A stretch of 64,000 bases of DNA from a virus, in IMG/VR virus record IMGVR_UViG_3300015195_000004, positions 24,710-88,709 of that record, one strand, 5' to 3'. How positions within the stretch are numbered: the stretch's first letter is position 1; every line of letters starts with the position of its first letter. Below the pieces are notes generated by a model. The model ran no database searches, had not been told where the DNA came from, and was given only the letters and a program-made list of their open reading frames with translations. The position numbers and the translations under genes are program-made. This document shows, one piece after another, positions 1 through 64,000 of this stretch.

Positions 1-553
1 GAGTCGGTAGAGGAAAAGTAAGCGTAAGACTAAAGTCAAAGCGCCTTTTCACGAGGGCTAAAATCGGCATCTTACCTTTAATATCGACTATCCTTGCATC
101 AATATAAGCATAATCAACTATTGCTGGAGTAATTAAACTATAGTCTGTTAGCCCCATCGTCAACTGGGTTGTTAAGCTCTTGAAGAGACTACGTAAGATA
201 TAGGCAGACTGTAGGGAAGCCTTCTGAGCACCTGTACTAGGATCAACATATAACCCAGGATATACGCACATCATTATCTGTGTCTTATTCCATACTAACT
301 GGTCTGCATTACCCGTACTCCACACAGGACCTACGTCCATAGGGTCTTCTAGTACAATTGCAGGGACTGTGGAGATAAGAAGAAGGTCATCTGGATACTC
401 TAGTAGTACTTGTATATGCTTACTATAGTTAGTAGAAGCTACTGCTGTATTATAAGGAGCCACTATATTAACGTCTAGTAACTGTTGTACAGAAGACATT
501 ACATTAGTTAGTAATGACTTTCCAAGAGGTAGGTGCGGAGTGATTGGAGGCAT
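1..553 (-). CDS. Virion structural protein, C-terminus beyond the left edge
   Basis: An uninterrupted reading frame starts at the ATG at 551-553 and runs off the left edge after 184 codons. The visible part begins MPPITPHLPLGKSLL and has no recognised motif. It starts directly after the stop of the 555-998 gene, so the two are probably translationally coupled. Its place at the head-distal end of the leftward structural block suggests a neck or tail protein. That role is inferred from position only. Confidence 0.6.
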   Translation of the reverse strand, partial: MPPITPHLPLGKSLLTNVMSSVQQLLDVNIVAPYNTAVASTNYSKHIQVLLEYPDDLLLISTVPAIVLEDPMDVGPVWSTGNADQLVWNKTQIMMCVYPGLYVDPSTGAQKASLQSAYILRSLFKSLTTQLTMGLTDYSLITPAIVDYAYIDARIVDIKGKMPILALVKRRFDFSLTLTFPLPT

Positions 554-554
554 A

Positions 555-998
555 TTATACTATCTCCGATGTGCTCTTAAGATATACAGACTGTATAGTA
601 CAAGTTGCCATAACTCTGCCTTCATCTACAACTCCACTAACTTTAGTGAAGCGACTTCCATCTAAAAATGGGTCAATATATTCAGCTTGTGCTAGTAGAG
701 ATTTATATAACATAGGAATAGTAATAGTCCCTTTAATTACTCTATTACGCCCTACTTCAGTAGGAACCATGGTATCGTCCTCTAAGAACTGGCCTTTTAT
801 ATACCTGAATGTATAATGTGAAGAATCTTCAACTGGGTCGTTGTCAGACGTAAAGAGGTTTTGACCAGGGGTATAAGTAGCAGGAACACCTGATCCAATA
901 CGCATTACTAACTGCATTACAACACCAGTCATATTAAATATATTTAGTTGGTGCCTTAGCACACGCCTATATGAAAATTTCGGCACTATAAGCACCAA
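555..998 (-). CDS. Hypothetical virion protein
   Basis: About 147 aa of mixed alpha/beta composition with no motif I recognise. The start is uncertain: the frame opens with TTG then GTG immediately after an AAAAGG ribosome site, and another GTG at 986 has a longer spacing. It lies between a tail-fibre-like gene and a structural gene cut by the edge, which suggests a connector or tail-completion protein. That is inference from position. Confidence 0.55.
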   Translation of the reverse strand: MVLIVPKFSYRRVLRHQLNIFNMTGVVMQLVMRIGSGVPATYTPGQNLFTSDNDPVEDSSHYTFRYIKGQFLEDDTMVPTEVGRNRVIKGTITIPMLYKSLLAQAEYIDPFLDGSRFTKVSGVVDEGRVMATCTIQSVYLKSTSEIV

Positions 999-1013
999 CC
1001 TTTTATATTATTC

Positions 1014-1541
1014 TTAGTGTCCTAAAACAACCCAGTCTACTGAGCAAGTTGAAGAAGCATCTCCACCAAATACTTGAATTGATATAGCTGCTGCTGTAGG
1101 GGCTGCACCATTTGGGTAAGCAGCTAGAATCTTTAATGTAGCTGATGTATGACTACGAATAGTCAATACAATGCTGTCTGTTGAAGTTGCAAAGGGAACT
1201 GCATAAGTTACAAGTGATGGCGCGGAACCGTCTGCTGCTACAGCAGTCTTTGTTCCTCGTTTAAGAACATTAGAACCAATTACTAGTGATTCTGCCCCGG
1301 CAGCACCAGATACAATAGCACTAGCAGCAATACTGATTGCTGGAGTTGCTCCGCCTGAGGATGCTATGGGGGAAGTTCCTGTTACTGATGTGACTGCGCC
1401 TTCACCAGAAGCTACTTGAGTTACTGTAGCCTTCTTATGTACTCCGCCTTGGGAAATTACTACAAGGTCTGAACCTGAAACGCTGCCTGCTGCAGATAAA
1501 CTGGCAATAGCAACATCATGAATTGCAAAAAGATCGGACAT
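1014..1541 (-). CDS. Tail-fibre or decoration-like protein, low complexity
   Basis: 175 aa, rich in Ala, Ser, Gly and Thr. The middle contains VTSVTGTSPIASSGG, a pattern typical of phage tail-fibre and baseplate-appendage repeats. The C-terminal half looks beta-rich and ends CSVDWVVLGH. A strong AAGGAG ribosome site precedes the ATG. Neighbours on both sides are also beta-rich virion-type proteins. The exact virion location is not determinable from sequence. Confidence 0.6.
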   Translation of the reverse strand: MSDLFAIHDVAIASLSAAGSVSGSDLVVISQGGVHKKATVTQVASGEGAVTSVTGTSPIASSGGATPAISIAASAIVSGAAGAESLVIGSNVLKRGTKTAVAADGSAPSLVTYAVPFATSTDSIVLTIRSHTSATLKILAAYPNGAAPTAAAISIQVFGGDASSTCSVDWVVLGH

Positions 1542-1591
1542 ATTATGTTATTCTCCTTAGATTTTATCTATGGGCTAATGCCCGATTTAAA

Positions 1592-2581
1592 CTAGTCGCA
1601 CGTTACATTGAAGGTGACTGTTCCACCCGCAGTCCACACGCTTGCTAATGTATATGTTACACTAAACCCATAGCCGCCGACGATTGGAGGGGCTGGTGGA
1701 GGTAACACATTGACTTCGCCTGTAATCGGAGAGGCCGGAGGTGCAGTTCCTTGTACGTTTGCGGAACAAAATAAATCTGGATTTTGTGTTGTGAATAAAG
1801 CCGTGCAGGTAGTCCCACCCGGAGCTATACTACAGGAAGGAGCGGTTAATGGGTGCCAGGGCCGGGAAACGGTCACGCCAGTATCCGAAGTTATGCCATT
1901 TGAATTATACAAAAGACCAGTAACAATAACTGAACCTGATGATCCGCCGCATAAGTTACTAGGACCGGCTTGTAATCCCAATGACCATGGACCACAAGAA
2001 CCGGGAGAGGCGCCCGATCCGCCTGATGAAAGTTGAGCTATTCCCCCACCAGTAGTTCCCCACGACACACCGCCACCGTCTACGCCGGTTGTGCCAATGG
2101 ATAAAATACTGTTACCCCGCATATTTAGATAATTAGCACCAACAGAGTTTGTCTGCAGTCCTGCACACATGGCTACGGAGCCTAGATTAGTGTCAATAAG
2201 CAGGTAGGGGCCGTTATTGAAGGTATCATTTATCGCAAGGCCGTTTCCCGTAACTCCAAAGCAAGACTGTGAAGCGTCCGCGCCTATGTTTATAATCGCC
2301 CCGGCACTTCCCGGAGCGCCTAGTATATTGATTAGAGACGGCCTATTCGTATTCACAACACCATAGTTATTCGTCCCCGTCCAGTTATTCGTGCCTGCGA
2401 AGGTTGGGCCGCCTCCACCACTTACTACCCAAGAAGGGGAGGTACCATTAGTGCCTAATACTTTACCAGACTGTCCTGTTTGGTTAGGAAGCTGGAAGTA
2501 GGGTTGAAATACGGCGTATGAATATCCTTGTAGGAGGATAAAACATAGAGAGACAAGAGTTAAAGAGCGTAGAATTTTCAT
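1592..2581 (-). CDS. Gly-rich tail-fibre-like protein with an N-terminal signal peptide
   Basis: 329 aa. Residues 1-23 form a signal peptide (MKILRSLTLVSLCFILLQG, then SYA cleavage). The next section (GKVLGTNGTSPSW) is the linker repeat common in tail fibres. The rest is Gly/Thr/Asn-rich with tandem TGTNN-type repeats and a Cys-containing C-terminal beta domain. A signal peptide is unusual for a virion protein, so it may be exported instead and act at the cell surface. The start overlaps the upstream stop as TAATG. Confidence 0.6.
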   Translation of the reverse strand: MKILRSLTLVSLCFILLQGYSYAVFQPYFQLPNQTGQSGKVLGTNGTSPSWVVSGGGGPTFAGTNNWTGTNNYGVVNTNRPSLINILGAPGSAGAIINIGADASQSCFGVTGNGLAINDTFNNGPYLLIDTNLGSVAMCAGLQTNSVGANYLNMRGNSILSIGTTGVDGGGVSWGTTGGGIAQLSSGGSGASPGSCGPWSLGLQAGPSNLCGGSSGSVIVTGLLYNSNGITSDTGVTVSRPWHPLTAPSCSIAPGGTTCTALFTTQNPDLFCSANVQGTAPPASPITGEVNVLPPPAPPIVGGYGFSVTYTLASVWTAGGTVTFNVTCD

Positions 2582-2862
2582 TATGAACTAACTCCAATCG
2601 AACCTTGCCAACCACCAGTACCAGTTACATAAATAGCCTTATGAGCCTGTCTACGTACAGGATAAGTCTGATTAGGGCCTGTGGCTGGAATAACTGCAAG
2701 AATAGTGCCGGAACCTGCTGTATTATCATAAAATATTAAATCTCCACTAGGAGCACTGGCATTCTCTACAGTTACATCAAATAGGACGACTCCACCATAA
2801 GAGCATATAATGCCGTCTGATCCTGGAATAGGAATAAGTGTTTCAGCAAAATCATTTATCAT
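2581..2862 (-). CDS. Small beta-rich virion-type protein, paralogue of the 3296-3574 gene
   Basis: 93 aa. I start it at MINDFAETLIPIPGSDG because an AGAGG ribosome site precedes that ATG; a longer upstream frame overlaps the neighbouring gene. It aligns end to end with the protein at 3296-3574: both begin with a 17-residue segment ending SDG and end GW-x-x-(S/T)-IGV-(S/A)S. This points to local duplication of a small surface or decoration protein. The function is unknown. Confidence 0.6.
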   Translation of the reverse strand: MINDFAETLIPIPGSDGIICSYGGVVLFDVTVENASAPSGDLIFYDNTAGSGTILAVIPATGPNQTYPVRRQAHKAIYVTGTGGWQGSIGVSS

Positions 2863-2873
2863 TATATACCTCT

Positions 2874-3275
2874 TTATGTTAGTTCTGTAAGATGGGCAGT
2901 TCCATTTACTGCAGACCAAATCCCTGAAATTACACCAGTATAAGGAATGCCTGTTCCAGACATTTCCCAAGTATTACCTGCTAAAACCTCATCTGTGTAT
3001 ATAACTAGGCTTGCTGTAGCGGCATAAGCTATAAATAGTGTTTTAGTACTTCCATTTTGCAGTATTGCACCTTTTCTAGATGCATTAGAAGCTAATAACA
3101 CAACAGTAGTTGCAGATGAAGCAACACTGGTTAGAGTAGCGGTAGCCGATGTTGTAGGTGTGATAGTAACTGCAGGAGTGGATAAAAACTTTACTGACAT
3201 TTCTCCTGTGGCAGACACTGTACCTACATTACCTGTAGAGGGGTCTAAAATAGCAACAAAAGGATTACTAGACAT
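2874..3275 (-). CDS. Virion-associated beta-rich protein
   Basis: 133 aa, Thr/Ser/Ala-rich in the first half. The second half (RKGAILQNGSTKTLFIAY, then GIPYTGVISGIWSA and AHLTELT) resembles small phage proteins found near tail-fibre genes. AGGAG precedes the ATG. It sits between two paralogous genes, which suggests an appendage or decoration cluster. No enzymatic residues are evident. Confidence 0.6.
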   Translation of the reverse strand: MSSNPFVAILDPSTGNVGTVSATGEMSVKFLSTPAVTITPTTSATATLTSVASSATTVVLLASNASRKGAILQNGSTKTLFIAYAATASLVIYTDEVLAGNTWEMSGTGIPYTGVISGIWSAVNGTAHLTELT

Positions 3276-3295
3276 GAAGTTCTCCTAACGTATAT

Positions 3296-3574
3296 TTAAG
3301 ATGCAACACCAATTGTAGCGGCCCATCCAGCTACATTTTTTATATATAAAGGGGTTATACAATAAATTCCTATAAGCCAGGTGCCTGTAGGAGTATATTT
3401 ATTAACTGCGGCGACTAATATACCTGATGGGTTTTCTAGATAAAAAAGCAAATCATCAGGAGGCACCGTTGGGTTATATACTGTTATGTTTACCACTGTT
3501 ATACTAGGGTAGGGAACTAAAATGCCATCCGAGGCAGGCAGAATGATATAGTTCGCCGCAAAAGGCGGTATCAT
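3296..3574 (-). CDS. Small beta-rich virion-type protein, paralogue of the 2581-2862 gene
   Basis: 92 aa. The start is placed at the ATG giving MIPPFAANYIILPASDG, because that makes its N-terminus the same length as its paralogue. A GTG four codons upstream is possible. Hydrophobic residues alternate as in a beta sandwich, and the C-terminus (GWAATIGVAS) matches the paralogue. The role is unknown; a virion surface protein is likely from context. Confidence 0.55.
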   Translation of the reverse strand: MIPPFAANYIILPASDGILVPYPSITVVNITVYNPTVPPDDLLFYLENPSGILVAAVNKYTPTGTWLIGIYCITPLYIKNVAGWAATIGVAS

Positions 3575-3701
3575 AGAGGCTATCACCCTTCTTTTGTTCT
3601 AAATAAGAATTGGAGCAGGCGGCGGATAGAGACTCTTCATCATACCTGTCTACATGTACCTCAACAGGTCCTTTATCTCTGAGAAACAGAGGCCCACTTA
3701 T

Positions 3702-3791
3702 TTAATGAATAACCCCTAGTACTAAAAGTAGCAATATTACAACTAAAGGCGCTCCACAAAGCCAGAGTATTAGTGGAATAAGAAGCGGCAT
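3702..3791 (-). CDS. 29-aa single-pass membrane micro-protein
   Basis: Starts MPLLIPLILWLCGAPLV and is almost entirely one hydrophobic helix. It overlaps the stop of the upstream membrane gene as TAATG, so the pair is probably co-translated. Tandem tiny membrane proteins in a structural block are often holin or lysis accessories, but no specific family is recognisable. Low-complexity hydrophobic ORFs can arise by chance. Confidence 0.4.
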   Translation of the reverse strand: MPLLIPLILWLCGAPLVVILLLLVLGVIH

Positions 3792-3925
3792 TAGATGTGC
3801 AACCCATAATGGCTTATACCAAGGATAAGTACAGCAAGCCATAAGAATCCAGGAATGAACCTAGGAAGGGTTAGAGGAACGGCAGCAAGTGCCATGAAGA
3901 TTACGAATAGAATTAGTGACATGCT
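3791..3925 (-). CDS. 44-aa two-helix membrane protein
   Basis: Begins MSMSLILFVIFMALAAVP and contains two hydrophobic segments (about residues 3-18 and 27-42) joined by a Pro/Arg turn. A longer in-frame extension to 4039 runs through a tRNA-like fold and is rejected as a start. Holin-like architecture is possible. Function is unassigned. Confidence 0.45.
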   Translation of the reverse strand, partial: SMSLILFVIFMALAAVPLTLPRFIPGFLWLAVLILGISHYGLHI

Positions 3926-4381
3926 CATAAAGAACACACTTTCGGAGATAACTTTTCTGGTTAAGAAATTGGCATGGTGCTCGGGTAACGCACCCGTCTG
4001 TGGAGATTTGGAGGCTCTACTGATCCTTGATCTCACCATATAAGTGCCTCAGGTTACGGCTACTGAAGCTCCCACCAATCGTATCCCTGCAGAGACGGCG
4101 GATTACATATTATTTATTTAGTCTCTAATTATGCCTTAGAGAGGTCAGACGCAGTTCCATCCACAGAATGCTCAGGCTATACTTGCATTGGACCTAAGAT
4201 ATAAATATCCATAGGAGGGGTATACCCAGGAAGCCATCCTGGCCCATTCACTAGACTTTATTTGTTAGTCTAGCCGACACGTCTACAAGGACGGGTTTCA
4301 ACTCCCACGGGGTAGAGGAGTGGTGTCTATGAAGCGGCTCACAGTTTATCGGAGTCCTTAATAGAAATCCCGTTAACATTT
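3926..4381 (-). other. Structured non-coding stretch in the late region
   Basis: About 455 bases without a credible gene. It holds several stable inverted repeats: a GGGGTATACCCC palindrome near 4217, CCAGGA/TCCTGG with a 5-nt loop near 4229-4245, a 7-bp CTAGACT/AGTCTAG stem with an A-rich loop on the minus strand near 4250-4273, and AAGGAC/GTCCTT arms bracketing about 4288-4360. A tRNA-like fold lies at its left end. A-rich loops on the minus strand suggest it is read leftward with its neighbours. Confidence 0.45.
3970..4039 (-). ncRNA. tRNA-like element, possibly a degenerate tRNA-Trp
   Basis: Read leftward, the ends pair as a 6-bp acceptor (ATGGTG with CACCAT) followed by G and an encoded CCA. 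Near the 3' end CGGGT/ACCCG forms a T-arm-like hairpin, but with a 5-nt loop. In the middle CTCCAAA would place U33 before a CCA anticodon. The anticodon and D stems pair poorly and the length is about 70 nt, so it may be a decayed tRNA or another RNA. Confidence 0.25.
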
Positions 4382-4561
4382 TTATACTAGTGGAATTGTT
4401 GGTGGAAATACTGTGGCATTAATTGTAGCAATATCTAAATCCTGTGTTGCAGGAACAGCTTCTCCTGCTGCTACATCAAGTATATTAGTTATATAGTTAA
4501 TATTAGGAGCATCATTTACAATTATCTTATGTATGCCGCCGATTGTTACTTCGTGTGCCAT
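4382..4561 (-). CDS. 59-aa hypothetical protein
   Basis: Starts MAHEVTIGGIHKIIV after a GGAGG ribosome site and ends PPTIPLV. It is short, beta-rich and without cysteines or charged clusters. It sits immediately downstream of a holin-like gene in the structural block, so a minor virion protein or lysis accessory is possible. No family is recognised. Confidence 0.55.
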   Translation of the reverse strand: MAHEVTIGGIHKIIVNDAPNINYITNILDVAAGEAVPATQDLDIATINATVFPPTIPLV

Positions 4562-4591
4562 CTAGAGGATACCTCCGATAGATTTATCCAT

Positions 4592-4927
4592 CTAGGGTTT
4601 GTTCTCAATCCCAAGGGGATGAGAGGGTCCTGATACTGTGGAAATTATGTTTAAAGAGGGGGCTGTTGCCTTAGGAGGGGACGAATCTGATGGACTAGGA
4701 ACAACTACCTGAGGAGAGAGGACGGTCCCTGAAGGGGCACCAATTACTCGTAAAACCTGACTAGAAACCATTCCTGCCATGCCTAAAAATGCTACAATCT
4801 TTGGACTATAAGAACCAAAAATGGCAGTTAAACTAGACTGAAATACGGAGTCAGCAACTATAGAAGAAAGGCCTACTATAAGAGACAAGATACTCGCTAG
4901 GTCCAGGGGATGAACATTTTTAAACAT
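4592..4927 (-). CDS. Holin-like membrane protein
   Basis: 111 aa. Two predicted membrane segments (about residues 9-30 and 38-62) with a short charged turn are followed by a Ser/Pro-rich hydrophilic tail. Small two-helix proteins with a polar C-terminus in the late region are commonly holins. No lysin is in the window to support pairing. It overlaps the end of the 4920-5288 gene. Confidence 0.45.
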   Translation of the reverse strand: MFKNVHPLDLASILSLIVGLSSIVADSVFQSSLTAIFGSYSPKIVAFLGMAGMVSSQVLRVIGAPSGTVLSPQVVVPSPSDSSPPKATAPSLNIISTVSGPSHPLGIENKP

Positions 4928-5288
4928 TATTTTCTCCTAAAGTTTTATTAGCTTCTCCAGCAATTAATCCCATTGCATACTTTAATCCTTCAATACCGCT
5001 TACCATTTCCGCTATCAGTAAGGTAAGATTACCATCCGGGGCAGTAAATAACTTCTCTGCAACTACATAACGCATTAGTTCAGGGTTGTGTTGGATGCCC
5101 GGCGACATTGTAATAATACACATATAAATGTTAGACAAGAAAGATGCCCGATCTACGAATTCTAACGGTCCTATACCATCTGGTACAAGGAGGATTTCCT
5201 CTTCATCCGTGATACAAAGTTTTGTCAAAATCGTCTGAATTCCGGCATTAATTTCGACTTTACGCTTATTTTCATATTCGTGATTCAT
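4920..5288 (-). CDS. Hypothetical soluble protein
   Basis: 122 aa, beginning MNHEYENKRKVEINAG. It is mostly helical with an acidic patch (TDEEEI) and hydrophobic C-terminal half. No motif is recognised. It overlaps the following membrane gene by 8 bases and shares its operon. Confidence 0.5.
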   Translation of the reverse strand: MNHEYENKRKVEINAGIQTILTKLCITDEEEILLVPDGIGPLEFVDRASFLSNIYMCIITMSPGIQHNPELMRYVVAEKLFTAPDGNLTLLIAEMVSGIEGLKYAMGLIAGEANKTLGENNV

Positions 5289-5461
5289 TAAAAGTCACTA
5301 TTCTTTACAAAAGAAGTTTCATTTTCAGTATGAGTGCAGATATTACCTGCTGGATTATAAGGATTCTCTTCAGAACCAATAGGATAGGAACAGGGAATAT
5401 GAATAGAAGTTGGATTTAGTCTCTTTTTGGGGGCATTAACTGTAATCTCAGAGTTGTCCAT
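5288..5461 (-). CDS. 57-aa hypothetical protein
   Basis: Begins MDNSEITVNAPKKRL. The ATG at 5459-5461 overlaps the stop of the upstream secreted micro-protein as TAATG, which is why I prefer it to the ATG at 5479. It is rich in Pro, Asn and Ser and contains two cysteines. Function is unknown. Confidence 0.5.
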   Translation of the reverse strand: MDNSEITVNAPKKRLNPTSIHIPCSYPIGSEENPYNPAGNICTHTENETSFVKNSDF

Positions 5462-5631
5462 TATGACTTCTTTACACATACATAATGTACATAACCTTCA
5501 GTAACATTGCTCATTAAATCTGATGCCCAAGTATGACCGGCATTTTGGCAAGACACATTAGACGAGAATCCGGGTATTGCTACTGGAATATTTGCAGAAT
5601 CGCAAAGAAGGGTAAGAATTAATATCCACAT
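5461..5631 (-). CDS. Secreted 56-aa Cys-containing micro-protein
   Basis: Begins MWILILTLLCDSANIP, a short hydrophobic export signal. The remaining chain of about 40 residues holds two cysteines (SCQNAGHTW and YVCVKKS) that could form a disulfide. A perfect consensus promoter sits just upstream, with only 9 nt between its -10 box and the ATG. This small exported protein therefore has its own transcript inside the structural operon. A host-surface role such as superinfection exclusion is an inference. Confidence 0.55.
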   Translation of the reverse strand: MWILILTLLCDSANIPVAIPGFSSNVSCQNAGHTWASDLMSNVTEGYVHYVCVKKS

Positions 5632-5640
5632 AATATAGAA

Positions 5641-5669
5641 ATTATACTATTAAATTTTCTACTTGTCAA
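5641..5669 (-). promoter_or_regulatory. Perfect sigma70-type promoter for the 5461-5631 gene
   Basis: TTGACA (5664-5669), a 17-bp spacer and TATAAT (5641-5646), both boxes at full consensus. The start codon lies 9 nt beyond the -10, so the leader would be 2-3 nt at most. Confidence 0.8.
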
Positions 5670-5685
5670 GTACCGAACATATGTT

Positions 5686-6774
5686 CTAGAGCCAAAATCC
5701 CATACTTGAACCGATATTCGCCCCGGCGACTATGAGAGAATATACCGGTAAAACGCCACTTACATCGAAGAAACTTTCAAATTCTCCGCGACTCATGTAA
5801 GTCCTGGTGTTATAAATGTAATTATTACACCTAGCGGTAATCTCCGGTTCCAAGTCACTCAGCCTACTAGCAGCAGCCTGTAAAGCTCGTCCTGGATCAG
5901 CAGACCATTCAACCTTACCGTCTTTCCAAGATTCGGCTGTAGCTAAATCAGAAGACATCTGTTGGTCAATAATCTTTTTGAAGGAAATCATCATTACTAG
6001 TTCTGCCAAATCCCTACTTGGGAAAGGAGTTACTAGGTAATATAGGTTATTAGAGTTATTTACTTGGTATCCGTTAATGCCGTAGTGACTCAACATACTA
6101 ACTGAATTTAACATAAGATTACGTAATTCATCATTAGTATAATTAACTTTTGTGTATTCAACCCTCATATAGCTATTTAATGCCGGGGTTACTTTAAAGT
6201 CAATGTAGCCGCCGATTTCATTAACAAAGAAATCAGTATACTGGACTAAAGAAACAGCAGCACCTTTATTAGCGCCTGCGTAAACAAGAGGATTAGGGAG
6301 TAGTTTAATAGTATCATCATTTTGTAGGAAGGAGAGATAGAACCTGTTTGTTGCCGCGTCTGTGATAAACGGCATTACATTTGATCCCGTACCCTCTGTT
6401 GGGGTTGTGGAATCAGTTAAGGGAATACCTATATCTCTAGCATATGACTGCCTGAAATTATCTAACAATGCCGAAATTTGAATATCATATAGAGGTTGTG
6501 TAGCATAAAACGGGCGAGACTGTGCAGTATCAAATACAACTCCAGAAGGTCCACCAGTAATATTGATGATAGGAGTTACCCGGTAAAGGTCTAGGGGGCC
6601 TCCTGTAGCATCATAGATATTAAGATTTGATGTAGTTCCTGTGTATCCTGAAAGGGCTACGTAGGTGCCCATTGGTGCAGGTGCGTTCGCAACAGCACGA
6701 GAGACTACTACATTATAACCTACAGTTGTAAAACTGCCAGAAGGAACAAAAGAAGGAAAGCTAAACAAATTCAT
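5686..6774 (-). CDS. Virion structural protein
   Basis: 362 aa with a strong AAGGAGAG ribosome site. It begins with a Gly/Ser/Val-rich beta section (MNLFSFPSFVPSGSF) and ends with a hydrophobic Gly-Ser stretch (GANIGSSMGFWL). The central region is mixed. The gene is two places downstream of the major capsid gene among structural genes, so a head-completion or tail protein is most likely. I do not recognise the family. Confidence 0.6.
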   Translation of the reverse strand: MNLFSFPSFVPSGSFTTVGYNVVVSRAVANAPAPMGTYVALSGYTGTTSNLNIYDATGGPLDLYRVTPIINITGGPSGVVFDTAQSRPFYATQPLYDIQISALLDNFRQSYARDIGIPLTDSTTPTEGTGSNVMPFITDAATNRFYLSFLQNDDTIKLLPNPLVYAGANKGAAVSLVQYTDFFVNEIGGYIDFKVTPALNSYMRVEYTKVNYTNDELRNLMLNSVSMLSHYGINGYQVNNSNNLYYLVTPFPSRDLAELVMMISFKKIIDQQMSSDLATAESWKDGKVEWSADPGRALQAAASRLSDLEPEITARCNNYIYNTRTYMSRGEFESFFDVSGVLPVYSLIVAGANIGSSMGFWL

Positions 6775-6867
6775 GTAGTAACTCTCCTTTATAACTTATA
6801 TTAGATTTAACAGGACTGAGCCCTGATAAGCAATTCCTGTAATATCCGCCAGAAGGGCCGGTTTAAA

Positions 6868-7353
6868 TTATTCAGTTACTTTCTTAGGCCGTCCAACAGA
6901 CTTAACTGCAGGATATGAAGTATCATCTTCTTCTGAGACTACTTTTTGTTCATCCATAAACGAATCTGATACTATCTTAATCAAACCCTGTTCTTCTTGA
7001 TATGATAATTCATCTCTAATTTCATTATTAACTGTATGAACTTCGGCGGCAAGTTTTGCCTGCTCTACTTTATAAGCATTCTTAACGGTTTCATCTGAGT
7101 GCTTCGCAATGTGTCCTGGGAGACCTCTAACCGTCTCTGATTCTAACTCTACTTCAAAGATGTGATTAAAATCATATCCCTCTACCCATGCGTTGCCCGC
7201 AACTCCAGGAACCTGTACCATATTCATACCTTGCTTGGGGAAGAAGTTACCAAACTGCTTATCATTGTCGCCAGAGCGTCCAATACGGAAGCCTCCGGGC
7301 TTTAAAAACTTAAATTTTATAATTGTGGCTGTGCTGTGTATTGTTCTGCTCAT
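6868..7353 (-). CDS. Hypothetical structural protein
   Basis: 161 aa. An N-terminal beta part (TIIKFKFLKPGGFRIGRSG) is followed by a helical charged middle and a basic end (SVGRPKKVTE). A ribosome site AAAGAGAT precedes the ATG. The position directly after the capsid gene suits a head protein or a DNA-binding morphogenesis factor. The C-terminal GRPKK resembles an AT-hook core. Confidence 0.5.
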   Translation of the reverse strand: MSRTIHSTATIIKFKFLKPGGFRIGRSGDNDKQFGNFFPKQGMNMVQVPGVAGNAWVEGYDFNHIFEVELESETVRGLPGHIAKHSDETVKNAYKVEQAKLAAEVHTVNNEIRDELSYQEEQGLIKIVSDSFMDEQKVVSEEDDTSYPAVKSVGRPKKVTE

Positions 7354-7423
7354 CTTATCTCTTTTCTAATGTTAAATAAATTGTAAAGAGGGATCAATAA
7401 AGACCCCTCTAAAACAAATATTC

Positions 7424-8662
7424 TTATGCGTTAACTTTTAATGTAAGGAAGTTGCGTAAGCAGTAGTCCGGGCGTGCTGTTGCAATATTCTTACTACGAC
7501 TCCGCCTTGAGTAAAATCCATCGACTGGTGTTTCAAGAACGCCGTCGTGGGAATTACCACCAGTTAGCTCTAAACGGTCCCAAAGGATTACTGAGGGCTG
7601 TTCAGAGAAGAGAACGAGGTAGCCAGCAGGCAACCAGTTCTGTTTACGGATTGAGAGGTTTAATCCGAACCAATTTACGATGATGTCTCCACGGAAATCT
7701 TCCTGTTGGAACTGACTCCACATTTCGTGTGGAACTGCAGAAGCAGGATTAGAGTTTCCTGATCCAACAACAAGTGCTACAGGAGTAGCCATGTTCTGGA
7801 GGCTTTCCCAAACGGGTGAATGTCCAGCAGTTGAACCAGTAGGAATGTACATACGGTTGAAATTGCGCTTGATTTGGATACCGTGTGTATTAACAGTCTG
7901 GAATACTTTCTTTGTGAGACCAGCTTCGGTAGCAGAAAGATCATATACGTTAACAGTTGGAACTGATGTTGTAATAACGCCTGGGTCCAATTGATAAACT
8001 GTTTTGCCGGCAAATGAACCACCAGCAGCAAAGTAATTAACAATGCTATCAGCAGGATTATCTTTGACGACATCAGTAGATGAAGGGTTTGCAAAAACTG
8101 TGTTCACAAGAATATTGTGAAGGCCGATTTGCATGTATTCATCTTCGCGTTCTAGGAAGGACTTACGTTCCTCTAGGCGCTGCATGTCGTATAGGTTATT
8201 AAGATTAGGGATCATTCCTTCTTCAGTTTTATATGTGAAGGGAACGACTTGTTGACCATACTGCTTTGTAGCGTAGTAGTTGGTTGAACCAATACCGGCT
8301 AGTGAGCCTACTGTCAAACCGACTGGATTAATATACTTTGAACGGAAAATTGGCAATGTGCCTAAGGGCAGTTGGCGCATTTCAGCAAAGTCTAGGGCGA
8401 TAGAATCACGGAAGATATTGAGGATTTCAAAGTCAGCTTCAATGTTCTGTAGTTCTGCAACTCCAGCAATTGAGGACTTTAGCTTGTTGAAGGAATCAAC
8501 CTGCTTCTGTTTCTCTTCATGTGATGCACTTTTGGATGCTAATGATTTAGCGTAGGCTTCTGCAGCATATGCTTTGAATGCTGTTTTATCAAGCACTCTT
8601 TCATTTTCTTTACCAATACTCTCTTGTACTGGCTTTAGGAGGCTTTTGGGATCAATAAGCAT
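7424..8662 (-). CDS. Major capsid protein (HK97-type, inferred)
   Basis: 412 aa, preceded by AAGGAG. An N-terminal charged helical section (to about residue 75) resembles the delta/N-arm region. The rest is a mixed fold rich in Asn, Tyr and Phe that ends FLTLKVNA. It stands downstream of terminase, portal and protease-scaffold with a small decoration-like gene between, the canonical order for tailed phage heads. The protein is the right length for a coat subunit. I identify it by context and composition; there is no catalytic motif to check. Confidence 0.7.
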   Translation of the reverse strand: MLIDPKSLLKPVQESIGKENERVLDKTAFKAYAAEAYAKSLASKSASHEEKQKQVDSFNKLKSSIAGVAELQNIEADFEILNIFRDSIALDFAEMRQLPLGTLPIFRSKYINPVGLTVGSLAGIGSTNYYATKQYGQQVVPFTYKTEEGMIPNLNNLYDMQRLEERKSFLEREDEYMQIGLHNILVNTVFANPSSTDVVKDNPADSIVNYFAAGGSFAGKTVYQLDPGVITTSVPTVNVYDLSATEAGLTKKVFQTVNTHGIQIKRNFNRMYIPTGSTAGHSPVWESLQNMATPVALVVGSGNSNPASAVPHEMWSQFQQEDFRGDIIVNWFGLNLSIRKQNWLPAGYLVLFSEQPSVILWDRLELTGGNSHDGVLETPVDGFYSRRSRSKNIATARPDYCLRNFLTLKVNA

Positions 8663-8692
8663 TTATTAGTTGCTCCTTTATAAGCAAGAGTA

Positions 8693-9202
8693 TTAGAGTA
8701 TTAGGAACATTCCGCAAGGTATTGTGCGTTGAATTACCTGGCCTTTGTACTGCAAGCGGGGTTGATCGCCGCCCTGAAGTAGACGTGGTTGACCGTTGAA
8801 GATACCAACAATGGTGTCTGGAGCGGTTGTTGCGAGATTAATGGCACCTGTGCCGCTGGCAACATACTGGTCTGTGGCAATTGTCTTGCCTGAGATTGAT
8901 GCGACTACAGCAGCAGTTTGTCCAGCAGCAACTGACTCATCATAGATAGAGGCAAGTACTGAGAACACTGAAGGGCCTGTCAATGTAACAGGTTGAAGGA
9001 GCCAGCCGGTTTCGCGAAGTGTTCCAGCAGTTGTGCAAGAAACAGGAGCGATAGAGCCGAATGAGTTACCATAGGGGCTAGGGGTGTTAACAGAAAGGTC
9101 GCCAACAACTGAACCTAGTGCAAGACCAGATTGTGCGGCGGCATTAACTGTGTAAATCCCCACGATTTCCCGATCAGAGAAACCAATTAATGGTGATAAC
9201 AT
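8693..9202 (-). CDS. Head decoration-like protein
   Basis: 169 aa, rich in Ala, Gly, Ser and Thr and probably all beta. It contains repeated AAGQTAAVVAS-type segments and few charges. It lies between the protease-scaffold gene and the capsid gene, the usual place for a capsid-stabilising decoration protein. The assignment is by position and composition. Confidence 0.55.
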   Translation of the reverse strand: MLSPLIGFSDREIVGIYTVNAAAQSGLALGSVVGDLSVNTPSPYGNSFGSIAPVSCTTAGTLRETGWLLQPVTLTGPSVFSVLASIYDESVAAGQTAAVVASISGKTIATDQYVASGTGAINLATTAPDTIVGIFNGQPRLLQGGDQPRLQYKGQVIQRTIPCGMFLIL

Positions 9203-9240
9203 ATTTTAATGTACCTTATTCCTTATATTATTCTTATTAT

Positions 9241-11181
9241 TTAGTATGAGAAGCGTTCTGTAACGACTTCTTCGTTCCCGCTATAAGGAACAGGATTTAC
9301 GAGTGGCATCCCAGTTGTTTTAACTGAAGCTAGTGACTTAACTAGGAAAGCATTGGAACGCTTTAGAACTTCAATGTTGAACTGTTCTGATGTTAATGCT
9401 GCGAGGCTCTTAACATACTCTGGATGTGTCTCAAGGGCTTTATCAGCATCTGAGAATGACAATACTTTGTCTAGTTCAGCAAATCGTGCTACTGAAAGGG
9501 CTGCATCGGTTGTTTCTTTAATTGCAAGGTCACGTTCAGCAACTGCTGCAGTCAAAGTGGCAACTGACTTATTGATCTCTACGATTTGGGCTTCAAGAGC
9601 AACTTTAGCTGCTTCTGATGCGTCAAAATCAGCTTTTGATACTGATTTGATTTGGGTGGCTTCAAGGTCAATGATTTTCGCCTTCAATGCCTCAACTTCT
9701 TGTTCATTCATGGATGAATTTACCTTCTTTATTGGAGATGTTGATTTGAGACCTTGGCGAACAATCGCCATTGCGTGCATTTTGGAACCACGGGGCATCT
9801 GTCTCATTTTATCTAGGTTGCCCCTAGTGCCCATTAATTGGTGATACGCTGCAATAAGTTTTCCTCTGTGAAGGTTTCCCTTATCGTCTTTTATACGAAG
9901 TGCTCGATGTTTAACTGTCTCAGTGCCAGTACCATCGACTTTAGTATTAGTATAATCGTTACTAGAATAACATGATGCAAAGTGATCATCAGGTATAGAC
10001 TTGTCTAGGCCGTCTTTTTCATCACTCTTCATATGCTGATCTACATTAGATGAAAGGATGTCAGGATGTGTTAGTAAATCAGAGGCCCATACATTCATAT
10101 CTGCGCCAGTGGGGCCATTACCAGGCTCTACGTCGCCTGTAGCTCCATAAAGACCTGTGTAGTCTACTCCAGGGTTAGCACCTAAGGCATCATCCATTCC
10201 AGCATAACCGGAGGTTGACTTGTCTGTAGGTTCTCCAAGAATCTCTTTAGCTCTCTTTACTTGAGCAGCTACTTGTTCTGGTGAAAGTTTAGTTACCTGA
10301 TGTGCCCTAGTTAGTACCGCACGGGCATATTTCTTAGCCTCAGGATGTCCTTTAGGAGGAAGAGGGAGATGATACTTATCATCAGTGCCCTTAATGCCGT
10401 GTTTCTCGTAGAACTTAGGTGAAGGATTTAGACCAGAAACAAACTCTAAGGTTGGATTTTGGGCATTATCTACATTAACACCTAGGTTATCAGAGGTATT
10501 TTTAGAAGCAGCTAATTTATAAGTAATTGCCGACCGATCAGCAGGATCAACAACATGCCCTACTCCACTAAAGGAAATTGGCTTGACTGCGAAGTATGTT
10601 GGATTACCTTGGTATAATGAATATGCCCATTTACCGGAAGCATCTACATGGGATAAATCAAGATTTAGTGCCTGACCGTCTGCATATGAAAAGGAATGAA
10701 GAATTTTAGAAGGATCAGACTTATCTACAACTATATATTGGCCGTCATTTGGATTATAGTCTGATTCTTGGCTGTAGGTTCCTAATGAACCCCCAGGACC
10801 AAATGAGTCTGAATCAAACCCAAGTGCTTTAGCAACTGAACGTTCTAGTTTACAGGCAATATCAATGCCGTCATCATGCATCTCTACTTGTGTGATAGCG
10901 CCAAAAGTTGTGTTATTTGATCCACCAACATGGGCAGAAGAGGAACCATATCCTAGTTTAAGGTGTTCCATATCAACTGTAGAACCTAGCAATGTGTTAG
11001 CTAATTCAGGGGTTACATCAGATTTAAGGAAGGTGTAGCCGTTTGCATTCACTGTAGGAAAATAACTTAAAATTCTTCCTGCTGTGAAAAAGTGTGTTAC
11101 TGTAGATTCAGGAAGGGTAATTAAAGGTTTAGCAGTAGGGCTTGCGTACATCTTAACTGATGACATTAAAAGTTCAGGCAT
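9241..11181 (-). CDS. Prohead protease-scaffold fusion
   Basis: 646 aa, start supported by AAGGAGG. The first 220 residues (including VDMEHLKLGY and a DIACKLERS strand) fit a phage prohead peptidase region. A middle Lys-rich segment (KYHLPLPPKGHPEAKK, with AKEIL after) is a recurring phage module. From about residue 475 the chain is a long coiled coil starting MNEQEVEALKAKI, typical of internal scaffold that is digested during maturation. It stands between portal and capsid. The catalytic residues cannot be assigned with certainty. Confidence 0.65.
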   Translation of the reverse strand: MPELLMSSVKMYASPTAKPLITLPESTVTHFFTAGRILSYFPTVNANGYTFLKSDVTPELANTLLGSTVDMEHLKLGYGSSSAHVGGSNNTTFGAITQVEMHDDGIDIACKLERSVAKALGFDSDSFGPGGSLGTYSQESDYNPNDGQYIVVDKSDPSKILHSFSYADGQALNLDLSHVDASGKWAYSLYQGNPTYFAVKPISFSGVGHVVDPADRSAITYKLAASKNTSDNLGVNVDNAQNPTLEFVSGLNPSPKFYEKHGIKGTDDKYHLPLPPKGHPEAKKYARAVLTRAHQVTKLSPEQVAAQVKRAKEILGEPTDKSTSGYAGMDDALGANPGVDYTGLYGATGDVEPGNGPTGADMNVWASDLLTHPDILSSNVDQHMKSDEKDGLDKSIPDDHFASCYSSNDYTNTKVDGTGTETVKHRALRIKDDKGNLHRGKLIAAYHQLMGTRGNLDKMRQMPRGSKMHAMAIVRQGLKSTSPIKKVNSSMNEQEVEALKAKIIDLEATQIKSVSKADFDASEAAKVALEAQIVEINKSVATLTAAVAERDLAIKETTDAALSVARFAELDKVLSFSDADKALETHPEYVKSLAALTSEQFNIEVLKRSNAFLVKSLASVKTTGMPLVNPVPYSGNEEVVTERFSY

Positions 11182-11252
11182 TTACTGCCTCCTTAAAGTT
11201 ATCAGCCCCCAGATTTCTCCGAGGGCTGTCGTACCTTACGGTAGTTGTTCTA

Positions 11253-11654
11253 TTATGTTACTACGTTAACAGTTACGGGGCTTGATAGCCAAGCAACTGC
11301 TGATGCACCAGGGGCACTTACGTCTCCAACAAGTGTTACGCTTGCATGAAGGGCAAAAGAAACTCCTGCTGTAGCAATCCAAGCATCTCCAGAACCTGAT
11401 GTATAGGTAGCTGAAGTGCCGTCTGCACCAAGAACTGTTGCTAGTGTCTGATGAACTGTTCCGTCAAGGGAATTAACAATCAACGAGACTGCTACAACTG
11501 TAGCTGTGGGGAATTCGCCGAGATATACTTTGATCGTATTTGATGCTGTTGCATGTGTAATTCCGAGCAATGGGGAAAAATCAACTGCTCCAGGAGGGGT
11601 TTGTTGATGAAGAGGGGAGACTGGAAGGTTAAGAATTTTAGCGGTAGCGGCCAT
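11253..11654 (-). CDS. Hypothetical head protein
   Basis: 133 aa, beta-rich, Ala/Thr/Val-rich with almost no charged residues, starting MAATAKILNLPVSPLHQQ after AGGAG. It is located between portal and protease-scaffold genes. It may be a small capsid accessory or decoration protein. No family is recognised. Confidence 0.5.
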   Translation of the reverse strand: MAATAKILNLPVSPLHQQTPPGAVDFSPLLGITHATASNTIKVYLGEFPTATVVAVSLIVNSLDGTVHQTLATVLGADGTSATYTSGSGDAWIATAGVSFALHASVTLVGDVSAPGASAVAWLSSPVTVNVVT

Positions 11655-11703
11655 TTAAGTATGTACTCCTAATATGTATTTTGTTGGGCACATGCCCTAT
11701 TGG

Positions 11704-13371
11704 TTACTTGCCCGCTTTTCGTGGGGCTCTTGGTTGTGAAGAGGGGGATGTTCCTGGTTTCCCAGGATTACCACCCTTATCTTTAGCTTGTGTTGAACCT
11801 TGACTTGGCTCAAACAACGGCTTTGCTATTGTATTATTAAGTACTGTTGCATCAGGAGAAGTGTTGCCAAACTCGGCATGTTCCAACTTCTTCTGTTCCA
11901 TTTCATACTCATAATCAAGATCACTTGTTTCCATAAGGGACTTAAGTGAGATAGCTCCCGCAGTAGAAAGTTCCCCAGCGTTCTGAAGCCAAATTGCTTC
12001 CTCGTGAAGGCTCTTTCTGTCGAAGGTTGGATAAGGAATATCACTAGGTTTAAATCCAGGTCTTCCTACTCCAGCACGTAGTCTATTATATAAAGGATAG
12101 AATAGTTGTTCCTCTAGTAACATACGAATAGCATCTACTTCTTGTACTAGTAGCTTCATTTCTGCAATTGCTGCACCAAAAGTACCATTACCTTCAGAAT
12201 GCCACATAAAGGAAGGGAGATTCATTACCTCTTTGATTTCCTTCTCTGGTTGCTTGTACTTTTCAGTACCAAACACTTCCATAGGAGGCACAAAGAAACG
12301 AATAGTAGTTGTAGGGTCGGCAAAGACTGTCTGTGAGTAATCAGGAGATAGGAAGATAGCTTCCAACTTCTGTAATCTTACTGAGTCTAATGGGGTGTAT
12401 GCCTTCGGATCAGTGTTCTTTGGATCACCTTCAGATATGATTGTTATCATATGTTTAATGTTCCAAGCAACTGCGAAGTCTCCAGCAGCTAATAGTCTAT
12501 AGCGTTGTAGGGCATCAAATGCCGCCTGAAGAGGCACACCATCAAGAGTGTTAATGGCTCTATTATATGCAGCATAACGGTTCTCTACTACAGTATATGA
12601 TCCATCCATAAGAGGGATAGTAGCAGAAGAGAGATTCCCTTTAGCAATAGCCTTCTTTATCTCTTCAATCCAGTATGGTGGCATTGAATCATATTGACGC
12701 TTATTAGAGGGATTTGTTTTACCTTCTGGGTCCTTCACAGCATCTATCATTCTACTATCAATCTTTAGATATAGCTTCTGTTTACCTAAAACCTCTTCGT
12801 AGTGGCAGGATAATGGATTAAGGACCTGAAGAAATTGAATTGCTCCGCCGTCTTCACCACCCCAATAAATAGGGGCCATACCAACAGTGCAGAGACTCCA
12901 CACGATATTACGTAACTTGGTCTTGAGCAATAACTTACGAGCATAGTCATCATAAAAGTCTTTTGCAGATACTTTATGTGTTTTATGTTCAAAATCTTTA
13001 CAGATAAAATCTGTTTTAACTTTAGCTGCCTTTGATACGAAGGAATTCTCTAGTGCATAACGCATAGATAACTGTATCATTGCAGTAGGATTGCGAGGAA
13101 TGTTTAAATCAGCTACAGTGTGCCGTTTTGAGAACCGATCATTAATGTTAGTATTGCCTACTGGTACTGATGAAGTAGTGAACCCTAGAAGTTTAATAAC
13201 TTCCATTTCTTGAGCATCGTCCCACATAGGGTTGTTTCTACCTGTCATCCAGGAACCAAAGGCCTTAGCTGTTGATGTTAGCTCTTGTTGAGTAGCGGGC
13301 ACTAGTTGACCAGAAGGTAGGATAATAGAAGGAGTTAGAGGTGCTTGAATTAATTTTTTACGAGCAGCCAT
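11704..13371 (-). CDS. Portal protein
   Basis: 555 aa, about the usual length. It has the features of portal proteins: an N-terminal region with ALENSFVSKAAKVKTDF and a mixed alpha/beta stem. Near the centre come VLNPLSCHYEEV and the YIKxxD-type Lys-rich wing. A long helical crown follows and the tail is disordered, Pro/Ser-rich and basic (GKPGTSPSSQPRAPRKAGK). It follows the large terminase by 24 bases, the standard gene order. It would form the dodecameric DNA channel at the capsid vertex. Confidence 0.75.
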   Translation of the reverse strand: MAARKKLIQAPLTPSIILPSGQLVPATQQELTSTAKAFGSWMTGRNNPMWDDAQEMEVIKLLGFTTSSVPVGNTNINDRFSKRHTVADLNIPRNPTAMIQLSMRYALENSFVSKAAKVKTDFICKDFEHKTHKVSAKDFYDDYARKLLLKTKLRNIVWSLCTVGMAPIYWGGEDGGAIQFLQVLNPLSCHYEEVLGKQKLYLKIDSRMIDAVKDPEGKTNPSNKRQYDSMPPYWIEEIKKAIAKGNLSSATIPLMDGSYTVVENRYAAYNRAINTLDGVPLQAAFDALQRYRLLAAGDFAVAWNIKHMITIISEGDPKNTDPKAYTPLDSVRLQKLEAIFLSPDYSQTVFADPTTTIRFFVPPMEVFGTEKYKQPEKEIKEVMNLPSFMWHSEGNGTFGAAIAEMKLLVQEVDAIRMLLEEQLFYPLYNRLRAGVGRPGFKPSDIPYPTFDRKSLHEEAIWLQNAGELSTAGAISLKSLMETSDLDYEYEMEQKKLEHAEFGNTSPDATVLNNTIAKPLFEPSQGSTQAKDKGGNPGKPGTSPSSQPRAPRKAGK

Positions 13372-13395
13372 TCAGTTTCTCCTTCATCTCATCTT

Positions 13396-15216
13396 TTACC
13401 AAGCTTTATATATTTCCTCAGGTTTGATTTCTATCATCCCACGGAACTTATAATTTTCATCCATTATAGTAGGAACTGCCATAGCATCAACCATTTGAGG
13501 GGCTTTACTGCCCCATCTATGTTGAATCCTATATAGAATATATCCGTAAGACAGTGCTGAAGCAGCATCATGTTCTGCGTTCTTCCATATATATTTAGGC
13601 ATTTTATTCGTAGTAGTTTTAACTATCTCTTGAGTGCCGGTTTCAGCATTCTTAACTGTCTTCATAGCAAGATACTTTAACTGCATTACTGAGTCTTTTA
13701 TCCTGTCATGAATAACTGCTGTTGAATTCTCACCATCTCCACCGTCTTCTTGATAGACAGCAGGGATTAAGATTGGACATTCTTCTCTAGAAAGAATCTT
13801 ACGTAATCCATCATACATTAGATGAATCATAATATCTTCTGAGTGAATATTCTCTCCACCTCTAGAACGATCATTAGCAAATCCTGCCCGTACCATCTCA
13901 TCAGATGCACGATTTAGGATTAACTTACGCTGTCCAGAAATAGTTCTATATTCATCATGTTGCAGAATTGGGGTATCAATTTCATGAATAGTCCCGTCTC
14001 TTAAAGAAAGAGTCGGCTTCATCAGAGAATCAGTTACTTGTAGTCCCCCGCCGCCCTTATCCATTACAATCCACTCAGGATTGAAGGACTTGTTCAGCTT
14101 GTGAATCTCCCAAGCGGCATCATCAGTACTTAAACCTTTATTCCAGTAGGTGTAAACCAATCCCATTTTTTCATTAGGGAGGAATTTCCATACGTGAATA
14201 ACAAAGTAGTCTCCGTGAAGTTGCGTAGCAACGTCAATAGAGAACCCATAGGTAAAGCCCTTTTCAGCCTTATATTCAATATTAATCTCATTTGACGACA
14301 TACGTTCAATTAGATCGCCAGGAAGGAATTGACCAGAACGGCCAACCCACTTGTTGTATAAAACCTGCTGCTTCTCTTCTTCAGACGCACCATCAAGTTG
14401 CTGTTCTAAAATATCCCAGTCAACAGTATAGCCTTCTTTTTCGAGGTCATTAACATTAATGTCAATAATAATATACTTACGTTTATAGTTATCGTCCTGT
14501 TGAGCCTTAATGTCTTCACCCTGTATATTCTTAATGAAGTTCTGTAGAACTGTATAGGCAAAGCAGTCTTGATACTCAGCAGAGGTCATTACTACCAACT
14601 TAGGGCCATATGAACCTTGACCTTTGTGACCCTTTAGGAACGAAAGAACGTGGTCTTTATACATACTGCGTTCAATAGCAAAGAATTCGTCAATTACTAG
14701 AACATCTGCCCGCTCGCCTCGGATTCCTTCACCTTTTCCCATAGGGAGGGCCACATGCTGACTGCCATTCTTTAGCTTCAACCGGGACAACATCATTCCG
14801 CGAATAACTTGTCCATCTACTTCATTAGTTAAATCTAATGGTAGGTTTTCGTCTTGATTTTCTAGAATAGTGTTTACTGCATAGTTCCAAGGATGGAGTG
14901 CCTGCCTATAAGTAGGGGCAGCATAAACGATCTTAATTTTTCTTGTCATTGATTCGGCTGCTAGTGCTCTGCCGACCGAAAAGGACTTCGCGGCTCCTCT
15001 TATTGCTTGAATAAAGATGAACTTATGATCCCTAATGGCTTCTCTTATGTTATGCTGAGTGGGGAAGAGGCTAAAAGAGTTGGGGAAGAACATTGCATCA
15101 GCAAGATAAGAATTTTCTCGTAAATCAGAAATAAGACCAGGAACAGTAAAAGTGTCTGGATTTTCAACAGGAAATTTATAAGGTTTCGGGCACCAAATCT
15201 TCTGTGGGTTCTCCAT
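13396..15216 (-). CDS. terL: Terminase large subunit
   Basis: 606 aa. The ATPase has an atypical Walker A (RGAAKS, residues 73-78, with Ala where Gly is usual) and Walker B ending VLVIDEF around residue 175. MTSAEYQD follows as the coupling motif. The C-terminal nuclease starts with FSIDVATQ (first acidic residue), then IVMDKGGGG, and further acidic residues near the end. It packages DNA through the portal. The ATG overlaps the preceding gene by about 40 bases, and the portal follows directly. Confidence 0.85.
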   Translation of the reverse strand: MENPQKIWCPKPYKFPVENPDTFTVPGLISDLRENSYLADAMFFPNSFSLFPTQHNIREAIRDHKFIFIQAIRGAAKSFSVGRALAAESMTRKIKIVYAAPTYRQALHPWNYAVNTILENQDENLPLDLTNEVDGQVIRGMMLSRLKLKNGSQHVALPMGKGEGIRGERADVLVIDEFFAIERSMYKDHVLSFLKGHKGQGSYGPKLVVMTSAEYQDCFAYTVLQNFIKNIQGEDIKAQQDDNYKRKYIIIDINVNDLEKEGYTVDWDILEQQLDGASEEEKQQVLYNKWVGRSGQFLPGDLIERMSSNEINIEYKAEKGFTYGFSIDVATQLHGDYFVIHVWKFLPNEKMGLVYTYWNKGLSTDDAAWEIHKLNKSFNPEWIVMDKGGGGLQVTDSLMKPTLSLRDGTIHEIDTPILQHDEYRTISGQRKLILNRASDEMVRAGFANDRSRGGENIHSEDIMIHLMYDGLRKILSREECPILIPAVYQEDGGDGENSTAVIHDRIKDSVMQLKYLAMKTVKNAETGTQEIVKTTTNKMPKYIWKNAEHDAASALSYGYILYRIQHRWGSKAPQMVDAMAVPTIMDENYKFRGMIEIKPEEIYKAW

Positions 15217-15886
15217 CTGTCTTACCTATCTCTGTTACATATTCTTTACTTAATGAATCAAAGTTTCGTCTCAGTCTAGCTGCACTCTCCAGCATATCTT
15301 CATTCATTCTTCGTATAACTTCTGAATTAGAAGTCTTTAGGAAGTTTTCTAATGCCGACACTAGCCGAGAGGGCGTAGTCTGAACGCTTTGCTTACTTTC
15401 CTTCTTAGCCTTACGGGTAAGAGAGAGGGCATTCATTGCATCCAAATTAGACTTCTGCGCTTCTTTTACAAGCTTCGCAAGAGTAGCAATAATTTCTAGG
15501 TTTCCAATATCTTTTAGATCAATATCAGAGTATTCGCTTATCATTTTCTGATAGCGGGCAATAGCTTCTTCATTTTTAACAATTTCTCTAATACTTGGTT
15601 CTAAAGCAGGGTCTTCTTCCGCCTGCATAAATAATACTTTGTACCTAGCATTGAAGTCTGTAGGTTGTACCTTTAAAGGGGCTATGATTGCCTCAGGAGG
15701 GGGTGTTCCTGGCCTTTTGGTAGGCTTAGTGCTGTGCTGAACCGTCCACCCAATTTCAGGGGCTACACCATCAATAGTAAACTTTTCTCTATATTCGGCT
15801 AACTTGATGCCGTGCGCTTTTAAATGCGGAGAAATTGATTTAACCTGAGCTTTACAAATGAGGCACTCTATCATTGCGCTATCCAT
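15176..15886 (-). CDS. Probable terminase small subunit with zinc-finger-like N-terminus
   Basis: 236 aa. Residues 1-40 hold CLICKAQVKSISPHLKAHGI followed by EYREKF, a MucR/ROS-like C2H2 pattern that binds DNA. The rest is strongly helical with a charged middle, consistent with oligomerisation. It overlaps terL, the canonical place for the packaging-site recognition subunit. The assignment combines motif and position. A general DNA-binding regulator is the alternative. Confidence 0.6.
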   Translation of the reverse strand: MDSAMIECLICKAQVKSISPHLKAHGIKLAEYREKFTIDGVAPEIGWTVQHSTKPTKRPGTPPPEAIIAPLKVQPTDFNARYKVLFMQAEEDPALEPSIREIVKNEEAIARYQKMISEYSDIDLKDIGNLEIIATLAKLVKEAQKSNLDAMNALSLTRKAKKESKQSVQTTPSRLVSALENFLKTSNSEVIRRMNEDMLESAARLRRNFDSLSKEYVTEIGKTDGEPTEDLVPETL

Positions 15887-16574
15887 TAGAATTCTCCAAA
15901 TATGTAATTGCTGACTTTAATGTAGAAATGTTATCTTTTGCATTACCCAATAGAAAATTACAATTTTCACACAGGATTCCTCTAACCTTTAGAGATGTGT
16001 GACAGTGATCTACTGCTATTTTTGGACTCATAGGATGAATAGAAATAAAACAAATCTTACAAAGGTTATTCTGAATTTCAAACATGTGTAAATATTCTTG
16101 AACAGTTAACCCATAATTTTTTCTCAAATTAAATGCCTTAACTGTGCATTTTTTACTACAATAAACTGCGTCGGTTCTCATGGTCTTAGATGTACTACAT
16201 ATGGGACATATTGTGGGGTCTTCTATCCTACCCCTAGAGTGTCTAGTTGAACATCTACCACTACAATAAAATCTTCCTTCAGGAATAGTGGTATCGCATT
16301 GAAGACAAACCCCTATCGGTTCTAGGGTTCTATCGGTATTACCGTTCCTTCTGATGCGACCGTAATGCTTTTCACAATACAATGCGTATTTACTCCTTGG
16401 CGGAGTTAGACAATCTTCAACTGCACATTCAGAGGTTCCTGGGCGTTCTGACAACTTAAAGCCCTTTCTGTTTTCTCTGACATAGCAAGCATTACAATTA
16501 TACACATCTGGCTTTGTTTTATCTACACCACAAGAACCACATACAGGACTGTTACTTTTCCCTCTAGAAGCCAT
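15879..16574 (-). CDS. Recombination endonuclease VII-like protein with zinc ribbons
   Basis: 231 aa. The N-terminal 140 residues carry several CxxC pairs (CGSCGVDK, CNACYV, CLQCDT, CPICSTS) forming tandem zinc ribbons. The C-terminal third (YLHMFEIQNNLCKIC, then AVDHCHTSLKV and CENCNFLLGNAKDN) matches the T4 EndoVII His-Me nuclease, with DHCH as the active centre. Such enzymes debranch DNA during packaging, or act as free-standing homing endonucleases. It overlaps both neighbours. Confidence 0.75.
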   Translation of the reverse strand: MASRGKSNSPVCGSCGVDKTKPDVYNCNACYVRENRKGFKLSERPGTSECAVEDCLTPPRSKYALYCEKHYGRIRRNGNTDRTLEPIGVCLQCDTTIPEGRFYCSGRCSTRHSRGRIEDPTICPICSTSKTMRTDAVYCSKKCTVKAFNLRKNYGLTVQEYLHMFEIQNNLCKICFISIHPMSPKIAVDHCHTSLKVRGILCENCNFLLGNAKDNISTLKSAITYLENSNG

Positions 16575-16977
16575 TTACCCAGTTCCTAACTGATTTTCTT
16601 ATGGCCCTTTGGCTTTTAGTAATTAGAACATGTTCCTTGTGACAAACTACTTGGAGATTCGATAAATGGTGTTTATGGGAGGGTCCATACCCCGAACCTA
16701 CCAGAGGTACGCGGTGATTTACTTCTAGTTTACCCTCTTTACCAATCCCACAAAGTTCACATTTATAGTTGGCCCTCTTTAGTGCCGCCTTACGGGCATG
16801 CCCCCAGTAGTGGTTATCTAAAAGAGAATGCTCGTACCTTAGTCTACATTTGTTTGAGCACCACCTGCGGCGGCGTTTTGGAAGCAAATTCCCACAAATT
16901 ATCAATGCACAATAATCATCCTGGTCTTTTACATCCAGAATGTCAAGTACTAGGGGGCAATCTTTAAATGATTCCAT
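16564..16977 (-). CDS. HNH endonuclease
   Basis: 137 aa. An N-terminal CSNKCRLRYEHS zinc element precedes the HNH core: CELCGIGKEGKLEVNHRVPL, then HHLSNLQVVCHKEH. The zinc cysteines (CxxC, CxxxH) and catalytic His in VNHRVP are present. Located beside terminase, it may be a packaging-associated HNH that works with the terminase, or a homing enzyme. Placement favours the former. Confidence 0.75.
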   Translation of the reverse strand: MESFKDCPLVLDILDVKDQDDYCALIICGNLLPKRRRRWCSNKCRLRYEHSLLDNHYWGHARKAALKRANYKCELCGIGKEGKLEVNHRVPLVGSGYGPSHKHHLSNLQVVCHKEHVLITKSQRAIRKSVRNWVNGF

Positions 16978-17159
16978 TAAAACTTGTAATCTACATCCAC
17001 ACCCTCAATGGAGTCTGGGAAATTATTACGGAACGACTCGTTTAGAAGCCAGATTGAGACACCGTGCTTAGAAACCTGGAAGCCTGTACAACCAGGCATA
17101 TCACCAAAGTAACTCTGCCACTTATTACGTATCTTTTTTACATCATGTTCATTAAGCAT
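16977..17159 (-). CDS. 60-aa hypothetical protein
   Basis: Begins MLNEHDVKKIRNKWQ. Charged and partly helical with one cysteine. It abuts the HNH gene downstream and the 17159 gene upstream. Function is unknown. Confidence 0.45.
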   Translation of the reverse strand: MLNEHDVKKIRNKWQSYFGDMPGCTGFQVSKHGVSIWLLNESFRNNFPDSIEGVDVDYKF

Positions 17160-17320
17160 TAAATATGTCCATCTTGCTGTAGGCCTGTGCGGGTAGGTAT
17201 AGATTTGCTATCCAAAAATGGTGCCACCATATCAAGAGGCTCCATATCTTTACCTTTGCAGGCATGGGCCAAATCATCTACAAAAGAATTGCAGGGAATG
17301 CAGAAAATATCTGATCTCAT
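17159..17320 (-). CDS. 53-aa hypothetical protein read from a leaderless start
   Basis: Begins MRSDIFCIPCNSFVD with a CxxC pair and a third cysteine (HACKG), possibly a small zinc fold. The ATG at 17318-17320 is 7 nt downstream of the -10 box at 17328-17333, so the mRNA should begin at or next to the start codon. A longer in-frame TTG start would sit inside the -35 box and is rejected. Confidence 0.55.
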   Translation of the reverse strand: MRSDIFCIPCNSFVDDLAHACKGKDMEPLDMVAPFLDSKSIPTRTGLQQDGHI

Positions 17321-17327
17321 TTGTCTT

Positions 17328-17356
17328 ATCCTATCATACTTAAAACTATTTGTCAA
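17328..17356 (-). promoter_or_regulatory. Sigma70-type promoter, leaderless
   Basis: TTGACA (17351-17356), 17-bp spacer, TAGGAT (17328-17333). The ATG of the 17159-17320 gene is 7 nt beyond. Confidence 0.7.
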
Positions 17357-17659
17357 CTAAATCCCGCCGCCCAGTTGGGGCCGGTTCGGTGCCTCGGCAG
17401 ATACCCAATTACCTACACCAGAGATACAGAATTCATTTAGGTAATGAACCCTCATACCCTCATTATTAGGGCATTGATGAGATTCTATAGCAGAAAGTTC
17501 AGTGTTCGTGCCATTAACTACAACTACCCATTTAATAGCATACTTAGAATTGCACCAGGGGCATAAATACACATGAGAAATCTGTCCGTGGTTATCCAGA
17601 GTCTTCTCGGGCTCTACATGCTGTAGTCTACCTATCCAGTAGCCCTTATCTACGCTCAT
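17357..17659 (-). CDS. Zinc-ribbon-like hypothetical protein
   Basis: 100 aa. VYLCPWCNSKYAIKW is a CxxC ribbon knuckle, and a later Cys-Pro-Asn (QCPNNEG) could complete a site. The start overlaps the upstream stop as ATGA. It is one of a run of small Cys-containing proteins between 17 and 21 kb. No specific family is assigned. Confidence 0.5.
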   Translation of the reverse strand: MSVDKGYWIGRLQHVEPEKTLDNHGQISHVYLCPWCNSKYAIKWVVVVNGTNTELSAIESHQCPNNEGMRVHYLNEFCISGVGNWVSAEAPNRPQLGGGI

Positions 17660-17853
17660 AGTGTATATCCCATCTGTTCTAGTACTTTTATCTTCTTATT
17701 CCGCTTAAATCGCTTTTCTCTACATCTTTTACTACAAGTCTTCCTATAAGACCAGTAGGAGTCCATTAACATACTACACTCATCACAAAGGAGAGTATAG
17801 CGTTTAATCCTCTTCATATTAGAAGAAGGATAGATATTAGAGACACCATTCAT
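17656..17853 (-). CDS. Basic zinc-finger-like micro-protein
   Basis: 65 aa. Contains CDECSML and CSKRCREKRFKRNKK, a treble-clef-like cysteine pattern followed by a basic helix, suggesting nucleic-acid binding. I place the start at the ATG at 17851-17853; an upstream TTG is less likely. It is coupled to the downstream gene by an ATGA overlap. Confidence 0.5.
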   Translation of the reverse strand: MNGVSNIYPSSNMKRIKRYTLLCDECSMLMDSYWSYRKTCSKRCREKRFKRNKKIKVLEQMGYTL

Positions 17854-17879
17854 ACTTTCTTTACACAATCTTTACAAAA

Positions 17880-18428
17880 CTATAGAATTTGATAATCATT
17901 AGTTAATTCGTTCCATCTAAGTAAGTGACACTTCTTCCCCATCTTACCAGCTAGGAAGATTCCGAAGGCTGTTCCTCCAGTCGGAGTTAAGTATTCTGTA
18001 GGTCCATAGGGAGTAGCATTGTCTATTACCGAATCCCAGCCGGGCGCTGCATATACTTCACAACAGTCTGTTATCATCATTAAATTCCTGGCTTGTAATG
18101 ACTTAGTGCCGAATTTTAGTTTATCCCAAGGTGCCTTTTTAGTTAATTCAGCATACTCATTCCAATAAGGCTCAGTAAGGGTCCTATATTCTTCGTTAAC
18201 TACATCATAAGATGCCCCCACAGGTCTAGCCTGTCTTTCATAGTTTACCCAGGGGAGATAAAGTACATATTGTCCTATAGTTAATTTACTTACCCAAGCT
18301 TGGTCTGCCCCGAGGGCATTGCCTGATAATATACAATTATTAGAATCAGCTAGGCTCTTGCCCTTATTAGCCAGTATCTCTACTTGTTCTGGTGAGAGGC
18401 ACCTTGTACCTATTAGTGCCAGATTCAC
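17880..18428 (-). CDS. SLOG/DprA-like nucleotide-binding protein
   Basis: 182 aa with a GTG start that overlaps the preceding stop (GTGA). The N-terminus MNLALIGTRCLSPEQ followed by SGNALGADQAW is the SLOG superfamily pattern seen in DprA and LOG proteins (G-x-R, then SGxAxGxD). A later GGT segment (PTGGTAFGIFLAGKM) fits the second conserved loop. SLOG domains bind nucleotides or their derivatives. In phages they are small enzymes or possible sensors of host nucleotide signals. The substrate is unknown. Confidence 0.65.
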   Translation of the reverse strand: MNLALIGTRCLSPEQVEILANKGKSLADSNNCILSGNALGADQAWVSKLTIGQYVLYLPWVNYERQARPVGASYDVVNEEYRTLTEPYWNEYAELTKKAPWDKLKFGTKSLQARNLMMITDCCEVYAAPGWDSVIDNATPYGPTEYLTPTGGTAFGIFLAGKMGKKCHLLRWNELTNDYQIL

Positions 18429-18604
18429 AAGATACCGCAGTTTTCATGTGTACATAAACATTTATCTAGTCTTGAAAGATCATCAGACATAGAATCAGAC
18501 TCTTCTTCCAATTCGTCAACACGGGACTCAAGATAGGAAATGTATTCCTGTACTTCGTCTAAAGCTTCCGAATACCTATTATCTTTAATTGCAAAAGACT
18601 TCAT
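18425..18604 (-). CDS. Acidic coiled-coil micro-protein
   Basis: 59 aa from the ATG at 18602-18604, directly after the stop of the upstream gene. Residues 10-45 form a heptad-rich helix with many Glu and Asp (SRVDELEEESDSMSDD). The C-terminus holds two cysteines. An alternative upstream ATG at 18640 would overlap the neighbour. Function is unknown. Confidence 0.45.
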   Translation of the reverse strand: MKSFAIKDNRYSEALDEVQEYISYLESRVDELEEESDSMSDDLSRLDKCLCTHENCGIL

Positions 18605-18605
18605 C

Positions 18606-18755
18606 TTATTTATTGCACTCAAGTAATACAGTATCTTCAAGACTTTCTGACCACATTAAATCATCAATTTCTAAAAAGAACCCTGCGCCTATAACTGCAA
18701 CTTGAGAATCTAAATCATAGTCTGCTAGTTCTTTAATCAAATCCCTAACTGTCAT
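18606..18755 (-). CDS. 49-aa member of the LIxxL micro-protein family
   Basis: Begins MTVRDLIKELADYDLDSQV, the same pattern as the proteins at 26380, 27086 and 33171. Its start overlaps the stop of the preceding gene (ATGA). This small alpha/beta type is common in phages and plasmids, with no defined function. It is acidic towards the C-terminus. Confidence 0.55.
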   Translation of the reverse strand: MTVRDLIKELADYDLDSQVAVIGAGFFLEIDDLMWSESLEDTVLLECNK

Positions 18756-19225
18756 TTTTCTTCTTTAACCAATCCTTCTACAATTTTATAAATTGACTGT
18801 TCAGCATCTTTTATGTTCTTTTGTTCTGTCTCAACTAACTCATTGTGCATCTTGTTAGTTAAATAGCTACAGATTGCCGAATTATGATCGGAAGACATCT
18901 CCATAGTATCCTTGAGGGCGTTTGTAAGGGCCTGAGAGGTTCTGTACGTACTCAGCAGGTCAAATCCCATTACTGATACTGCAGCCCTTGCTGTAGGGTC
19001 CTTAGTGCCCAAATAGACTAATGCTATTAGAGTTTCTACTAATGATTCGATGCCGTTTGTGTCATATACTTGCTGTCCTGTAGGTAATCTACTTACTATA
19101 CAAGACATATATACTTTTATTTCATCTGCCTTAGATAATACAGGTTCTGCCGGTGCTGCAGAATTAACTACAACCTTTGGGCCATTAATAAATACATCTA
19201 AGGCTTGTTTAAAACGACTAAGCAT
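18752..19225 (-). CDS. Hypothetical helical protein
   Basis: 157 aa, largely helical, with two cysteines and a charged C-terminus (KIVEGLVKEEK). It lies in an operon with tight overlaps on both sides. No domain is recognised. Confidence 0.5.
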   Translation of the reverse strand: MLSRFKQALDVFINGPKVVVNSAAPAEPVLSKADEIKVYMSCIVSRLPTGQQVYDTNGIESLVETLIALVYLGTKDPTARAAVSVMGFDLLSTYRTSQALTNALKDTMEMSSDHNSAICSYLTNKMHNELVETEQKNIKDAEQSIYKIVEGLVKEEK

Positions 19226-19493
19226 TCTTCCACTTTCTATCCCGTTCTTTAATCATCTTGTTTAGTTCTCTATCTGACACTCCTGGCTGAACTACTATTT
19301 CCACATAGTAGGGCCGTTCCCAAAACAGAATCCTCGCTGTACCTTCGATAAAGCGGGTTCTTCGTTTAAGAGGCTCCGCAAATTCACAACCTCTATTGGG
19401 GCAAATACCATTCAAAAGGAGTCTTACCCCACATACACATCTTGGTTGGGCTAGGAAGGCTTCTCTTTGAGCCTCAGACCAGTTTCTGCACAT
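19218..19493 (-). CDS. Cys-rich hypothetical protein
   Basis: 91 aa. CVCGVRLLLNGICPNRGC forms a four-cysteine zinc-ribbon pattern, and the C-terminal half is basic (KMIKERDRKWKNA). The architecture suggests nucleic-acid or protein binding. It overlaps the downstream gene by 8 bases. Confidence 0.5.
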   Translation of the reverse strand: MCRNWSEAQREAFLAQPRCVCGVRLLLNGICPNRGCEFAEPLKRRTRFIEGTARILFWERPYYVEIVVQPGVSDRELNKMIKERDRKWKNA

Positions 19494-19495
19494 TA

Positions 19496-19648
19496 TTAGT
19501 GTGATTGCCTATAAATATGTAGTTGGTCATTTAGCACATGAACAGCATTAGTTAATGATTCAATGGCCTCTACAATTTTATTAGTACAAATTGTTATAGT
19601 CTGCGTCTCTTCTGTTTGGTTATGTGGGGCTTTGTTATAATCTAACAT
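19496..19648 (-). CDS. 50-aa hypothetical helical protein
   Basis: Begins MLDYNKAPHNQTEET and ends LNDQLHIYRQSH. Its ATG immediately follows the stop of the 19649 gene. It is predominantly one helix after a polar N-terminus. Function is unknown. Confidence 0.5.
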   Translation of the reverse strand: MLDYNKAPHNQTEETQTITICTNKIVEAIESLTNAVHVLNDQLHIYRQSH

Positions 19649-19828
19649 TTAGGCAGTATGATCCTTGTATCCTTGTTCAATAGCCTGATTCTCAGCTACT
19701 TGTGCTGCATCTGCTTTACGAAGCACCCACGCTGCTTTTTGTGATGCTGCGAGCTTAAGGCGTGATTCTTGGCTCATCTTGTAGCCGATTTTCCGACCCT
19801 TTTTCTTAATTTCAACTGTAATACTCAT
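19649..19828 (-). CDS. 59-aa basic protein, possible HTH-like or NUMOD-like
   Basis: Begins MSITVEIKKKGRKIGYKMSQ and has SRLKLAASQKAAWVLR in the middle. A beta-hairpin followed by a helix rich in Arg and Lys resembles the small NUMOD3/NUMOD1 DNA-binding motifs of homing nucleases, here without a nuclease. AAGGAAG precedes the ATG. It is the first gene after a perfect promoter and a 210-nt structured leader. Confidence 0.5.
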   Translation of the reverse strand: MSITVEIKKKGRKIGYKMSQESRLKLAASQKAAWVLRKADAAQVAENQAIEQGYKDHTA

Positions 19829-20041
19829 CTTTATTCTTCCTTTATTTTTTAGTGGTGAGAGCCTTTGGCCCCTCGTAGGACTCTCTTGCTACCTGGGCCT
19901 CAAAGTCTCCCAGTTTACTATACGGTTCTTATGTAATACGAATGTGGCTCTTGAGGGATCACAGTTTATTTAGCCTAGTCTGTGTCCTATGGGTATAGTA
20001 TCGTCATGCCGTCTCTCAGACCCTATCGACCTAACTTAGAC
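19829..20041 (-). ncRNA. Structured 5' leader or small RNA
   Basis: About 210 nt between a perfect promoter and the ribosome site of the 59-aa gene. It contains a CTGGG/CCCAG hairpin, a GAGAG/CTCTC long-range stem near the 3' end and a GTCTGAGAGAC element near the 5' end. No reading frame of useful length fits. It could be a riboswitch-like leader or an independent RNA. Confidence 0.4.
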
Positions 20042-20047
20042 TATGTA

Positions 20048-20076
20048 ATTATATACTATTATTCTACAATTGTCAA
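20048..20076 (-). promoter_or_regulatory. Perfect sigma70-type promoter for the structured leader
   Basis: TTGACA (20071-20076), 17-bp spacer, TATAAT (20048-20053), both boxes at consensus. Confidence 0.8.
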
Positions 20077-20079
20077 GCC

Positions 20080-20316
20080 TTAAAAAGGCCAATCTTTAGG
20101 TAATGTTGCTTTAAGCTGATTCTGCCATTTTCTATTCTGAAATAGTGCCGCTATGCACTCCTCAGAGCAGAAGTGAAATTCCGGGGTGCAGTCTAGGTTT
20201 TCTGAGCCATAGCCGAAACTGAGGCTAACTGTGTTAAAATCAGTAACTATTTGGCACTGATCACAAATAAAGCCAGTTTGTATCCAAGTCTTTTGTAGTT
20301 CTGTTCTTATACTCAT
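20080..20316 (-). CDS. Zinc-ribbon micro-protein
   Basis: 78 aa from the ATG that overlaps the upstream stop (ATGA). CDQCQIV and CSEECIAALF form a CxxC/CxxxC pair separated by about 35 residues, a treble-clef-like arrangement. A polar helical C-terminus follows. It is probably a protein- or DNA-binding adaptor. Confidence 0.55.
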   Translation of the reverse strand: MSIRTELQKTWIQTGFICDQCQIVTDFNTVSLSFGYGSENLDCTPEFHFCSEECIAALFQNRKWQNQLKATLPKDWPF

Positions 20317-20687
20317 ACAAATGTTCCAATCTCCCATTTCTTTGCCTGATATTCGGGGCAGTTCGTTTGAAAAATAAATTCCAACTTAGTAGCCTTCGCA
20401 AAATAATACTCTGTCAAAGCCCCAGGGGACTTTTCCCAACCGTCTAGTAAATAAATTGCCTGGCAAGTAGCTATAAGTTTTATATCATGTACTAGAATGT
20501 CTGTATAGTTAAAGTTTGCCGGATGGCCCTTACTCCAGTCATGAAAAGGATAGAGCCTGCGGTCCTCTGAGGCTGGTGAAATTACTTCCCATCCTTGTTT
20601 GGTAAGAAGCTTCTCAGCAGAATCAAATGCTGGAAAGTTAAGGTCTTTGTAGCCGCTTATACCCCCGCATATATATAGACGTTTCAT
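20313..20687 (-). CDS. DUF4406 protein, nucleoside deoxyribosyltransferase-like fold
   Basis: 124 aa. MKRLYICGGISGYKDLNFPAF matches the DUF4406 opening (YIaGpisG, then N-x-P-F). DILVHDIKLIATCQAIYLL and GWEKSPGALTEYYFAK give the conserved Asp and the S-x-G-A-x-x-E signature. These proteins resemble nucleoside 2-deoxyribosyltransferases and may act on modified nucleotides. It lies close to two deaminases, which supports a nucleotide role. Confidence 0.75.
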   Translation of the reverse strand: MKRLYICGGISGYKDLNFPAFDSAEKLLTKQGWEVISPASEDRRLYPFHDWSKGHPANFNYTDILVHDIKLIATCQAIYLLDGWEKSPGALTEYYFAKATKLEFIFQTNCPEYQAKKWEIGTFV

Positions 20688-20978
20688 TCAGTAAACGTCG
20701 CCTGATTCGGAAATTTTCTTGTCCTCATAAGGATTAACCATTCTACGCACCATCTCAAGTTTGCAAGCTTCTAATGCACCAATGGCACCATTCAAATCTG
20801 AATAACAAGGAGTAACCTTGCCGCCGCACTTAAGGAAAGCCTGAAGGATTACTGTGAATACGTAGTTAAGATGCCCTACCTCGAAGTTGCAGTCATATGA
20901 TTCGTTCTCAATATGGTCGCATAATGGAGTAAGGAACTGGCGGAGATTTTCTCTCTCAGATTGCTTAATGTAGGGCAC
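20688..20978 (-). CDS. DUF6899 family protein
   Basis: 96 aa. The N-terminal MPYIKQSERENLRQF, the middle VGHLNYVFTVIL, the segment AIGALEACKLEMVRRM, and the C-terminal NPYEDKK and GDVY give the full conserved pattern of this small phage family. Function is unknown. It is helical and likely globular, within the leftward accessory operon. Confidence 0.75.
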   Translation of the reverse strand: MPYIKQSERENLRQFLTPLCDHIENESYDCNFEVGHLNYVFTVILQAFLKCGGKVTPCYSDLNGAIGALEACKLEMVRRMVNPYEDKKISESGDVY

Positions 20979-20981
20979 TCT

Positions 20982-21263
20982 TTACTCCTTTACAACCTTA
21001 GCATATTTTTGAACTAAGTCTAGTGCAGTACGATAACCCATTTCCATATCCCTAACACTAACCCAATCAATTCCATCTTGAATCCCAGGAAGTTTTGCTC
21101 CATATGGAATTGTAAATATAGCTTCAAGGGAATCAAGCACCCCAAGAAGTTCACCAGCTAAAAACCTCACCTCTGATCCTTTCTCATTACGGTCCCAAGA
21201 TGCTAAAGCCTCTTGACGACATACAGCGAGATCAATGGGTCCAAATTTGGCTTGTATTTTCAT
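20982..21263 (-). CDS. Hypothetical helical protein
   Basis: 93 aa, begins MKIQAKFGPIDLAVCRQE. It has no motif. It overlaps the upstream gene by ATGA and is followed 3 bases later by the DUF6899 gene. Confidence 0.5.
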   Translation of the reverse strand: MKIQAKFGPIDLAVCRQEALASWDRNEKGSEVRFLAGELLGVLDSLEAIFTIPYGAKLPGIQDGIDWVSVRDMEMGYRTALDLVQKYAKVVKE

Positions 21264-21556
21264 AATTTCTCCTTACTCCTTTTTTGGTAGTTTAATATAA
21301 TATCATCCACAGTAAGATTACATACTATGGTTTCTGATAATTCTTTACTAGCAGTGTGCCAAAACCCTTCTGAATCTTGGTATTCAGGAACTTCTTTAAA
21401 TTTAAAACTGACAGTACCTTTTACACTACCCAGCGGATCAGAATAGTGTCTAGTAGCATAGATGTCACATTTCGGGCATTTAATATCATTCTGTATTTGT
21501 TCTAGAATTTCTAAGCATGTAGTGGGTTTCTTTTTAAGTTTAAGAAAATTAAACAT
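21260..21556 (-). CDS. Zinc-ribbon-like hypothetical protein
   Basis: 98 aa from the ATG at 21554-21556, which overlaps the end of the upstream gene. CLEILEQIQNDIKCPKCDIY contains a CxxC knuckle. The middle is beta-rich (GTVSFKFKEV). A longer frame to 21598 is possible but lies inside the neighbour. Confidence 0.45.
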   Translation of the reverse strand: MFNFLKLKKKPTTCLEILEQIQNDIKCPKCDIYATRHYSDPLGSVKGTVSFKFKEVPEYQDSEGFWHTASKELSETIVCNLTVDDIILNYQKRSKEKL

Positions 21557-21821
21557 TTTGGTATCCAAGTACAGTTGCGGTGCCATCACACAGTTCAATC
21601 CATGTAGAAACTGATGTCTCTTTGAAGTTATCTGAACTGCTTCCTACTGGAAAAGGGAAGGTAAGAAGTTTTGTTCCGTATAAAGGTTTACTAACAGTAT
21701 ATGTATCTGTATCAGGAAGTTCAATACCTAATCTTACTTGATCCCTTAGGTATGTATTCAGTGCCTCAAGTCGATCCTCGGCTATTACGTATGCATCGTT
21801 CTCTACTAAATACATTCTCAT
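21549..21821 (-). CDS. Hypothetical protein
   Basis: 90 aa, begins MRMYLVENDAYVIAEDR, alpha/beta, C-terminus VLGYQNV. An ATG-AGA-ATG start directly follows the deaminase-like gene. Function is unknown. Confidence 0.5.
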   Translation of the reverse strand: MRMYLVENDAYVIAEDRLEALNTYLRDQVRLGIELPDTDTYTVSKPLYGTKLLTFPFPVGSSSDNFKETSVSTWIELCDGTATVLGYQNV

Positions 21822-22184
21822 CTATAACACTCTTTCTGAAGCAAATCCAAGCTCTGTGGTGTAAACAAACTTTCTGATTTTCCCTGTTGCCTTAATTAAT
21901 TCGAGGCATTCTTTACAGGGTCTGCTCATTCCTAATGATCCATCATGCTTACTGCGATAAATATATAATACAGCATTTCTATCCTCTTTGTCAAGGTGCC
22001 GCATTACGGCCAATTCGCAGTGTATCCAGTTCTCCCTACTTTTGCTAGAAGGGTGCGTTTTAAATATATTGGACGAAACTGCCATCTTATTACCTACCAT
22101 AAGAACAGCTACCATTTTTTTACGTTTCCAGCCATCTTTATTAAAGTAATTACGTGCCATCTTCAGGCCAAAAGGTAGTTTCAT
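21822..22184 (-). CDS. Cytidine deaminase-like zinc enzyme
   Basis: 120 aa. The catalytic HxE (H55-C-E57 in WIHCELAVMRHL) and the zinc-ligand PCxxC (P89-C-K-E-C93) are both present with typical spacing. This is the nucleotide-deaminase fold. It is shorter than classical dCMP deaminases and is basic near the N-terminus. The substrate could be a nucleoside, nucleotide or base in DNA or RNA. A separate dCMP-deaminase-like gene lies 450 bases away, so the roles probably differ. Confidence 0.65.
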   Translation of the reverse strand: MKLPFGLKMARNYFNKDGWKRKKMVAVLMVGNKMAVSSNIFKTHPSSKSRENWIHCELAVMRHLDKEDRNAVLYIYRSKHDGSLGMSRPCKECLELIKATGKIRKFVYTTELGFASERVL

Positions 22185-22192
22185 ATAATCCT

Positions 22193-22594
22193 TTATCTAA
22201 CGCAGTTACTACAAGTAGATGTCAGTTTAACGATGATGTCGTGAGCTATAGCGACTTGTGGGTAAAATACTGCCACCCAGTTCCATACATACAAAAGGTT
22301 CCCTAAAGCTATACAATATCCTATGACAGGGACGAAATACAGCATAATCGCCGGAGTTGGGCCCCCATCAGAATAAAACATAGTATGTTTTAGTGGATTT
22401 AAGCATACATACAACGCTAATGAAGCAAGAATCAGGAAGAGAATGCCGACTATAATACCTTCCAGTCCCATAACTCGCTCTACACCTAATACTAGGTCTA
22501 TGGTCTGGGGGCCATATTGATGGGCTGCTACGCTGACAGTCTTGGTAATTTCAGAGCCGATTTTCTCTAACTCTGAGAAATATTCATTATTCAT
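22193..22594 (-). CDS. Membrane protein with two or three helices
   Basis: 133 aa. A polar N-terminal 40 residues precedes a segment with VERVMGLEGIIVGILFLIL and a second hydrophobic region (PAIMLYFVPVIGYCIALGNLL). Its promoter leaves only 6 nt before the ATG, so translation would be leaderless. Function is unknown; an inner-membrane superinfection or holin-like role is possible. Confidence 0.55.
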   Translation of the reverse strand: MNNEYFSELEKIGSEITKTVSVAAHQYGPQTIDLVLGVERVMGLEGIIVGILFLILASLALYVCLNPLKHTMFYSDGGPTPAIMLYFVPVIGYCIALGNLLYVWNWVAVFYPQVAIAHDIIVKLTSTCSNCVR

Positions 22595-22600
22595 GTACTT

Positions 22601-22629
22601 ATCCTATCATAGTATTTAAACTAAGTCAA
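22601..22629 (-). promoter_or_regulatory. Sigma70-type promoter, leaderless
   Basis: TTGACT (22624-22629), 17-bp spacer, TAGGAT (22601-22606). The ATG at 22592-22594 is 6 nt beyond. Confidence 0.7.
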
Positions 22630-22632
22630 GTG

Positions 22633-22986
22633 TTATTCTTGTGTCCAGAACATTTTCTGAATGCCTGCTTGCTTAAGGCGCATTTCGCAACGGGCACACG
22701 GTTTGTGGGTAGCATATAAAATACTACCATCAACACTAATGCCGAATTTTGCGGCAGTCAACAGGGCATTTTCTGAATCATGAATAGTTCTTTGGCAGTG
22801 ATTAGACTCCACAAGACATCCTACTTCATCACACTCAGGAGCACCTGACTGACTTCCGTTATAACCAGTAGCGAGAATCCTATTATCCCGTACTAAAACA
22901 CATCCTACTCGTTTTCTAGGACATGTAGCTCTAGTAGAAATTACTTGAGCCAAGTTAAGGAAATAAGTTTCCCATGAAGGTTTCAT
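22633..22986 (-). CDS. dCMP deaminase family protein with shifted catalytic Glu
   Basis: 117 aa. It has the dCMP-deaminase layout: RKRVGCVLVRDN, GYNGSQSGAP, a Cys-rich insert, and zinc ligands PCARC (C97, C100). The proton-shuttle motif reads H69-D-S-E72-N-A instead of H-A-E-x-N-A, so Glu is one residue later than usual. The enzyme would make dUMP for thymidylate synthesis, in keeping with ThyX at 56 kb. It overlaps the radical SAM gene by ATGA. Confidence 0.75.
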   Translation of the reverse strand: MKPSWETYFLNLAQVISTRATCPRKRVGCVLVRDNRILATGYNGSQSGAPECDEVGCLVESNHCQRTIHDSENALLTAAKFGISVDGSILYATHKPCARCEMRLKQAGIQKMFWTQE

Positions 22987-23858
22987 TTTCCTACGAACAT
23001 CCCGCAGGACGCCTTAACATCGAATCCGACCTTACCTATTATTTTAACATCTGACCCAGGCAGAGAATCTTTAAGGAACTGAGCATTTCGTTCAATAATA
23101 CACACTTCAGGTTCTTTACCTTGCAGAGTTGAATAAGGATTATATCTCACCACATTAAAATCAACTCGTAGATTAAAGGCCTTTATTGCTTCTACAATAC
23201 TAGTCAAAGTTTCTATAGAATCATTCTCGCCCTCAATAAATGCCCAGTGCAACTTAATAATCTTGTGGGACTCGTCTTGATAGTCCTTCAGTTTCTCTAG
23301 GGCTAGAAGGGGGTCTAATGCCTTAGGCAACCACCTCTTACGGAATGTGGGGTCCATACTATAGAGGGAATAGTAAATGTCTGGTGTGTAGTCCTGGAAA
23401 ATCTCTGAGAGGTTCTTATCCTTCATTTCAAGAGGCATAATAGTTGAATACTTAAACTTAGGAATTACATTATAATCTCTAGCAATGTCTCCAAGGGCTC
23501 TGCATAGCCTACTTCCTCCCTGGTTATCAATTACACGAGGGTTACAGAATACTTCTCCGCGTGACATAAAATTAAAATGCATAGACTTAGCAGGTTCTTT
23601 AGTTACATAATGCTCGCACACTTGCCAAGCCTGTTCCTGGTAATCCTCAATATCAAGGAACTTATACTTCGTTTGTCCTGTTTGAGTAAGGTGACACATT
23701 CTGCAGGCTTTATCACAGCCAGTCATACTAGACAGATAGCAGATAAAGTACTCATCAGTACGTCTTACATACCTGGCCTCAATCTTACCAGGAAAGTCGC
23801 CTTCTGTTACAAAGTTAACTGAGGCGTCTTCTTGACTATGAAATATTGTATTTGACAT
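22983..23858 (-). CDS. RlmN/Cfr-like radical SAM methyltransferase
   Basis: 291 aa. The iron-sulphur motif C48-x3-C52-x2-C55 is in SSMTGCDKACRMCHLTQTG. The C-terminus (VGFDVKASCGMFVGK) carries a Cys at 285 in the position of the methyl-carrying Cys of RlmN and Cfr. FMSRGEVFCNP supplies the SAM-binding G-E. RlmN methylates 23S A2503 and some tRNAs at adenine C2, and Cfr at C8. It is shorter than cellular RlmN (about 380 aa), lacking the N-terminal RNA-binding domain. The target in this phage is unknown. Confidence 0.7.
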   Translation of the reverse strand: MSNTIFHSQEDASVNFVTEGDFPGKIEARYVRRTDEYFICYLSSMTGCDKACRMCHLTQTGQTKYKFLDIEDYQEQAWQVCEHYVTKEPAKSMHFNFMSRGEVFCNPRVIDNQGGSRLCRALGDIARDYNVIPKFKYSTIMPLEMKDKNLSEIFQDYTPDIYYSLYSMDPTFRKRWLPKALDPLLALEKLKDYQDESHKIIKLHWAFIEGENDSIETLTSIVEAIKAFNLRVDFNVVRYNPYSTLQGKEPEVCIIERNAQFLKDSLPGSDVKIIGKVGFDVKASCGMFVGK

Positions 23859-23880
23859 TAACTACATCCTTGTTATACAT

Positions 23881-24576
23881 TTACTTCTCTAACTCCTCTA
23901 AAAACTTCTTGTATATAATAGCTCCGTATGTTCCTACTTCTGTTATTCCTGCACTTATTAATGTTCCGTTCATTTTTGCAGCTAATGCCGCATTTAGGGC
24001 AGCAGACATAAGTTCTGGTATCACTTTGTACTTACTAGGGAACCTAGCATAATCATTCCATAGATCAAAAGTAGGGTCAGGAACACTAACATCAATTCCC
24101 TTAGTGGCTTCTTGGTATGCAGATTCTATACTATTGCATAATGCTTGATTATAGTTCTGGGCTTGAGATTTATCAAATCCTCCCCAATAGTTCTCATGAA
24201 GCTCAATAGGTATGTGGTTATCGTTCAGAAATTTATAATCTTCCATATTAGGATTAGCTTGTGACACAACGCACTCTTCACAGGTTTTAGGATCATGAGG
24301 ATGCAGCATAGTTTCACTTTGATAATCATCAGAGGCCGAACTATCGTAGTAGTCTGATTCCCAGTCAGCAATATCCTCATTCACAAACTCTAGTTCATGG
24401 TCCTTAAACACGTTCCCTTCTCCAGGAAATGGAGTTAGCACTATCCAGCCTGTGGAATCGAATTCCTTAACAGTATATACCTGGTCTGTGGCATAAACAT
24501 AATCCGATTGTGTTGGAGTTTTAATCCTAACCAAATCTCCAATTTCAAAAATACTTCTCATCTGGCTCCCTATCAT
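23881..24576 (-). CDS. Hypothetical protein with SH3/KOW-like N-terminus
   Basis: 231 aa from the ATG overlapping the upstream stop (ATGA); an ATG at 24559-24561 with a GGGAG site is an alternative. FEIGDLVRIKTPTQSDYVY near the start resembles a KOW/SH3 barrel. The middle is acidic with a CEEC pair, and the C-terminus is helical. Function is unknown. Confidence 0.5.
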   Translation of the reverse strand: MIGSQMRSIFEIGDLVRIKTPTQSDYVYATDQVYTVKEFDSTGWIVLTPFPGEGNVFKDHELEFVNEDIADWESDYYDSSASDDYQSETMLHPHDPKTCEECVVSQANPNMEDYKFLNDNHIPIELHENYWGGFDKSQAQNYNQALCNSIESAYQEATKGIDVSVPDPTFDLWNDYARFPSKYKVIPELMSAALNAALAAKMNGTLISAGITEVGTYGAIIYKKFLEELEK

Positions 24577-24806
24577 ATCTTTTCTCCTCTGTGATTCCAC
24601 AATCCTAGTAAACACATAATTAAGTACACTGAATAGCTGCAAAATAAGCCCCAAGCGTGATAGTGCCATGCAACCGGCATTAAGGCTACATCAGATAAAG
24701 TGCCTAACAAAAACCCCTGGTTAGGCCTCTTATAGGCCAGCATCATTGATCCTAAGGGACCAGCAACAGAACCTAGTATCTCCAGTACCCAATAAGGATT
24801 AAGCAA
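24573..24806 (-). CDS. PnuC- or nicotinamide-transporter-like small membrane protein
   Basis: 77 aa from a TTG start that overlaps the preceding stop. Three hydrophobic segments contain MLAYKRPNQGFLLGTLSDV and MPVAWHYHAWGLF, then CLLGLWNHRGEKI. The layout and the G-x-x-N/W-x-W residues recall half of a SWEET/PnuC-type transporter or phage small membrane proteins. The assignment is tentative. Confidence 0.4.
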   Translation of the reverse strand: MLNPYWVLEILGSVAGPLGSMMLAYKRPNQGFLLGTLSDVALMPVAWHYHAWGLFCSYSVYLIMCLLGLWNHRGEKI

Positions 24807-25371
24807 CTTCTTTATATCCTTTAGTACAAGGACAATCTTTTTCTCTACACTGTTTTACTGCATGTTGCCATCTTACATGTGGGCATTCTTTACATAGATC
24901 ATAATGCCGGATGTTGGATTCCACCATGTCCTCAAAAAGTTCTACTTCATTTCCTTCTAAGAAAATATCTACTGGATAATTAGAGCTTTCTTTGAATTGA
25001 AAGAAGTAACAATGCTCTTTCGTTTCTCTTACTGTTTTATAAAATCCGTGGCATCCCCACATTGTTTCATATTCAGTAGACTTGGTGGCATATACAGGCA
25101 CGGCATCTACTTTAGCTTGAGCTTCTTGCCAGGTTGAAGCCAACACCCCTACATAAGTTACAGGTCCACCACCCATCGGGTCTCCCAGCCTAACTACTCC
25201 CCAAAAACGGCCTTCACATATCTTTTTAATCTCTTCTAGTAATGCGGCCCTATTATCTATCCCGGCATTCTTCTCTACTTCGAGAATCTGATTAATAGAT
25301 AAGTAAGAGTCATCCTTCTTGTATCTATAAAGAAGAGGGGTATCTATGGGGTTTATAGCAGAGATGTACAT
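24799..25371 (-). CDS. Hypothetical protein with C-terminal Cys cluster
   Basis: 190 aa. The ATG is placed where it overlaps the upstream stop as TAATG (MYISAINPIDTP). The C-terminal 35 residues hold C-x2-C, C and C-x-C (DLCKECPHVRW, QCREKDCPC), a probable zinc or iron-sulphur site. The middle is alpha/beta. No family is recognised. Confidence 0.5.
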   Translation of the reverse strand: MYISAINPIDTPLLYRYKKDDSYLSINQILEVEKNAGIDNRAALLEEIKKICEGRFWGVVRLGDPMGGGPVTYVGVLASTWQEAQAKVDAVPVYATKSTEYETMWGCHGFYKTVRETKEHCYFFQFKESSNYPVDIFLEGNEVELFEDMVESNIRHYDLCKECPHVRWQHAVKQCREKDCPCTKGYKEVA

Positions 25372-25739
25372 TAATCGTGGCAATAACAATCTGAATCAGT
25401 ACAACCATTATCATCTGATTCTGAATTGTCCCCAAAGATTTCATCTGGGTCCAGTTCTTCTAGTTTATCAATTAGAACTTGAACTTCGTCTTCTACATTA
25501 TTCCAGAAACTATATCCTTGAGGGGTCAGTGACCAGCTAATGCCAGATATTAGGAGGTCTTGCAACTTCCGTATATCCTGTACGGTGTGACCATCAAGCA
25601 AGAAGGTCTCCTCTTCGTCTTCAGTACATTCTGTATATTCATCAATAACTGCCAATGCCGATTTGGGGTAGGAAGTGCCATAAGCCGCTTCAATAGCGTA
25701 CTTAAGAGTCTCTGCCTGTTCTTTAGTTAATTGTTGCAT
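25371..25739 (-). CDS. Strongly acidic protein
   Basis: 122 aa with many Asp and Glu (TECTEDEEETF, KLEELDPDEIFG) and a terminal Cys-rich tail CTDSDCYCHD. Such DNA-mimic-like composition is seen in anti-restriction and anti-repressor phage proteins, but no signature proves it. It has its own promoter with a hairpin leader. Confidence 0.5.
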   Translation of the reverse strand: MQQLTKEQAETLKYAIEAAYGTSYPKSALAVIDEYTECTEDEEETFLLDGHTVQDIRKLQDLLISGISWSLTPQGYSFWNNVEDEVQVLIDKLEELDPDEIFGDNSESDDNGCTDSDCYCHD

Positions 25740-25814
25740 TTCTTTTCTATCCTTTTCTTAAGTTTTTCTTTATGTAAGGTTAGTGCCCGTCGCAAAGACG
25801 AGCACCGTTCTTGT
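25740..25814 (-). promoter_or_regulatory. Hairpin leader of the acidic-protein mRNA
   Basis: Between the promoter at 25815 and the ATG lies GTGCTCGTC-TTTGC-GACGGGCAC, a 9-bp stem with one G-U pair and a 5-nt loop. It is not followed by a T run, so it is unlikely to be a terminator. It may stabilise the 5' end or bind a regulator. Confidence 0.5.
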
Positions 25815-25843
25815 ATCTTACTAGGTTTTGTAGTTCTTGTCAA
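25815..25843 (-). promoter_or_regulatory. Sigma70-type promoter
   Basis: TTGACA (25838-25843), 17-bp spacer, TAAGAT (25815-25820). The transcript would have an approximately 70-nt leader with a strong hairpin. Confidence 0.7.
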
Positions 25844-26279
25844 GTCCTAGTATATTAATATTTGGGTATGTAGTTATGATGCCCGGCATCTCAGCATGGA
25901 GAATCCTACAAACAACTTCTGTTACTTCCTCAGGTTTACATTTGATCTTAACTACATTATTCTTAGTATAGAAGTCTAGTGATATAGTAATTACTCCATC
26001 ATAGTGCCAGTCTTTTACTGGCCCAGAGGTAATGTAGTCTTCCTGAAGACGAATTCTATACAAATCCTTGCCAAGGAAATTATCCTCTTCCTGTTTAACA
26101 TATAGTTCAATACACTCAAAAGCCCCTACCTTCTTAATTCCTAGAAACCCTAAGGTATAAGAATAGTTAAAAAAGTTAGCTGGCTTTGTAGTGTTCGGAT
26201 AGTCTCCGTCTGGATGATTGGCCCTAAGGTACTCAAGAGTTATTTCCTTAGGTACTAAGGTTGTTTCTTGATTTGACAT
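25821..26279 (-). CDS. Hypothetical protein
   Basis: 152 aa, begins MSNQETTLVPKEITLEYL, alpha/beta with one Cys. A perfect promoter lies 44 nt upstream. No domain is recognised. Confidence 0.5.
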   Translation of the reverse strand: MSNQETTLVPKEITLEYLRANHPDGDYPNTTKPANFFNYSYTLGFLGIKKVGAFECIELYVKQEEDNFLGKDLYRIRLQEDYITSGPVKDWHYDGVITISLDFYTKNNVVKIKCKPEEVTEVVCRILHAEMPGIITTYPNINILGLDKNYKT

Positions 26280-26323
26280 TTTATTTTCCTTTAGTTTATT
26301 ATTTAAGCTTTATGCCTTCTTAT

Positions 26324-26352
26324 ATTATATACTATTTAATGCTGCCTGTCAA
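26324..26352 (-). promoter_or_regulatory. Perfect sigma70-type promoter
   Basis: TTGACA (26347-26352), 17-bp spacer, TATAAT (26324-26329). It drives the 25821-26279 gene through a 40-nt leader. Confidence 0.8.
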
Positions 26353-26379
26353 TACTATGGTGCCGGATTTTGGTATAGC

Positions 26380-26589
26380 TTATTCAAAAGATTCAAAATG
26401 AGATAGGTTATGTATAACTATAGCCCGGCGAGGAGGGATTATATCATTCTCTACCTCTTCCCAGGATTCACCTGCATCTACTGTATCCACAATGAGCATA
26501 ACAGGTTCATCATTAATTAGTGCCGGGTAGAAAACTTCCGCATTTAGGTTCTCAGTAGCTAGAAGGCCTATTAACTGTTTTACAGTCAT
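26380..26589 (-). CDS. LIxxL-family micro-protein
   Basis: 69 aa, MTVKQLIGLLATENLNAEV at the start, paralogous in pattern to the proteins at 18606, 27086 and 33171. The second half is acidic and then ends HNLSHFESFE. Function is unknown; these are probably small regulators or adaptor folds. Confidence 0.55.
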   Translation of the reverse strand: MTVKQLIGLLATENLNAEVFYPALINDEPVMLIVDTVDAGESWEEVENDIIPPRRAIVIHNLSHFESFE

Positions 26590-26592
26590 TAA

Positions 26593-26850
26593 CTATAACT
26601 CCCTGCTGTTTTCTAATTCATATACTTTTGGATAGTGTCGTTTTAAGGTTTCGGCCTTTTGATGAGGTAGGCATCCATACCCACAACCACAATCTCTATT
26701 CCTCAGACTTTCGGCAAAGTCCCAGGCTTTCCAGAGGGCCACAGAAGTTGAATCATTACACATGCTTGTAATCCGGCCATCATATAGCCCCATTATCTCA
26801 TATATGTGTTTAATGCCGTTTTCGTCATACTTAAATTCAACTTTGGACAT
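26593..26850 (-). CDS. Hypothetical Cys-containing protein
   Basis: 85 aa. Contains CGCGYGCLPHQKA, a tight C-x-C-x3-C cluster with a nearby His, possibly a zinc site. It is flanked by small genes within one operon. Confidence 0.5.
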   Translation of the reverse strand: MSKVEFKYDENGIKHIYEIMGLYDGRITSMCNDSTSVALWKAWDFAESLRNRDCGCGYGCLPHQKAETLKRHYPKVYELENSREL

Positions 26851-26853
26851 ATA

Positions 26854-27084
26854 TTAATAACACCCAAGCTTCCACAGGATTTGGCACAATGGCCCCACTA
26901 CCTTGGCGGCAGTATTTAAGTATAACTTATGATACCACTCTACCTTATTACACATAGGGGTAATAATATACTTAAATTCCAGCATTAGTATATTAACAGG
27001 CAGAAACTTATAGTACTTAAATAAGGTCCAAGGAAATAATCCTACAATAAGGATTAGGAGGAATAAACTATATCCTAATAACAT
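26854..27084 (-). CDS. Membrane micro-protein
   Basis: 76 aa. One strong N-terminal membrane helix (MLLGYSLFLLILIVGLF) followed by amphipathic segments and a hydrophobic C-terminus with two cysteines. Membrane location is clear; function is not. Confidence 0.5.
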   Translation of the reverse strand: MLLGYSLFLLILIVGLFPWTLFKYYKFLPVNILMLEFKYIITPMCNKVEWYHKLYLNTAAKVVGPLCQILWKLGCY

Positions 27085-27085
27085 A

Positions 27086-27274
27086 TTAATCTAGGATAAC
27101 CCATTCAGGATTAGAATTAACTACAGTGACCCCACGGGTAGTGGTAATGTCTGGGGTAGACCGTTTATCATCATAAAGGAAGACTTTAGTCTCAGGCGGC
27201 AAATTAAGCCCCTGAAGAGTTGTAATAAGGTCTCCTATAGAAAAGGTAGCTTGTTCGGTTGTCGGCTTATACAT
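27086..27274 (-). CDS. LIxxL-family micro-protein with leaderless promoter
   Basis: 62 aa, TFSIGDLITTLQGLN being the family pattern. A promoter places its -10 box 6 nt before the ATG. It heads a short operon running leftward to the 26380 gene. Confidence 0.55.
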   Translation of the reverse strand: MYKPTTEQATFSIGDLITTLQGLNLPPETKVFLYDDKRSTPDITTTRGVTVVNSNPEWVILD

Positions 27275-27280
27275 AAATTA

Positions 27281-27309
27281 ACTATACAACACTTTCTATA
27301 TAATGTCAA
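27281..27309 (-). promoter_or_regulatory. Sigma70-type promoter, leaderless
   Basis: TTGACA (27304-27309), 17-bp spacer, TATAGT (27281-27286). The ATG is 6 nt beyond. Confidence 0.75.
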
Positions 27310-27611
27310 GCCTATATGACGGATATGGTGGAGGATTTCTGCTATATGATAATGTGCCTTTTCTATATGGAGAGCTATATGGTTTTAATTGAAGAAAGGC
27401 TATTGGTAGAGTCCATATTTGCTTGACATATTAATACCTTAAACTAGCCAAAATGGGGCAATTCATACTCTCATATAAAATATCATTAAATTAGGCACAT
27501 TTCTTAGTTTAATCTGTTCTTTTCACTTGCTTACCTTACTACGAACATAAGTATGTATGATTAATACATAGAATAGCATAAGAAGTGTCGTGTTTTTGCA
27601 GATTTTGGTAG
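27310..27611. other. Intergenic interval with CTATATG repeats
   Basis: No credible gene. It contains four CTATATG heptamers at 27312, 27342, 27363 and 27375, just upstream of the promoter at 27281-27309. The rest is AT-rich. A lone TTGACA near 27432 lacks a good -10. The repeats could be operator sites. Confidence 0.4.
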
Positions 27612-27809
27612 TTAATTGTTGATTAAAAAATTTCCGTGATAGTCAAAATTGAATGTATAAAGCTTCAAAGGTTCCTTGCCCACACATACCCCAGGCACCC
27701 CATTACCAATCATGATTAATGATGGAACCTCTACATACTCAATATTTCTTTTATTTAGTTCCTGTATAAGGAGGTACTTGTGTGATAACTTAGTTGGCAT
27801 ATTAATCAT
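27612..27809 (-). CDS. Hypothetical protein
   Basis: 65 aa, begins MINMPTKLSHKYLL after AAAGAAAG. Small, alpha/beta, no motif. It follows the 27818 gene in the same operon. Confidence 0.45.
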   Translation of the reverse strand: MINMPTKLSHKYLLIQELNKRNIEYVEVPSLIMIGNGVPGVCVGKEPLKLYTFNFDYHGNFLINN

Positions 27810-27817
27810 ATCTTTCT

Positions 27818-28132
27818 TTAGTATTTTAATCCTAAGTCTGCAATTACAATGCCGGTTTCTTCGGCAGTTAAATTAGGGTAAGCGTATCCTAAAGCCGGTC
27901 CTAGTCTCTTAAAATCGTAGAACTGCTTAATAGCAGCTAGGGCATCAAGATTGTCCCATGTGAACATAACCTGGGGACCATAAGGCTCCGCACCACCTTC
28001 ACCAATAGTCCCCTGACAGCTTGCCAGAGTCCTAATTCCAGGTATAGTGTTCATGTGAATAACCATAGGGGCTATCCCCTCATCAATATCCACAACTACT
28101 TTAACCGGGAGGGTTTTATGAGGTTCAGCCAT
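27818..28132 (-). CDS. Conserved phage protein of the SCQGTIGEGG type
   Basis: 104 aa. VVVDIDEGIAPMVIH followed by LASCQGTIGEGGAEPYG is a pattern I associate with small conserved phage and bacterial proteins of unknown function. The Cys-Gln-Gly and Gly-rich turn look like a conserved site. It starts right after the stop of the 28132 gene. Confidence 0.55.
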   Translation of the reverse strand: MAEPHKTLPVKVVVDIDEGIAPMVIHMNTIPGIRTLASCQGTIGEGGAEPYGPQVMFTWDNLDALAAIKQFYDFKRLGPALGYAYPNLTAEETGIVIADLGLKY

Positions 28133-28320
28133 TAGGTATATTCTCCATTAGCTTGTGCTTCTTCTGTTAGTGTATCTAGTATTAACTCTCCAAGATGCTG
28201 GTTTAGTTTAACTAATGCAGAATCCAAAGGCTTACCCTCTTTATATAGAAAGTTAAAGCCGGGCAGTTTATTCAATAAACTAACTAAAGATTGGCACTCT
28301 TCTCTTGTTAAATTAAGCAT
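28132..28320 (-). CDS. 62-aa helical protein with leaderless promoter
   Basis: Begins MLNLTREECQSLVSLLN, all helical, ends TEEAQANGEYT. A perfect TTGACA-N17-TATAAT promoter ends 6 nt before the ATG. It heads the operon with the 27818 and 27612 genes. Confidence 0.55.
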   Translation of the reverse strand: MLNLTREECQSLVSLLNKLPGFNFLYKEGKPLDSALVKLNQHLGELILDTLTEEAQANGEYT

Positions 28321-28326
28321 ACTACT

Positions 28327-28355
28327 ATTATACCTCTTATATCTTTATATGTCAA
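28327..28355 (-). promoter_or_regulatory. Perfect sigma70-type promoter, leaderless
   Basis: TTGACA (28350-28355), 17-bp spacer, TATAAT (28327-28332). Start codon at 28318-28320 is 6 nt beyond the -10. Confidence 0.85.
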
Positions 28356-28404
28356 GCTGCAGTTTATATAGAAAGGGCCAGAGATTGCCTCCAGCCCCGG
28401 TTCC

Positions 28405-28560
28405 CTATAGAATTGCCTGTGGTCCTTCCCTAGTAACCGGAGGATGCCATCGTGCCCATGCCTTCCTATAGGCTTCAGCTTCCTCACTAGTACTTCCATT
28501 AGGCTCAAAGAACTGGACTGATTCGGGCGTAGGTGCTTCGGGAGCAGCCTGCTTAGACAT
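28405..28560 (-). CDS. 51-aa Pro/Glu-rich protein
   Basis: Begins MSKQAAPEAPTPESV and contains RKAWARWHPP. An in-frame extension upstream (ending PTWVKPGPG) also looks protein-like but lacks a standard start codon. It is possible that an ATT or other rare start is used. Function is unknown. Confidence 0.5.
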   Translation of the reverse strand: MSKQAAPEAPTPESVQFFEPNGSTSEEAEAYRKAWARWHPPVTREGPQAIL

Positions 28561-28604
28561 CCCTGGTCCTGGCTTTACCCAAGTGGGGACGGCAGTCTCA
28601 TTGT

Positions 28605-28937
28605 TTAAAATAGAGTAGTTACTTTATTAGGATCATTAAATGTTTTTTCTAGTGAAGATAATCTAGTATATTCTATATCGTCGGCATCATATACGAGGTC
28701 CCTAAGGGGTTGTGCTAGTTCTGCAGGTAATGATTTAATACTTAATGGTACAAGTTCCTGTATAGTTAGTGCCCGGAACCTTAATTTCGTTCGGCATCGG
28801 CCTGACATTTCATACTCAGGGGTAAATTGAATATTTAATTCATACTTCCCCGAATCCGCCTGAGCGATAATCATAGATGTAGCGATGTGTAGGTCTACAA
28901 CCTTGTAATAGGTAGTCTTCTGTAAAATGGGTCTCAT
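28605..28937 (-). CDS. Hypothetical beta-rich protein
   Basis: 110 aa, begins MRPILQKTTYYKVVD. Beta strands predominate and the C-terminus ends KVTTLF. It follows a promoter and an mRNA leader carrying a 9-bp perfect hairpin. Confidence 0.5.
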   Translation of the reverse strand: MRPILQKTTYYKVVDLHIATSMIIAQADSGKYELNIQFTPEYEMSGRCRTKLRFRALTIQELVPLSIKSLPAELAQPLRDLVYDADDIEYTRLSSLEKTFNDPNKVTTLF

Positions 28938-28959
28938 ATTCTTCTTCTTTCATAGGTAG

Positions 28960-28995
28960 AGATTTTGAGACTGAGGCATTACATACCCAAGCTCA
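28960..28995 (-). promoter_or_regulatory. Leader hairpin
   Basis: GAGACTGAG and CTCAGTCTC form a perfect 9-bp stem with a 16-nt loop just downstream of the promoter at 29002-29030 and upstream of the 28605-28937 gene. No T run follows, so a 5' stabiliser or regulator site is more likely than a terminator. Confidence 0.5.
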
Positions 28996-29001
28996 GTCTC
29001 T

Positions 29002-29030
29002 ACTATAACACAAAGAATACTACTTGTCAA
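29002..29030 (-). promoter_or_regulatory. Sigma70-type promoter
   Basis: TTGACA (29025-29030), 17-bp spacer, TATAGT (29002-29007). The leader contains the hairpin at 28960-28995. Confidence 0.75.
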
Positions 29031-29254
29031 CTAAAATCAGAGTGCCCGCTATGATAAGGTCTCCAGGTTTGTGGCCCTAATGTGCGGCAAAGTATCATTA
29101 GTACCCTACCATTTACCTGTCCCCATTGGGCTAGGAATTCAACATCCGGGGCACTAAATACATAAGTTCTAAGATTCTTATCAATAATACATTGTAATAA
29201 GGTACGGACTAGACCTGGGAATGCTTTTAAAGCAGTAAGGTATAGTTTATTCAT
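29027..29254 (-). CDS. Hypothetical protein
   Basis: 75 aa, begins MNKLYLTALKAFPGLV. Moderately hydrophobic N-terminal half. Its stop lies within the next promoter. No motif is recognised. Confidence 0.45.
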   Translation of the reverse strand: MNKLYLTALKAFPGLVRTLLQCIIDKNLRTYVFSAPDVEFLAQWGQVNGRVLMILCRTLGPQTWRPYHSGHSDFS

Positions 29255-29278
29255 TATTTAAACTAAGGCCTTTAATAT

Positions 29279-29509
29279 TTAACTTACTAGAGAATAGGAG
29301 GCAGGATTTATGATAAGACCTAGCTCCCCATTGCAAAAGTGGCACGTTATATCCACCTGCTTTAAGGGTTTAGATTTAAATACTTTAGGCGGATTATAAT
29401 ACTCTACCCCGTTTAATATAATCCTAGCATCTTGTGTATTAGGATTAATGTCCCCATATAATATCCCTGGGTGGAGGTTCCCTGTGGGGGTTAAATCATC
29501 TGCGTACAT
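29279..29509 (-). CDS. Hypothetical protein with CxxC
   Basis: 76 aa. Contains DITCHFCNGELGLI, a CxxC knuckle near the C-terminus, and an aspartate-rich N-terminus (MYADDLTPTG). Unknown function. Confidence 0.45.
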   Translation of the reverse strand: MYADDLTPTGNLHPGILYGDINPNTQDARIILNGVEYYNPPKVFKSKPLKQVDITCHFCNGELGLIINPASYSLVS

Positions 29510-29512
29510 ACC

Positions 29513-29713
29513 CTACCAACTAAGCCCCACAAGAACCTTTAAGGTAAAGACAGTAAAGGCGGTAAGTACTACACCTGATATAAGTTTATGACAAGCACAT
29601 TGTCCTAATATTAAACCTAAGAAACTGCCCAGATATGCAGCTACATAGATAGCTATGCCCAAAAGGCCTAGAATTACTCCATGAACTGTATGAGGATTAA
29701 ATAAGTTATTCAT
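29513..29713 (-). CDS. Two-helix membrane micro-protein, leaderless
   Basis: 66 aa. VILGLLGIAIYVAAYLGSF and SGVVLTAFTVFTLKVLVGL are two membrane helices joined by a Cys-containing turn. The promoter leaves 6 nt before the ATG. It heads the 29.0-29.7 kb operon. Confidence 0.55.
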   Translation of the reverse strand: MNNLFNPHTVHGVILGLLGIAIYVAAYLGSFLGLILGQCACHKLISGVVLTAFTVFTLKVLVGLSW

Positions 29714-29719
29714 AGTCCT

Positions 29720-29748
29720 ATTCTATCATATTCCTACTAACCTGTCAA
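29720..29748 (-). promoter_or_regulatory. Sigma70-type promoter, leaderless
   Basis: TTGACA (29743-29748), 17-bp spacer, TAGAAT (29720-29725). Start codon 6 nt downstream. Confidence 0.75.
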
Positions 29749-29801
29749 TATGTACAAAACTAATAAGAACTATGCCCCACCCCTCCCTACTTATATACAA
29801 A

Positions 29802-30305
29802 TTAAGCACTTCTTTTCTCAGTAGGAGCAGCAACATAGCCCGGCATATGTATTAGCCTAGCTTCGTGAACCGCCTTGGCGGCATCCTCTAGATTCTGAAA
29901 ATTACCTAAATTGATTTTCTTCCTAGCCTTCCTACCACCTATCCATATATTGGTCCTCCAGTAACCTTCCTGGCCCGGTCGCCGAGGCTTTGACCACCAG
30001 ACTCCACTTACCCCCGAAGTGTTTGTAGGATGAAGGAACCTATAGTTTTGCCCGTTCTCAGTCCTAGTTACGGTTCGTAGGTTAACCCGTCTATTATCTA
30101 GAGTGTTGCCGTTTATATGATCCACTTCTAGCCCTATGCACTTATCACCCATAATTACTCTATGTAAAGATTCTTTAGGATAACATTTAAATACATAGCT
30201 GGTATGCTGGTTTTGGGTATATAAATACCAATTATATTTATCTAATAAGTATTCATCCTCTGGATCAATAAGTACCCCTAGGGTGATTAATTCGTGTTTA
30301 GTCAT
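29802..30305 (-). CDS. HNH-AP2 homing endonuclease
   Basis: 167 aa. The HNH core is HRVIMGDKCIGLEVDHINGN with TLDNRRVNLR after it. The C-terminal half (SGVSGVWWSKPRR, YWRTNIWIGGRK, LGNFQNLEDAAKAV) is an AP2 DNA-binding domain. This is the typical free-standing phage homing endonuclease. It has its own leaderless promoter and a 3' AT-rich gap, as expected of a mobile insertion. Confidence 0.8.
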   Translation of the reverse strand: MTKHELITLGVLIDPEDEYLLDKYNWYLYTQNQHTSYVFKCYPKESLHRVIMGDKCIGLEVDHINGNTLDNRRVNLRTVTRTENGQNYRFLHPTNTSGVSGVWWSKPRRPGQEGYWRTNIWIGGRKARKKINLGNFQNLEDAAKAVHEARLIHMPGYVAAPTEKRSA

Positions 30306-30312
30306 TATGAAT

Positions 30313-30341
30313 ACTATATCAAGTTAGCAGACAAGAGTCAA
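30313..30341 (-). promoter_or_regulatory. Sigma70-type promoter of the HNH-AP2 gene, leaderless
   Basis: TTGACT (30336-30341), 17-bp spacer, TATAGT (30313-30318). The ATG is 7 nt beyond. Confidence 0.7.
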
Positions 30342-30526
30342 ATAAAACGAGAGCTTAGTGGGCAGTTGGTGTGTCCCGTTTCGAGAATCAATTTTGATTT
30401 GATCTCGCAACTACCCCCAGGGAGGGGGGGGGGTACCCCTCTAGCGGTCTAAGGTTCCTGCTCCTGCTTCATACGGATGAAGGTCGAAAGACCAGAACCA
30501 CCGGTATATACTTGCTGCTATTTTAC
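30342..30526. other. Non-coding gap with hairpins and a G11 run
   Basis: No gene is visible. The stretch includes CGAGATCAA/TTGATTCTCG arms (about 30380-30405), a run of eleven G beside GGGGTACCCC near 30422-30440, and GGTC-TTTC-GACC near 30482. It separates the homing endonuclease from the next operon and may be its insertion scar or a structured 3' UTR. Confidence 0.35.
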
Positions 30527-30646
30527 TCATAATGCCGCCTTTATTGCCTCACGTACTTCCCGCAATAGATTAGCCATCGGGAGGGAAGAGACGTAGTAGT
30601 GGTTAGGATGCTCTAGGAGGTTGATTAGGTCCTGTGAGAGTCTCAT
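30527..30646 (-). CDS. 39-aa member of the MxLS micro-protein family
   Basis: Begins MRLSQDLINLLEHPNHYYV. It matches the proteins starting MILSADILELIQNPSHYV (33449), MKLSDTLEVLTTKP (34614) and MKVSTSIRILATHNP (35288). An AAGGAACT site precedes the ATG. It was not visible as a separate unit because the frame continues upstream through a different small gene. Confidence 0.55.
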   Translation of the reverse strand: MRLSQDLINLLEHPNHYYVSSLPMANLLREVREAIKAAL

Positions 30647-30675
30647 GGTAGTTCCTTGCCTTGTAGGGCAGTTCT

Positions 30676-30777
30676 CTAGAAGGGGAGTGCTGCTACTGCC
30701 GTCTGTGCGGCGTGCGCTAGGAAGAGGACTGCTATGACTGCGGAGGCTATGAGGGCGGCGGTTACTGCTTGGAACAT
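30676..30777 (-). CDS. 33-aa hydrophobic micro-protein
   Basis: Begins MFQAVTAALIASAVIAVLFL, a single membrane helix or export signal, ending AALPF. A strong AAGGAGAG site precedes the ATG at 30775-30777. It is the first gene of the transcript. Confidence 0.5.
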   Translation of the reverse strand: MFQAVTAALIASAVIAVLFLAHAAQTAVAALPF

Positions 30778-30818
30778 ATCGTCTCTCCTTAGTTCTGAGT
30801 GAGTCTTTCTGTATCTCT

Positions 30819-30847
30819 ATACTACCATATGGAGGGTACGATGTCAA
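30819..30847 (-). promoter_or_regulatory. Sigma70-type promoter with adjacent operator-like palindrome
   Basis: TTGACA (30842-30847), 17-bp spacer, TAGTAT (30819-30824). Directly upstream, AGAGTAT-GTGT-ATACTCT (30852-30869) is a perfect inverted repeat whose right half includes TATACTCTTAT (30862-30872). Confidence 0.75.
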
Positions 30848-30851
30848 CAAT

Positions 30852-30872
30852 AGAGTATGTGTATACTCTTAT
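30852..30872. promoter_or_regulatory. Operator-like ATAAGAGTATA palindrome
   Basis: A 7-bp inverted repeat (AGAGTAT/ATACTCT, 4-nt loop) immediately upstream of a -35 box. The same 11-bp element recurs in the spacers of most promoters from 31.6 to 36.7 kb. Confidence 0.55.
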
Positions 30873-31071
30873 CTTTACGTTCCATACAATCGGGAATCGT
30901 TTATGTTATTCTGTTTAATGCTTACTTGTACAGTGTAGTAAGGACAGTAGTCTCATGCGTGTGAGTGCTTGCATGCAGGAAAGTGTAGTTAATTACCGAG
31001 AAGAATCTGCTAAGAAGAGAATGGTTATAAGAATAATATATCTTTCTTCTACCTAACAAAAAAGAAAGGGC

Positions 31072-31245
31072 CTATTTCCCTTCCTCTTGAAATTCAGGCC
31101 AATCACCATACCGTATATCCTGTAGGTCCTCTCTTCCCTTTTGACATTCCTTACCTATAGGTTGTATCACGCTGCCAATATAAATGCCCTTGGAGGCTCT
31201 CTTCATCCTCTTATCACATATAATGCAGGTTAGGTAGTTAATCAT
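31072..31245 (-). CDS. 57-aa CxxC-containing protein, leaderless
   Basis: Begins MINYLTCIICDKRMKRA with a CxxC knuckle and a later Cys, possibly a zinc site; the C-terminus is polar (WPEFQEEGK). The ATG is 6 nt downstream of a -10 box with no Shine-Dalgarno sequence between. Confidence 0.55.
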   Translation of the reverse strand: MINYLTCIICDKRMKRASKGIYIGSVIQPIGKECQKGREDLQDIRYGDWPEFQEEGK

Positions 31246-31251
31246 AGTAGT

Positions 31252-31280
31252 ATTATCTCATAATGCCGACAACTTGTCAA
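31252..31280 (-). promoter_or_regulatory. Sigma70-type promoter, leaderless
   Basis: TTGACA (31275-31280), 17-bp spacer, GATAAT (31252-31257). The ATG follows 6 nt downstream. Confidence 0.75.
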
Positions 31281-31332
31281 TACACTTGACAGGAAGATAA
31301 AAGTATGCTGAGAAGAATACGTCTATTCATTA

Positions 31333-31348
31333 GAATGATATATCATTC
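31333..31348. repeat. 16-bp perfect palindrome
   Basis: GAATGATATATCATTC at the end of the 31380 gene and upstream of the 31252-31280 promoter. It may be a regulator binding site or a weak hairpin. Confidence 0.4.
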
Positions 31349-31379
31349 ACGGGATATAAAGAATCCTCTAGGAGGCTGT

Positions 31380-31616
31380 TTAGTTCATTCCTATAAGATA
31401 GGACAAGGGAAGGGAGATCGGAGGCTTGTAAGCCCCCTGTGTTTCAACAATTTTGAGGGGGAGAGTGAATCCGTATTCCTTTTGAGCTTTCTTGCCGGAG
31501 AACTTCTTAACCGCCTTCTGTGCCGATTCTAGCGTCTTATGGCGGGAGTTTATATATTGGCCGTCTGCTGCTACGATATAGTAGGGGTATTCATTTTTTA
31601 GTCCTAAGCTACTCAT
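31380..31616 (-). CDS. 78-aa basic hypothetical protein
   Basis: Begins MSSLGLKNEYPYYIVA after AAGGGAGAA, with a helical basic middle (KTLESAQKAVKKFSGKK). Resembles small proteins with a YPYYI beta start and a helix. Function is unknown. A longer upstream start is less likely because the ribosome site fits this ATG. Confidence 0.5.
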   Translation of the reverse strand: MSSLGLKNEYPYYIVAADGQYINSRHKTLESAQKAVKKFSGKKAQKEYGFTLPLKIVETQGAYKPPISLPLSYLIGMN

Positions 31617-31637
31617 GGTTATTTCTCCCTTAAACAC

Positions 31638-31666
31638 ATAATACTCTCATCTGCATAAGATGTCAA
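31638..31666 (-). promoter_or_regulatory. Sigma70-type promoter with operator-like element
   Basis: TTGACA (31661-31666), 17-bp spacer, TATTAT (31638-31643). The spacer contains ATGAGAGTATT, a variant of the recurrent ATAAGAGTATA element. Confidence 0.75.
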
Positions 31667-31670
31667 GAGG

Positions 31671-31700
31671 GAAAATAAAAAGGCACCTTGTTAGATGCCT
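31671..31700 (-). terminator. Rho-independent terminator
   Basis: AGGCATC/GGTGCCT forms a 7-bp stem with a 6-nt loop, followed on the RNA by a long U-rich tail (TTTTTATTTT). It closes the 31726-32426 operon. Confidence 0.7.
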
Positions 31701-31725
31701 AGTAAGAAGGGGGAGGGAAGAGGGA

Positions 31726-32001
31726 CTAAGATAGGGAGTTATATACAGTGCAAGCTTCATCCATTGCCGCGCGGGCAAGGACTACAGAAGCCTTTGCATT
31801 AACTATCTCATTATATAGAGATTCTACTTTTAAGACTCTTTCAGGATGCATCTTTGTCTTTACATATATAAGATGCGGGGTTTTATAGATAGTATTGTAA
31901 GCTTCATAGTAAGAAGGGGAAAGATTAAAGACTACTTCATTAGCTATACTTAATGCCGCGTTCGCGGTGTTGTACGCCTCCAAAGCTTCCTTCTTAGTCA
32001 T
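31726..32001 (-). CDS. 91-aa hypothetical helical protein
   Basis: Begins MTKKEALEAYNTANAALSIA. Helical with conserved Ala, Tyr and Asn spacing. Its N-terminus matches the frameshifted upstream gene (MTKYE, then ALEAHNAARVL), indicating a recent duplication. Function is unknown. Confidence 0.55.
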   Translation of the reverse strand: MTKKEALEAYNTANAALSIANEVVFNLSPSYYEAYNTIYKTPHLIYVKTKMHPERVLKVESLYNEIVNAKASVVLARAAMDEACTVYNSLS

Positions 32002-32118
32002 TAGACGCCTTTCTTTGGGCAATGAAGGCTAAGTATGCGGCCGCTTTGGCGGGATTATGTACGTTCTTGAGGACTCTTGCGGCGTTGTGAGCTTCTAGGG
32101 CTTTTCATACTTTGTCAT
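31994..32118 (-). pseudogene. Frameshifted paralogue of the 31726 gene
   Basis: MTKYE continues in one frame into KP-stop, while ALEAHNAARVLKNVHNPA continues in the next frame to a stop at 31994. Adding one A to the GAAAAG run would give a 41-aa protein. Options are a decayed gene, a homopolymer sequencing error or a programmed shift at AAAAG. A good AGGAG site precedes the ATG. Confidence 0.5.
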
Positions 32119-32183
32119 TTCATTTCTCCTTTTGTATATTATCGTCTAATTAATGCCCGAAAACAAGGTAGTTTATATAATCT

Positions 32184-32426
32184 TTACATTCCTGGGGACC
32201 AAGGAGAAAAACCGTCAATATACGTTGTGTTGGTATCGTCATAGGTTATTGCAGAAACTAGAGGAAAGTTCAAGTCTGAGTCCTTTTCGTGCGGAGGAGT
32301 AGAAGGCTGGTCCTCAATTAATACCGCAAGCCTGTTACTTGCTTCTAAGGCTTCTTTACTTCCCGATACAGTATTCCCCATTACATCTAAAGTAGAGATT
32401 AATCGAATGGTTTTTGATACAAGCAT
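32184..32426 (-). CDS. 80-aa hypothetical protein
   Basis: Begins MLVSKTIRLISTLDVM after AAGGAG. The N-terminus recalls the MxLS family, followed by an acidic Pro/Ser middle and aromatic C-terminus (GFSPWSPGM). Function is unknown. Confidence 0.5.
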   Translation of the reverse strand: MLVSKTIRLISTLDVMGNTVSGSKEALEASNRLAVLIEDQPSTPPHEKDSDLNFPLVSAITYDDTNTTYIDGFSPWSPGM

Positions 32427-32445
32427 GTGTATTCTCCTTACTGCT

Positions 32446-32474
32446 ATAATAACATAAGAGTATAGTTTAATCAA
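32446..32474 (-). promoter_or_regulatory. Sigma70-type promoter with operator-like element
   Basis: TTGATT (32469-32474), 17-bp spacer, TATTAT (32446-32451). The spacer contains ATAAGAGTATA on the plus strand (32454-32464), an exact copy of the recurrent element. Confidence 0.65.
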
Positions 32475-32552
32475 GTATGAAATGCCGGTTTTATGTAAAG
32501 ATTAGGACCTTAAAATCGCCTACTAATCTTGGTTACGGGACGGTTACGGTGT

Positions 32553-32672
32553 CTAAACCGCGTATTTTATTGTACAATGCCTCACATTGTTGCTGGAATG
32601 GACTAGTTGGTGTATCGGCGCGCGCCCTAGCGCGAACAGTATAGTGGCTAGTTGTTGGCTATTAAGCTTCAT
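32553..32672 (-). CDS. 39-aa micro-protein
   Basis: Begins MKLNSQQLATILFALG after AAGGAGAGACG. Loosely fits the MxLS family. Its ATG overlaps the preceding stop (ATGA), so it is translationally coupled. Confidence 0.45.
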   Translation of the reverse strand: MKLNSQQLATILFALGRAPIHQLVHSSNNVRHCTIKYAV

Positions 32673-32806
32673 ATCGTCTCTCCTTGTCCGTTGCATCCGT
32701 TGTTTTCGTTTACAGCCTTCAAGTAGGCCACACAGGCGGCACATGGTATGCCTGTTTCCTTTAGTTGCTTATCGCAGGCGTCCGTTTCTTCTTGCCTAAC
32801 ACGCAT
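32669..32806 (-). CDS. 45-aa Cys-containing micro-protein
   Basis: Begins MRVRQEETDACDKQL and holds PCAAC and a further Cys in NNGCNG. A zinc site is possible. AAGGAGAACTG precedes the ATG. The GC content is higher than in neighbours. Confidence 0.45.
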   Translation of the reverse strand: MRVRQEETDACDKQLKETGIPCAACVAYLKAVNENNGCNGQGETI

Positions 32807-32820
32807 TGTCAGTTCTCCTT

Positions 32821-32925
32821 CTACTTCGCGTTGCGGGCTAGGAGTTCCAGCCCTGCGAGCGCGTTCTCGGCGATGAACTTGGACTTCGTTGTTGCCAGGT
32901 GGTTGAGTGAGGGTGAGAGTTTCAT
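32821..32925 (-). CDS. 34-aa micro-protein
   Basis: Begins MKLSPSLNHLATTKSKF and ends LLARNAK, helical. Its start matches the MxLS pattern seen at 30527, 33449, 34614 and 35288. GAAGGAGAATC precedes the ATG. Function unknown. Confidence 0.45.
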   Translation of the reverse strand: MKLSPSLNHLATTKSKFIAENALAGLELLARNAK

Positions 32926-33170
32926 GTCGATTCTCCTTCTGTGCTTTGGTTATACTCTAGTGATCGGCAGTTCACATCCCCACTTTAGCCCTTCTGTGTA
33001 TCAGTACTGTAAAGGTTACGACTTGCCCCACAAATGCCCCAGGAGACCGCCTTTCGCCCCCTTACCATCACCCATCCTATCGACCCAAAGCGTCTCCTGT
33101 GCCCTCCTGTGAGTAAGCAAGCGTCTACTATCTTGAGCACACATGCATAGTAAGGCGAGCATGCCATTTG

Positions 33171-33353
33171 CTAGTTTTCCCGAAGGTCGTTGAGAAGCGA
33201 TAGTGACAGCAAGAATCCCATCGCGTCTTTTCGTGGTTCAATGCCGGTGATGATGACTTCTTCGCCCGGATCATTTTGCCCGTTTGCGTCTATGAAAACT
33301 TCTAGGTTGCTTGGATATTGGGACAGGGCGTGAACTAAGTCTTTAATTTTCAT
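33171..33353 (-). CDS. LIxxL-family micro-protein
   Basis: 60 aa, MKIKDLVHALSQYPSNLEV at the start, matching the 18606, 26380 and 27086 proteins. Acidic middle, then a hydrophobic helix (MGFLLSLSLLNDLR). The ATG overlaps the end of the upstream 30-aa gene. Confidence 0.55.
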   Translation of the reverse strand: MKIKDLVHALSQYPSNLEVFIDANGQNDPGEEVIITGIEPRKDAMGFLLSLSLLNDLREN

Positions 33354-33354
33354 C

Positions 33355-33447
33355 TCACACCGCCAATGCGGATTGGTAGGCTTCGTAATCAGCAGGGCTA
33401 TCAAGCTTATGCTTGCAAAAGTCTTTAAGTACTTCGTCCTGCGTCAT
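33355..33447 (-). CDS. 30-aa micro-protein
   Basis: Begins MTQDEVLKDFCKHKL and ends AYQSALAV. AAAGG precedes the ATG. Helical. It sits tightly between two coupled small genes, which supports translation although it is very short. Confidence 0.4.
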   Translation of the reverse strand: MTQDEVLKDFCKHKLDSPADYEAYQSALAV

Positions 33448-33448
33448 G

Positions 33449-33565
33449 TTAATTACCTTTCAAGATTTCATGTAGATTAAGGAAGAAAATCGCCATTCCT
33501 TCAGTATGTATTACGTAATGTGAGGGATTTTGTATTAGTTCCAGAATGTCGGCTGAAAGTATCAT
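33449..33565 (-). CDS. 38-aa member of the MxLS micro-protein family
   Basis: Begins MILSADILELIQNPSHYVI. Similar to MRLSQDLINLLEHPNHYYV at 30527. The ATG overlaps the preceding stop (ATGA). Function is unknown. Confidence 0.5.
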   Translation of the reverse strand: MILSADILELIQNPSHYVIHTEGMAIFFLNLHEILKGN

Positions 33566-33699
33566 TTGATGCCCGCGATCGTAATTTCCATATAAAGGTA
33601 CTCTCTAGTAGGCCATGAGACCTTGCAGGAGTGGAGGATGTAGTCCTTCCAAGATTTAGATTGTCCTGAGAACCAGTATAAGCTTCTTGAGACTTCCAT
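33562..33699 (-). CDS. 45-aa hypothetical protein
   Basis: Begins MEVSRSLYWFSGQSKSW after GGGAGAA. Aromatic-rich, alpha/beta, one Cys. First gene of the 33.2-33.7 kb operon. Function unknown. Confidence 0.45.
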   Translation of the reverse strand: MEVSRSLYWFSGQSKSWKDYILHSCKVSWPTREYLYMEITIAGIK

Positions 33700-33720
33700 T
33701 TGAATTTCTCCCTTTTCTAG

Positions 33721-33749
33721 ATTATACTCTTATTAAGTACAAAATGCAA
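33721..33749 (-). promoter_or_regulatory. Sigma70-type promoter with operator-like element
   Basis: TTGCAT (33744-33749), 17-bp spacer, TATAAT (33721-33726). ATAAGAGTATA (33723-33733, exact copy on the minus strand) overlaps the spacer and -10. Confidence 0.65.
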
Positions 33750-33753
33750 GCTT

Positions 33754-34047
33754 TTAAGTAGGGGTATTTGCTTCCTTTACATACTCTTCAAGGAGCCTCG
33801 CTTCGCAGGTATTACGATTACAATACGCAGAAATTGTTTGAGTATTGAAGAAAACTTCCCATACTCCACCCCTCGAACGCATTCCCCAACCACCTTTTAC
33901 CATGTATTGAAGCTTGGCCGATCTAGAATACTTGCATGTTACATAATGCCCGTTTTCTTGATTAATCGGTACTTCACAGTAAACGCATATCCCTTTTTCA
34001 AGGTTTTCAGTTTCGCGTTCCTTGTATAGTTCGGTTGGGGTTTTCAT
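33754..34047 (-). CDS. Zinc-finger-like hypothetical protein
   Basis: 97 aa. CVYCEVPIN with a later HYVTCKYS give a C-x2-C, H-x3-C arrangement, and CNRNTCEARLL a third Cys pair. Aromatic beta middle (GVWEVFFNTQ). AGAGGAG precedes the ATG. Possible nucleic-acid binding. Confidence 0.5.
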   Translation of the reverse strand: MKTPTELYKERETENLEKGICVYCEVPINQENGHYVTCKYSRSAKLQYMVKGGWGMRSRGGVWEVFFNTQTISAYCNRNTCEARLLEEYVKEANTPT

Positions 34048-34069
34048 ATTCTGTACTCCTCTTTTATAT

Positions 34070-34098
34070 ATAATAGCAGAGTATACTTATATCGTCAA
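34070..34098 (-). promoter_or_regulatory. Sigma70-type promoter with operator-like element
   Basis: TTGACG (34093-34098), 17-bp spacer, TATTAT (34070-34075). The spacer contains CAGAGTATA (34077-34085), a partial copy of the recurrent element. Confidence 0.65.
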
Positions 34099-34123
34099 GT
34101 AGTTAATTGTAAAGAAATTGCCG

Positions 34124-34179
34124 GAAAAAGAGAAAAGCCTCTACCGGAACCCCGCTATAACCCAGGGTAAGGGGAGGCT
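34124..34179 (-). terminator. Rho-independent terminator
   Basis: AGCCTC/GAGGCT outer stem with inner CCCC/GGGG pairing, followed on the RNA by TTTTCTCTTTTT. It ends the short transcript that starts at the 34319-34347 promoter. Confidence 0.6.
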
Positions 34180-34216
34180 ATTAGTTTTGGTACGGTAAAC
34201 TTTATTGCTTTTATCC

Positions 34217-34303
34217 TCAAATTAGCAGGAGTTTACTTCCAGGGGTTAAAATTAGTGCCCTTTTTAAGTACCATCTAGGGCTAAGATGTAAGGAGTCTTT
34301 CAT
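34217..34303 (-). CDS. Possible 28-aa peptide on a short terminated transcript
   Basis: MKDSLHLSPRWYLKRAL opens 15 nt downstream of a -10 box. The ribosome site GAGG is too close to the ATG for efficient use. The transcript of about 190 nt between promoter and terminator may therefore act as a small RNA rather than encode this peptide. Confidence 0.3.
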   Translation of the reverse strand: MKDSLHLSPRWYLKRALILTPGSKLLLI

Positions 34304-34318
34304 CCTCGGTGTATCTAT

Positions 34319-34347
34319 ACTATACTACCTTTTTAGTTTATTGTCAA
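34319..34347 (-). promoter_or_regulatory. Sigma70-type promoter of a short transcript
   Basis: TTGACA (34342-34347), 17-bp spacer, TATAGT (34319-34324). The terminator at 34124-34179 lies about 190 nt downstream. Confidence 0.7.
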
Positions 34348-34355
34348 GTGTTATT

Positions 34356-34484
34356 TTAGGGGTTTACGATGTCGTTACGATAGAGAAGAATAAATCCTAG
34401 AAATTTCCAATCGGTCCTAAGGACAGGCTTGGCATAGCCTAAAATGTCGCGCGGTTGGAAAACATACGTTTTCTTAGTGATCAT
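34356..34484 (-). CDS. 42-aa basic hypothetical protein
   Basis: Begins MITKKTYVFQPRDILGY after GGAAG. Aromatic and basic, ends YRNDIVNP. It follows the MTACEE gene in an operon from the 34899 promoter. Function unknown. Confidence 0.45.
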   Translation of the reverse strand: MITKKTYVFQPRDILGYAKPVLRTDWKFLGFILLYRNDIVNP

Positions 34485-34485
34485 A

Positions 34486-34602
34486 TCAATTCTTCCTTTT
34501 CTCCGCATTTATAGCAGAATATATTTTCATAAGATGTTCTACAGGAAGGGTGCCGTTTTTAATCATCGGCAGTAGGCGTTGAAATTCTTCGCATGCAGTC
34601 AT
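34486..34602 (-). CDS. 38-aa MTACEE micro-protein
   Basis: Begins MTACEEFQRLLPMIKNG, helical. A truncated copy (MTACEELQRLLPIF) occurs at 35232-35288, in each case directly downstream of an MxLS-family gene. This shows a two-gene segmental duplication. Function unknown. Confidence 0.5.
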   Translation of the reverse strand: MTACEEFQRLLPMIKNGTLPVEHLMKIYSAINAEKRKN

Positions 34603-34613
34603 TTTTTGACCTT

Positions 34614-34880
34614 TTAGTGCCTATGAGACTTTTGCGGGAGCGGAATACTGATCGGACCTACTCCGGTTTTAGGATTCGCCTTGAAAAACAGTGTAGCGGA
34701 AAACTGAGACAATGCGGCCTGAGCATAGGGTACAGGCTCTTTGCCATTGTACAAATCGTGGTATAGTGGAGGAGTTACCGTTTCATAAAATGCGTTGCCG
34801 TTCGTCACTCCATACTCATACCTTGTGTAGCCAATAGTTGGTTTTGTAGTTAATACTTCTAGAGTGTCTGAAAGTTTCAT
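34614..34880 (-). CDS. 88-aa MxLS-family protein
   Basis: Begins MKLSDTLEVLTTKPTIG. The family start is followed by a Tyr-rich middle and a C-terminus containing SQFSATLFFKANPK, reminiscent of SRFSAKLFSGFG in the 35288 protein. These two are probably diverged duplicates. Function unknown. Confidence 0.5.
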   Translation of the reverse strand: MKLSDTLEVLTTKPTIGYTRYEYGVTNGNAFYETVTPPLYHDLYNGKEPVPYAQAALSQFSATLFFKANPKTGVGPISIPLPQKSHRH

Positions 34881-34898
34881 GTTCTACTCCTTTAATAT

Positions 34899-34927
34899 AT
34901 AATAACACATAAGAGTATAGAAGTCAA
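34899..34927 (-). promoter_or_regulatory. Sigma70-type promoter with operator-like element
   Basis: TTGACT (34922-34927), 17-bp spacer, TATTAT (34899-34904). The spacer carries an exact ATAAGAGTATA (34909-34919, plus strand). Confidence 0.7.
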
Positions 34928-34940
34928 GATCGTTATGTAA

Positions 34941-34965
34941 AGAAAAAAGAGAACCGGAGTCCTCT
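34941..34965 (-). terminator. Rho-independent terminator after the lipoprotein gene
   Basis: AGAGGAC-TCCG-GTTCTCT, a 7-bp stem with a UNCG-like tetraloop, followed by TTTTTTC on the RNA. It isolates the lipoprotein transcript. Confidence 0.75.
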
Positions 34966-34979
34966 AGTTTCATTCCTTT

Positions 34980-35120
34980 TTAGTGAACGATACAGAATGG
35001 GGAGGGATGTCCTGGTTGGCAAGGGAAGCTTAGGGTTGTGTGATTTGCCGGAATGGTTCCGGCACTAGGACTACATGCCGATACGGCAAGAAGGGTAAGG
35101 ATTGTGATTAGTTTATTCAT
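34980..35120 (-). CDS. 46-aa lipoprotein
   Basis: Begins MNKLITILTLLAVSACSPSAG. The lipobox VSAC at Cys16 follows a short hydrophobic core, so the mature lipid-anchored peptide has about 31 residues, with two more cysteines. It has its own promoter with 6 nt between -10 and ATG and its own terminator. Small phage lipoproteins commonly block receptor or injection (superinfection exclusion) or act as outer spanins. Which applies here is unknown. Confidence 0.65.
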   Translation of the reverse strand: MNKLITILTLLAVSACSPSAGTIPANHTTLSFPCQPGHPSPFCIVH

Positions 35121-35126
35121 ATTTGT

Positions 35127-35156
35127 ACTATACTATATATTTTTGCCTTTTTGCAA
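35127..35156 (-). promoter_or_regulatory. Promoter of the lipoprotein gene, leaderless
   Basis: TTGCAA (35151-35156), 18-bp spacer, TATAGT (35127-35132). The ATG follows 6 nt downstream. Confidence 0.55.
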
Positions 35157-35231
35157 TAGTCAAGAAGGGTCTTGCTTGCTTTAGCCAGGGATTTGAGCAG
35201 CAGCGTAAGCTTCCGGGTTAGTTATTTCTTT

Positions 35232-35288
35232 TTAATGTATTTCCAGGAAGATCGGCAGCAGTCTTTGCAATTCTTCGCAGGCAGTCAT
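35232..35288 (-). pseudogene. Truncated MTACEE copy
   Basis: An 18-codon frame MTACEELQRLLPIFLEIH that repeats the first 12 residues of the 34486-34602 protein with one substitution and then ends. It abuts the upstream MxLS-type gene exactly as the full copy does. Confidence 0.5.
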
Positions 35289-35512
35289 TATAAATACCTA
35301 CTTGTCGAAGTGCTTCCGAACCCACTAAAGAGTTTAGCGGAGAAGCGAGATTTTCCGGCACGGCCTACAAACGACCCTCTATTTCCTCTTAATTCATGGT
35401 AAAGATTTACCGCCCTTTCCTCTTGTCCTACTGTGCCGGAATTGTGAGGAATGATTAAGTAGTCATTAGGATTATGAGTAGCTAGGATTCTAATTGAAGT
35501 TGAAACTTTCAT
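35288..35512 (-). CDS. 74-aa MxLS-family protein
   Basis: Begins MKVSTSIRILATHNPND after AAGGAG, with a basic C-terminal half (RGSFVGRAGKSRFSAKLF). Probable duplicate of the 34614 gene. Function unknown. Confidence 0.5.
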   Translation of the reverse strand: MKVSTSIRILATHNPNDYLIIPHNSGTVGQEERAVNLYHELRGNRGSFVGRAGKSRFSAKLFSGFGSTSTSRYL

Positions 35513-35547
35513 GTCTGTTTCTCCTTAAGTGTTTAGTGCTTTAATAC

Positions 35548-35577
35548 ATAATAACACATGAGAGTATAGGATGTCAA
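35548..35577 (-). promoter_or_regulatory. Sigma70-type promoter with operator-like element
   Basis: TTGACA (35572-35577), 18-bp spacer, TATTAT (35548-35553). The spacer has ATGAGAGTATA (35558-35568), one base off the recurrent element. Confidence 0.65.
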
Positions 35578-35825
35578 GTGATTAACCCTGTTCTCACAGC
35601 AATCATTACAGCATGGGTGCGATTATCAGCACCTAGTTTTTGAAACATATCGCATAAATGGTTCTTTACCGTTTTTTCGGAAATTCCTAGCATTTTGCCG
35701 ATTTCGGGATTAGTTCTTCCTTCTGCGAGAATGTCAAGAATTTGTGTTTGTCTTTCCGATAAAGCATTAAGGTCTTTAGGTACAAACCTTTTTGCTCTAG
35801 CAGTAACAATTTCTGTATAATTCAT
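35574..35825 (-). CDS. LuxR/GerE-type HTH transcription regulator, DNA-binding domain only
   Basis: 83 aa. LNALSERQTQILDILAEG, then NPEIGKMLGISEKTVKNHL and QKLGADNRTHAVMIA, is a complete LuxR-type four-helix HTH with the E-x-V/I-L and V-K-x-H-L signatures. There is no sensor domain, as in GerE and phage regulators. It is a candidate for binding the ATAAGAGTATA elements around it, including the one just downstream of its stop. Its start overlaps the preceding gene as TGATG. Confidence 0.8.
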   Translation of the reverse strand: MNYTEIVTARAKRFVPKDLNALSERQTQILDILAEGRTNPEIGKMLGISEKTVKNHLCDMFQKLGADNRTHAVMIAVRTGLIT

Positions 35826-35986
35826 CAGAATGGTCCCGTATAGTGAAGGGCATCAACTGCTAAGAACATTGCTTCCGTCTCGTCAAAAGCTTCTTGTAAT
35901 TGATCTTCGGTAGAAACTTGTGGCAAAAATCCTAAAAGATAGCGTTTATATTCAGGGTTGCCTAAAGATTGGTGGTTGGAGTACAT
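35825..35986 (-). CDS. 53-aa hypothetical protein
   Basis: Begins MYSNHQSLGNPEYKRYL and ends ALHYTGPF, acidic helical middle (QEAFDETEAMF). It lies between the 180-aa acidic gene and the LuxR gene with tight overlaps. Function unknown. Confidence 0.45.
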   Translation of the reverse strand: MYSNHQSLGNPEYKRYLLGFLPQVSTEDQLQEAFDETEAMFLAVDALHYTGPF

Positions 35987-35987
35987 T

Positions 35988-36530
35988 TTAGAACGCATTC
36001 TCATTAAGATATTCGTTTTCCTCGTCTGTGAGGTCTTTATAGATTAGGTATCCGTCATTTGATATTACAGTATATCCGGCTTCAAATAATTTGGTTTCCA
36101 TTTCGGTAGCAATTTCGTATATATTGCCGTTTTCGTCTGGTTCTGAATACTCCTCAATGCCTTCTGGTACTTCTTGCTCCAGCAACCCGCAGGCATCAAG
36201 GATTAAGCAATTTGATAAAAACCTTCCTCTAGAACCATCCCGCGCGATTATACATTTTGAATCTATAGAAAATTGTAGTCTGTCCTCTTTCTCCTCATCT
36301 GTTTCATCTAAAATTTCATTGCAAGTTGTTTCAGATAGATTCCCATGATCGGATAGTATATATGCAGAAGGAAAGAAATTCGGTCCTATTGCGTCTAAAA
36401 CGTCCTTCTTATTGTCATAAAATTTCCCGTTATAGTTCCAGCCGGTTTTCGATCCTAGGAGACCATATGATACTTCTACTACTGATTCGTAAAGTTCATC
36501 TTGTGAGGGATTCTCATTATCTTCGGACAT
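35988..36530 (-). CDS. Acidic protein with DG-x-RGRFL motif
   Basis: 180 aa with many Glu and Asp. CIIARDGSRGRFLSN near residue 100 resembles VSDDGRGHFLAAYDS of the divergently transcribed 36720 protein, so the two may share a small domain. Its C-terminus is very acidic (TDEENEYLNENAF). Possible DNA mimic or regulator; unproven. Confidence 0.5.
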   Translation of the reverse strand: MSEDNENPSQDELYESVVEVSYGLLGSKTGWNYNGKFYDNKKDVLDAIGPNFFPSAYILSDHGNLSETTCNEILDETDEEKEDRLQFSIDSKCIIARDGSRGRFLSNCLILDACGLLEQEVPEGIEEYSEPDENGNIYEIATEMETKLFEAGYTVISNDGYLIYKDLTDEENEYLNENAF

Positions 36531-36565
36531 CGGTTTTCTCCTTATGTGAGAAGTTCTGTTCCCTC

Positions 36566-36594
36566 AGTATACTCTTATGGTTCTAGGAACGTAA
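36566..36594 (-). promoter_or_regulatory. Weak promoter with exact operator-like element
   Basis: TTACGT (36589-36594), 17-bp spacer, TATACT (36566-36571). ATAAGAGTATA (minus strand, 36568-36578) overlaps the -10, so a bound regulator would occlude it. Confidence 0.5.
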
Positions 36595-36650
36595 GGGCTA
36601 TTCTGCAATAAATTGTAAAGAAACACTAACAAAATGCCGCACGGTAAGCA

Positions 36651-36679
36651 TTGACATTCTTATGATATGAGAGTATACT
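36651..36679 (+). promoter_or_regulatory. Rightward promoter with operator-like element
   Basis: TTGACA (36651-36656), 17-bp spacer, TATACT (36674-36679). ATGAGAGTATA (36667-36677) overlaps the -10. It fires divergently from the 36566-36594 promoter. Confidence 0.75.
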
Positions 36680-36689
36680 ATGGATGTCT

Positions 36690-36705
36690 TCGAGGCAATG
36701 CCTCA
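36690..36705 (+). promoter_or_regulatory. Leader hairpin before the 36720 gene
   Basis: GAGGC-AAT-GCCTC, 5-bp stem and triloop, in the short leader between promoter and AAGGAAAT ribosome site. Confidence 0.45.
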
Positions 36706-36719
36706 GAAAAGGAAATAAC

Positions 36720-37136
36720 ATGATTACCGGAACAGATGTTGAAACCGAGAAGATTCAAGCACTAGCGCAGCATCTTGACATTGGCCTAGATTCGGCAGCA
36801 TTTAAGTTTGATGCTAGAGATTACAAAGTCCTTACAGATGAGGAAGCGGATGAAGCAGTTAAGGATTATATTTGCGAATCTGCCTGGGCGTTTAAGGCAT
36901 CCTTCATTCTGGAGCATACAAAGCTTCCTTACGAAGCAAAGGAAATGATTGAAAATTTCCAAGAGAAATGCGAAGGAGCAAATGATACGATTCTTGCATT
37001 AATCACGGATTTTGATAAGTTTCGTAAAGATGCAGTTAGCGACGATGGTAGGGGGCATTTTCTAGCAGCATACGATTCTGAAGAGAATGAAGAAGTTGTA
37101 AATGGAACTACCTACTTCATCTATAGGGATAACTAG
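36720..37136 (+). CDS. Acidic protein with DDGRGHFL motif
   Basis: 138 aa from the ATG after AAGGAAAT. Starts MITGTDVETEKIQALAQ, contains SDDGRGHFLAAYDSEENE and ends YFIYRDN, a pattern I have seen in other phage and plasmid proteins of unknown role. First gene of the rightward island leading to the recombinase. Confidence 0.55.
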   Translation: MITGTDVETEKIQALAQHLDIGLDSAAFKFDARDYKVLTDEEADEAVKDYICESAWAFKASFILEHTKLPYEAKEMIENFQEKCEGANDTILALITDFDKFRKDAVSDDGRGHFLAAYDSEENEEVVNGTTYFIYRDN

Positions 37137-37137
37137 G

Positions 37138-37263
37138 ATGAAGCAAGCATTAGTATTAGTCCTTACCCTTAATGTAATCCTCTATATGCCTTCTGCCGGA
37201 TTAGCAAGAGGGGGAGGACATCATTCAAGCAGTCACCACTCTTACCACCATAGGAGCAGATAA
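37138..37263 (+). CDS. Secreted His-rich micro-protein
   Basis: 41 aa. MKQALVLVLTLNVILYMPSAG is an export signal (hydrophobic core to about residue 22). The mature part is 18 residues rich in Gly, Ser and His (GGGHHSSSHHSYHHRSR), suggestive of metal binding. It overlaps the 37263 gene as TAATG. Confidence 0.5.
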   Translation: MKQALVLVLTLNVILYMPSAGLARGGGHHSSSHHSYHHRSR

Positions 37264-37415
37264 TGCCGACTTTTGTAGAGCAAGCAGAATCTTGGGCAAG
37301 CGATAAATACCCAAATCATACATTTTGTGATATGGAAATTTCCGACTGGATTCAACTTATAGAAATGAATTACATAGGAGGTTGGAGGCAGTTTGTTTCT
37401 GAGAGGTATCAATGA
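37263..37415 (+). CDS. 50-aa hypothetical protein
   Basis: Begins MPTFVEQAESWASDKYP and ends GGWRQFVSERYQ, helical, one Cys. Coupled to both neighbours by overlaps. Confidence 0.45.
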   Translation: MPTFVEQAESWASDKYPNHTFCDMEISDWIQLIEMNYIGGWRQFVSERYQ

Positions 37416-37552
37416 CTAAACAAGAATTACAAGGAATGTTTGACCGTTTAATTAAAGAACGGCAGCATTTATTCCTTACATATCAATTTACAGCACTAAT
37501 ACAATACATATATCATAATGGGTATAAAGTAGAAGGAAAGGTTATTATATAA
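37412..37552 (+). CDS. 46-aa hypothetical protein
   Basis: Begins MTKQELQGMFDRLIKER and ends YKVEGKVII, helical. Start overlaps the preceding stop (ATGA). Function unknown. Confidence 0.45.
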   Translation: MTKQELQGMFDRLIKERQHLFLTYQFTALIQYIYHNGYKVEGKVII

Positions 37553-37713
37553 TGCCGGATTACAAAACAAATTTCCTGAACATTGAATCTTGGTTGAGGT
37601 GTGGTACTACCAGCATTAAGATTGTTAGGCTTTCAACCCCTTCGGAACCGAACCTAGTATTTCTTCGTGCTGAAGGATTAACTACTTGGGATAGCTATGA
37701 GGTTAGGGTATGA
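37552..37713 (+). CDS. 53-aa hypothetical protein
   Basis: Begins MPDYKTNFLNIESWLRC and ends WDSYEVRV, probably beta-rich. Start overlaps the preceding stop as TAATG. Confidence 0.45.
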   Translation: MPDYKTNFLNIESWLRCGTTSIKIVRLSTPSEPNLVFLRAEGLTTWDSYEVRV

Positions 37714-37901
37714 GAGATGTATCACGTATAGACAGAATCCTTGCGTTAGTTCGGGCATATTGGATTAGGAATCCTGACCAGCGTTTCGGGCAAGTTCTAC
37801 TTAATACTGCATTTCTTGCAAGTGATGCCCCCGTACCGTTTATGTGGAATCAAGAAGATGATGTCACAGAAAAATGCATCTGGTTTTGGGGCAATGACTA
37901 A
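37710..37901 (+). CDS. Small conserved phage protein (RIDRILALVRAYW type)
   Basis: 63 aa. RIDRILALVRAYWIRNPDQRFGQ followed by an acidic-aromatic C-terminus is the layout of a widespread small phage family in which I-x-x-Y/W-x-x-N-P-D-x-R-x-G-Q is conserved. Function unknown. ATGA overlap with the previous gene. Confidence 0.55.
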   Translation: MRDVSRIDRILALVRAYWIRNPDQRFGQVLLNTAFLASDAPVPFMWNQEDDVTEKCIWFWGND

Positions 37902-38014
37902 TGCTACTTCTTGCAGCACATTTGGTAGTTTTATCCTTCATTATACTAGGATTAAAACTAATAGAATCTCCAGAGTATAAGAAATACAGAAAGCAACGTG
38001 GCTACTTCTTGTAA
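37901..38014 (+). CDS. 37-aa single-pass membrane protein
   Basis: MLLLAAHLVVLSFIILGLK, one membrane helix, then a basic tail (KKYRKQRGYFL). Translationally coupled to both sides. Function unknown. Confidence 0.45.
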   Translation: MLLLAAHLVVLSFIILGLKLIESPEYKKYRKQRGYFL

Positions 38015-38030
38015 GCCTAAAGGAATTATT

Positions 38031-38819
38031 ATGAACCTCGAAAATGCCTTTTCTGATTATGTAAAGTGGATGCTCCAGAATCGGAAATCTCCTCTATCTG
38101 CGAAATCTTATGCCGAAACTTTTAACCAGTTTTCAAGAGCAGGCTATGGGATTGTTGAAGATACGGCAGTTGAATCCTTCCTACAGGCTTTCCCCACCCT
38201 CTCTACGAGAAATAAGAAGATAGCTCACCTTCGGGCATTTAGTTCTTGGGTTAATCGGAAGCCTAGTTTACGCGAAGCAGGATTAGTTAAGGACTTTACC
38301 TTCCAGCAGACTAAGCTGCCGGTTTCTTTGCCGGTTATCGTTTCGCAGGAGGTTCTGGACCCATTCCTTGAACGCCTAGAAGACGAAAACCCTTTCGTTT
38401 GGGCACACGCGGTCCTTCTAAAATACACGGGATTACGCTTCACTGAAGCATGGAGTTTACGAGAGGGTCATTTATGTTACCCCTCACCTGGGGTCGCTTG
38501 TATTAAGTTTCGAGGCAAGCGGCAGAATGAAAGAATCGTCGTTTTGAATAAGGAGGGGCTTGCAGCATTCAAAATATGGACCAAGCAGAACGCTTTCGTT
38601 TCTCCAGCAGTGATTAGAACCACCTGGAAGAGGCTACAAGAGGGTTCAGAGGCGTTTGTGCCTCATGTTGTGCGGCATACTACAGCAAGCAATATGCGGG
38701 CCTCTGGGGCATCTTATGACCAGATTGCGGATTTGCTTGGCAACTCAGTTTCCGTTTGTCGAGAGCGGTATTCGCGTGTTGATATTAATGGAATGAAGGA
38801 TATTATGGATAAGCTCTAA
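38031..38819 (+). CDS. Tyrosine recombinase (integrase)
   Basis: 262 aa from the ATG after AAAGGAA. The N-terminal 95 residues fit a SAM-like core-binding domain. The catalytic domain has R136 (TGLRFTEAW), H212 and R215 (PHVVRHTT), Asn238 in place of the usual His/Trp (LLGNSVSVC) and the nucleophile Y247 (RERYSRV). It may integrate the phage or resolve multimers. Its convergent neighbour MazG-zinc genes and the leftward flanks mark the island edge. Confidence 0.8.
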   Translation: MNLENAFSDYVKWMLQNRKSPLSAKSYAETFNQFSRAGYGIVEDTAVESFLQAFPTLSTRNKKIAHLRAFSSWVNRKPSLREAGLVKDFTFQQTKLPVSLPVIVSQEVLDPFLERLEDENPFVWAHAVLLKYTGLRFTEAWSLREGHLCYPSPGVACIKFRGKRQNERIVVLNKEGLAAFKIWTKQNAFVSPAVIRTTWKRLQEGSEAFVPHVVRHTTASNMRASGASYDQIADLLGNSVSVCRERYSRVDINGMKDIMDKL

Positions 38820-39076
38820 AGGTTATCCCAATATGCAGCATATGTTTCATCATCATAAGGGGTAGGAATGTGGAGGTAACGACAAGCTCTGCATTGCCCT
38901 GACCCTTGTCCCTCAAATCCTGGGTTTAGCTTCAAAATGCCGCATTTGGAGCAGGCTACAGCATCCTTTACTTCATATCCATATAAATCTGACCAAACTG
39001 GAGCATGGGAATTTTCTATCCAAAGCTCAAAGCATTCTCTACGATGCTGACAGGTTTCACATTCACAATACTTCAT
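38816..39076 (-). CDS. Zinc-binding protein, treble-clef-like
   Basis: 86 aa from the ATG at 39074-39076, just inside the end of the MazG gene. CECETCQHRREC, then CSKCGIL and CRACRYL give three Cys pairs, probably two zinc sites. Longer starts overlap the MazG frame by up to 118 bases and are less likely. Confidence 0.55.
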   Translation of the reverse strand: MKYCECETCQHRRECFELWIENSHAPVWSDLYGYEVKDAVACSKCGILKLNPGFEGQGSGQCRACRYLHIPTPYDDETYAAYWDNL

Positions 39077-39626
39077 AACATGTGCAGCTTCCTTCTTCAG
39101 TCTTCCAGTGAATCCCATTATGCTCTCTAAAAGGTCTTGGGAACCCATTACAAGGTCCCTGTCCTTTGGCTGTACATACATGATCTCTAATACAGGTTTG
39201 TGGGATCAGTTCTGCATCATTAAATGTTGCCGGTTTTGTAGGAATTATAGGCTTATTAGGGAAGGTTAAGGCTTTATCTACCCTATCCTGTGCCGCCTTA
39301 TCTGTATAACCTTTAGGGTATCTTTTTTCTAGTTTATCTATGTTAGCTTGTAGCACTTCATCTCTAGATACGTTTAATCCTGCTCTAATACCTTGTAGGT
39401 AAAATTCAATGTCGCCAAGCTCCTCAATAGCATTTTCTCTATCTAGGGGCTTATTATACACACATGCCTTTTTTATAGCATCAATAAGTTCTCCTGCTTC
39501 TCCGCAAATGCCTACAGCCATGTGGAGCAAATGCATATCAGAGTGAGACATAGAGTTAAGTATGTCTTCTCCGCTCTTGCTATTTCCATTAACCATTGCA
39601 GCATGATTTTTTTCTATATTATTCAT
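39063..39626 (-). CDS. mazG: MazG-like NTP pyrophosphohydrolase
   Basis: 187 aa. HMAVGICGEAGELIDAIKKAC and AIEELGDIEFYLQGIR give the MazG E-x-x-E...E-x-x-D metal-binding signature in a helical bundle. The first 110 residues are the catalytic core, followed by a Cys-containing tail. MazG homologues hydrolyse dNTPs/NTPs or ppGpp and are common in phages, where they may limit host starvation signals. AGGAG precedes the ATG. Confidence 0.75.
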   Translation of the reverse strand: MNNIEKNHAAMVNGNSKSGEDILNSMSHSDMHLLHMAVGICGEAGELIDAIKKACVYNKPLDRENAIEELGDIEFYLQGIRAGLNVSRDEVLQANIDKLEKRYPKGYTDKAAQDRVDKALTFPNKPIIPTKPATFNDAELIPQTCIRDHVCTAKGQGPCNGFPRPFREHNGIHWKTEEGSCTCYEVL

Positions 39627-39811
39627 TTCTTGCTCCTAAGTTCTAAAGCTATATCAAGCAGCAAATTTAAAGTAACCGATTGATTTAATAATATATGGGC
39701 CATCGTTTTTACTTCTACAGAGTTAAACCATCGTTTAGCTAAAAGCTCTGCCATTTGGGCAGTATGTTCATTAGCAATCTTTACGTGTTCAGCTAATTGG
39801 TTATCGGTCAT
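39623..39811 (-). CDS. Helical hypothetical protein
   Basis: 62 aa, MTDNQLAEHVKIANEHTAQ, all helical, ends LDIALELRSKK. ATGA overlap with MazG. Function unknown. Confidence 0.5.
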   Translation of the reverse strand: MTDNQLAEHVKIANEHTAQMAELLAKRWFNSVEVKTMAHILLNQSVTLNLLLDIALELRSKK

Positions 39812-40146
39812 TTTAATACTCCTCTATTCTGTCCTTGAAAATGGTATTCTTTCGCATAAAATGCCCTAAATAGGGGGTCTATAATAGCATCAGGAATAGC
39901 CTTAGTGCCACACGTAAACAGGTCGATAGAAACAATTCCTAGGTCTGGGCTAGAATGTAGGGCTAGGTGGCTCTCAGAGAGAAGGAAAATGATACTCAAG
40001 CCTTGTGGGCTGAATTGGTGACAAACCTCTCCTAAGACGGTCAGACGGGCCTTTATCGCCGCATTCTTAAGCTCTTTGAAGCAGTACTCCATGCTGTTCG
40101 TAGCTTGAGGACAGCAGCCAAAGAAATCTAGGGTCATACTTCTCAT
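39808..40146 (-). CDS. speD: S-adenosylmethionine decarboxylase (SpeD) family
   Basis: 112 aa. LLSESHLALHSSPDLG followed by IVSIDLFTCG is the SpeD/AdoMetDC proenzyme signature. Ser59 is the pyruvoyl-forming residue (cleavage after Glu58), with His64 and Cys79 as the proton donors, all at the spacing of the Thermotoga enzyme. It would make decarboxylated SAM for spermidine. Homologues with shifted specificity (arginine or ornithine decarboxylation) exist in viruses and bacteria, so the substrate is uncertain. Confidence 0.8.
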   Translation of the reverse strand: MRSMTLDFFGCCPQATNSMEYCFKELKNAAIKARLTVLGEVCHQFSPQGLSIIFLLSESHLALHSSPDLGIVSIDLFTCGTKAIPDAIIDPLFRAFYAKEYHFQGQNRGVLK

Positions 40147-40147
40147 A

Positions 40148-40306
40148 TTAATTCATCTGTGTTTTCATGAGGATAATATACTTCTGACCTTTAATAGGGA
40201 CCCAACCAAGCCAACTTGCTTCGGTATCTAACCTTACTTCGTTACGAGATTCTACAATAATGACATCTTTAAGTATAGGGGAGGTTGCTTCATTATCTGG
40301 TCTCAT
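40148..40306 (-). CDS. 52-aa hypothetical protein
   Basis: Begins MRPDNEATSPILKDVII, ends YIILMKTQMN, beta-rich, with WLGWVPIKGQKY. ATGA overlap with the upstream gene and TAATATG spacing to SpeD. Function unknown. Confidence 0.5.
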   Translation of the reverse strand: MRPDNEATSPILKDVIIVESRNEVRLDTEASWLGWVPIKGQKYIILMKTQMN

Positions 40307-40473
40307 GGGTTTAGTGCCCTCTGTGTATTCTGCATATTAAGTATAAGTAAGGTGCCGGAATCTGTAATAGTATATTCTATGCCTTTATTTAATTCCCTAC
40401 GTCTGATTAATCCATTTTGCAGCAATACTTTAATATGCTCTTTGATTAAAGATATAATAGCAAAATTCGGCAT
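40303..40473 (-). CDS. Winged-helix-like micro-protein
   Basis: 56 aa from the ATG (MPNFAIISLIKEHIKVL). VLLQNGLIRRRELNKGI followed by EYTITDSGT resembles the recognition helix and wing of small winged-helix regulators such as PadR/MarR fragments. Could be a DNA-binding regulator. A 44-base overlap with the upstream gene is present. Confidence 0.45.
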   Translation of the reverse strand: MPNFAIISLIKEHIKVLLQNGLIRRRELNKGIEYTITDSGTLLILNMQNTQRALNP

Positions 40474-40600
40474 TTTTAGGATCAAGTCCTAAAGCTTCTA
40501 TAATATAAGAGTATAGGGATTTATTAACTCCTAATGCCTCGGCAGAGTGTATAGCCATAAGGGTGTTGGTGTGATTAATCTCATCATAGTTTATTGTCAT
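40430..40600 (-). CDS. 56-aa hypothetical protein
   Basis: Begins MTINYDEINHTNTLMAI and ends YYIFNQRAY, helical. The start overlaps the stop of the 40600-41004 gene (TAATG). It spans an exact ATAAGAGTATA element at 40505-40515, which may be a coincidence there. Confidence 0.5.
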   Translation of the reverse strand: MTINYDEINHTNTLMAIHSAEALGVNKSLYSYIIEALGLDPKNAEFCYYIFNQRAY

Positions 40601-41004
40601 TAAAAAAGCTCAGGATGTGTAATTATGAATTTGGCGACTACAGCATGAAGATTTCCGGCATTGACTAGCCATGAGGACTTTAAGTTATTTGCAGCATCAT
40701 CACGTAAGGACTCTTCCTCTACTGTGAAGCCGTATTCTGAAGGTTCGGAAGTAAATGCTGTAGGTTCGTTATTAGATACAGTACAGTGAGAATGACTAAA
40801 AGGCTTAAATATGGTGCCCCGATCTAGGGGGTTAATAGGTGAGGCTAGTTCATCCTTTGTCCAATACTCTCCTGTGTTATCAAGGCCTTCCATACGAAAC
40901 CATTCTCCATGATTATCTCCTGGGGGCTCCTCAATAGTGGAAATTATTTGAACCGTTCCTTCATAAGGTGATTTTAGAATCTTTACTTTATCCCCTACTT
41001 TAAA
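40600..41004 (-). CDS. KOW/SH3-like hypothetical protein
   Basis: 134 aa from a GTG start that overlaps the upstream stop and has GAGG upstream. FKVGDKVKILKSPYEGTVQII is an SH3/KOW-like beta barrel start. The C-terminal half is helical. May bind RNA or protein; unassigned. Confidence 0.5.
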   Translation of the reverse strand, partial: FKVGDKVKILKSPYEGTVQIISTIEEPPGDNHGEWFRMEGLDNTGEYWTKDELASPINPLDRGTIFKPFSHSHCTVSNNEPTAFTSEPSEYGFTVEEESLRDDAANNLKSSWLVNAGNLHAVVAKFIITHPELF

Positions 41005-41191
41005 CACGATACAAATCCTCATGAGATTGAAATTTCTTTTTAACTGTGGTAATTGCCTCTTCTAGGTCAACTTTTAGTATGCCACCATACCCAGCATCCC
41101 AAGACTGAAGCAACCTTAATGCTCCAGCAAAAGTAGTTAAATCGGGAACAGCATTTCCACTAAATGCTCCAAAGTCTTCAGGTAGGTTCAT
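41000..41191 (-). CDS. Hypothetical protein
   Basis: 63 aa from the ATG after AAAGGGG (MNLPEDFGAFSGNAVPD), mixed composition with a helical C-terminus (VKKKFQSHEDLYRV). Promoter at 41212-41240. Function unknown. Confidence 0.5.
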   Translation of the reverse strand: MNLPEDFGAFSGNAVPDLTTFAGALRLLQSWDAGYGGILKVDLEEAITTVKKKFQSHEDLYRV

Positions 41192-41211
41192 ACAGTACCC
41201 CTTTCTTATAT

Positions 41212-41240
41212 AATATAACATAAGGAATTCAATAAGTCAA
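41212..41240 (-). promoter_or_regulatory. Sigma70-type promoter
   Basis: TTGACT (41235-41240), 17-bp spacer, TATATT (41212-41217). Drives the 41000-41191 gene leftward. Confidence 0.65.
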
Positions 41241-41283
41241 GTGGGGAGATTTGTAAAGTTTTTAGAAATGTTGCCAAAACCCC

Positions 41284-41312
41284 TTGACAGGCTATTTTGA
41301 CTATGGTACATT
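41284..41312 (+). promoter_or_regulatory. Strong rightward promoter with extended -10
   Basis: TTGACA (41284-41289), 17-bp spacer, TGG-TACATT (41307-41312), the TGn giving an extended -10. It points into the structured interval with no gene in the same direction before 42.3 kb. Confidence 0.75.
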
Positions 41313-41318
41313 GCTTGG

Positions 41319-41648
41319 GATTCTTGTTATGTTAATACATAGGGAAGTCTGAGAGACAAAAGTCTCATAGGTTTGCAAGGATTAGGCGAAAGACGAAACT
41401 CAGCCAGGCTCATACGGCTCACTGAGACTACCCCGGCAGCTAGGAATAAACCTAGTACCCCAAAATCCGGTCTACTTAGGTAGGTTGAGGAAGGATTAGG
41501 GAGCCTGTAATTACCCATAGAAAGATTGGGACGGGCGGGGGCAACAGGATAGGGAATTTACCGGCCCTATTCCTTAAGGGAAGGCTCTGCCCAAAATCTA
41601 AACCCTCAGCGGTCTACTGAGATGTGAATGAGGTCCGCGATGGCCGAA
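41319..41648 (+). ncRNA. Candidate structured non-coding RNA
   Basis: About 330 nt starting at the 41284 promoter. Clear stems: GAGAC-AAAA-GTCTC (near 41350), CTCAGCC/GGCTCACTGAG (near 41399-41430), CTAGG-AATAAA-CCTAG (near 41441), GGATAGGG/CCCTATTCC with a bulge (about 41549-41575), CTCAG-N7-CTGAG (near 41607). Loops are purine-rich on the plus strand, which agrees with the promoter direction. No frame is coding. Not a recognised RNase P, tmRNA or group I intron. Confidence 0.5.
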
Positions 41649-41816
41649 TTAAGTTCCTTCTAGTCCGAAGGACAGTTTCTTAAGAATCTCTTTCTGTCTT
41701 GTTTTAGGTAAGTGATTAAACATTCTTACTAGGTTTTGGTGATTTAGTGCCTCCAGATCGTTCATAGAGGTTTCTAAGGGTTCTAGTTCATCATAAGGCC
41801 AGCCAGTAGTACTCAT
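41649..41816 (-). CDS. 55-aa hypothetical protein
   Basis: Begins MSTTGWPYDELEPLETS and ends SFGLEGT, helical. The ATG overlaps the previous stop (ATGA). Function unknown. Confidence 0.5.
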   Translation of the reverse strand: MSTTGWPYDELEPLETSMNDLEALNHQNLVRMFNHLPKTRQKEILKKLSFGLEGT

Positions 41817-41956
41817 TTCTTTACCTTAATCTTTCCTTTATGTATTATTATTTTACTGCTATATGTAGTTAATGCCATCGGGGCATTATATGTAGCATAT
41901 ACTCCATAATTAGGTATAGGGGATACAATTGGTAAGGGTGTAGGAGGGAGCGGCAT
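41813..41956 (-). CDS. 47-aa Pro-rich hypothetical protein
   Basis: Begins MPLPPTPLPIVSPIPNY, a Pro-rich N-terminus, ending KGKIKVKK. Follows the 26-aa gene immediately. Function unknown. Confidence 0.45.
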   Translation of the reverse strand: MPLPPTPLPIVSPIPNYGVYATYNAPMALTTYSSKIIIHKGKIKVKK

Positions 41957-41957
41957 A

Positions 41958-42038
41958 TTATTTATATGTCTTTCTGATAAATGCCCGGATTTTGGCTATA
42001 TAAGCATTCCATTCTGCTAGATTAGTAATCGGTTCCAT
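41958..42038 (-). CDS. 26-aa helical peptide
   Basis: MEPITNLAEWNAYIAKIRAF, amphipathic helix with basic end. Tightly packed after the zinc protein gene. The short length makes it uncertain. Confidence 0.35.
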   Translation of the reverse strand: MEPITNLAEWNAYIAKIRAFIRKTYK

Positions 42039-42039
42039 A

Positions 42040-42189
42040 TTACCCTACCTTATTGCCGCAGGAAGTACACCTGGCCGTGCTTGTGTCCTTGCCTGCAAGT
42101 AAGTTCCCCAGACGCCTGCCTAGTCCATATACTGTGTCCTGGTACTCATTTTTACATGAGCAGGAGATGATTTTTGTTCCTTGAGACAC
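42040..42189 (-). CDS. Zinc-binding micro-protein of a common phage family
   Basis: 49 aa from a GTG start. ISCSCKNEYQDTVYGLGRR followed by ARCTSCGNKVG is a C-x-C...C-x2-C zinc pattern with conserved H/N-E-Y-Q-D, as in many small phage zinc proteins. First gene of the leftward cluster from the 42253 promoter. Confidence 0.6.
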   Translation of the reverse strand: MSQGTKIISCSCKNEYQDTVYGLGRRLGNLLAGKDTSTARCTSCGNKVG

Positions 42190-42252
42190 GTTGGTTAACT
42201 CTCTTTCTGGTGGTTATTAATCCACTGTTTTCTTAGATTTAGTGTTTATCTT

Positions 42253-42281
42253 ATCTTACCTGAATAAACTATAAAAGTCAA
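42253..42281 (-). promoter_or_regulatory. Sigma70-type promoter, leftward
   Basis: TTGACT (42276-42281), 17-bp spacer, TAAGAT (42253-42258). Divergent from the 42294 promoter 12 bases away. Confidence 0.65.
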
Positions 42282-42293
42282 GCAGTTCTTTGT

Positions 42294-42322
42294 TTGACAG
42301 AGTGTAAAATCTGTGATACTAT
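42294..42322 (+). promoter_or_regulatory. Sigma70-type promoter, rightward, leaderless
   Basis: TTGACA (42294-42299), 17-bp spacer, TGA-TACTAT extended -10 (42317-42322). The ATG at 42330 is 7 nt beyond. Confidence 0.75.
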
Positions 42323-42329
42323 GAAGACT

Positions 42330-42530
42330 ATGGTTGATTCAAAAGGTAGAACAGTAGAGCAATTAAATAAGATTGCAGCATCTAAAGTAATGGCCGACAC
42401 TTTGGAATTCTGGAGTCCTTTTCAGTTTCTTAGTAAGCCCTCACCTAGGCCAAAGAAGTATCCTAAAGACTTTACAAAACTATTAAATGAAGAACTTAGT
42501 GACGGAAGTTTGAATCATAATGATATTTGA
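42330..42530 (+). CDS. Hypothetical protein, first of the rightward module
   Basis: 66 aa from the leaderless ATG (MVDSKGRTVEQLNKIAA). A longer TTG frame would begin inside the -35 box and is rejected. Helical with a Pro/Lys-rich middle. Function unknown. Confidence 0.5.
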   Translation: MVDSKGRTVEQLNKIAASKVMADTLEFWSPFQFLSKPSPRPKKYPKDFTKLLNEELSDGSLNHNDI

Positions 42531-42756
42531 ACTTAGATTCCTACAGGGTGATGTTGATATACAGACTTTCTCCACACTAGATTTAGCTGAAAAAGAACTG
42601 CCTCTTAGGTATCTTATTAGGTCTAAGGTTATGATGCCTCTAATTGTTGAGCCGTTCCAAAAATGGACAGGTACATTTCTTTATACGAAGAAGAATGAAC
42701 CTTTTGCGACAATTACTGAAGTAAAAGAAAAGATTGACAAAACCAAAAAGGTATGA
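42520..42756 (+). CDS. Hypothetical protein
   Basis: 78 aa, begins MIFELRFLQGDVDIQTF, alpha/beta, basic C-terminus. Overlaps the previous gene by 11 bases. Function unknown. Confidence 0.45.
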   Translation: MIFELRFLQGDVDIQTFSTLDLAEKELPLRYLIRSKVMMPLIVEPFQKWTGTFLYTKKNEPFATITEVKEKIDKTKKV

Positions 42757-42793
42757 GATACTACCCTCCACACTCGTTAAAAGGATAATTTAA

Positions 42794-43066
42794 ATGATCA
42801 TTAAAACCGAAAATGCTTCGCATAAACATGTGAAAAGTATCACTCTTCAGGACCTTGTAGATTATGCTTATGAACAAAAACTTGATCCTAGAGATGTACA
42901 CATAATGTACCAAAGTACGGCCCACGAATCACGAACTTTTTTTGAGCCTTCACATGTGGACATAGTTTCTTCAACAAATAAGCATCATACGATGTATATT
43001 AATTGTTCTGATAGAATGATACTGCGAAAAAATGCTGGTCGTCCTTTAATTGGAGTTAAGTGGTAG
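42794..43066 (+). CDS. Hypothetical protein
   Basis: 90 aa, begins MIIKTENASHKHVKSIT, ends RPLIGVKW. Basic, alpha/beta. Function unknown. Confidence 0.45.
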   Translation: MIIKTENASHKHVKSITLQDLVDYAYEQKLDPRDVHIMYQSTAHESRTFFEPSHVDIVSSTNKHHTMYINCSDRMILRKNAGRPLIGVKW

Positions 43067-43261
43067 ATGATGTTAAAAAAAGGCGATTTAGTTAAGTTCC
43101 ATCATGATTCACCCCTTAGAGGGTTCTTTGGGAATGAAAATTCAGCCTTTAAAGTTATGTATGCAGAAGATGAGATAGTTTGTATAAATACTATTGATCC
43201 TGATACGTTAAGAGGACAGTATAGAGAACTTCCTGCAAATAATTTTCTGAAAGTTGTGTAG
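43067..43261 (+). CDS. SH3/KOW-like small protein
   Basis: 64 aa. MMLKKGDLVKFHHDSPLRG resembles a small SH3/KOW barrel (K-G-D-L-V-K-F). Follows the previous stop directly. Unassigned. Confidence 0.45.
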   Translation: MMLKKGDLVKFHHDSPLRGFFGNENSAFKVMYAEDEIVCINTIDPDTLRGQYRELPANNFLKVV

Positions 43262-43411
43262 ATGAAGCCTACAAATTATTTGCATAAAGATTGGCTTGTG
43301 TTAAGTCGTGCGTGTTATGATTTTATTAAACAGGTAACTAAAATATACCACGCACGAAACTGGGCTGATGGGCTAGTAACCAGACTAAATCTAACGATTA
43401 TAGATGATTAG
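43262..43411 (+). CDS. 49-aa hypothetical protein
   Basis: Begins MKPTNYLHKDWLVLSRA and ends RLNLTIIDD, helical with one Cys. Starts 1 base after the previous stop. Function unknown. Confidence 0.45.
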   Translation: MKPTNYLHKDWLVLSRACYDFIKQVTKIYHARNWADGLVTRLNLTIIDD

Positions 43412-43423
43412 GATATACAATAA

Positions 43424-43897
43424 ATGAATGTCCGTTCTCCCGAAGAAAGGTTCTGGGAAAAGGTAAATATTCCTGATGACAGGAATCTTTGTTGGCTCTG
43501 GACAGCGTGTGTAAATCCTGCTGGATATGGAGTTTTTGCATTAAGTAGGACCAAGCAAACAATTGCTAGTCGATATTCTTATTTATTAAATACAGGCTCA
43601 ATTCCTAAAGATATGTTTATATTACATAAATGTGATAATCCTCCATGCGTAAACCCAGAACACCTGTTCGTGGGTACTCAAAAAGACAATATGATGGATA
43701 AGGTTAATAAAGGAAGAGGCACTAAAGGAGAACAAGTTGGCTCTTCTAAACTGTTAGAAAAGGAAGTTTTAGAAATAAAAAATAGTTTTAAGGATAATCC
43801 TGTATTCGGGGCTCAAATAAAATTAGCCAGGACGTATAAAGTAGACGTTAAGACAATCCAAAGAATACTAACTAACCAGATATGGAAGCATGTGTAA
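43424..43897 (+). CDS. HNH endonuclease, homing type
   Basis: 157 aa. LCWLWTACVNPAGYGVF, then HKCDNPPCVNPEHLFVGTQ, is the HNH_3 core with the catalytic H-x-C-x-N-x2-C-x-N-x2-H. A C-terminal HTH-like segment (ARTYKVDVKTIQRIL) supplies DNA binding. This is the common free-standing phage homing enzyme, inserted between small genes and the primase. Its N-terminus (MNVRS) repeats that of the primase gene, suggesting insertion at a duplicated start. Confidence 0.8.
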   Translation: MNVRSPEERFWEKVNIPDDRNLCWLWTACVNPAGYGVFALSRTKQTIASRYSYLLNTGSIPKDMFILHKCDNPPCVNPEHLFVGTQKDNMMDKVNKGRGTKGEQVGSSKLLEKEVLEIKNSFKDNPVFGAQIKLARTYKVDVKTIQRILTNQIWKHV

Positions 43898-45769
43898 GTG
43901 ATGAATGTAAGAAGTAGTTTAATATCTTGGGGATTAATTCCTGCCCACCAGACCCCAAACTCTTCAGGAGAATTCATCCTGCAGTGTCCCGAATGTAAGC
44001 ATGATCCGGCAAAGTGCTTCGTTAACGGCGGAGGAAAAGGAATTTCCTGTAAGCACTGCTCTTACAGCCCTTCATGGAGGAAATTTGCATTAAGGTATCA
44101 GCCCCCAAGCAAAGAAGACGAAGCATTAGAAACATTTGTTAAGGCGTGTGAAGAGAGATTGCTTCAAGATCACGAACTTATTGCATACTTAACAGAACGA
44201 GGGCTTACCAAAGATACTATTAAATCACAACGCTTAGGTTATTGCGACCCTAGGATGTATAAAGCTTCTGAGATTGATGTTAAGGTTCATTTGGCTTACG
44301 AAGATTCGTTCTCTTGGGAACTAGAGAATAGGATCACAATTCCATACACAGAAGATTCAATAGTTCTCACAGTCAGAGGAAAATCATATCCTGATCTTGA
44401 GGCAAAGCCCAAATATAAATCCCTTAAGGGCAGCAAATCCTTACCTTATATTCCTTCAAAACTTGATACTGATTTACCAGTTATACTTGTTGAAGGGGAA
44501 CTTGATTCTATCATTCTTCGTCAAAACGGGATACAAGCTATAGGCATTCCTGGAGCAGGGAACTTTAAACCTGACTGGACCTCTCATCTGAAGCATTTAT
44601 ATATTGCCTTTGACGGCGACGAAGCGGGCCAAAAGGGTGCAGACAAAGTAATTAAGCAGATTCTTGAGATTCGCCGCATTGATCTTCCTGAAGGTTACGA
44701 TGTTGGAGAGTATATCTCTACATTCGGAGTAGAGTCTTTTAAATCACTAATTGATAAATCCGTTTTTTACCTTCAAGGTAAACCGCAGACTGATGACAAA
44801 CTCTCTTCTTTAGTTGATGCATTCTTGGATTGGGCTTGGAGCAACCACGGCACAATCGGTCCTAAAATCCTATGGGCTCCGAGGCTTAATGAGGTATTTT
44901 CCGGTTGGTCTCCTGGGCTGTACCTATTAGGTGCAAGAGAATCATTTGGGAAGACTAAGCTTTTAACTAAAGCTATTTATGCAGCAGCAGCAGAGAATCC
45001 AGAAGACACAATAGCAGTCTATGTTTCTCTAGATGACCCTCTTCACTCATCATTAGCAGGATTCATTGCCCTTCATACCCAAATAGATATTAATGATGTT
45101 AGAAGTCCTAGGAATAAACTAGAACATGACACTATTAAACTAGCAAATTACCTAGAATTTGTTGAGACCTTTAAACACATGAAGAACCTTATTGTACGGG
45201 ATGGCTCACATGGAAAAAGGATTAGCACATTAAAGTACTTCTTAAAATCCCTTAGGGCAAAGTACCCAGACAAGAAAATCGTCTGTGCAGTAGATAGTTT
45301 ATCCAAATTAGTCCCAGATAGGGAGAAGGATGAGCAGCATTTTGATGCCGCCTCTATGGGGAATGTAAAGGCTTACCTTGCCACTTCCGTTAAGGATATG
45401 GCAGTCAGGTACGAAATAGCTCTAATCTCTCCCACAGACCTCAGAAAGACCCTTCCTGGCGTACCTCCTACTATTGCCGACCTATCAGGCGCAGCAGAGT
45501 TAGGTTATGAGGCTGATGTAGTGATGATCCTGGATAATGAAATGCAGACGGTAGGCAGTACAAGCAAGCTAACCTGGATGGATGAAGAGAATGGGAATAA
45601 ACTAGAGCCTATTATTGAACTTAGGGTTCCGAAGAATAAGATAACCGGGTCAGACAGGCAACATCTAATGTTTAAACTACTTTCTAGGCAATCTGATTTA
45701 CAGGAACTAAGTCTAGAAGAGCAGCGTTATTATGAATCATTAAAATATAGTAGTGAAAACTCTCATTAA
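43898..45769 (+). CDS. TOPRIM primase-helicase
   Basis: 623 aa. Zinc-binding N-terminus: LQCPECKHDPAKCFV with GISCKHCSYS (C-x2-C...C-x2-C). TOPRIM domain around residues 195-255 (ILVEGELDSIILRQNG, then YIAFDGDEAG). Helicase with Walker A GARESFGKT (about residues 345-353), Walker B VCAVDSLSKL, and a conserved Arg region near the C-terminus (KNKITGSDRQ). T7 gp4-like. It unwinds DNA and makes primers at the fork. Confidence 0.85.
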   Translation: MMNVRSSLISWGLIPAHQTPNSSGEFILQCPECKHDPAKCFVNGGGKGISCKHCSYSPSWRKFALRYQPPSKEDEALETFVKACEERLLQDHELIAYLTERGLTKDTIKSQRLGYCDPRMYKASEIDVKVHLAYEDSFSWELENRITIPYTEDSIVLTVRGKSYPDLEAKPKYKSLKGSKSLPYIPSKLDTDLPVILVEGELDSIILRQNGIQAIGIPGAGNFKPDWTSHLKHLYIAFDGDEAGQKGADKVIKQILEIRRIDLPEGYDVGEYISTFGVESFKSLIDKSVFYLQGKPQTDDKLSSLVDAFLDWAWSNHGTIGPKILWAPRLNEVFSGWSPGLYLLGARESFGKTKLLTKAIYAAAAENPEDTIAVYVSLDDPLHSSLAGFIALHTQIDINDVRSPRNKLEHDTIKLANYLEFVETFKHMKNLIVRDGSHGKRISTLKYFLKSLRAKYPDKKIVCAVDSLSKLVPDREKDEQHFDAASMGNVKAYLATSVKDMAVRYEIALISPTDLRKTLPGVPPTIADLSGAAELGYEADVVMILDNEMQTVGSTSKLTWMDEENGNKLEPIIELRVPKNKITGSDRQHLMFKLLSRQSDLQELSLEEQRYYESLKYSSENSH

Positions 45770-45773
45770 GGTG

Positions 45774-45802
45774 TTGACAACCTCTTTAGAATGTGATAGT
45801 AT
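45774..45802 (+). promoter_or_regulatory. Sigma70-type promoter, extended -10
   Basis: TTGACA (45774-45779), 17-bp spacer, TGA-TAGTAT (45797-45802). The next ATG is 9 nt beyond the -10. Confidence 0.7.
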
Positions 45803-45811
45803 AGTAAGACT

Positions 45812-45970
45812 ATGAACGATTTTACTGTTGAAACCTCTGATATTGGTACTTACTTAAAGTTTTCAGATGAAGCTATAGTTAAAACAAAGTCAGTTGAAAC
45901 CCCTGCTCCTGTACAAATTAATGTAGATTATGATAATTTTGGCAATTTGGTAGGAATTGAGATTGTTTAA
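45812..45970 (+). CDS. DUF2283-like protein
   Basis: 52 aa. A beta start MNDFTVETSDIGTYLKF, then INVDYDNFGNLVGIEIV, is the DUF2283 pattern (vDyDxxGnlvGIEI). Function unknown. The start follows a promoter with 9 nt and no Shine-Dalgarno sequence. Confidence 0.65.
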   Translation: MNDFTVETSDIGTYLKFSDEAIVKTKSVETPAPVQINVDYDNFGNLVGIEIV

Positions 45971-46044
45971 TGAGTAAAGGTCAAATATTTCTAGTAGCGT
46001 TTTCTTTAGGTATATTAACTGCCTTATTCTGTGTGTCTTTATGA
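45970..46044 (+). CDS. 24-aa membrane micro-protein
   Basis: MSKGQIFLVAFSLGILTALF, single membrane helix. Coupled on both sides (TAATG start, ATGA end), which supports translation despite the length. Function unknown. Confidence 0.4.
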   Translation: MSKGQIFLVAFSLGILTALFCVSL

Positions 46045-48014
46045 GTGATAAGATATATTATTCAGTAAGTACGCTTCGCCAAATGTCTGTCTGCCCTGCC
46101 CGCGTGTTTTTTAAAGGGCTTGCAAAAAAGGGTTTAATTAAAACAGACCCCTCTTTACCATTTATTTTTGGCATTGCTGCTCATGAAGGAGTAGAGGCCC
46201 TTCTTAAAAATGGTGAATCTTCTAAAGTTGTGGCAAACAAGTATGTTAAAGATAATCTTCTTGACAAATACACAGTTAAGAACCTACAAGAAGTAGACAT
46301 TAGTACAGAAGATATTCAGGGAAAACAGGCCCATTTAGATAAGTGCCTTGACAACTTTGAGAATAAGATAATGCCGCGCCTAGTAGAAGCAAACCCAAGC
46401 ATGGATTGGGCTGATAGGGTAGAAGTTAGGTACGAGGCACCTTATCGTAACGGGGTTATGGTAGGCGTGATTGACCTTGATATGGATCATTCTGTCATGG
46501 ACTGGAAAGGTCTAGCACTAGACACCCCAATTCCAACTGTAACCGGATGGAAGAATATGAAGGAATTGCAAGTCGGAGATGAGATATTCGGAAGTAATGG
46601 GCACCCTTGTTTGGTAACAGCTAAATCTGAAATCCACAGCAAAAAATGCTATAAAATTACTTTTGATGATAAAACATCTATTATTTGTGATTCAGACCAT
46701 AAATGGGTTACCTATAACAACATAACCAAGCTCGGAAATCAGGACCACACAAAATTCCGACGCAATAAAAGAACACTAACTACAGAAGAGATAAAAGACA
46801 CCCTATTAGATTCAAAAGGTAAACATCACCACAGAATACTTAATCCGGGACCACTTGTTTTGTCGGATAAACAATTGTCAATTGACCCGTATGTACTAGG
46901 GTTATGGCTAGGTGATGGTAGTTCTAGAGATAGCAGAATCTGTAGTGCAGACCCAGAAATTTTTGATATTATAAAATCTAAGGGTTATGCTTTGGGTATC
47001 CCAGAAATAAAAACAAACGAAAAAACTGGAGTAGTTACAGAAGTTATATCTATAATAGGGCTACAAGCCGACCTTATGTCGTTTAATCTGTTAGACAATA
47101 AGCATATTCCAAACGAATACTTGAGAGGTTCATATAATCAGAGATTAGAACTACTTCAAGGATTAATGGATTCTGATGGGACATATAACCAAGTAAGGTC
47201 ACAAGCTGTATTTTGTAACAATAATGCAAATTTAGCTTACGGCGTACTAGAACTAGTTTTAAGCTTGGGCAGTAAAGGCAGAGTTTTCCATGTAAATAAA
47301 CATGGTTTTGGGCTTACAATAGAATCGTGTGATACTGCATTTACTCCTGTAGGATTTAATCCATTTAAATTGTCTCGGAAAAAAGAACTAGTTAAGGTTC
47401 AGACTATGAAAACAGGAAACTGTGCTATGTCATTCAGGCGTCTGATTATGAAAATAGAAGAAATAGCTTCTGTAGAAACTCAGTGTATTATGGTGGATTC
47501 AGAAGACAGCACTTATCTTTGTGGGCAACAAATGGTACCTACTCATAATAGCGGCAAGGCTATACCTTATATGTCTAGTCTAATGATTGACCCGCAGCCT
47601 CCCACATACCACTTCCTAAAGACCCAAACCCAAGGCTCTGCTCCCTCTAGGTTCTCTTTTGTTTACTTAATTGGTAAACCTACAAGACAGATACAGGATG
47701 GAGTCTATAAAAGCGGTCCTCGTAAAGGCCAGCCCAAAATGGCATTAGATTATGAGAACGGCCTACAGTTTAAGTTTGATGTTCTACAGGATGAAGCTAA
47801 AGTAGCTAAGATGTTCAATGATTATATTGATCCTTGGGCCGAGATGTATGAAGCAGGCATTATATATAAAAACCCAGGTTATAATGGAATGAACTGTAAG
47901 GGTTGCAGCTATCGCACCGCTTGCCAAAAAGAAGATTATCAACTACCCAAGAGGCCAGACCTGGCAACAAAAGACCCTAACGGAATAGACGTAGACCTAC
48001 TAGGAGGAGAATAG
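46041..48014 (+). CDS. Cas4-like RecB-family exonuclease interrupted by a class 3 intein
   Basis: 657 aa, of which residues 157-503 are an intein. The extein parts are a PD-(D/E)XK nuclease: SVCPARVFFKG (Cys18), HEGVEALL, VGVIDLDMDHSVMDWK (catalytic D...D-x-K) and, after the intein, a CKGCSYRTAC C-terminal cluster. Together with Cys18 these form the four-cysteine Fe-S site of Cas4/AddB. The nuclease probably processes DNA ends for the RecA-like recombinase or replication. The intein sits directly on the D-x-K active site, so splicing must occur to give active enzyme. Confidence 0.85.
   Translation: MSDKIYYSVSTLRQMSVCPARVFFKGLAKKGLIKTDPSLPFIFGIAAHEGVEALLKNGESSKVVANKYVKDNLLDKYTVKNLQEVDISTEDIQGKQAHLDKCLDNFENKIMPRLVEANPSMDWADRVEVRYEAPYRNGVMVGVIDLDMDHSVMDWKGLALDTPIPTVTGWKNMKELQVGDEIFGSNGHPCLVTAKSEIHSKKCYKITFDDKTSIICDSDHKWVTYNNITKLGNQDHTKFRRNKRTLTTEEIKDTLLDSKGKHHHRILNPGPLVLSDKQLSIDPYVLGLWLGDGSSRDSRICSADPEIFDIIKSKGYALGIPEIKTNEKTGVVTEVISIIGLQADLMSFNLLDNKHIPNEYLRGSYNQRLELLQGLMDSDGTYNQVRSQAVFCNNNANLAYGVLELVLSLGSKGRVFHVNKHGFGLTIESCDTAFTPVGFNPFKLSRKKELVKVQTMKTGNCAMSFRRLIMKIEEIASVETQCIMVDSEDSTYLCGQQMVPTHNSGKAIPYMSSLMIDPQPPTYHFLKTQTQGSAPSRFSFVYLIGKPTRQIQDGVYKSGPRKGQPKMALDYENGLQFKFDVLQDEAKVAKMFNDYIDPWAEMYEAGIIYKNPGYNGMNCKGCSYRTACQKEDYQLPKRPDLATKDPNGIDVDLLGGE
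46509..47549 (+). mobile_element. Class 3 intein with LAGLIDADG homing endonuclease
   Basis: 347 aa within the 46041 gene. It opens GLALDTPIPTVTGW with Gly at position 1, not Cys or Ser. It ends VPTHN before a Ser extein residue. The class 3 triad is present: Trp222 two residues after the block B His (SDHKWV), Cys482 in block F (QCIMVD), Thr501 in block G. Block C and E motifs LGLWLGDGSS and LLQGLMDSDGTY are the two LAGLIDADG repeats of a homing endonuclease. Confidence 0.85.
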
Positions 48015-48017
48015 TAT

Positions 48018-48230
48018 ATGAATAGTGCAGCATTTAGTGATTATTCGAGAGCTAAGGCAATGAGGGAAGTTAAGGCCCTTAAACTGCTCCAGTTATTTGA
48101 ATCTAATAAACTTATTCACATAATTGAGGACAACCTGGAAACAGAAAATACTTGGGATGGCCACATTCCTGTAATTAACAAAATTTGTTTTACAAAAGAC
48201 ATTGAAGATTATCTTAAGGATACAGACTAG
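48018..48230 (+). CDS. Hypothetical helical protein
   Basis: 70 aa, begins MNSAAFSDYSRAKAMRE, acidic C-terminus (DIEDYLKDTD). Begins 4 bases after the Cas4-like gene. Function unknown. Confidence 0.5.
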   Translation: MNSAAFSDYSRAKAMREVKALKLLQLFESNKLIHIIEDNLETENTWDGHIPVINKICFTKDIEDYLKDTD

Positions 48231-48231
48231 A

Positions 48232-48585
48232 ATGCTATCCAGGGGGGAAGAGTTGTTATTAACTATCCTTGGATTACAGTTCCCACATTATACTATAATC
48301 CCACAGAAAACGATTAAAGTAGGATACAAATCCCTCTACCTAGACTATTACATCCCACAGTTAAAGATGGCATTTGAATTCGACGGGCAACAGCATTTTC
48401 AGTTTATTTCCTTCTTTCACAAAACGCTGAAAGGCTTCCAAAATAGTCTTAAAAGAGATTCTATGAAGGATAAGTACTGCCGAGAAAATGGCATTACACT
48501 TGTGCATATACCGGACAATGGTAAACTAACCCTAGAAAAAGTAAGGAATATTATATCAAAAATACCAATATACGAAAGTGAGTAA
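48232..48585 (+). CDS. Vsr/DUF559-like PD-(D/E)XK endonuclease
   Basis: 117 aa from the ATG after the previous stop. LYLDYYIPQLKMAFEFDGQQHF is the D...E-x-D-G-x-Q-H core, followed by a charged helix (KDKYCRENGITLVHIP). The fold is that of Vsr-type and DUF559 nucleases, often homing or mismatch-linked in phages. It follows the replication nuclease and may be mobile. Confidence 0.7.
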   Translation: MLSRGEELLLTILGLQFPHYTIIPQKTIKVGYKSLYLDYYIPQLKMAFEFDGQQHFQFISFFHKTLKGFQNSLKRDSMKDKYCRENGITLVHIPDNGKLTLEKVRNIISKIPIYESE

Positions 48586-48591
48586 AACACA

Positions 48592-49278
48592 ATGAATAAA
48601 CTACTCTCGCTAATGTCTTTAATTAGCATAATTACCCTCGGATTTATGAACCCAGCATCGGCTGCTTATCAATATGAGTCCTGGTCCGGTTTTACCGCAG
48701 GAACAATTTTTTTAGACGGACATATCTACGGTAATTGGAAAGATCAATTTAATGGAGGCGGCACTACGGAGGTATTTAATCCGGGTACACTTATCACCAC
48801 TAAGTGTCTATCGGAGTGGCCTGCATATGTTTACGGTTCTACCCGGTCAACTATGGTAACATCTACTACAGCCTTTAGTTCTAATAATTTCTATGCATAT
48901 TCTACGTTTGTAACTTTGTCCCAGAACAGACCTAGCCCAAATAGCTGGGAAATGGGATGGTTTGTGTGGGACTATACAGATAATGCCCATTTTTATAATG
49001 TAATTCTAAGAACTGATGGATGGGAACTGGACAAAGAGGACCCGGCGTATCCAGGTAATCAGCGATTTCTTACCTCAGGTTTTAGTCCGACGTTTGCATT
49101 AGATAGTGTAAATACAATAAGTGTTACACAAAGCTCTAATGTTATTACAGTGAACGTGAATGGTAATTACTTAACTAGCTATACCGATATGCAAAGACCA
49201 TACTATGGTGGAAAAATCGGACTATATGATGAAGATTCTCATGTAGCCTGGGGAGTAACTGCTGCAAGCTCTAACTAG
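48592..49278 (+). CDS. Secreted jelly-roll (DUF1080/laminin-G-like) protein
   Basis: 228 aa. Signal peptide residues 1-24 (MNKLLSLMSLISIITLGFM, cleavage after SAA). The rest is a beta-sandwich with the sequence WEMGWFVWDYTDNAHFY, GWELDKEDPAYPG and YYGGKIGLYDED. The same module occurs at the C-terminus of the next protein at near 45-50% identity by eye. Such concanavalin-like folds bind or cleave carbohydrates. Probably exported to act on cell-surface or matrix polysaccharide. Confidence 0.7.
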   Translation: MNKLLSLMSLISIITLGFMNPASAAYQYESWSGFTAGTIFLDGHIYGNWKDQFNGGGTTEVFNPGTLITTKCLSEWPAYVYGSTRSTMVTSTTAFSSNNFYAYSTFVTLSQNRPSPNSWEMGWFVWDYTDNAHFYNVILRTDGWELDKEDPAYPGNQRFLTSGFSPTFALDSVNTISVTQSSNVITVNVNGNYLTSYTDMQRPYYGGKIGLYDEDSHVAWGVTAASSN

Positions 49279-49338
49279 AAGCAAGCAAGGCCTAATTTGA
49301 CTGGTGACAAACCAAGAGAGAAAGGGTAGACTAGAAAA

Positions 49339-50934
49339 ATGAAAAATACACTAAAACTAGCTACCCTTATATTAGGGGTAGTACTTATATCCTGTGGTGG
49401 AAAATCCATCACCCCTACCCCTCCTAATAGTATTAATAAAACCGCCTCATTTATCCCTCCGTCTTGGATATGGGGTGTAACTACAGATAATGTAGTGAAT
49501 AACACATTGTCACAAACCACAGCACTTTCATCATTCTCAAAAAGAACAATGATTAGAACTGTGTTTGACCAGCCCAAAAATGGATCACCTGTAGCATCAG
49601 ATTATTTAGCTTCAGTTACATCAGTTTCTGCAGTTTCAGACATTTTAGGCCTATTGATTGATTCTAGTGACATGCCTAATTCAAGTCTTTCTTATGTACA
49701 ATCTAGAGTTTCGTCCTATTTATCTGCACTAGGAAGTAAAGTTGCAGTATGGGAAGTCGGCAATGAAATTAATGGTAATTGGCTTGGGTCAGGAGTTATT
49801 CCAAAAGTAGAAGCTATGTATGATGCAGTAAAAGCTGCTGGAAAGCCTGCAGCAATTACCTTTTACTATGAAAACCCGATAACCCCAGGATATGATATGT
49901 TACCCTGGATTGATGCTAATATTCCTGCAGGTAATCGTATGCGAACAGGACTTGATTACGCATTTGTAAGTTATTATGAAGACCAAAACGGTGGCCATCA
50001 GCTTACGCAAACCGAACTAAATACAATATTCTCTGGGTTACACGCTAGATTCCCTAATGCTAAACTTGGATTTGGTGAATGTGGTTATGGTGGGACAATT
50101 CCACCAGCAGGAAGTGGAGATGTCACCAGGGCAGCACTACTTAATAGATTCTATGGATATAGAGTCCCTACAGTCCCGGCATTTATAGGAGGTAATTTTT
50201 ACTGGAACTGGAATTACACCTCTGTACCAAAAAGCAAGCCTGATTGGACAGTCCTTAATACTCAGTTCCAAAATAACCCAGCCCCCTCACCTACTCCTAC
50301 TGTAGCACCAACTGCGACACCCACAGTAGTTCCTACATCTACACCATCAGCATCTCCTACTGGAACCCCTTGGATTGATGGGCAAACATATGGTCCTTGG
50401 TATGACCAATATGGGGGATATGGAGTAATCCAAACAGTAGGAGCAAATATATCACTAACTCCGCGTTATACTGCTGGTAGTACAGAAGCAAGTCTAATAA
50501 CTACTTCAGCAGCCTTCGGGGACTTTACTGCACAAACCACAATGACAACTGTATCACAGAACAGACAGCCTAATCCTAATGCGTGGGAAGCTGCTTGGTT
50601 CCTGTGGCACTACACAGACGATAACCACTTCTATTCACTAGTTCTTCATACTGATGGTTCAGGATGGGAATTAGGAAAAGAAGACCCAGCATATCCAGGA
50701 TCACAACGATTCCTAGCAACACCAACAACTCCCAGTTTCCCAATGGGAAGCCCTTATACAGTCAAAGTAATTCAGTCAGGTGCGACAATGTCTATATATG
50801 TCAACGGGGCATTCTTAATCACTTATGTAGATACAGAACGCCCATACTACTCTGGAAAAATTGGTCTTTACACAGAAGATGCCCACGTAGTATTCACACC
50901 ACTTACCATAAATAATCTAACCCTATCTTGGTAA
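49339..50934 (+). CDS. Lipid-anchored glycoside hydrolase with jelly-roll domain
   Basis: 531 aa. Lipobox LISC at Cys19. Residues 45-310 form a TIM-barrel-like domain with VWEVGNEINGNW (probable acid/base Glu143) and FGECGYGG (probable nucleophile Glu247), the clan GH-A arrangement. A Pro/Thr-rich linker (PTPTVAPTATPTV) follows. The C-terminal domain (WEAAWFLWHYTDDNHFY, GWELGKEDPAYPG) duplicates the preceding gene. It is presented on the cell surface and should degrade an exopolysaccharide. Specificity unknown. Confidence 0.7.
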   Translation: MKNTLKLATLILGVVLISCGGKSITPTPPNSINKTASFIPPSWIWGVTTDNVVNNTLSQTTALSSFSKRTMIRTVFDQPKNGSPVASDYLASVTSVSAVSDILGLLIDSSDMPNSSLSYVQSRVSSYLSALGSKVAVWEVGNEINGNWLGSGVIPKVEAMYDAVKAAGKPAAITFYYENPITPGYDMLPWIDANIPAGNRMRTGLDYAFVSYYEDQNGGHQLTQTELNTIFSGLHARFPNAKLGFGECGYGGTIPPAGSGDVTRAALLNRFYGYRVPTVPAFIGGNFYWNWNYTSVPKSKPDWTVLNTQFQNNPAPSPTPTVAPTATPTVVPTSTPSASPTGTPWIDGQTYGPWYDQYGGYGVIQTVGANISLTPRYTAGSTEASLITTSAAFGDFTAQTTMTTVSQNRQPNPNAWEAAWFLWHYTDDNHFYSLVLHTDGSGWELGKEDPAYPGSQRFLATPTTPSFPMGSPYTVKVIQSGATMSIYVNGAFLITYVDTERPYYSGKIGLYTEDAHVVFTPLTINNLTLSW

Positions 50935-50946
50935 AATAAGTCCGAT

Positions 50947-50974
50947 GGGCTGTATCTAAACAATACGGCCCTTT
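50947..50974 (+). terminator. Terminator after the glycosidase gene
   Basis: GGGCTGTAT and ATACGGCCC form a 9-bp stem (one G-U) with a 7-nt loop, then a short CTTT. It would end the secreted-protein transcript. Confidence 0.55.
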
Positions 50975-50995
50975 AGGATCAGAAAGAAGAAAACA

Positions 50996-51643
50996 TTGAT
51001 TAATTTATTTCTAGCAGTATTATTATTTATAACCCCACAACAAGAAGTTCGTTCTTCTTCACATAGTATAGTCAAAGTTAATCGAAACACTGATACTATT
51101 TGTACAGGGTTTATTATTAACACCCCCGGCACTGTTAATACATATGTGATGACTGCCAAACACTGTAGAGACCCTATCACAAAAACTGACACAGGACTTC
51201 CTACGGCTATTATACAGCAAAATGGACACATTTCATTTGTGAATAATGTATTTAGCTCAGAATCACAAGATATTATGTTACTAGAAATAGATAAATTGCC
51301 TCTAAATGGATTTATATTATCTTCAGATAGAATGCAACCTGGTGGTCAATATTACACAATTAGCCACCCTATTAATTATGAGTATATCTATTCACCTATT
51401 ATTGGCTCTAGTGTGTTTAAGGAGTCTATAAAGACAGAATACCGTTCGGTAGATGTTGGCTATGATAATGTAATAATTTGCCCAGGATGCGCCGAAGGTA
51501 CTTCAGGTGCTCCTATTATATCAGATGGAAAGGTATTTGGTATTCTATTGGCGAAGTCTACCAGTATTCCGTCGGTCTTATTCTCTACCTCAAGTATTAA
51601 CATATTAAGATTTATGACCGCATTGAAAGGTATTATACATTAA
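50996..51643 (+). CDS. Secreted trypsin-like serine protease
   Basis: 215 aa from a TTG start after AAAGAAGAAAA. Signal peptide about residues 1-20 (MINLFLAVLLFITP). Catalytic triad: H56 (VMTAKHC), D92 (QDIMLLEI), S170 (GCAEGTSGAP, the G-T-S-G-A-P oxyanion motif). A chymotrypsin/V8-like extracellular protease is unusual in phage replication modules. Could degrade competing surface proteins or the host envelope during infection. Confidence 0.75.
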   Translation: MINLFLAVLLFITPQQEVRSSSHSIVKVNRNTDTICTGFIINTPGTVNTYVMTAKHCRDPITKTDTGLPTAIIQQNGHISFVNNVFSSESQDIMLLEIDKLPLNGFILSSDRMQPGGQYYTISHPINYEYIYSPIIGSSVFKESIKTEYRSVDVGYDNVIICPGCAEGTSGAPIISDGKVFGILLAKSTSIPSVLFSTSSINILRFMTALKGIIH

Positions 51644-52765
51644 GTGGCAAAGCCTAAAAAAGAAAAATCAACAGAACCTGCAATTACAGATAAAGCAGCA
51701 GCCTTTAATATTCTGCAACTAAAACACAAAGGCATTGGGAAGAAGCAAGAGGTACATGCAGTAATGCCTTCGGAATGCCTCCAGTCCCCATCTGCTCAGT
51801 GGAATATTATGACTAATGACGGAGGGTTCCGTCCAGGTAGTATTATTGAACTGTACGGGCACTTTGGCACTTTAAAAACTACATTAAGTCTTGAATTGTG
51901 TCGGATTGCCCAACAGTGGAAACCGGACCTTTCTGTGGCCTACTATGACCCTGAGCAAAGCGTTGACCTGTATGTTGCAGAGACAGATATGGGAATTGAT
52001 AGGTTGCAGTTTGATGACGGAAGGCCTCGCTTTGATTACTGGCCGGGACACGAAGACGGAATCCCCACGCTAGAGGAGATTCTAGATCGTATTTATGATG
52101 TTGCAGCAAGCGGCATCTATTCCTTTATTGTTCTAGACTCAGTAGCTGCATGCATGACTCTTTGGGAGAAAGAATCCGAGAGCGTTTCCGATGCTAAGTG
52201 GGGAGGTCCTAGCATCCTCATGAGCAAAGCTATGAAGAGAATTAAATCTGTTTGTGCCAAAACCGGCACCATTCTCTTATGTGTTAATCAACTTAGGACT
52301 AAGACTATAATGACCCCACAAGGTCAGAAATCAGTTGAGGAACCAGGAAGCGGCTTTGCTCTACGATATGCTGCAAGCCACAGATTCAAGCTCTCTTGGG
52401 CCAAGAAGGATGCAGAAGGAGACGATTCCTGCTTAAGGATTCAGGCTGATAAAGTGAAGTATGGTCGGTCCTGGGGTGTAGTGGAAATTCCAATTACACT
52501 TGGCAAAGGAATTAATCAAGAAGCAGATTTAGTTATTGCCGCCGAGGCTCAAGGAGTTATAACCAAAAAGGGCTCATGGTACACATTCCAAGAAGAGATG
52601 ATCGGCCAGGGCATTAGTAAGGTAGCTGCTAATCTGAAAAGTATGCCACAGATGGCAGATTTAATAAAAGAAATGACATATAAGGAAGCCCTAAGTAAAC
52701 TCCCCTTGACAAGCAGTAACGAAGGTGATAATCTGTCTATAGAATCAGAAGTTGAGGATAATTAA
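51644..52765 (+). CDS. RecA-family recombinase, phage type
   Basis: 373 aa from a GTG start. Walker A reads GHFGTLKT (residues 72-79), so Leu precedes the Lys where most RecA proteins have Gly. Walker B is YSFIVLDSVAA, and ILLCVNQLRTKT is the L2-like region. The helical C-terminus and 373-aa length fit UvsX/RecA. It pairs strands for recombination and replication restart, next to the exonucleases. Confidence 0.8.
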   Translation: MAKPKKEKSTEPAITDKAAAFNILQLKHKGIGKKQEVHAVMPSECLQSPSAQWNIMTNDGGFRPGSIIELYGHFGTLKTTLSLELCRIAQQWKPDLSVAYYDPEQSVDLYVAETDMGIDRLQFDDGRPRFDYWPGHEDGIPTLEEILDRIYDVAASGIYSFIVLDSVAACMTLWEKESESVSDAKWGGPSILMSKAMKRIKSVCAKTGTILLCVNQLRTKTIMTPQGQKSVEEPGSGFALRYAASHRFKLSWAKKDAEGDDSCLRIQADKVKYGRSWGVVEIPITLGKGINQEADLVIAAEAQGVITKKGSWYTFQEEMIGQGISKVAANLKSMPQMADLIKEMTYKEALSKLPLTSSNEGDNLSIESEVEDN

Positions 52766-52999
52766 ATGACTGAACACATTACCTTAAAAATACTTAATTC
52801 GTCTCTATTACAAACATTTGGCGATATTAATAATACTGCCATTGAACTTAATAAAACAGTTAGGTATTTAAGTGTTAATGGTTCAGATTATACTTGCGGC
52901 ACTTTGACTGTAACTGGATTAGGACTACTGCCTATAAATATAGATGTAGTTAAAGATGAAACGGTTCCAATAGGCTTTGTTAAGGTAATATTTAACTAA
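52766..52999 (+). CDS. Hypothetical protein
   Basis: 77 aa, begins MTEHITLKILNSSLLQT, beta-rich. Directly after the RecA-like gene. Function unknown. Confidence 0.45.
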   Translation: MTEHITLKILNSSLLQTFGDINNTAIELNKTVRYLSVNGSDYTCGTLTVTGLGLLPINIDVVKDETVPIGFVKVIFN

Positions 53000-53385
53000 T
53001 GAGGAATCTAGATTACCCTGAATATGTCGTCAAGTTTATTCTAGAATCTTGGGACGATGTTCAAGAACTTAGATTGAAGTTAACTACTACAATGACTACT
53101 GTCGATTATATCTATCCAAAGGCCGAATGGTTTCTACAAGAGGGTAATACACTCACAAAGAGAGAGCCGCAAAATTCTAGGATTCCTCATAATTCTAACA
53201 ACTTAATCGAAAACCTGTGTGTTATGTTATGCGACATTGAACAAGCACAGAGGAGAATGTTAACAAAAGCAGAAGAAATATCACTAATGGCGGTCTGTAC
53301 TTTCAAGGACCGGGAGTTTACTCCAGAAATTAAAGAAACGGCAGCTATTGCACTCAATAAAATGGTGCAGTACTTAAACAGATAA
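52999..53385 (+). CDS. Hypothetical helical protein
   Basis: 128 aa, begins MRNLDYPEYVVKFILES, mostly helical with a Cys pair in the C-terminal half. Coupled by a TAATG overlap. Function unknown. Confidence 0.5.
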   Translation: MRNLDYPEYVVKFILESWDDVQELRLKLTTTMTTVDYIYPKAEWFLQEGNTLTKREPQNSRIPHNSNNLIENLCVMLCDIEQAQRRMLTKAEEISLMAVCTFKDREFTPEIKETAAIALNKMVQYLNR

Positions 53386-54032
53386 TGATTATTATACCAC
53401 GAACTGATTATATAGAATACACAAACTCAGGGCGTTCTTTAAGTAAAGAATTCTACTGCCTGTCTTTAAAGAAGAAGTTTGAAGTAATTGCCCAAATGGA
53501 GTTGGAGGAGTTGATTCCTAGAGACTATAAGCTTCTAGATAAACTAATTTTGGCAGTACTTCAGCACAGCCCTAAGTCTTCTATTAAGGATCATCCTGTG
53601 AATAAGGAACGTAAGATTAGGCCTGAAGCTAAGGCGGCAGACCTTAATGAACTAAACCTAAATATACAATTAGCTATGGATGAAGAAATTAATACACACG
53701 AAGACGCGGTTGATTTGCGAATAAACAATGTATTAATACAGCGTAGAGCTAAAAAAGCAGAAGATGTACTTAATAAAGACTGGTCTGAAGAAGTTACATA
53801 TACACAAGAACAGATTGATGTTCTTAAAGGTACTGAATGCACCAGGAAACGCCCTATAGATGACAGAGGGTTTAGTATAGCTGAAGGTTCAGTATTCAAT
53901 CACTGCCAAACTTATGAAGAATTAATGTCTCAGGCTGGAGCAATACTTACCCGTCCTGAAATGTATTTCGGCACTAAAGATAGTTATGAAGATGAACCAG
54001 ATTATGTAAAAGCTAAGGAAATACTTAATTAA
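53385..54032 (+). CDS. Hypothetical replication-module protein
   Basis: 215 aa, begins MIIIPRTDYIEYTNSG. Charged, helical, with a basic middle (QRRAKKAEDVLNKDWSEE) and acidic C-terminus. It lies between RecA-like and exonuclease genes, so a DNA-metabolism factor is plausible. Confidence 0.5.
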   Translation: MIIIPRTDYIEYTNSGRSLSKEFYCLSLKKKFEVIAQMELEELIPRDYKLLDKLILAVLQHSPKSSIKDHPVNKERKIRPEAKAADLNELNLNIQLAMDEEINTHEDAVDLRINNVLIQRRAKKAEDVLNKDWSEEVTYTQEQIDVLKGTECTRKRPIDDRGFSIAEGSVFNHCQTYEELMSQAGAILTRPEMYFGTKDSYEDEPDYVKAKEILN

Positions 54033-54808
54033 TGTCAGTTGCAACTACCAGTAACTATAAGATACTCTTTTATGACATCGAAACGTCTCCTAACCTTGGA
54101 TGGATTTGGGGTAAGTGGGAACAAAACGCAATGGGGTTTGAATCTGAATGGTACATCCTATCCTTCAGTTACAAGTTCGCAGGCGAGAAGAAGATACACA
54201 CCTACTCCCTTCCTGACTTCAAAGGCTATGATAAGGACCCAGAGAATGACAAAGAGATTTGTGCGAAGTTATGGGAGATTATGGATAGTGCTGATCTAGT
54301 TGTAGGGCACAATTCTGATAATTTTGACAATAAAAAAGCTAGTGCGCGATTCTTCTTCCACAACTTCCCACCGCCGTCTCCTTACAAAACTGTGGATACC
54401 TTAAAGATTGCTAGGCGACACTTTGCATTTACATCAAATAAGCTAACTGACTTGTGCCAACATTTAGGTATCGGGAAAAAGGTAAAGACTGGCGGATTCG
54501 ATCTTTGGCTTGGATGTATAAACGGCGATGCTAAATCTTGGGCATTGATGCGTAAGTATAACGCTATGGATATAACCCTTCTAGAAGGGCTCTATGAACG
54601 GCTTAAGTGTTGGGCCACTAATCACCCCAATATCAACTTGCAGGCATCTAAGGACCACCAGTGCCCCGTCTGTGCCTCTACTAAAACTGTCCGCAGAGGA
54701 TGGAGTAACCTCATATCCTATAGGGCAGAAAGATGGAGATGCTCAGATTGTGGGAAATGGTCCCAGGGCAAGCGGGAAAAAATTAAATCCCAGTTGTTGA
54801 AAGCATAA
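54032..54808 (+). CDS. DEDD 3'-5' exonuclease with zinc ribbon
   Basis: 258 aa. Exo I: ILFYDIETSPN. Exo II: LVVGHNSDNFD. Exo III: YNAMDITLLEGLY, giving the D-E, D and Y...D pattern of RNase H-like exonucleases (RNase_H_2/DnaQ relatives). The last 60 residues hold CPVCASTK and CSDCGKWSQG, a zinc ribbon. It probably proofreads or trims DNA. Confidence 0.75.
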   Translation: MSVATTSNYKILFYDIETSPNLGWIWGKWEQNAMGFESEWYILSFSYKFAGEKKIHTYSLPDFKGYDKDPENDKEICAKLWEIMDSADLVVGHNSDNFDNKKASARFFFHNFPPPSPYKTVDTLKIARRHFAFTSNKLTDLCQHLGIGKKVKTGGFDLWLGCINGDAKSWALMRKYNAMDITLLEGLYERLKCWATNHPNINLQASKDHQCPVCASTKTVRRGWSNLISYRAERWRCSDCGKWSQGKREKIKSQLLKA

Positions 54809-54810
54809 TA

Positions 54811-54993
54811 ATGTTCTTTAATACAGACTTCACTAATCACCTCTGTTATATGTGTCAGCAAACCTGTAATGTCTCTGATTCACGAGAACTGCATATAGCA
54901 GATAAGCAGTTGGAATTTCATTCTTCCTGCTTGGACCTGTATATAAGCCTAATGAGGATAGGTCTTGTAGACAAAGAAAAGCCTCAGACTTAG
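54811..54993 (+). CDS. Zinc-binding micro-protein
   Basis: 60 aa. LCYMCQQTCN with EFHSSCLDLYI gives C-x2-C-x3-C and H-x2-C, a LIM/treble-clef-like pattern. Coupled to the exonuclease gene. Function unknown. Confidence 0.55.
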   Translation: MFFNTDFTNHLCYMCQQTCNVSDSRELHIADKQLEFHSSCLDLYISLMRIGLVDKEKPQT

Positions 54994-55022
54994 TTGACAA
55001 ACCCACAGAAATATAGCATAAT
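54994..55022 (+). promoter_or_regulatory. Sigma70-type promoter
   Basis: TTGACA (54994-54999), 17-bp spacer, CATAAT (55017-55022). The ATG at 55033 is preceded by GAGGATA. Confidence 0.65.
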
Positions 55023-55032
55023 AGAGGATAAT

Positions 55033-55227
55033 ATGAATAAAGAAACAATTCAGATTTTGTTACCTGCTACAGTAGCACCATTAATCGAAGAAACGGGCAT
55101 GGGTTTCGTTAAATTTTCAATAACAGAATCATATAAAGTAGATAATGAGGCAACGGCTAGTTGTTTAGAAAGAGTTGCCGAATTCCTAAGAGCTTCTAAA
55201 AATACGAATGGAGAACCAGTAACTTGA
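55033..55227 (+). CDS. 64-aa hypothetical protein
   Basis: MNKETIQILLPATVAPL start; a longer TTG frame inside the -35 box is rejected. Beta and helix mix, ending KNTNGEPVT. TTGA overlap with the next gene. Confidence 0.5.
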   Translation: MNKETIQILLPATVAPLIEETGMGFVKFSITESYKVDNEATASCLERVAEFLRASKNTNGEPVT

Positions 55228-56003
55228 ATCTAGAAAATCTAGTAAACAGTCTTAGTCCTAACGATTTTAAGTCGGACCCTTTTGGACGTACGGATAAGAA
55301 TAAAGTAGCATTACAAGTCCTCAAAGACCCAGGTATTGCCATTCGTAAGCTTTATAGCCTTGGGGTTCCATTTGCGATAACGATAGTTAATTCGGGCCGC
55401 ACAGGACAAGGAATTGCATATGTATCAGTTAATGTGGCACTAACTATTGGCAGTCAAACATATACAATGCCCGGATCATCAGAAGGCGAAACTCCCAACC
55501 ACGGCATTGCTGGAGTACAGCTTCAGGCAATTAATAATGCCCTTCTTCGTAACTTCCGCATGGCGGAGTTTCAATATGGAGAAATTGAAGATTCTACACC
55601 TATTGTTTCAGTAATTCCCCCTAACCTCATCCAGGTAGCTACGCCTGCTCCTCAGGTTGTAGTTAATGTGCCCATTCCTACCACACAAGCCCCACAATCG
55701 GCTGTACAGGAAGCTCCAGCACCAGTAGCACATACATCAAATGGACGCTTCGGAGCGAAGCCAGCAGGCCTTACACCAGCAAGCAAGGGCAAGTCAGGCA
55801 AACCCTTCCCAGAGTGGACTGGAGAACTAAAGTTTAAGTCCGGTAAACATATCGGAGTAATGTATAAAGATGTTCCAATTGACTACTTGCAATTCTTAGC
55901 TAATACAGCAACGCCGCTAGAAACGGCCATTAAGGAGCTAAATAGACGTTTGGTCGCTCAAGGAACACCAGAAGTAGAACTACAGAACCAACAGGCTTGG
56001 TAA
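55224..56003 (+). CDS. ssDNA-annealing or binding protein candidate
   Basis: 259 aa from a TTG start with GGAGA upstream. First half: GIAYVSVNVALTIGSQ, then AINNALLRNFRMAEF, loosely like Rad52/Sak-type annealing cores. A Pro/Ala-rich linker (QVVVNVPIPTTQAPQ) follows. The end (KSGKHIGVMYKDVPIDYLQF) is a common phage replication-module motif. Annealing is inferred; a plain ssDNA-binding role is an alternative. Confidence 0.5.
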   Translation: MNLENLVNSLSPNDFKSDPFGRTDKNKVALQVLKDPGIAIRKLYSLGVPFAITIVNSGRTGQGIAYVSVNVALTIGSQTYTMPGSSEGETPNHGIAGVQLQAINNALLRNFRMAEFQYGEIEDSTPIVSVIPPNLIQVATPAPQVVVNVPIPTTQAPQSAVQEAPAPVAHTSNGRFGAKPAGLTPASKGKSGKPFPEWTGELKFKSGKHIGVMYKDVPIDYLQFLANTATPLETAIKELNRRLVAQGTPEVELQNQQAW

Positions 56004-56008
56004 ACTAA

Positions 56009-56659
56009 ATGAAAGTTCTGGACAATGGACATCTAGAAGTTGTTGACTCTATGGGCAATGATCTTACAACAGTTAATGCCGCAAGAGTTTCAATGGGGAA
56101 ATCTTCAGACGAATTCTCAGAAAAAGATGCTAAACTCATTAAATATTTAGCAGAACACAATCACACATCCCCTTTTAGGCATTCTTTTATTAGTTTTAGG
56201 TGGAAGGCCCCTATTTCGGTCCAAAGACAGGTATTTACTCACCACCAAGGCATTTCTTCTAATAGCGAAAGTTCTAGATATATTGAAATAAATGAAGAAT
56301 TTTATGTCCCTGAAATAATGCGTTCGCAATCTAAGAATAATAAACAAGGCTCAGGAGAACCTTTAGACACAATTAGTCATATTTTATCTAAATGTATGTA
56401 CTTAAAAGCGTGTGAAACTTCTTTTCAACAATACACGAAAATGTTAGACTATGGAGTAGCTAGGGAACAGGCGAGAGATGTTCTTCCTATGTGTACATAT
56501 GTGTCCTGGTACTGGACTGCTAGCCTTCAGGCTATAGCACACTTTATTAACCTAAGAAGCGGCGAAGGTTCACAATGGGAAATAAATCAATATGCCGATG
56601 CTATGAAGATATTGACACATGAACTATTTCCTATAAGTTTGGAGGCATTACTAAAGTGA
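56009..56659 (+). CDS. thyX: Flavin-dependent thymidylate synthase with HHQ motif
   Basis: 216 aa. NHTSPFRHSFISFRWKAPIS and SSNSESSRYIEINEEFYVP are ThyX signatures. The canonical RHR-x7-S motif reads HHQ (residues 78-80) with x7 then Ser88. The C-terminal helix (REQARDVLPMCTYVSWYW) is the NADPH/dUMP region. It makes dTMP from dUMP without folate oxidation. Works with the dCMP deaminase and RNR. Confidence 0.85.
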   Translation: MKVLDNGHLEVVDSMGNDLTTVNAARVSMGKSSDEFSEKDAKLIKYLAEHNHTSPFRHSFISFRWKAPISVQRQVFTHHQGISSNSESSRYIEINEEFYVPEIMRSQSKNNKQGSGEPLDTISHILSKCMYLKACETSFQQYTKMLDYGVAREQARDVLPMCTYVSWYWTASLQAIAHFINLRSGEGSQWEINQYADAMKILTHELFPISLEALLK

Positions 56660-56859
56660 TTTATAATTTTAAGGAAAGATTCTTTATTAAACACTTAGAA
56701 GACTTATTAGGTAACTTGTCAGTAAGATCATTTAACTACGGCCATGCCAGTATAACCCACCATTCAGTTGACCTCTTAGTATTGAATGCAGTAGAAGACT
56801 TAGTAGAATTAATTAGACAGTATAAAGAATATCAAGAAGACACGTATGGTAAGAATTAA
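56656..56859 (+). CDS. 67-aa hypothetical protein
   Basis: Begins MIYNFKERFFIKHLEDL, helical, ends YQEDTYGKN. Overlaps the thyX stop. Function unknown. Confidence 0.5.
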   Translation: MIYNFKERFFIKHLEDLLGNLSVRSFNYGHASITHHSVDLLVLNAVEDLVELIRQYKEYQEDTYGKN

Positions 56860-56861
56860 CT

Positions 56862-57413
56862 ATGAGAATTCTAGGAATTGATCCTGGCAAAACAAATATG
56901 GCCTTATGTTTATTGACAGATGCCCCTTCTTCATTTGGAGAATTTACATTCCAAACTTGGAAACTTAAGGCTATAGATCATGATATTAATGCATTCCGGT
57001 TGCATGATTTAGATATGCAATTAAATAGCTGTATCCCCAAAGATATTGACTTGATTGTACACGAAGGAATAGCATTTGGAGAGAAGTTTGGTGTTGCTGA
57101 ATCGGGAATGGTACAGTATATCATACAATCTAATGCAATAGAGAATAATATCAAATTTATAACCATCGCTTCTGCAACGATGAAGAGATTTCTACAGATT
57201 GTAACTCCAAAAGGTGGCAAATCTAAAGGCAAGACCGATCTTGCTTTAGCAGTTTATAAAAAGTGGCAACTTGATTTCCCTTCTCAAGATGAAACAGATT
57301 CCTTTATTCTTGCACAACTCGGTATGGCTGTACTTAAGAACGAATTTATATTAACTGCGCCGAAGAAAGCTGTAAAGAAATCTCGTAAAAAGATGGAGAA
57401 GGTACTTGAGTAA
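56862..57413 (+). CDS. RuvC-like Holliday junction resolvase
   Basis: 183 aa. MRILGIDPGKTNMALCLL (Asp7), LIVHEGIAFGEKFGV (Glu) and SQDETDSFILAQLGM (Asp) form the RNase H-like acidic triad of RuvC. The basic KSKGKTDLALAVYKKW region fits. It resolves branched DNA before packaging or recombination. Confidence 0.8.
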   Translation: MRILGIDPGKTNMALCLLTDAPSSFGEFTFQTWKLKAIDHDINAFRLHDLDMQLNSCIPKDIDLIVHEGIAFGEKFGVAESGMVQYIIQSNAIENNIKFITIASATMKRFLQIVTPKGGKSKGKTDLALAVYKKWQLDFPSQDETDSFILAQLGMAVLKNEFILTAPKKAVKKSRKKMEKVLE

Positions 57414-57428
57414 ATGGAGGCATTTGCT

Positions 57429-59537
57429 ATGATAACGAGTGAGCTAGTGCCTTTACCTGGGTTTGATTTGCCTATAAAGAAAACCAGCAAAAAGAGAGAA
57501 CCTAAAGAGAAGGTTATTTCTACTGATCCTAAGAAGAAAAAGGGATTAATTTTCACCCTCAACAAGCCTACTAAAGCTAAACTAGAAAGTACTGAAAAAG
57601 AGGTTTTGGAGAGCTTTGGTGGCACTTTACCACCAAACTATCACATTGTACAGACTCTGCATGAACTAGGCCTCCTAGCCCGTTCTATAGCTCAATGGGG
57701 GTACATGAGTTGGGATACTGAGACAAGCGGACTAGACCCTTGGAGAGATGAGCTATACTGCGTTTCCTTATGGGTTAATGGAGAAGGATACCTAATTAAT
57801 TTTAGTCATCCTGATTTGCCGAAAATTGATAAAGAGACATTTAAACTGATTGTGGGTTCTTACTTTTCTGATGGCACAGGACAATACACTTTTAACGGGA
57901 AATTTGACGGGCACTTCCTAGAAGAACAGGCTTCTATACCTGTTGGATATATTAATTTTGATTCTTACGCAGCTTCTTGGTTCTTAGACGAGAATCTTCC
58001 TTCCGGCAAGCGTAAGCTAAAGCCCTTATGTGAATCGTGGTTAGGCGAGAAGACCTTAGGCACCTATACTGATGCCTTTGGTAACTTAGCCTGGATTCTA
58101 GTGCCTGGTAAGTTGGCAGCATACTATGCTATTAAAGACGCAGAACTGCATTATAAACTAGCAATGTATTCAGAAGAAGAAATGAAGAAGCATCCTAAGT
58201 CTCATAAGAATTTTCATGAAGTAGAGATGCCGATTTATAACATATTCTTTGAAACTGAGCGTGATGGATTACCTATTGTTGAAGAGGAATTAGATAAACT
58301 ACAAGAATTCTTAGGCAATAAGGTAATTGCTCTTAAAGCTGAGATGAACGCTATGCTCCAGGCTGAAGGCATTACTCCTCCTGAGAACTGGGCATCTAAT
58401 GACCAAGTAGCAGAAATCTTCTATGGTCCTCTGAAACTACCAGTACTGAAGAAAACAGCCAAATCTGGTAAGCCTGCTTTAGATAAGCCCACATACGAAA
58501 AACTAGAGGCCTATCATCCCATTGTTCCCTTATTCATGGACTATAAGAATACAGAGAAACAGCACGGGACCTTTGTAGGTGGCATTAAGAATGCTATGGT
58601 AGACGGTAAGATACATCCCGGACTTAAAACCACAGGTGCTGAATCGACTCGTTCTTCTTCAGGAGACCCCTTTAATATGCAGAATGTGCCTGCTAAGGGT
58701 GACAGGGGAGGGGAAATAAGAAATGTATTTACATGCCCAGAAGATTATTATATTGTATCTATAGATTATTCAGGACAAGAACTAAGGATTCAGGCTTGCT
58801 TATCTGGAGACCCTGCTCTAACAAATTCTGCATTATCTAATACATATTATTCAGAAACTGCCGCACTAGCGTATGGGGGGCATCATACAGACTATACTAA
58901 GCATGGAGAAAAGGGACTATTAAGAGATAAGGGTAAGGCCTGTATTTTAGCAAAAAATTACGGTGCCAGGGCCAAGAAACTTGCAGCTATATTAGGTATT
59001 TCGATTGATAGAACAGAGAAGTTTGAGGCAGACTTTGCTAAAAAATACTGGAAATATGACAAATGGGTAGAATCTGAGAAAACTAAATCCCACAATCAAC
59101 CCCTAGAGAACTTTGACGGCAGGCAACGCAGGTGTGATTATTCTCAGTTTGATAAGACATTCCAGATTTGGGGGTTAGAAAGATCAGCCATTAGTTTTCT
59201 CGTGCAGGGTAGTGCTGCCGGGCAACTTAAGCGAGCACAGCTTCTTTGTTATAATCATTTAAAGAAAAAGGTATATAAATCTAAGGTAAAGTTCCCCATT
59301 CATGATGAAATTATGTTCTGGATACACAAGGATGAACTATTCGATACACTAATTATTCAGGAAATTCAATATATAATGCAAAACTGTTGCCCAGAGTTAA
59401 CTATCGAATTTCAGACAACTGTCGAAATCCAAAAACGCTGGGGAAAAGTAATACACTTAGAATCTCCTGATCCGACATTAATTATAGAGCAGGAAATCAT
59501 CGAAACACCCCTTGACCCCTCTCTAGAAGTGTGGTAG
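57429..59537 (+). CDS. Family A DNA polymerase with 3'-5' exonuclease
   Basis: 702 aa from the ATG preceded by GGAGG at 57417; an ATG at 57414 is less favoured. N-terminal exonuclease: YMSWDTETSGLDP, FNGKFDGHFL and YYAIKDAEL. Polymerase: motif A YIVSIDYSGQELRIQ, motif B RDKGKACILAKNYGARA, motif C FPIHDEIMF. No 5' nuclease domain. This is the replicative polymerase of many phages with this module. Confidence 0.85.
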   Translation: MITSELVPLPGFDLPIKKTSKKREPKEKVISTDPKKKKGLIFTLNKPTKAKLESTEKEVLESFGGTLPPNYHIVQTLHELGLLARSIAQWGYMSWDTETSGLDPWRDELYCVSLWVNGEGYLINFSHPDLPKIDKETFKLIVGSYFSDGTGQYTFNGKFDGHFLEEQASIPVGYINFDSYAASWFLDENLPSGKRKLKPLCESWLGEKTLGTYTDAFGNLAWILVPGKLAAYYAIKDAELHYKLAMYSEEEMKKHPKSHKNFHEVEMPIYNIFFETERDGLPIVEEELDKLQEFLGNKVIALKAEMNAMLQAEGITPPENWASNDQVAEIFYGPLKLPVLKKTAKSGKPALDKPTYEKLEAYHPIVPLFMDYKNTEKQHGTFVGGIKNAMVDGKIHPGLKTTGAESTRSSSGDPFNMQNVPAKGDRGGEIRNVFTCPEDYYIVSIDYSGQELRIQACLSGDPALTNSALSNTYYSETAALAYGGHHTDYTKHGEKGLLRDKGKACILAKNYGARAKKLAAILGISIDRTEKFEADFAKKYWKYDKWVESEKTKSHNQPLENFDGRQRRCDYSQFDKTFQIWGLERSAISFLVQGSAAGQLKRAQLLCYNHLKKKVYKSKVKFPIHDEIMFWIHKDELFDTLIIQEIQYIMQNCCPELTIEFQTTVEIQKRWGKVIHLESPDPTLIIEQEIIETPLDPSLEVW

Positions 59538-59540
59538 TAT
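59512..59540 (+). promoter_or_regulatory. Sigma70-type promoter, extended -10, leaderless
   Basis: TTGACC (59512-59517), 17-bp spacer, TGG-TAGTAT (59535-59540). ATG at 59547 is 6 nt beyond. Confidence 0.7.
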
Positions 59541-59546
59541 AGGAAT

Positions 59547-59657
59547 ATGAAGAATGTTAGAGACCATAATCCTTATGACATCCACTGGTCAATATTTGAC
59601 CTCCTAGCATTTTTAACTGTAATTATATACGCTTCTTATACTTTAGGACACAAATGA
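59547..59657 (+). CDS. 36-aa single-pass membrane protein, leaderless
   Basis: MKNVRDHNPYDIHWSIFDL, then a membrane helix (LLAFLTVIIYASYTLG). ATGA overlap with the next gene. Function unknown. Confidence 0.45.
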   Translation: MKNVRDHNPYDIHWSIFDLLAFLTVIIYASYTLGHK

Positions 59658-59848
59658 CAAATATAAAGATAGACGACAAAGACCTCTGTGCTGTTATGTG
59701 TGGTGGATGCCATATGTTTTATTTAGGTAATACTGGGCTAGATTCAGACCCTGTAAAATGTGTCACATACCAAGACTTAGAGGATTTAGGAAAAATCTAT
59801 ATTTGTTCAATGTGCTGGGCCTCCCCTCATGAAAGAAAGTTGAATTAA
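59654..59848 (+). CDS. Zinc-binding micro-protein
   Basis: 64 aa. VMCGGCHMFYLG and YICSMCWASPHERK give two Cys pairs with a His nearby, a zinc-ribbon pattern. Function unknown. Confidence 0.55.
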   Translation: MTNIKIDDKDLCAVMCGGCHMFYLGNTGLDSDPVKCVTYQDLEDLGKIYICSMCWASPHERKLN

Positions 59849-59849
59849 T

Positions 59850-60488
59850 ATGAATGAAGAACAGCCAGTAATTTATGATATTATCCCCGCAGAACCCGTT
59901 CCAGGAATCGAGTACGATTCTCGTAAAAGGGCAAAGGCTATTAGAGAGGCTCAAGTAAGGTCTAGTATTCGTATGCGCGAAGGATTTCGAGTAATAACCA
60001 ATCCTAATGATCCTCGCTTGCACTGCCCTAATAAAGTAGTTAAGAACCCCCAGGACTTTGAAGTAGTTGAAATGTCCCGTACCTTGGTTGCCCTACACCT
60101 CATAGCAGGAGGCGTAGGTTTGGCTGCACCGCAAATAGGCTGGAATGTTAAGGCCTGTGCGATAGCCCTTATGGATGAAAAGGGTCTTCCAACTCACAAC
60201 ACAGTAGTTCTTTATAATCCTCGGATCATAGCGGCAACTTCTGTGGAAGATGACAACATTGAATATCAGGAGGAAGGGTGCCTCTCAGTCCCAGGAGTAA
60301 CGGCTGAAGTGTGCCGCCTGAAAAGCCTACAATTCATTGCGAGCACATTCCAGAAGCCTAAAGAAGAATATTATACTGCTACTGGTTTGTTTGCCCGTTG
60401 CCTAGCCCATGAAGTGGGGCACCTTAAAGGGAAACTATTCCTTGATGAGGCCTATGTTAGGAATGTGAAGAGAGAAGAAGCAAAATGA
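59850..60488 (+). CDS. def: Peptide deformylase
   Basis: 212 aa. All three motifs are present: GVGLAAPQ (88-95), EGCLS (142-146) and HEVGH (187-191), giving Fe/Zn ligands Cys, His, His and catalytic Glu. N-terminal extension of about 60 residues beyond typical phage deformylases. Removes formyl from nascent proteins, helping rapid folding of phage or leaderless-translated products. Start directly follows the zinc protein. Confidence 0.85.
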   Translation: MNEEQPVIYDIIPAEPVPGIEYDSRKRAKAIREAQVRSSIRMREGFRVITNPNDPRLHCPNKVVKNPQDFEVVEMSRTLVALHLIAGGVGLAAPQIGWNVKACAIALMDEKGLPTHNTVVLYNPRIIAATSVEDDNIEYQEEGCLSVPGVTAEVCRLKSLQFIASTFQKPKEEYYTATGLFARCLAHEVGHLKGKLFLDEAYVRNVKREEAK

Positions 60489-60703
60489 GAAGTGTGTGGT
60501 GCGGGACCTGCAGGAAAGATTATAATTTTCCAGGAACAGAATATCCATCTATTTGGATTGACCGACATATTGCAGAGCATGAACGTGAATTTAAGACCAA
60601 TGAAGAAGATTACCAGCATATGAGAGACCTAAAGCCTCTGCACTCTAAGGCCGACATACTTAATAAAGCACACCAAATGATTAATCAAAAGGATTCAAAA
60701 TGA
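60485..60703 (+). CDS. Cys/His zinc-finger-like protein
   Basis: 72 aa. MRSVWCGTCRKDYNFPG with IDRHIAEHEREF is a C2H2-like finger, then a charged helix. ATGA overlap. Function unknown. Confidence 0.5.
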   Translation: MRSVWCGTCRKDYNFPGTEYPSIWIDRHIAEHEREFKTNEEDYQHMRDLKPLHSKADILNKAHQMINQKDSK

Positions 60704-61014
60704 GCATTCCTTGTAATAACTACCCACGTGAGGGATATTATGCCCCTAAGGCTCCTGAAGGATTAAAAGATACTGATGTATCTAAGTTTAGTTTTGCTGG
60801 AACAAGAACTAGGGAACTACCAGGAGACATTGCCTATGATTCCTCTCTGCAAGAGGACTTGATGGCTAATCTAGAGAATCTCTTTGATGACGCATACAGT
60901 ATTGGTGAATGGAATAACCACATGCCTTCACTAGACAAAGAAAAGATACTTAAAGAATATTGTGAATCTATACAGAATGTAATATTGTTAGCAGTTAGGA
61001 ATAATCTACCTTGA
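60700..61014 (+). CDS. Hypothetical protein
   Basis: 104 aa, begins MSIPCNNYPREGYYAPK, helical C-terminus. ATGA overlaps on both sides (TTGA downstream). Function unknown. Confidence 0.5.
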   Translation: MSIPCNNYPREGYYAPKAPEGLKDTDVSKFSFAGTRTRELPGDIAYDSSLQEDLMANLENLFDDAYSIGEWNNHMPSLDKEKILKEYCESIQNVILLAVRNNLP

Positions 61015-61826
61015 GTAATATTATAGGCACTCCAAAGAACAGAACCTCTATCCTAGCAGATATGGAAGTTATTGCCCAAACGCACTTTGGTAAAGAGTTA
61101 GACACTAAGTTCTTCCCTTTTTTAGCTGAGATAGTTCGTTATCTGCCTGCAACTACATTTAATGCCATTTCTGATTCCGATACTGGAGTAGTTAGCTTCT
61201 CAGGTCCTGTTGAGTATAAAGGCGAAGAGACTGAGGATTCAGTAACTCCTCTTATTGAGGATATTTTAGTTGTCCATCAAAATGCACCTCTTCATATCCC
61301 CCTGTCTATCCTCTTCTCCTCTACAGGAGGAGATTTAGACGGCGGGTTAGCTATTATGGGAGCTATTCAGTACGCTAGACATGGAGGAAGACAAGTACAT
61401 ATTCATGTAACAGGTTCTGCTATGTCAATGGGGCACCAAATATTACAATCTGCCGATCTTCGTACCATGGAGCCTAATGCATGTTTAATGCTACATGAAA
61501 TGGCGTGGAATATTGGCAATAGTACAGTAACTGAGCATGCTATGGAAGCGGCAGCAGGGCTCAAACTGATGAAGACCTTTATTGAACTTTGGACCATAAG
61601 AACCGGCAAACCGTATGAATATTGGGCAGAGAAGATTAAACACAAGGATGCTTATTATTCCGCTAAAGAGGCTTTGGAAGAAGGGCTAATAGACCAAATT
61701 ATAGAATGGAAGCCCTATAAAGCCCCTCTTTATGTTCCAGTTCCGGTAAAGGTTAAGAAGCCTAGGATTCCTAAAGTGAAGAAGGCCGAAGTAGTTAATA
61801 TAGGTACCGATGTTGGAACCATTTGA
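61011..61826 (+). CDS. ClpP-like serine protease
   Basis: 271 aa from a TTG start. SSTGGDLDGGLAIMG, then VTGSAMSMGHQILQSAD (catalytic Ser), PNACLMLHEM (catalytic His) and KEALEEGLIDQIIEW match ClpP. The gene lies in the replication module and not beside the capsid, so a host-remodelling or regulatory protease is more likely than a prohead protease. Confidence 0.8.
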   Translation: MSNIIGTPKNRTSILADMEVIAQTHFGKELDTKFFPFLAEIVRYLPATTFNAISDSDTGVVSFSGPVEYKGEETEDSVTPLIEDILVVHQNAPLHIPLSILFSSTGGDLDGGLAIMGAIQYARHGGRQVHIHVTGSAMSMGHQILQSADLRTMEPNACLMLHEMAWNIGNSTVTEHAMEAAAGLKLMKTFIELWTIRTGKPYEYWAEKIKHKDAYYSAKEALEEGLIDQIIEWKPYKAPLYVPVPVKVKKPRIPKVKKAEVVNIGTDVGTI

Positions 61827-61929
61827 TTCCAGACCAGATTCTTATGTATATCAAGAGCCGGAATTACAAATTGGTTGGTCAGAGGCAAGCGCCTTTGATG
61901 ATGCTTTCCCAGGATATGATGAGCTATGA
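61810..61929 (+). CDS. 39-aa acidic micro-protein
   Basis: MLEPFDSRPDSYVYQEP, ends FPGYDEL. Overlaps the end of the ClpP-like gene. Only a weak AGG site. Other frames also open here, so the exact translated product is uncertain. Confidence 0.35.
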   Translation: MLEPFDSRPDSYVYQEPELQIGWSEASAFDDAFPGYDEL

Positions 61930-61977
61930 TAATTTCTTGCTGGCGTTGCGCCAGAGGATTAGGATGCAACAGGCATA

Positions 61978-62319
61978 ATGATTAGCATAATAAATCTTCA
62001 TAATAATAGGCAATTAGGAATAAATGAGTTTTATGTCGGCAGGGCTTGCAAACATCGTCCAGAACTGATAGGATCAGTATTAAGTAACCAATTCTTTATC
62101 TATTCTAGAGAAACTAATATAGAAAAATATGAAGAGTGGATCAGAATTAAGATAGAACAGAAAAATTCTACAATTATTGATGCTTTAGAAGAATTATATC
62201 AAAAAGCATTATTATCTGACATCCGCCTTGCATGCTGGTGTGAACCGGAAGATTGCCATTGTAGAATTATAAAAGAGATTTTAGAAGTTGCTTTGGAGGC
62301 ACAGAATGACCAAGGATAG
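61978..62319 (+). CDS. DUF4326 family protein
   Basis: 113 aa. YVGRACKHRPELIGS, then LACWCEPEDCHCRIIKE is the DUF4326 signature (C-W-C-x-P-x-x-C-H). Common in phages with unknown function, probably nucleotide-related. Confidence 0.75.
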   Translation: MISIINLHNNRQLGINEFYVGRACKHRPELIGSVLSNQFFIYSRETNIEKYEEWIRIKIEQKNSTIIDALEELYQKALLSDIRLACWCEPEDCHCRIIKEILEVALEAQNDQG

Positions 62320-62845
62320 AGACAAGACTTATGATCTAGATGATCTTATAGAGGACCTTGAGAAAAAGGACCCTTGGTATGAAGAAGTTTGGCATTGGGT
62401 TAAGTACAGGCCTATTGGATTCTATCGTGATGTAAAATTTGAAGTCAAGAATTGGCTTCAGAGAGCCCTCTGGGGGTACTCGACATACGACTGTTGGAAT
62501 TACTATGGGAATACCTCTGCCCGTGCTGTAAAGTGCCTTACATGGCTCAGAGACAAGGGTCATGGAGCTAAGGTTGCTGGAGAGTGGTCTGCTATTCAGT
62601 CTATGGATGGAGACAGAACAGAGTGGATTGAAGAAATCAACAAAATGTTATTTTTTCATGGTGTTTGTGCCGGGCTAGAAAGACCAAAAGATAAGCAGTT
62701 TGAGGCATCATATAAAACTAGAAAAGGTATCCACACATATACAGTAACTCATTATGATAGGTATAACTTAACTCCTGATGAGGAAGAAGAATATAAAATT
62801 GGGAAATGGGCGTACTTACGAAGTTTTGAACGCCTATGGGATTGA
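62306..62845 (+). CDS. Hypothetical protein
   Basis: 179 aa from the ATG after GGAGG. Begins MTKDRDKTYDLDDLIED; aromatic-rich middle (WNYYGNTSARAVKCLTW). Overlaps DUF4326. Function unknown. Confidence 0.5.
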   Translation: MTKDRDKTYDLDDLIEDLEKKDPWYEEVWHWVKYRPIGFYRDVKFEVKNWLQRALWGYSTYDCWNYYGNTSARAVKCLTWLRDKGHGAKVAGEWSAIQSMDGDRTEWIEEINKMLFFHGVCAGLERPKDKQFEASYKTRKGIHTYTVTHYDRYNLTPDEEEEYKIGKWAYLRSFERLWD

Positions 62846-62851
62846 TGATTA

Positions 62852-64000
62852 ATGTTATTTGAACCACAAGGAATCGGAAAAACGATCTTTACCTCTCGTT
62901 ATGCATTTCATCCAGAAGAGACGTACGAAGGGGCTTCTAATAGAGTAGCTTCCTGCATTGCTGCTGGAGAAACAGACTATAAACGATACCATCAGGAATT
63001 CTTTGACATTCTTTCACAGGGGCTATTTTCTCCTGGGGGAAGGATTATGAGAAGTGCTGGACGAGCAGTTCCTGCCATGATTAATTGCTTTACCAACCTC
63101 GCGGAAGACTCGCGCGAAGGCTGGGCGAAGATGGTAGGCGACAACATCGTTATAGCCGGAACTGGTGGAGGATTGGGTACTAATTACAGTCCTATCAGAC
63201 ACAGAGGAGCAGAGATTAGGGGCACTGGTGGATTTGCCACAGGTGCAGTCTCAATCATGCGAATAGAGAATGCAGCTTTAACTGAGATTAAAGACGGCGG
63301 CGGCAGACGTGCAGCTAGAATGATGTGTCTTAATATAGACCATCCTGATATTGAAGAGTTTCTTCATGCTAAATTAGACCTAAAAGAATTAACCAATGCC
63401 AACATCTCTGTCTGGTTTAATACTGATCCCGAACTGTTTTTTGAAAAAGTAAGAAACGATTTGCCTCATGATTTAATATTTCAGGGGAAAGTAGTCAAGT
63501 CGGTCTCTGCCAGGAATTTGTGGAGCAAGATTGTTAGTCACAGTTTAATGAACGGTGAGCCAGGAGTACTAAATGGGTACTTAGCAAATGATGTAATGAG
63601 TAATATCTCTTATACAGGTAAAGTAGTATGCACTACCAATCCCTGCGGCGAGATACCTATGCAGCCCTACTCTACATGCTGTTTGGGGGCACTAGTTCTA
63701 CCTGCGTTCATAAAACCAGGCAAGGAGTCTTCAAGTTTTAATACTAGAATTGACTGGGAAAAGCTTCACCACGTAGTCACCACCTCTGTAAGGTTCTTAG
63801 ATGATGTCTTAAGTGTTACTTATTATCCAACTGAGGAGATTAAGAAAGAGTCTGCGTTAACTAGGCGCATTGGTCTAGGTATTATGGGCCTGCATTACAT
63901 GCTTATAAATTTAGGAGTTAAATATTCTTCCCCAGAGGCTTTGGAAGTTTGTGACAAGGTAGGGGCGTTTGTTAAACATGCTGCATATGATGCTAGTACT
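62852..64000 (+). CDS. nrdJ: Class II ribonucleotide reductase, C-terminus beyond the right edge
   Basis: 383 codons visible, open at the right edge. MINCFTNLAEDSREGW, then NPCGEIPMQPYSTCCLG and RRIGLGIMGLHYM match adenosylcobalamin-dependent (class II) RNR, with the NPCGE loop and finger-loop Cys. It supplies dNTPs for the phage and completes the pathway with dCMP deaminase and ThyX. Confidence 0.8.
   Translation, partial: MLFEPQGIGKTIFTSRYAFHPEETYEGASNRVASCIAAGETDYKRYHQEFFDILSQGLFSPGGRIMRSAGRAVPAMINCFTNLAEDSREGWAKMVGDNIVIAGTGGGLGTNYSPIRHRGAEIRGTGGFATGAVSIMRIENAALTEIKDGGGRRAARMMCLNIDHPDIEEFLHAKLDLKELTNANISVWFNTDPELFFEKVRNDLPHDLIFQGKVVKSVSARNLWSKIVSHSLMNGEPGVLNGYLANDVMSNISYTGKVVCTTNPCGEIPMQPYSTCCLGALVLPAFIKPGKESSSFNTRIDWEKLHHVVTTSVRFLDDVLSVTYYPTEEIKKESALTRRIGLGIMGLHYMLINLGVKYSSPEALEVCDKVGAFVKHAAYDAST

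Follow-up and report, generated by a model that had tools for sequence, protein, structure and literature searches.

Class 3 inteins are defined by the lack of an N-terminal nucleophile together with Trp at B:12, Cys at F:4 and Thr at G:5, the WCT triad (PMC3196547). In 2016, 40 intein-containing Cas4/RecB-like exonucleases with insertions in the PD-(D/E)XK motif were described in C1 mycobacteriophages and placed in this class (PMC5050341), and the class 3 intein of phage Catera (Gp206), which is probably a member of the same C1 exonuclease family, splices in a model precursor (PMC3196547). The class 3 inteins of M. smegmatis DnaBi1 (6bs8) and M. chimaera DnaB1 (6rix) interrupt DnaB, and the solved proteins are mini-inteins devoid of an endonuclease. 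PI-SceI, the yeast VMA intein, combines the splicing fold with a two-motif LAGLIDADG endonuclease and follows class 1 chemistry, unlike the intein described here.

We analyzed a stretch of 64,000 nucleotides (hereafter, the window; positions 24,710 to 88,709 of the IMG/VR virus record IMGVR_UViG_3300015195_000004) that contains, on the plus strand at 46041..48014, an open frame for a 657-residue precursor. We interpret this locus, with high confidence, as a phage exonuclease of the PD-(D/E)XK, Cas4/RecB-like type that is interrupted by a mobile class 3 intein. The C1 exonuclease inteins, represented by Ghost gp214, share with this intein the WCT triad, the LAGLIDADG endonuclease, the insertion point just behind the Lys of (D/E)xK and the host superfamily; however, Ghost gp214 starts with Ser1 rather than Gly1, is followed by Thr rather than Ser at position +1, is only 34-35% identical and falls on a separate tree branch beside a TerL-type intein. 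The inteins of Streptomyces phage Frankenweenie gp79 and Mycobacterium phage Traft412 gp72, both in Cas4-family exonucleases, belong to the same clade as the window intein, occupy the same codon and share Gly1, the WCT triad and two LAGLIDADG motifs at 42-46% identity, whereas their exteins are barely similar to those of the window and their +1 residue is Thr instead of Ser. The DnaB inteins 6bs8 and 6rix resemble the window intein in the splicing fold, the WCT triad, the terminal THN, the +1 Ser and the presence of a counterpart of the redox-active Cys, but differ in their host protein, in starting with Ala1 and in lacking the endonuclease. PI-SceI matches it over the full length, at 18% identity.

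Anatomy and class of the intein

The intein comprises 347 residues, Gly1 to Asn347 (precursor residues 157-503; 46509..47549, with the Gly1 codon at 46509), and separates an N-extein of 156 residues (46041..46508) from a C-extein of 154 residues that begins with the +1 residue Ser504 at 47550 (47550..48014), the junctions reading DWK/G...N/SGK. It opens with GLALDTPIPT, carries HKW in block B and closes with QCIMVDSEDSTYLCGQQMVPTHN immediately ahead of Ser504. The boundaries and the position of Cys482 given in a preliminary description of this DNA proved exact to the base, and the Gly start and THN-Ser end that it reported are all in place. Block B contains the catalytic His64 and the triad Trp66, separated by Lys (46698..46706; codons starting at 46698 and 46704, respectively), block F the predicted nucleophile Cys326 (protein Cys482; 47484..47486), and block G Thr345-His346-Asn347 (47541..47549). 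Thus, position 1 holds no Cys, Ser or Thr nucleophile, the WCT triad is formed by W66, C326 and T345, and the block B His (H64), the C-terminal His-Asn (H346-N347) and one of the residues Ser, Thr or Cys at +1 (Ser504) are all present.

Relatives were collected by searching IMG/VR and GTDB genomes with a six-row alignment, and annotated phages were added. Across the 168 full inteins aligned, His64, Trp66, Cys326, Thr345 and Asn347 are invariant, as would be expected if, as had been proposed from the WCT triad, Cys326 were the nucleophile of the class 3 mechanism (PMC3196547). Of 35 columns with ≥97% conservation in its 167 relatives, the window intein retains every one, and of 56 columns with ≥90% conservation it retains 55, a level no worse than typical. 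In a phmmer search against the PDB, class 3 DnaB inteins were matched at E 4e-19, the best being 6rix and 6bs8 at ~71 bits (top 71.5), with the class 1 gp41-1 intein and an engineered variant behind them at 28-33 bits; tblastn matched the intein in 727 phage records. The PDB match, the phage records and the 35 conserved columns place the identification of an intein far beyond chance, and in a tree built without a class 1 outgroup the window intein sits among class 3 relatives. By the defining residues listed above, 46509-47549 is a class 3 intein.

The N-terminal Gly had been regarded as an oddity that need not inactivate the element. The second part of this view holds, but the first does not: 28 of the 168 inteins begin with Gly, compared to 115 with Ala and 14 with Pro, and at the insertion site shared with the window intein (see below) Gly is the first residue in 20 of 21, Ghost having Ser. 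The same residue raised the question of whether an alignment would place a first Cys or Ser elsewhere, that is, whether this is a class 1 intein with a misplaced start and a true Cys1 or Ser1 nearby. The chance of this is negligible. In the alignment, the starts of class 3 inteins coincide with that of block A, GLALDTPIPT, on which ground the class 1 assignment was dropped; the immediate surroundings of position 1 contain neither Cys nor Ser, leaving only the distant S151, and removal at G1 and N347 leaves DWK-SGK, which fits the intein-free DWKTG of phage Blue.

Decay of a class 3 intein, with loss of splicing and a dead nuclease, has a precedent in Arth_1007 of Arthrobacter FB24 (PMC3196547), but is very improbable here. 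The retention of 35/35 and 55/56 conserved columns, that is, a single loss at the 90% level and none at 97%, argues against it; furthermore, the Arthrobacter pseudogene lacks the block F Cys and the block B His, both of which are present in the window intein, the 657-codon frame is open, and the exteins retain the nuclease residues.

A structural model, which had been suggested as a check, was obtained for the intein with AlphaFold (60 sequences; pLDDT 95). It superimposes on the class 3 DnaB intein 6bs8_C with Z 20.4 and 1.3 Å over 124 of 125 residues, and on PI-SceI with Z 27.7 over 332 residues; in a model of the whole precursor, the extein part was poorly predicted. The two matches indicate that the intein is predicted to be a splicing fold enclosing a two-motif LAGLIDADG endonuclease. 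Both motifs had been noticed in the sequence and are intact: LGLWLGDG (46896..46919) retains the acidic D136, and LLQGLMDSDG (47151..47180) retains D221 and D223. The G+C content of the intein is 0.36, compared to 0.40 and 0.43 for the exteins, and at third codon positions 0.27 compared to 0.36 and 0.39, as expected for an insert and in line with mobility. Nothing pointed to a group I intron, the window yielding no Rfam families and no tRNAs.

The interrupted nuclease

The host protein belongs, with good support, to the PD-(D/E)XK nucleases of the Cas4/RecB-like superfamily, with the insertion at the active site. With the intein in place, the precursor matches PDDEXK_1 (PF12705; Pfam cut-off 22) at 28.9 bits over profile positions 2-146; after removal, the score rises to 47.9 bits and the spliced extein spans positions 2-247 of 247, with the D and D-x-K present, so that excision of the intein would restore a full-length PDDEXK_1 nuclease. 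The spliced host also matches PHROG exonuclease families and one CRISPR-associated family. The label "Cas4-like" used in the preliminary description therefore stands at the level of the superfamily and not for Cas4 proper, given that the unspliced protein scores 15.4 bits against the curated Cas4 model TIGR00372, far below its cut-off of 65. The host contains one N-terminal cysteine, C18, and the C-terminal set C619-x2-C622-x5-C628; this arrangement resembles that of Cas4/AddB-type Fe-S nucleases, whose cluster is bound by a single cysteine near the N terminus and three near the C terminus. In the window nuclease, the cluster is putative.

Alignment of 14 intein-bearing precursors assigns H48, D145, D154 and K156 of the N-extein to the active site; G142, D145, D154 and K156 are invariant among these nucleases, and G44 and H48 are nearly so. 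All six residues precede the intein, K156 being the last residue before it. Contrary to the earlier reading that the insertion splits D-x-K, this motif is whole, and it is the downstream part of the nuclease that is displaced. Because 347 residues directly follow the catalytic Lys156, a normal active site is unlikely in the precursor.

The anatomy, the conservation of the class 3 residues, the fold and the same-site relatives, along with the regained nuclease domain and an intein-free allele in the related Blue/Traft412 system, are established here. The splicing chemistry proposed below draws on class 3 biochemistry (PMC3196547, PMC7664689), and the activity of the window copy in both splicing and DNA cleavage is inferred by analogy. 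Cys326, assisted by His64, Thr345 and Trp66, would attack the Lys156-Gly1 peptide bond, and the N-extein would be passed as an acyl group to Ser504. Cyclization of Asn347 would then be followed by joining of the exteins to give ...VMDWK-SGKAI.... The LAGLIDADG domain, in turn, would cut alleles lacking the intein, close to the codons for DxK-(T/S)-G, enabling the intein to spread by homing.

An alternative is that splicing is regulated, so that the intein would switch nuclease activity post-translationally, for instance, when oxidation links Cys47 to Cys326 by a disulfide. In the class 3 intein M. smegmatis DnaBi1, a Cys48-Cys118 disulfide formed under H2O2 stops splicing (PMC6195587), and the alignment identifies counterparts of both cysteines in the window intein, Cys47 (46647..46649) and Cys326; the insertion, moreover, adjoins the catalytic Lys. 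Nevertheless, such a switch appears unlikely, considering that a homing element accounts for both the position and the spread without benefit to the host. Because Cys47 is found in ~91% of class 3 relatives, and so is no special adaptation, the cysteine pair is a permissive feature rather than evidence of a switch.

One insertion codon in diverged nucleases

The same codon, directly after the Lys of (D/E)xK, is occupied by 20 other inteins in phage and actinobacterial nucleases, namely, those of Frankenweenie, Traft412, Rollin, a gut phage, Ghost gp214, 12 IMG/VR contigs and three actinobacterial genomes (Frankiaceae, Nocardioides and Nonomuraea). The three actinobacterial members (L093 in a Frankiaceae MAG, L095 in a Nocardioides MAG and L131 in Nonomuraea) belong to the site clade, and two of them reside in RecB-like proteins that, judged only by their sequence, do not seem to be encoded by phages. 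At +1, 19 of the 21 site inteins have Thr and one has Cys; the window intein alone has Ser, a frequent residue at other class 3 sites (93/147). The single site-mate with Cys at +1 is that of L015, around position 1176 (DLK/..THN/CPG). When spliced in silico, the exteins matched PDDEXK_1 at E <0.01 in seven of nine cases tested, five of them above the Pfam cut-off.

An intein-free allele is available for one of these genes: gp69 of phage Blue aligns with the spliced Traft412 exonuclease in one piece over 274 of 274 residues at 97.8% identity and reads VVDWKTGLKP where Traft412 has VVDYK/intein/TGLKP. For the window gene, a tblastn search of phages with the spliced extein, at E up to 0.01, recovered no intein-free allele, and IMG/VR pattern scans with the extein, the intein and the DNA polymerase of the window phage found no relative. 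The collections searched contained no near-identical phage DNA and no near relatives of this phage.

A tree calculated for 76 inteins unites the window intein with 19 site-mates in one group (100/92). Ghost gp214, of the C1 RecB/Cas4-like type, groups instead (99/97) with L074, an intein at a GGGK/ site that looks like a terminase ATPase motif; this position agrees with the reported clustering of C1 RecB inteins with TerL1-d (PMC5050341). Given the separation of the window clade from the Ghost/C1 branch in this tree, which lacks a class 1 outgroup, two class 3 lineages appear to have arrived at one codon.

When the 21 site inteins and their exteins are compared pairwise with BLASTP, similarity is detected in 210/210 cases for the inteins but in only 25/210 for the exteins. 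That the inteins are alike where their hosts are not points to movement of the element between diverged nucleases, which fits mobility, although the gap could be due in part to more rapid evolution of the exteins. A bolder reading, that a Gly1 class 3 clade has specialized on the codon for the catalytic Lys in PD-(D/E)XK enzymes, jumping between barely similar nucleases, and that here it additionally operates a Cys47-Cys326 disulfide redox switch, we regard as unlikely.

Genomic neighborhood and significance

Two free-standing endonucleases are encoded close to the intein-bearing gene, on the same strand. One, an HNH endonuclease (43424-43897; HNH_3 and PHROG HNH/homing families), ends one base before the primase-helicase gene that starts at 43898; the other, of homing type (48202-48585; phrog_559, phrog_9084 and phrog_7140), lies just downstream of the interrupted nuclease, and with it there are three mobile endonucleases within ~5 kb of replication genes. 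Further along the plus strand, two secreted-looking neighbors (48592-49278 and 49339-50934) share, by eye, a common C-terminal domain, GWELDKEDPAYPGNQRF and GWELGKEDPAYPGSQRF, and the second is lipoprotein-like with a sugar-active-looking front half, an unusual cargo between replication genes. Directly before recA, the product of 50996-51643 (+) displays, also by eye, an AKHC...GTSGAP pattern like that of trypsin-type serine proteases. Phage-borne genes for thymidylate synthase (56009-56659, +) and peptide deformylase (59850-60488, +) are present as well.

Both the insertion site and the host type have been described previously (PMC5050341), and the window intein adds a separate lineage. The known RecB/Cas4-like class 3 site now extends beyond the C1 mycobacteriophages to a clade found across unrelated phages and actinobacterial chromosomes. 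The contrast between 210/210 intein pairs and 25/210 extein pairs makes this clade a useful case for the question of how little DNA homology homing requires, and the window provides a class 3 intein combining Gly1 with Ser at +1 for studies of splicing.

Follow-up and report, generated by a model that had tools for sequence, protein, structure and literature searches.

Gene organization of the P1/P2 region

The window, by which we mean the whole 64,000 bp stretch of DNA that was analyzed, corresponds to bases 24710-88709 of an 88.7 kb IMG/VR record (IMGVR_UViG_3300015195_000004). Two neighbouring ORFs in this window, named P1 and P2 here, encode proteins with export signals and a shared jelly-roll domain (Table 1). 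They are located between a gene for an intein-bearing PD-(D/E)XK nuclease and a RecA/UvsX-like gene; further out, this stretch is flanked by genes for primase-helicase and DNA polymerase, and a preliminary description made from the sequence alone had correctly placed P1 and P2 among replication genes. The terminase gene is on the minus strand in a separate block, and a GH25 endolysin is encoded elsewhere in the phage, away from P1 and P2. The G+C contents of the pair (41%) and of the whole window (40%) match, and the capture was therefore probably not recent. A TerL search for isolate relatives of the phage returned only weak matches to Bacillus and Microcystis phages, and the phage's TerL was found in none of ten other contigs (0/10).

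Table 1. Features of the P1/P2 region, numbered from the first base of the window
Feature	Position	Strand	Basis
P1, stand-alone exported jelly-roll protein, 228 aa	48592-49278	+	ORF
P1 CBM66-like domain, approximately residues 36-228	48697-49275	+	PF06439 match
P2, glycosidase-like lipoprotein, 531 aa (GH-A-like barrel, linker, jelly-roll)	49339-50934	+	ORF
P2 lipobox codons Leu-Ile-Ser-Cys19 (residues 16-19), +2 residue Gly	49384-49395	+	Sequence
P2 predicted catalytic (beta/alpha)8 barrel, approximately residues 40-316	49456-50286	+	AlphaFold model; Foldseek matches to GH-A
Glu143 codon, predicted acid/base, motif WEVGNE, end of beta-strand 4	49765-49767	+	Conservation; model
Glu247 codon, predicted nucleophile, motif GFGECG, beta-strand 7	50077-50079	+	Conservation; model
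P2 Pro/Thr/Ser-rich linker, approximately residues 313-341	50275-50361	+	Sequence; Pfam PT repeat, E-value 0.042
P2 C-terminal jelly-roll, residues 342-531	50362-50931	+	Model; CBM66 fold; PF06439
Terminator-like hairpin between P2 and protease gene	50947-50971	+	Hairpin without U-tract
Exported trypsin-like serine protease, 215 aa	50996-51643	+	PF13365 (1.1e-7) and PF00089 (2.6e-6), both above cut-off

The signal peptide of P1 covers approximately residues 1-24, with cleavage probably after ASA24. Its jelly-roll is 47% identical to that of P2 over 187 aa (E-value: 4e-57), a similarity far beyond chance. A lipid-anchored hydrolase joined through a Pro/Thr linker to a jelly-roll that recurs as a separate secreted protein, as originally described, is thus recovered in full (P2 lipobox, linker and C-terminal domain; P1 signal peptide). 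The terminator that had been assigned to these genes is less certain: the hairpin downstream of P2 is strong (-18.5 kcal/mol, z-score -4.4), but it is followed only by UUU, and a terminator scan identified no plus-strand terminator at this position. The protease gene beyond the hairpin has intact His, Asp and Ser (GTSGAP) catalytic motifs and may belong to the exported cassette as a third member.

Three other features of the window were recorded. The nuclease gene (46041-48014) is split by a LAGLIDADG/Hint intein inside its DWK motif, and the first intein residue is Gly (DWK-GLALDTP...VPTHN-S), where Cys or Ser is usual. Directly 5' of P1 is a homing/HNH-type endonuclease-like ORF (48202-48585; PHROG 559, E-value: 4.5e-20), which may have helped to import the cassette. 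On the minus strand, positions 22983-23858 show a strong match to PHROG 27142 (Fe-S-cluster redox domain, E-value: 2e-104).

The P2 barrel

Homologues of the P2 barrel were collected from viral contigs and bacterial genomes (140 bacterial stretches, of which 80 were kept). An alignment of 69 barrel sequences has 15 invariant positions, including N142, E143, N145, G146 and E247 (P2 numbering), and the AlphaFold model built from these homologues is a TIM barrel (pLDDT 96.7, pTM 0.93). In enzymes of clan GH-A, the catalytic Glu pair is found at the ends of strands 4 and 7. In the model, E143 directly follows strand 98-103 (strand 4) and is preceded by N142, while E247 lies inside strand 203-209 (strand 7). 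Foldseek comparison of the model retrieved GH1, GH2 and GH128 enzymes with TM-scores of approximately 0.55-0.6. The preliminary description had called P2 a GH-A-like hydrolase, had singled out Glu143 and Glu247, and had named the lack of a TIM barrel as evidence to the contrary; the predicted fold and the invariance and placement of both residues bear this proposal out. P2 is therefore very likely to be an exported GH-A-type glycosidase.

Its family is harder to name. The phage barrel matched no family in Pfam or NCBIfam. A profile search of the PDB gave a GH53 galactanase (E-value: 0.02), and weak matches to PF07745 (GH53) were obtained for 13 of the 69 barrel members (best E-value: 4.7e-6), the phage sequence not being among them; with no Pfam match for the phage domain, membership in GH53 (endo-galactanases) was rejected. 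Membership in GH128 is likewise unsupported (TM-scores 0.57/0.64, 11% identity, no Pfam match). E. coli YbcH was also considered as a member of the barrel family and set aside, as it is a DUF4434 protein with an hmmsearch E-value of 0.15. From sequence and model, we conclude that the P2 barrel has the predicted fold of a GH-A-type glycosidase from a family without assignment. Bdellovibrio-type proteins in which a GHL6-like hydrolase is fused to the barrel were seen at two loci (L088:4246-6765 and L044:4663-6774); the GHL6-like call is based on a Pfam match for L088 only, just below the cut-off.

The jelly-roll domain

When isolated from P2, the jelly-roll scores 27.1 bits against PF06439 (cut-off 26.8), and all four jelly-roll domains tested match this family with E<0.01, while full-length P1 and P2 score below the cut-off. 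The model of the P2 domain (pLDDT 85.5, pTM 0.84), for which one row from the plasmid collection was omitted from the alignment, has CBM66 structures as its five best PDB matches (TM-scores 0.71-0.73/0.81-0.84). The nearest is CBM66 of Bacillus subtilis (PDB 4azz, 4b1m; TM-scores 0.73/0.84, 19% identity), which a sequence search with the jelly-roll did not retrieve. As PF06439 is of the 3-keto-disaccharide hydrolase type and characterized single-domain DUF1080 proteins are hydrolases (PMC9007349), the domain might itself be catalytic, and the pair a two-enzyme pathway. We regard this as very improbable: the CBM66 TM-scores are well above that for a 3-keto-2-hydroxy-glucal hydratase (0.58), and no dehydrogenase producing 3-keto sugars was noticed. 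Because the closest fold in the model comparison is CBM66, a role in sugar binding is favored over catalysis.

In the jelly-roll tree, the P1 and P2 domains are sisters with support of 99/99, and one therefore probably arose in the phage lineage as a copy of the other. Scans of viral contigs for the jelly-roll found only two further examples (L095 and L096), and a widened alignment contained no conserved stretch usable for searching. The domain is rare in Burkholderiales, as 300 genomes gave one strong and two marginal matches. The barrel-linker-jelly-roll fusion of P2 also occurs in Janthinobacterium and Noviherbaspirillum (L042, L066). In Polaromonas and another Burkholderiales MAG (L062, L077), the barrel gene is followed, after gaps of 132 and 182 bp, by a separate stand-alone jelly-roll gene, an arrangement that divides the phage's set between two genes. 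On a Streptomyces plasmid, genes for a deacetylase, a GT2 glycosyltransferase and WecB are immediately followed by one for a stand-alone exported jelly-roll that shares 42% identity with the P2 domain; the GT2 protein is only weakly similar to NfrB, while the deacetylase has clear homology to its counterparts in the Nfr loci described below.

Two structural variants were observed. The jelly-roll genes L062:4812-5615 and L077:6959-7693 appear to have their first strands shifted to the C-terminus (circular permutation), and an actinophage protein (L095:6135-10316, 1393 aa) combines the jelly-roll with long "AGATDT"-type repeats.

Bacterial relatives and Nfr-type loci

According to published accounts, the E. 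coli Nfr system (NfrB-NfrA-YbcH, with WecB) produces NGR, the phage N4 receptor; the glycosyltransferase NfrB is activated by c-di-GMP and takes as substrate the UDP-ManNAc supplied by WecB, and its product, the structure of which is unsolved, is exported by NfrA and acts as a receptor glycan for N4 and other phages (PMC8669469, PMC8669472). A broad Pfam count of the neighbours of bacterial barrel genes gave a diffuse list, and it was on direct search for individual components that genes for an NfrB-like synthase, NfrA, a DUF2334/deacetylase-like protein and WecB were found around them. At least two of NfrB, NfrA, DUF2334 and WecB are encoded within approximately 6 kb in 18 of the 80 bacterial loci; fewer than two were detected within the flanks fetched for the other 62. 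Among control stretches from comparable genomes, 205 kb in total, none contained two Nfr components and one had WecB alone. The 18 loci represent approximately eight lineages (Holophagaceae, Acidobacteria, a gammaproteobacterial MAG, Oligoflexia, Bdellovibrio, Rokubacteria, Collimonas and Ralstonia), with Ralstonia and close kin over-represented (10/18). The NfrB-like protein of Acidobacteria carries an MshEN c-di-GMP domain. In two Nfr-type loci, YbcH-like (DUF4434) genes adjoin the barrel gene (L012:420-1529 and L090:2999-4261), so the two kinds of accessory protein can coexist.

The relatives closest to the phage enzyme follow this pattern. In the barrel tree, P2 groups with L011, L012, L013, a Ramlibacter group and two phage sequences (L003 and L091; SH-aLRT 99), and L011, L012 and L013, its three closest bacterial relatives, are all in Nfr loci. 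Among genomes with no Nfr gene near the barrel, 14 of 18 have an NfrB homologue elsewhere; in Janthinobacterium, it is 10.5 kb from the gene for the fusion protein. NfrB is encoded elsewhere in 10 of 12 Burkholderiales genomes that have a barrel without an Nfr gene within 6 kb on either side, compared to 9 of 199 genomes sampled from the order (Fisher's exact test, p = 1.4e-10, uncorrected for kinship and for genome choice). As the barrel itself is present in only 1 of 200 Burkholderiales genomes, it is an optional accessory. Because both Ignavibacteria genomes tested lack NfrB (0/2), enzymes of the family may act on several substrates.

The Nfr context of these relatives strengthens the earlier suggestion that P2 and P1 remodel surface polysaccharide. 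Another suggestion, host nutrition, has become less favored. If P2 were a nutritional auxiliary metabolic gene (AMG) product, it would break down polysaccharide from the environment and thereby nourish the infected host, a role that has been proposed for soil viral glycosidases. P2 is an exported glycosidase-like protein with a binding module, and a soil viral chitosanase is known to be a functional AMG (PMC9485262). We consider this improbable, as the bacterial relatives recur at loci for exopolysaccharide synthesis rather than in catabolic clusters and no transporter or catabolic gene was found adjoining P1 and P2.

Relatives in other phages

Barrel relatives are present on several further virus contigs. 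L093 was left out of this evidence because it is probably a bacterial Comamonas sequence that was called viral. Export signals were identified in the phage homologues L008, L009 and L094; L003 is ambiguous and L005 has none. The absence of a signal peptide in L005 would suit an enzyme carried on the particle, where P2, P1 or both might aid penetration of the host coat at entry, as would the match of P1 to a PHROG tail family (E-value: 4e-4), the jelly-roll in the large actinophage protein and a weak jelly-roll match in a Menderavirus protein adjoining a tail assembly gene. In the present phage, such a role is quite improbable: both products carry export signals (a signal peptide in P1, a lipobox in P2), their genes are outside the tail module, and neither product has a tail-assembly domain. 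The preliminary description had likewise preferred a role other than that of a virion enzyme, which agrees with the export signals and with the separation of the pair from the tail genes.

The setting of the barrel gene in other phages bears on when the enzyme acts. The preliminary description had proposed an early role. For P2, this is inferred from gene position only, while in L003 and L091 the barrel gene adjoins an SLT transglycosylase gene and in L005 it is within the tail/endolysin region. These lysis-gene neighbours suggest late action in those phages. In addition, secreted proteases accompany the glycosidase in three phages: the trypsin-like enzyme here, a C39-like domain fused to the barrel in L091 and a papain-like protease encoded approximately 6 kb from the barrel gene in L092. 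The L091 protein (L091:6729-8804, on an 84.8 kb virus contig) is a lipoprotein consisting of a C39-like peptidase (weak match), a PKD domain and the barrel; its gene is followed by those for a membrane protein and then the transglycosylase.

Because proteases accompany the glycosidase, a kit for digesting the surrounding matrix is a serious rival to receptor removal. Enzyme, binding module and protease would then be late dispersal or lysis accessories that degrade matrix polysaccharide and protein, allowing virions to escape from biofilms or aggregates; they would have no role in receptor removal, and the substrate need not be an Nfr glycan. The lysis-gene settings in L003, L091 and L005 are in keeping with this. 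However, P1 and P2 are among plus-strand replication genes, at a distance from the tail genes and the GH25 endolysin gene, and a lipid anchor would keep P2 attached to the cell instead of letting it enter the matrix. On balance, we believe such a role to be unlikely for this phage.

Proposed role of P1 and P2

Based on these results, the preliminary interpretation is partly supported as a whole, and the best explanation, which we hold to be somewhat more probable than its negation, is that P2 and P1 are a captured exopolysaccharide glycosidase and binding module that act on host-surface glycan. P2 would be a retaining glycosidase of clan GH-A type from an unnamed family, tethered by its lipid anchor to the envelope of an infected, probably Gram-negative, host and held on the host polysaccharide by its CBM66-like jelly-roll; P1 would be a free, soluble copy of this module. 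The set was probably captured from a bacterial NfrA/NfrB/WecB-type locus, the source locus making an exopolysaccharide that probably contains ManNAc, and the jelly-roll would have been duplicated in the phage lineage after capture. No Nfr genes were found in the phage.

During infection, P2 would cut an Nfr-class surface glycan, and we lean slightly toward an Nfr-type exopolysaccharide as its substrate. Two benefits appear most likely: progeny could be freed from the coat and from debris that bears the glycan, and the loss of a glycan receptor could reduce adsorption by rival phages. That the phage gains through release, exclusion or both at the surface of the infected cell is plausible, at a little under an even chance. 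The complete scheme, in which surface-anchored P2 destroys an NGR-like receptor glycan, frees progeny from debris and shuts out rivals by means of an undescribed, Nfr-specialized family, is more speculative and is put forward tentatively.

NGR is a phage receptor glycan of unsolved composition and turnover. If P2 cuts a glycan of this type, it would be a reagent for identifying the polymer and would provide a testable case of a phage removing receptor glycan from the cell that it has infected. The data also point to a GH-A-like family that is unclassified and has a binding module of its own; it is found across several phyla in Nfr loci and has been captured by phages.

Comparison with known systems

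The phage enzyme resembles the E. coli Nfr system in that its bacterial relatives are found in NfrB/NfrA/WecB loci. No such glycosidase or jelly-roll is described for that system in the retrieved portions of the E. coli papers (PMC8669469, PMC8669472). E. coli has YbcH, a DUF4434 protein that is not recognized by the barrel profile, and the phage lacks the synthesis genes. In the portions of the literature retrieved by our search, no paper joined NfrB, a glycosidase and exopolysaccharide, and no glycosidase of the barrel family was mentioned.

With clan GH-A, P2 shares the TIM barrel (nearest to GH1, GH2 and GH128 in fold and to GH53 in sequence), Asn-Glu at strand 4 and Glu at strand 7, but the TM-scores with the named families are only approximately 0.55-0.6 and the similarity to GH53 is weak. 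The jelly-roll, compared at the level of the fold, resembles B. subtilis CBM66 and differs in that it also exists here as a stand-alone exported protein. The soil viral chitosanase is likewise a glycosidase encoded on the genome of an uncultured virus (PMC9485262). It is a different enzyme, and for P2 the lineage indicates a link with exopolysaccharide loci.

Surface glycans are also attacked by other phage-encoded proteins, namely polysaccharide depolymerases and the N4-type deacetylase tailspike. However, these are parts of the virion tail used for entry, whereas P1 and P2 are predicted to be exported, host-expressed proteins encoded outside the tail module; with a signal peptide, a lipobox and replication genes as neighbours, they do not conform to tailspike depolymerases. 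Superinfection-exclusion lipoproteins of the T5 Llp type bind the receptor protein. P2 carries a lipobox and, like these, would be a lipoprotein made by the phage and displayed on the infected cell, where it could interfere with adsorption, but it would do so by cutting a glycan rather than by binding a receptor protein. If P2 does destroy an NGR-like receptor, it would be a phage counterpart of influenza neuraminidase.
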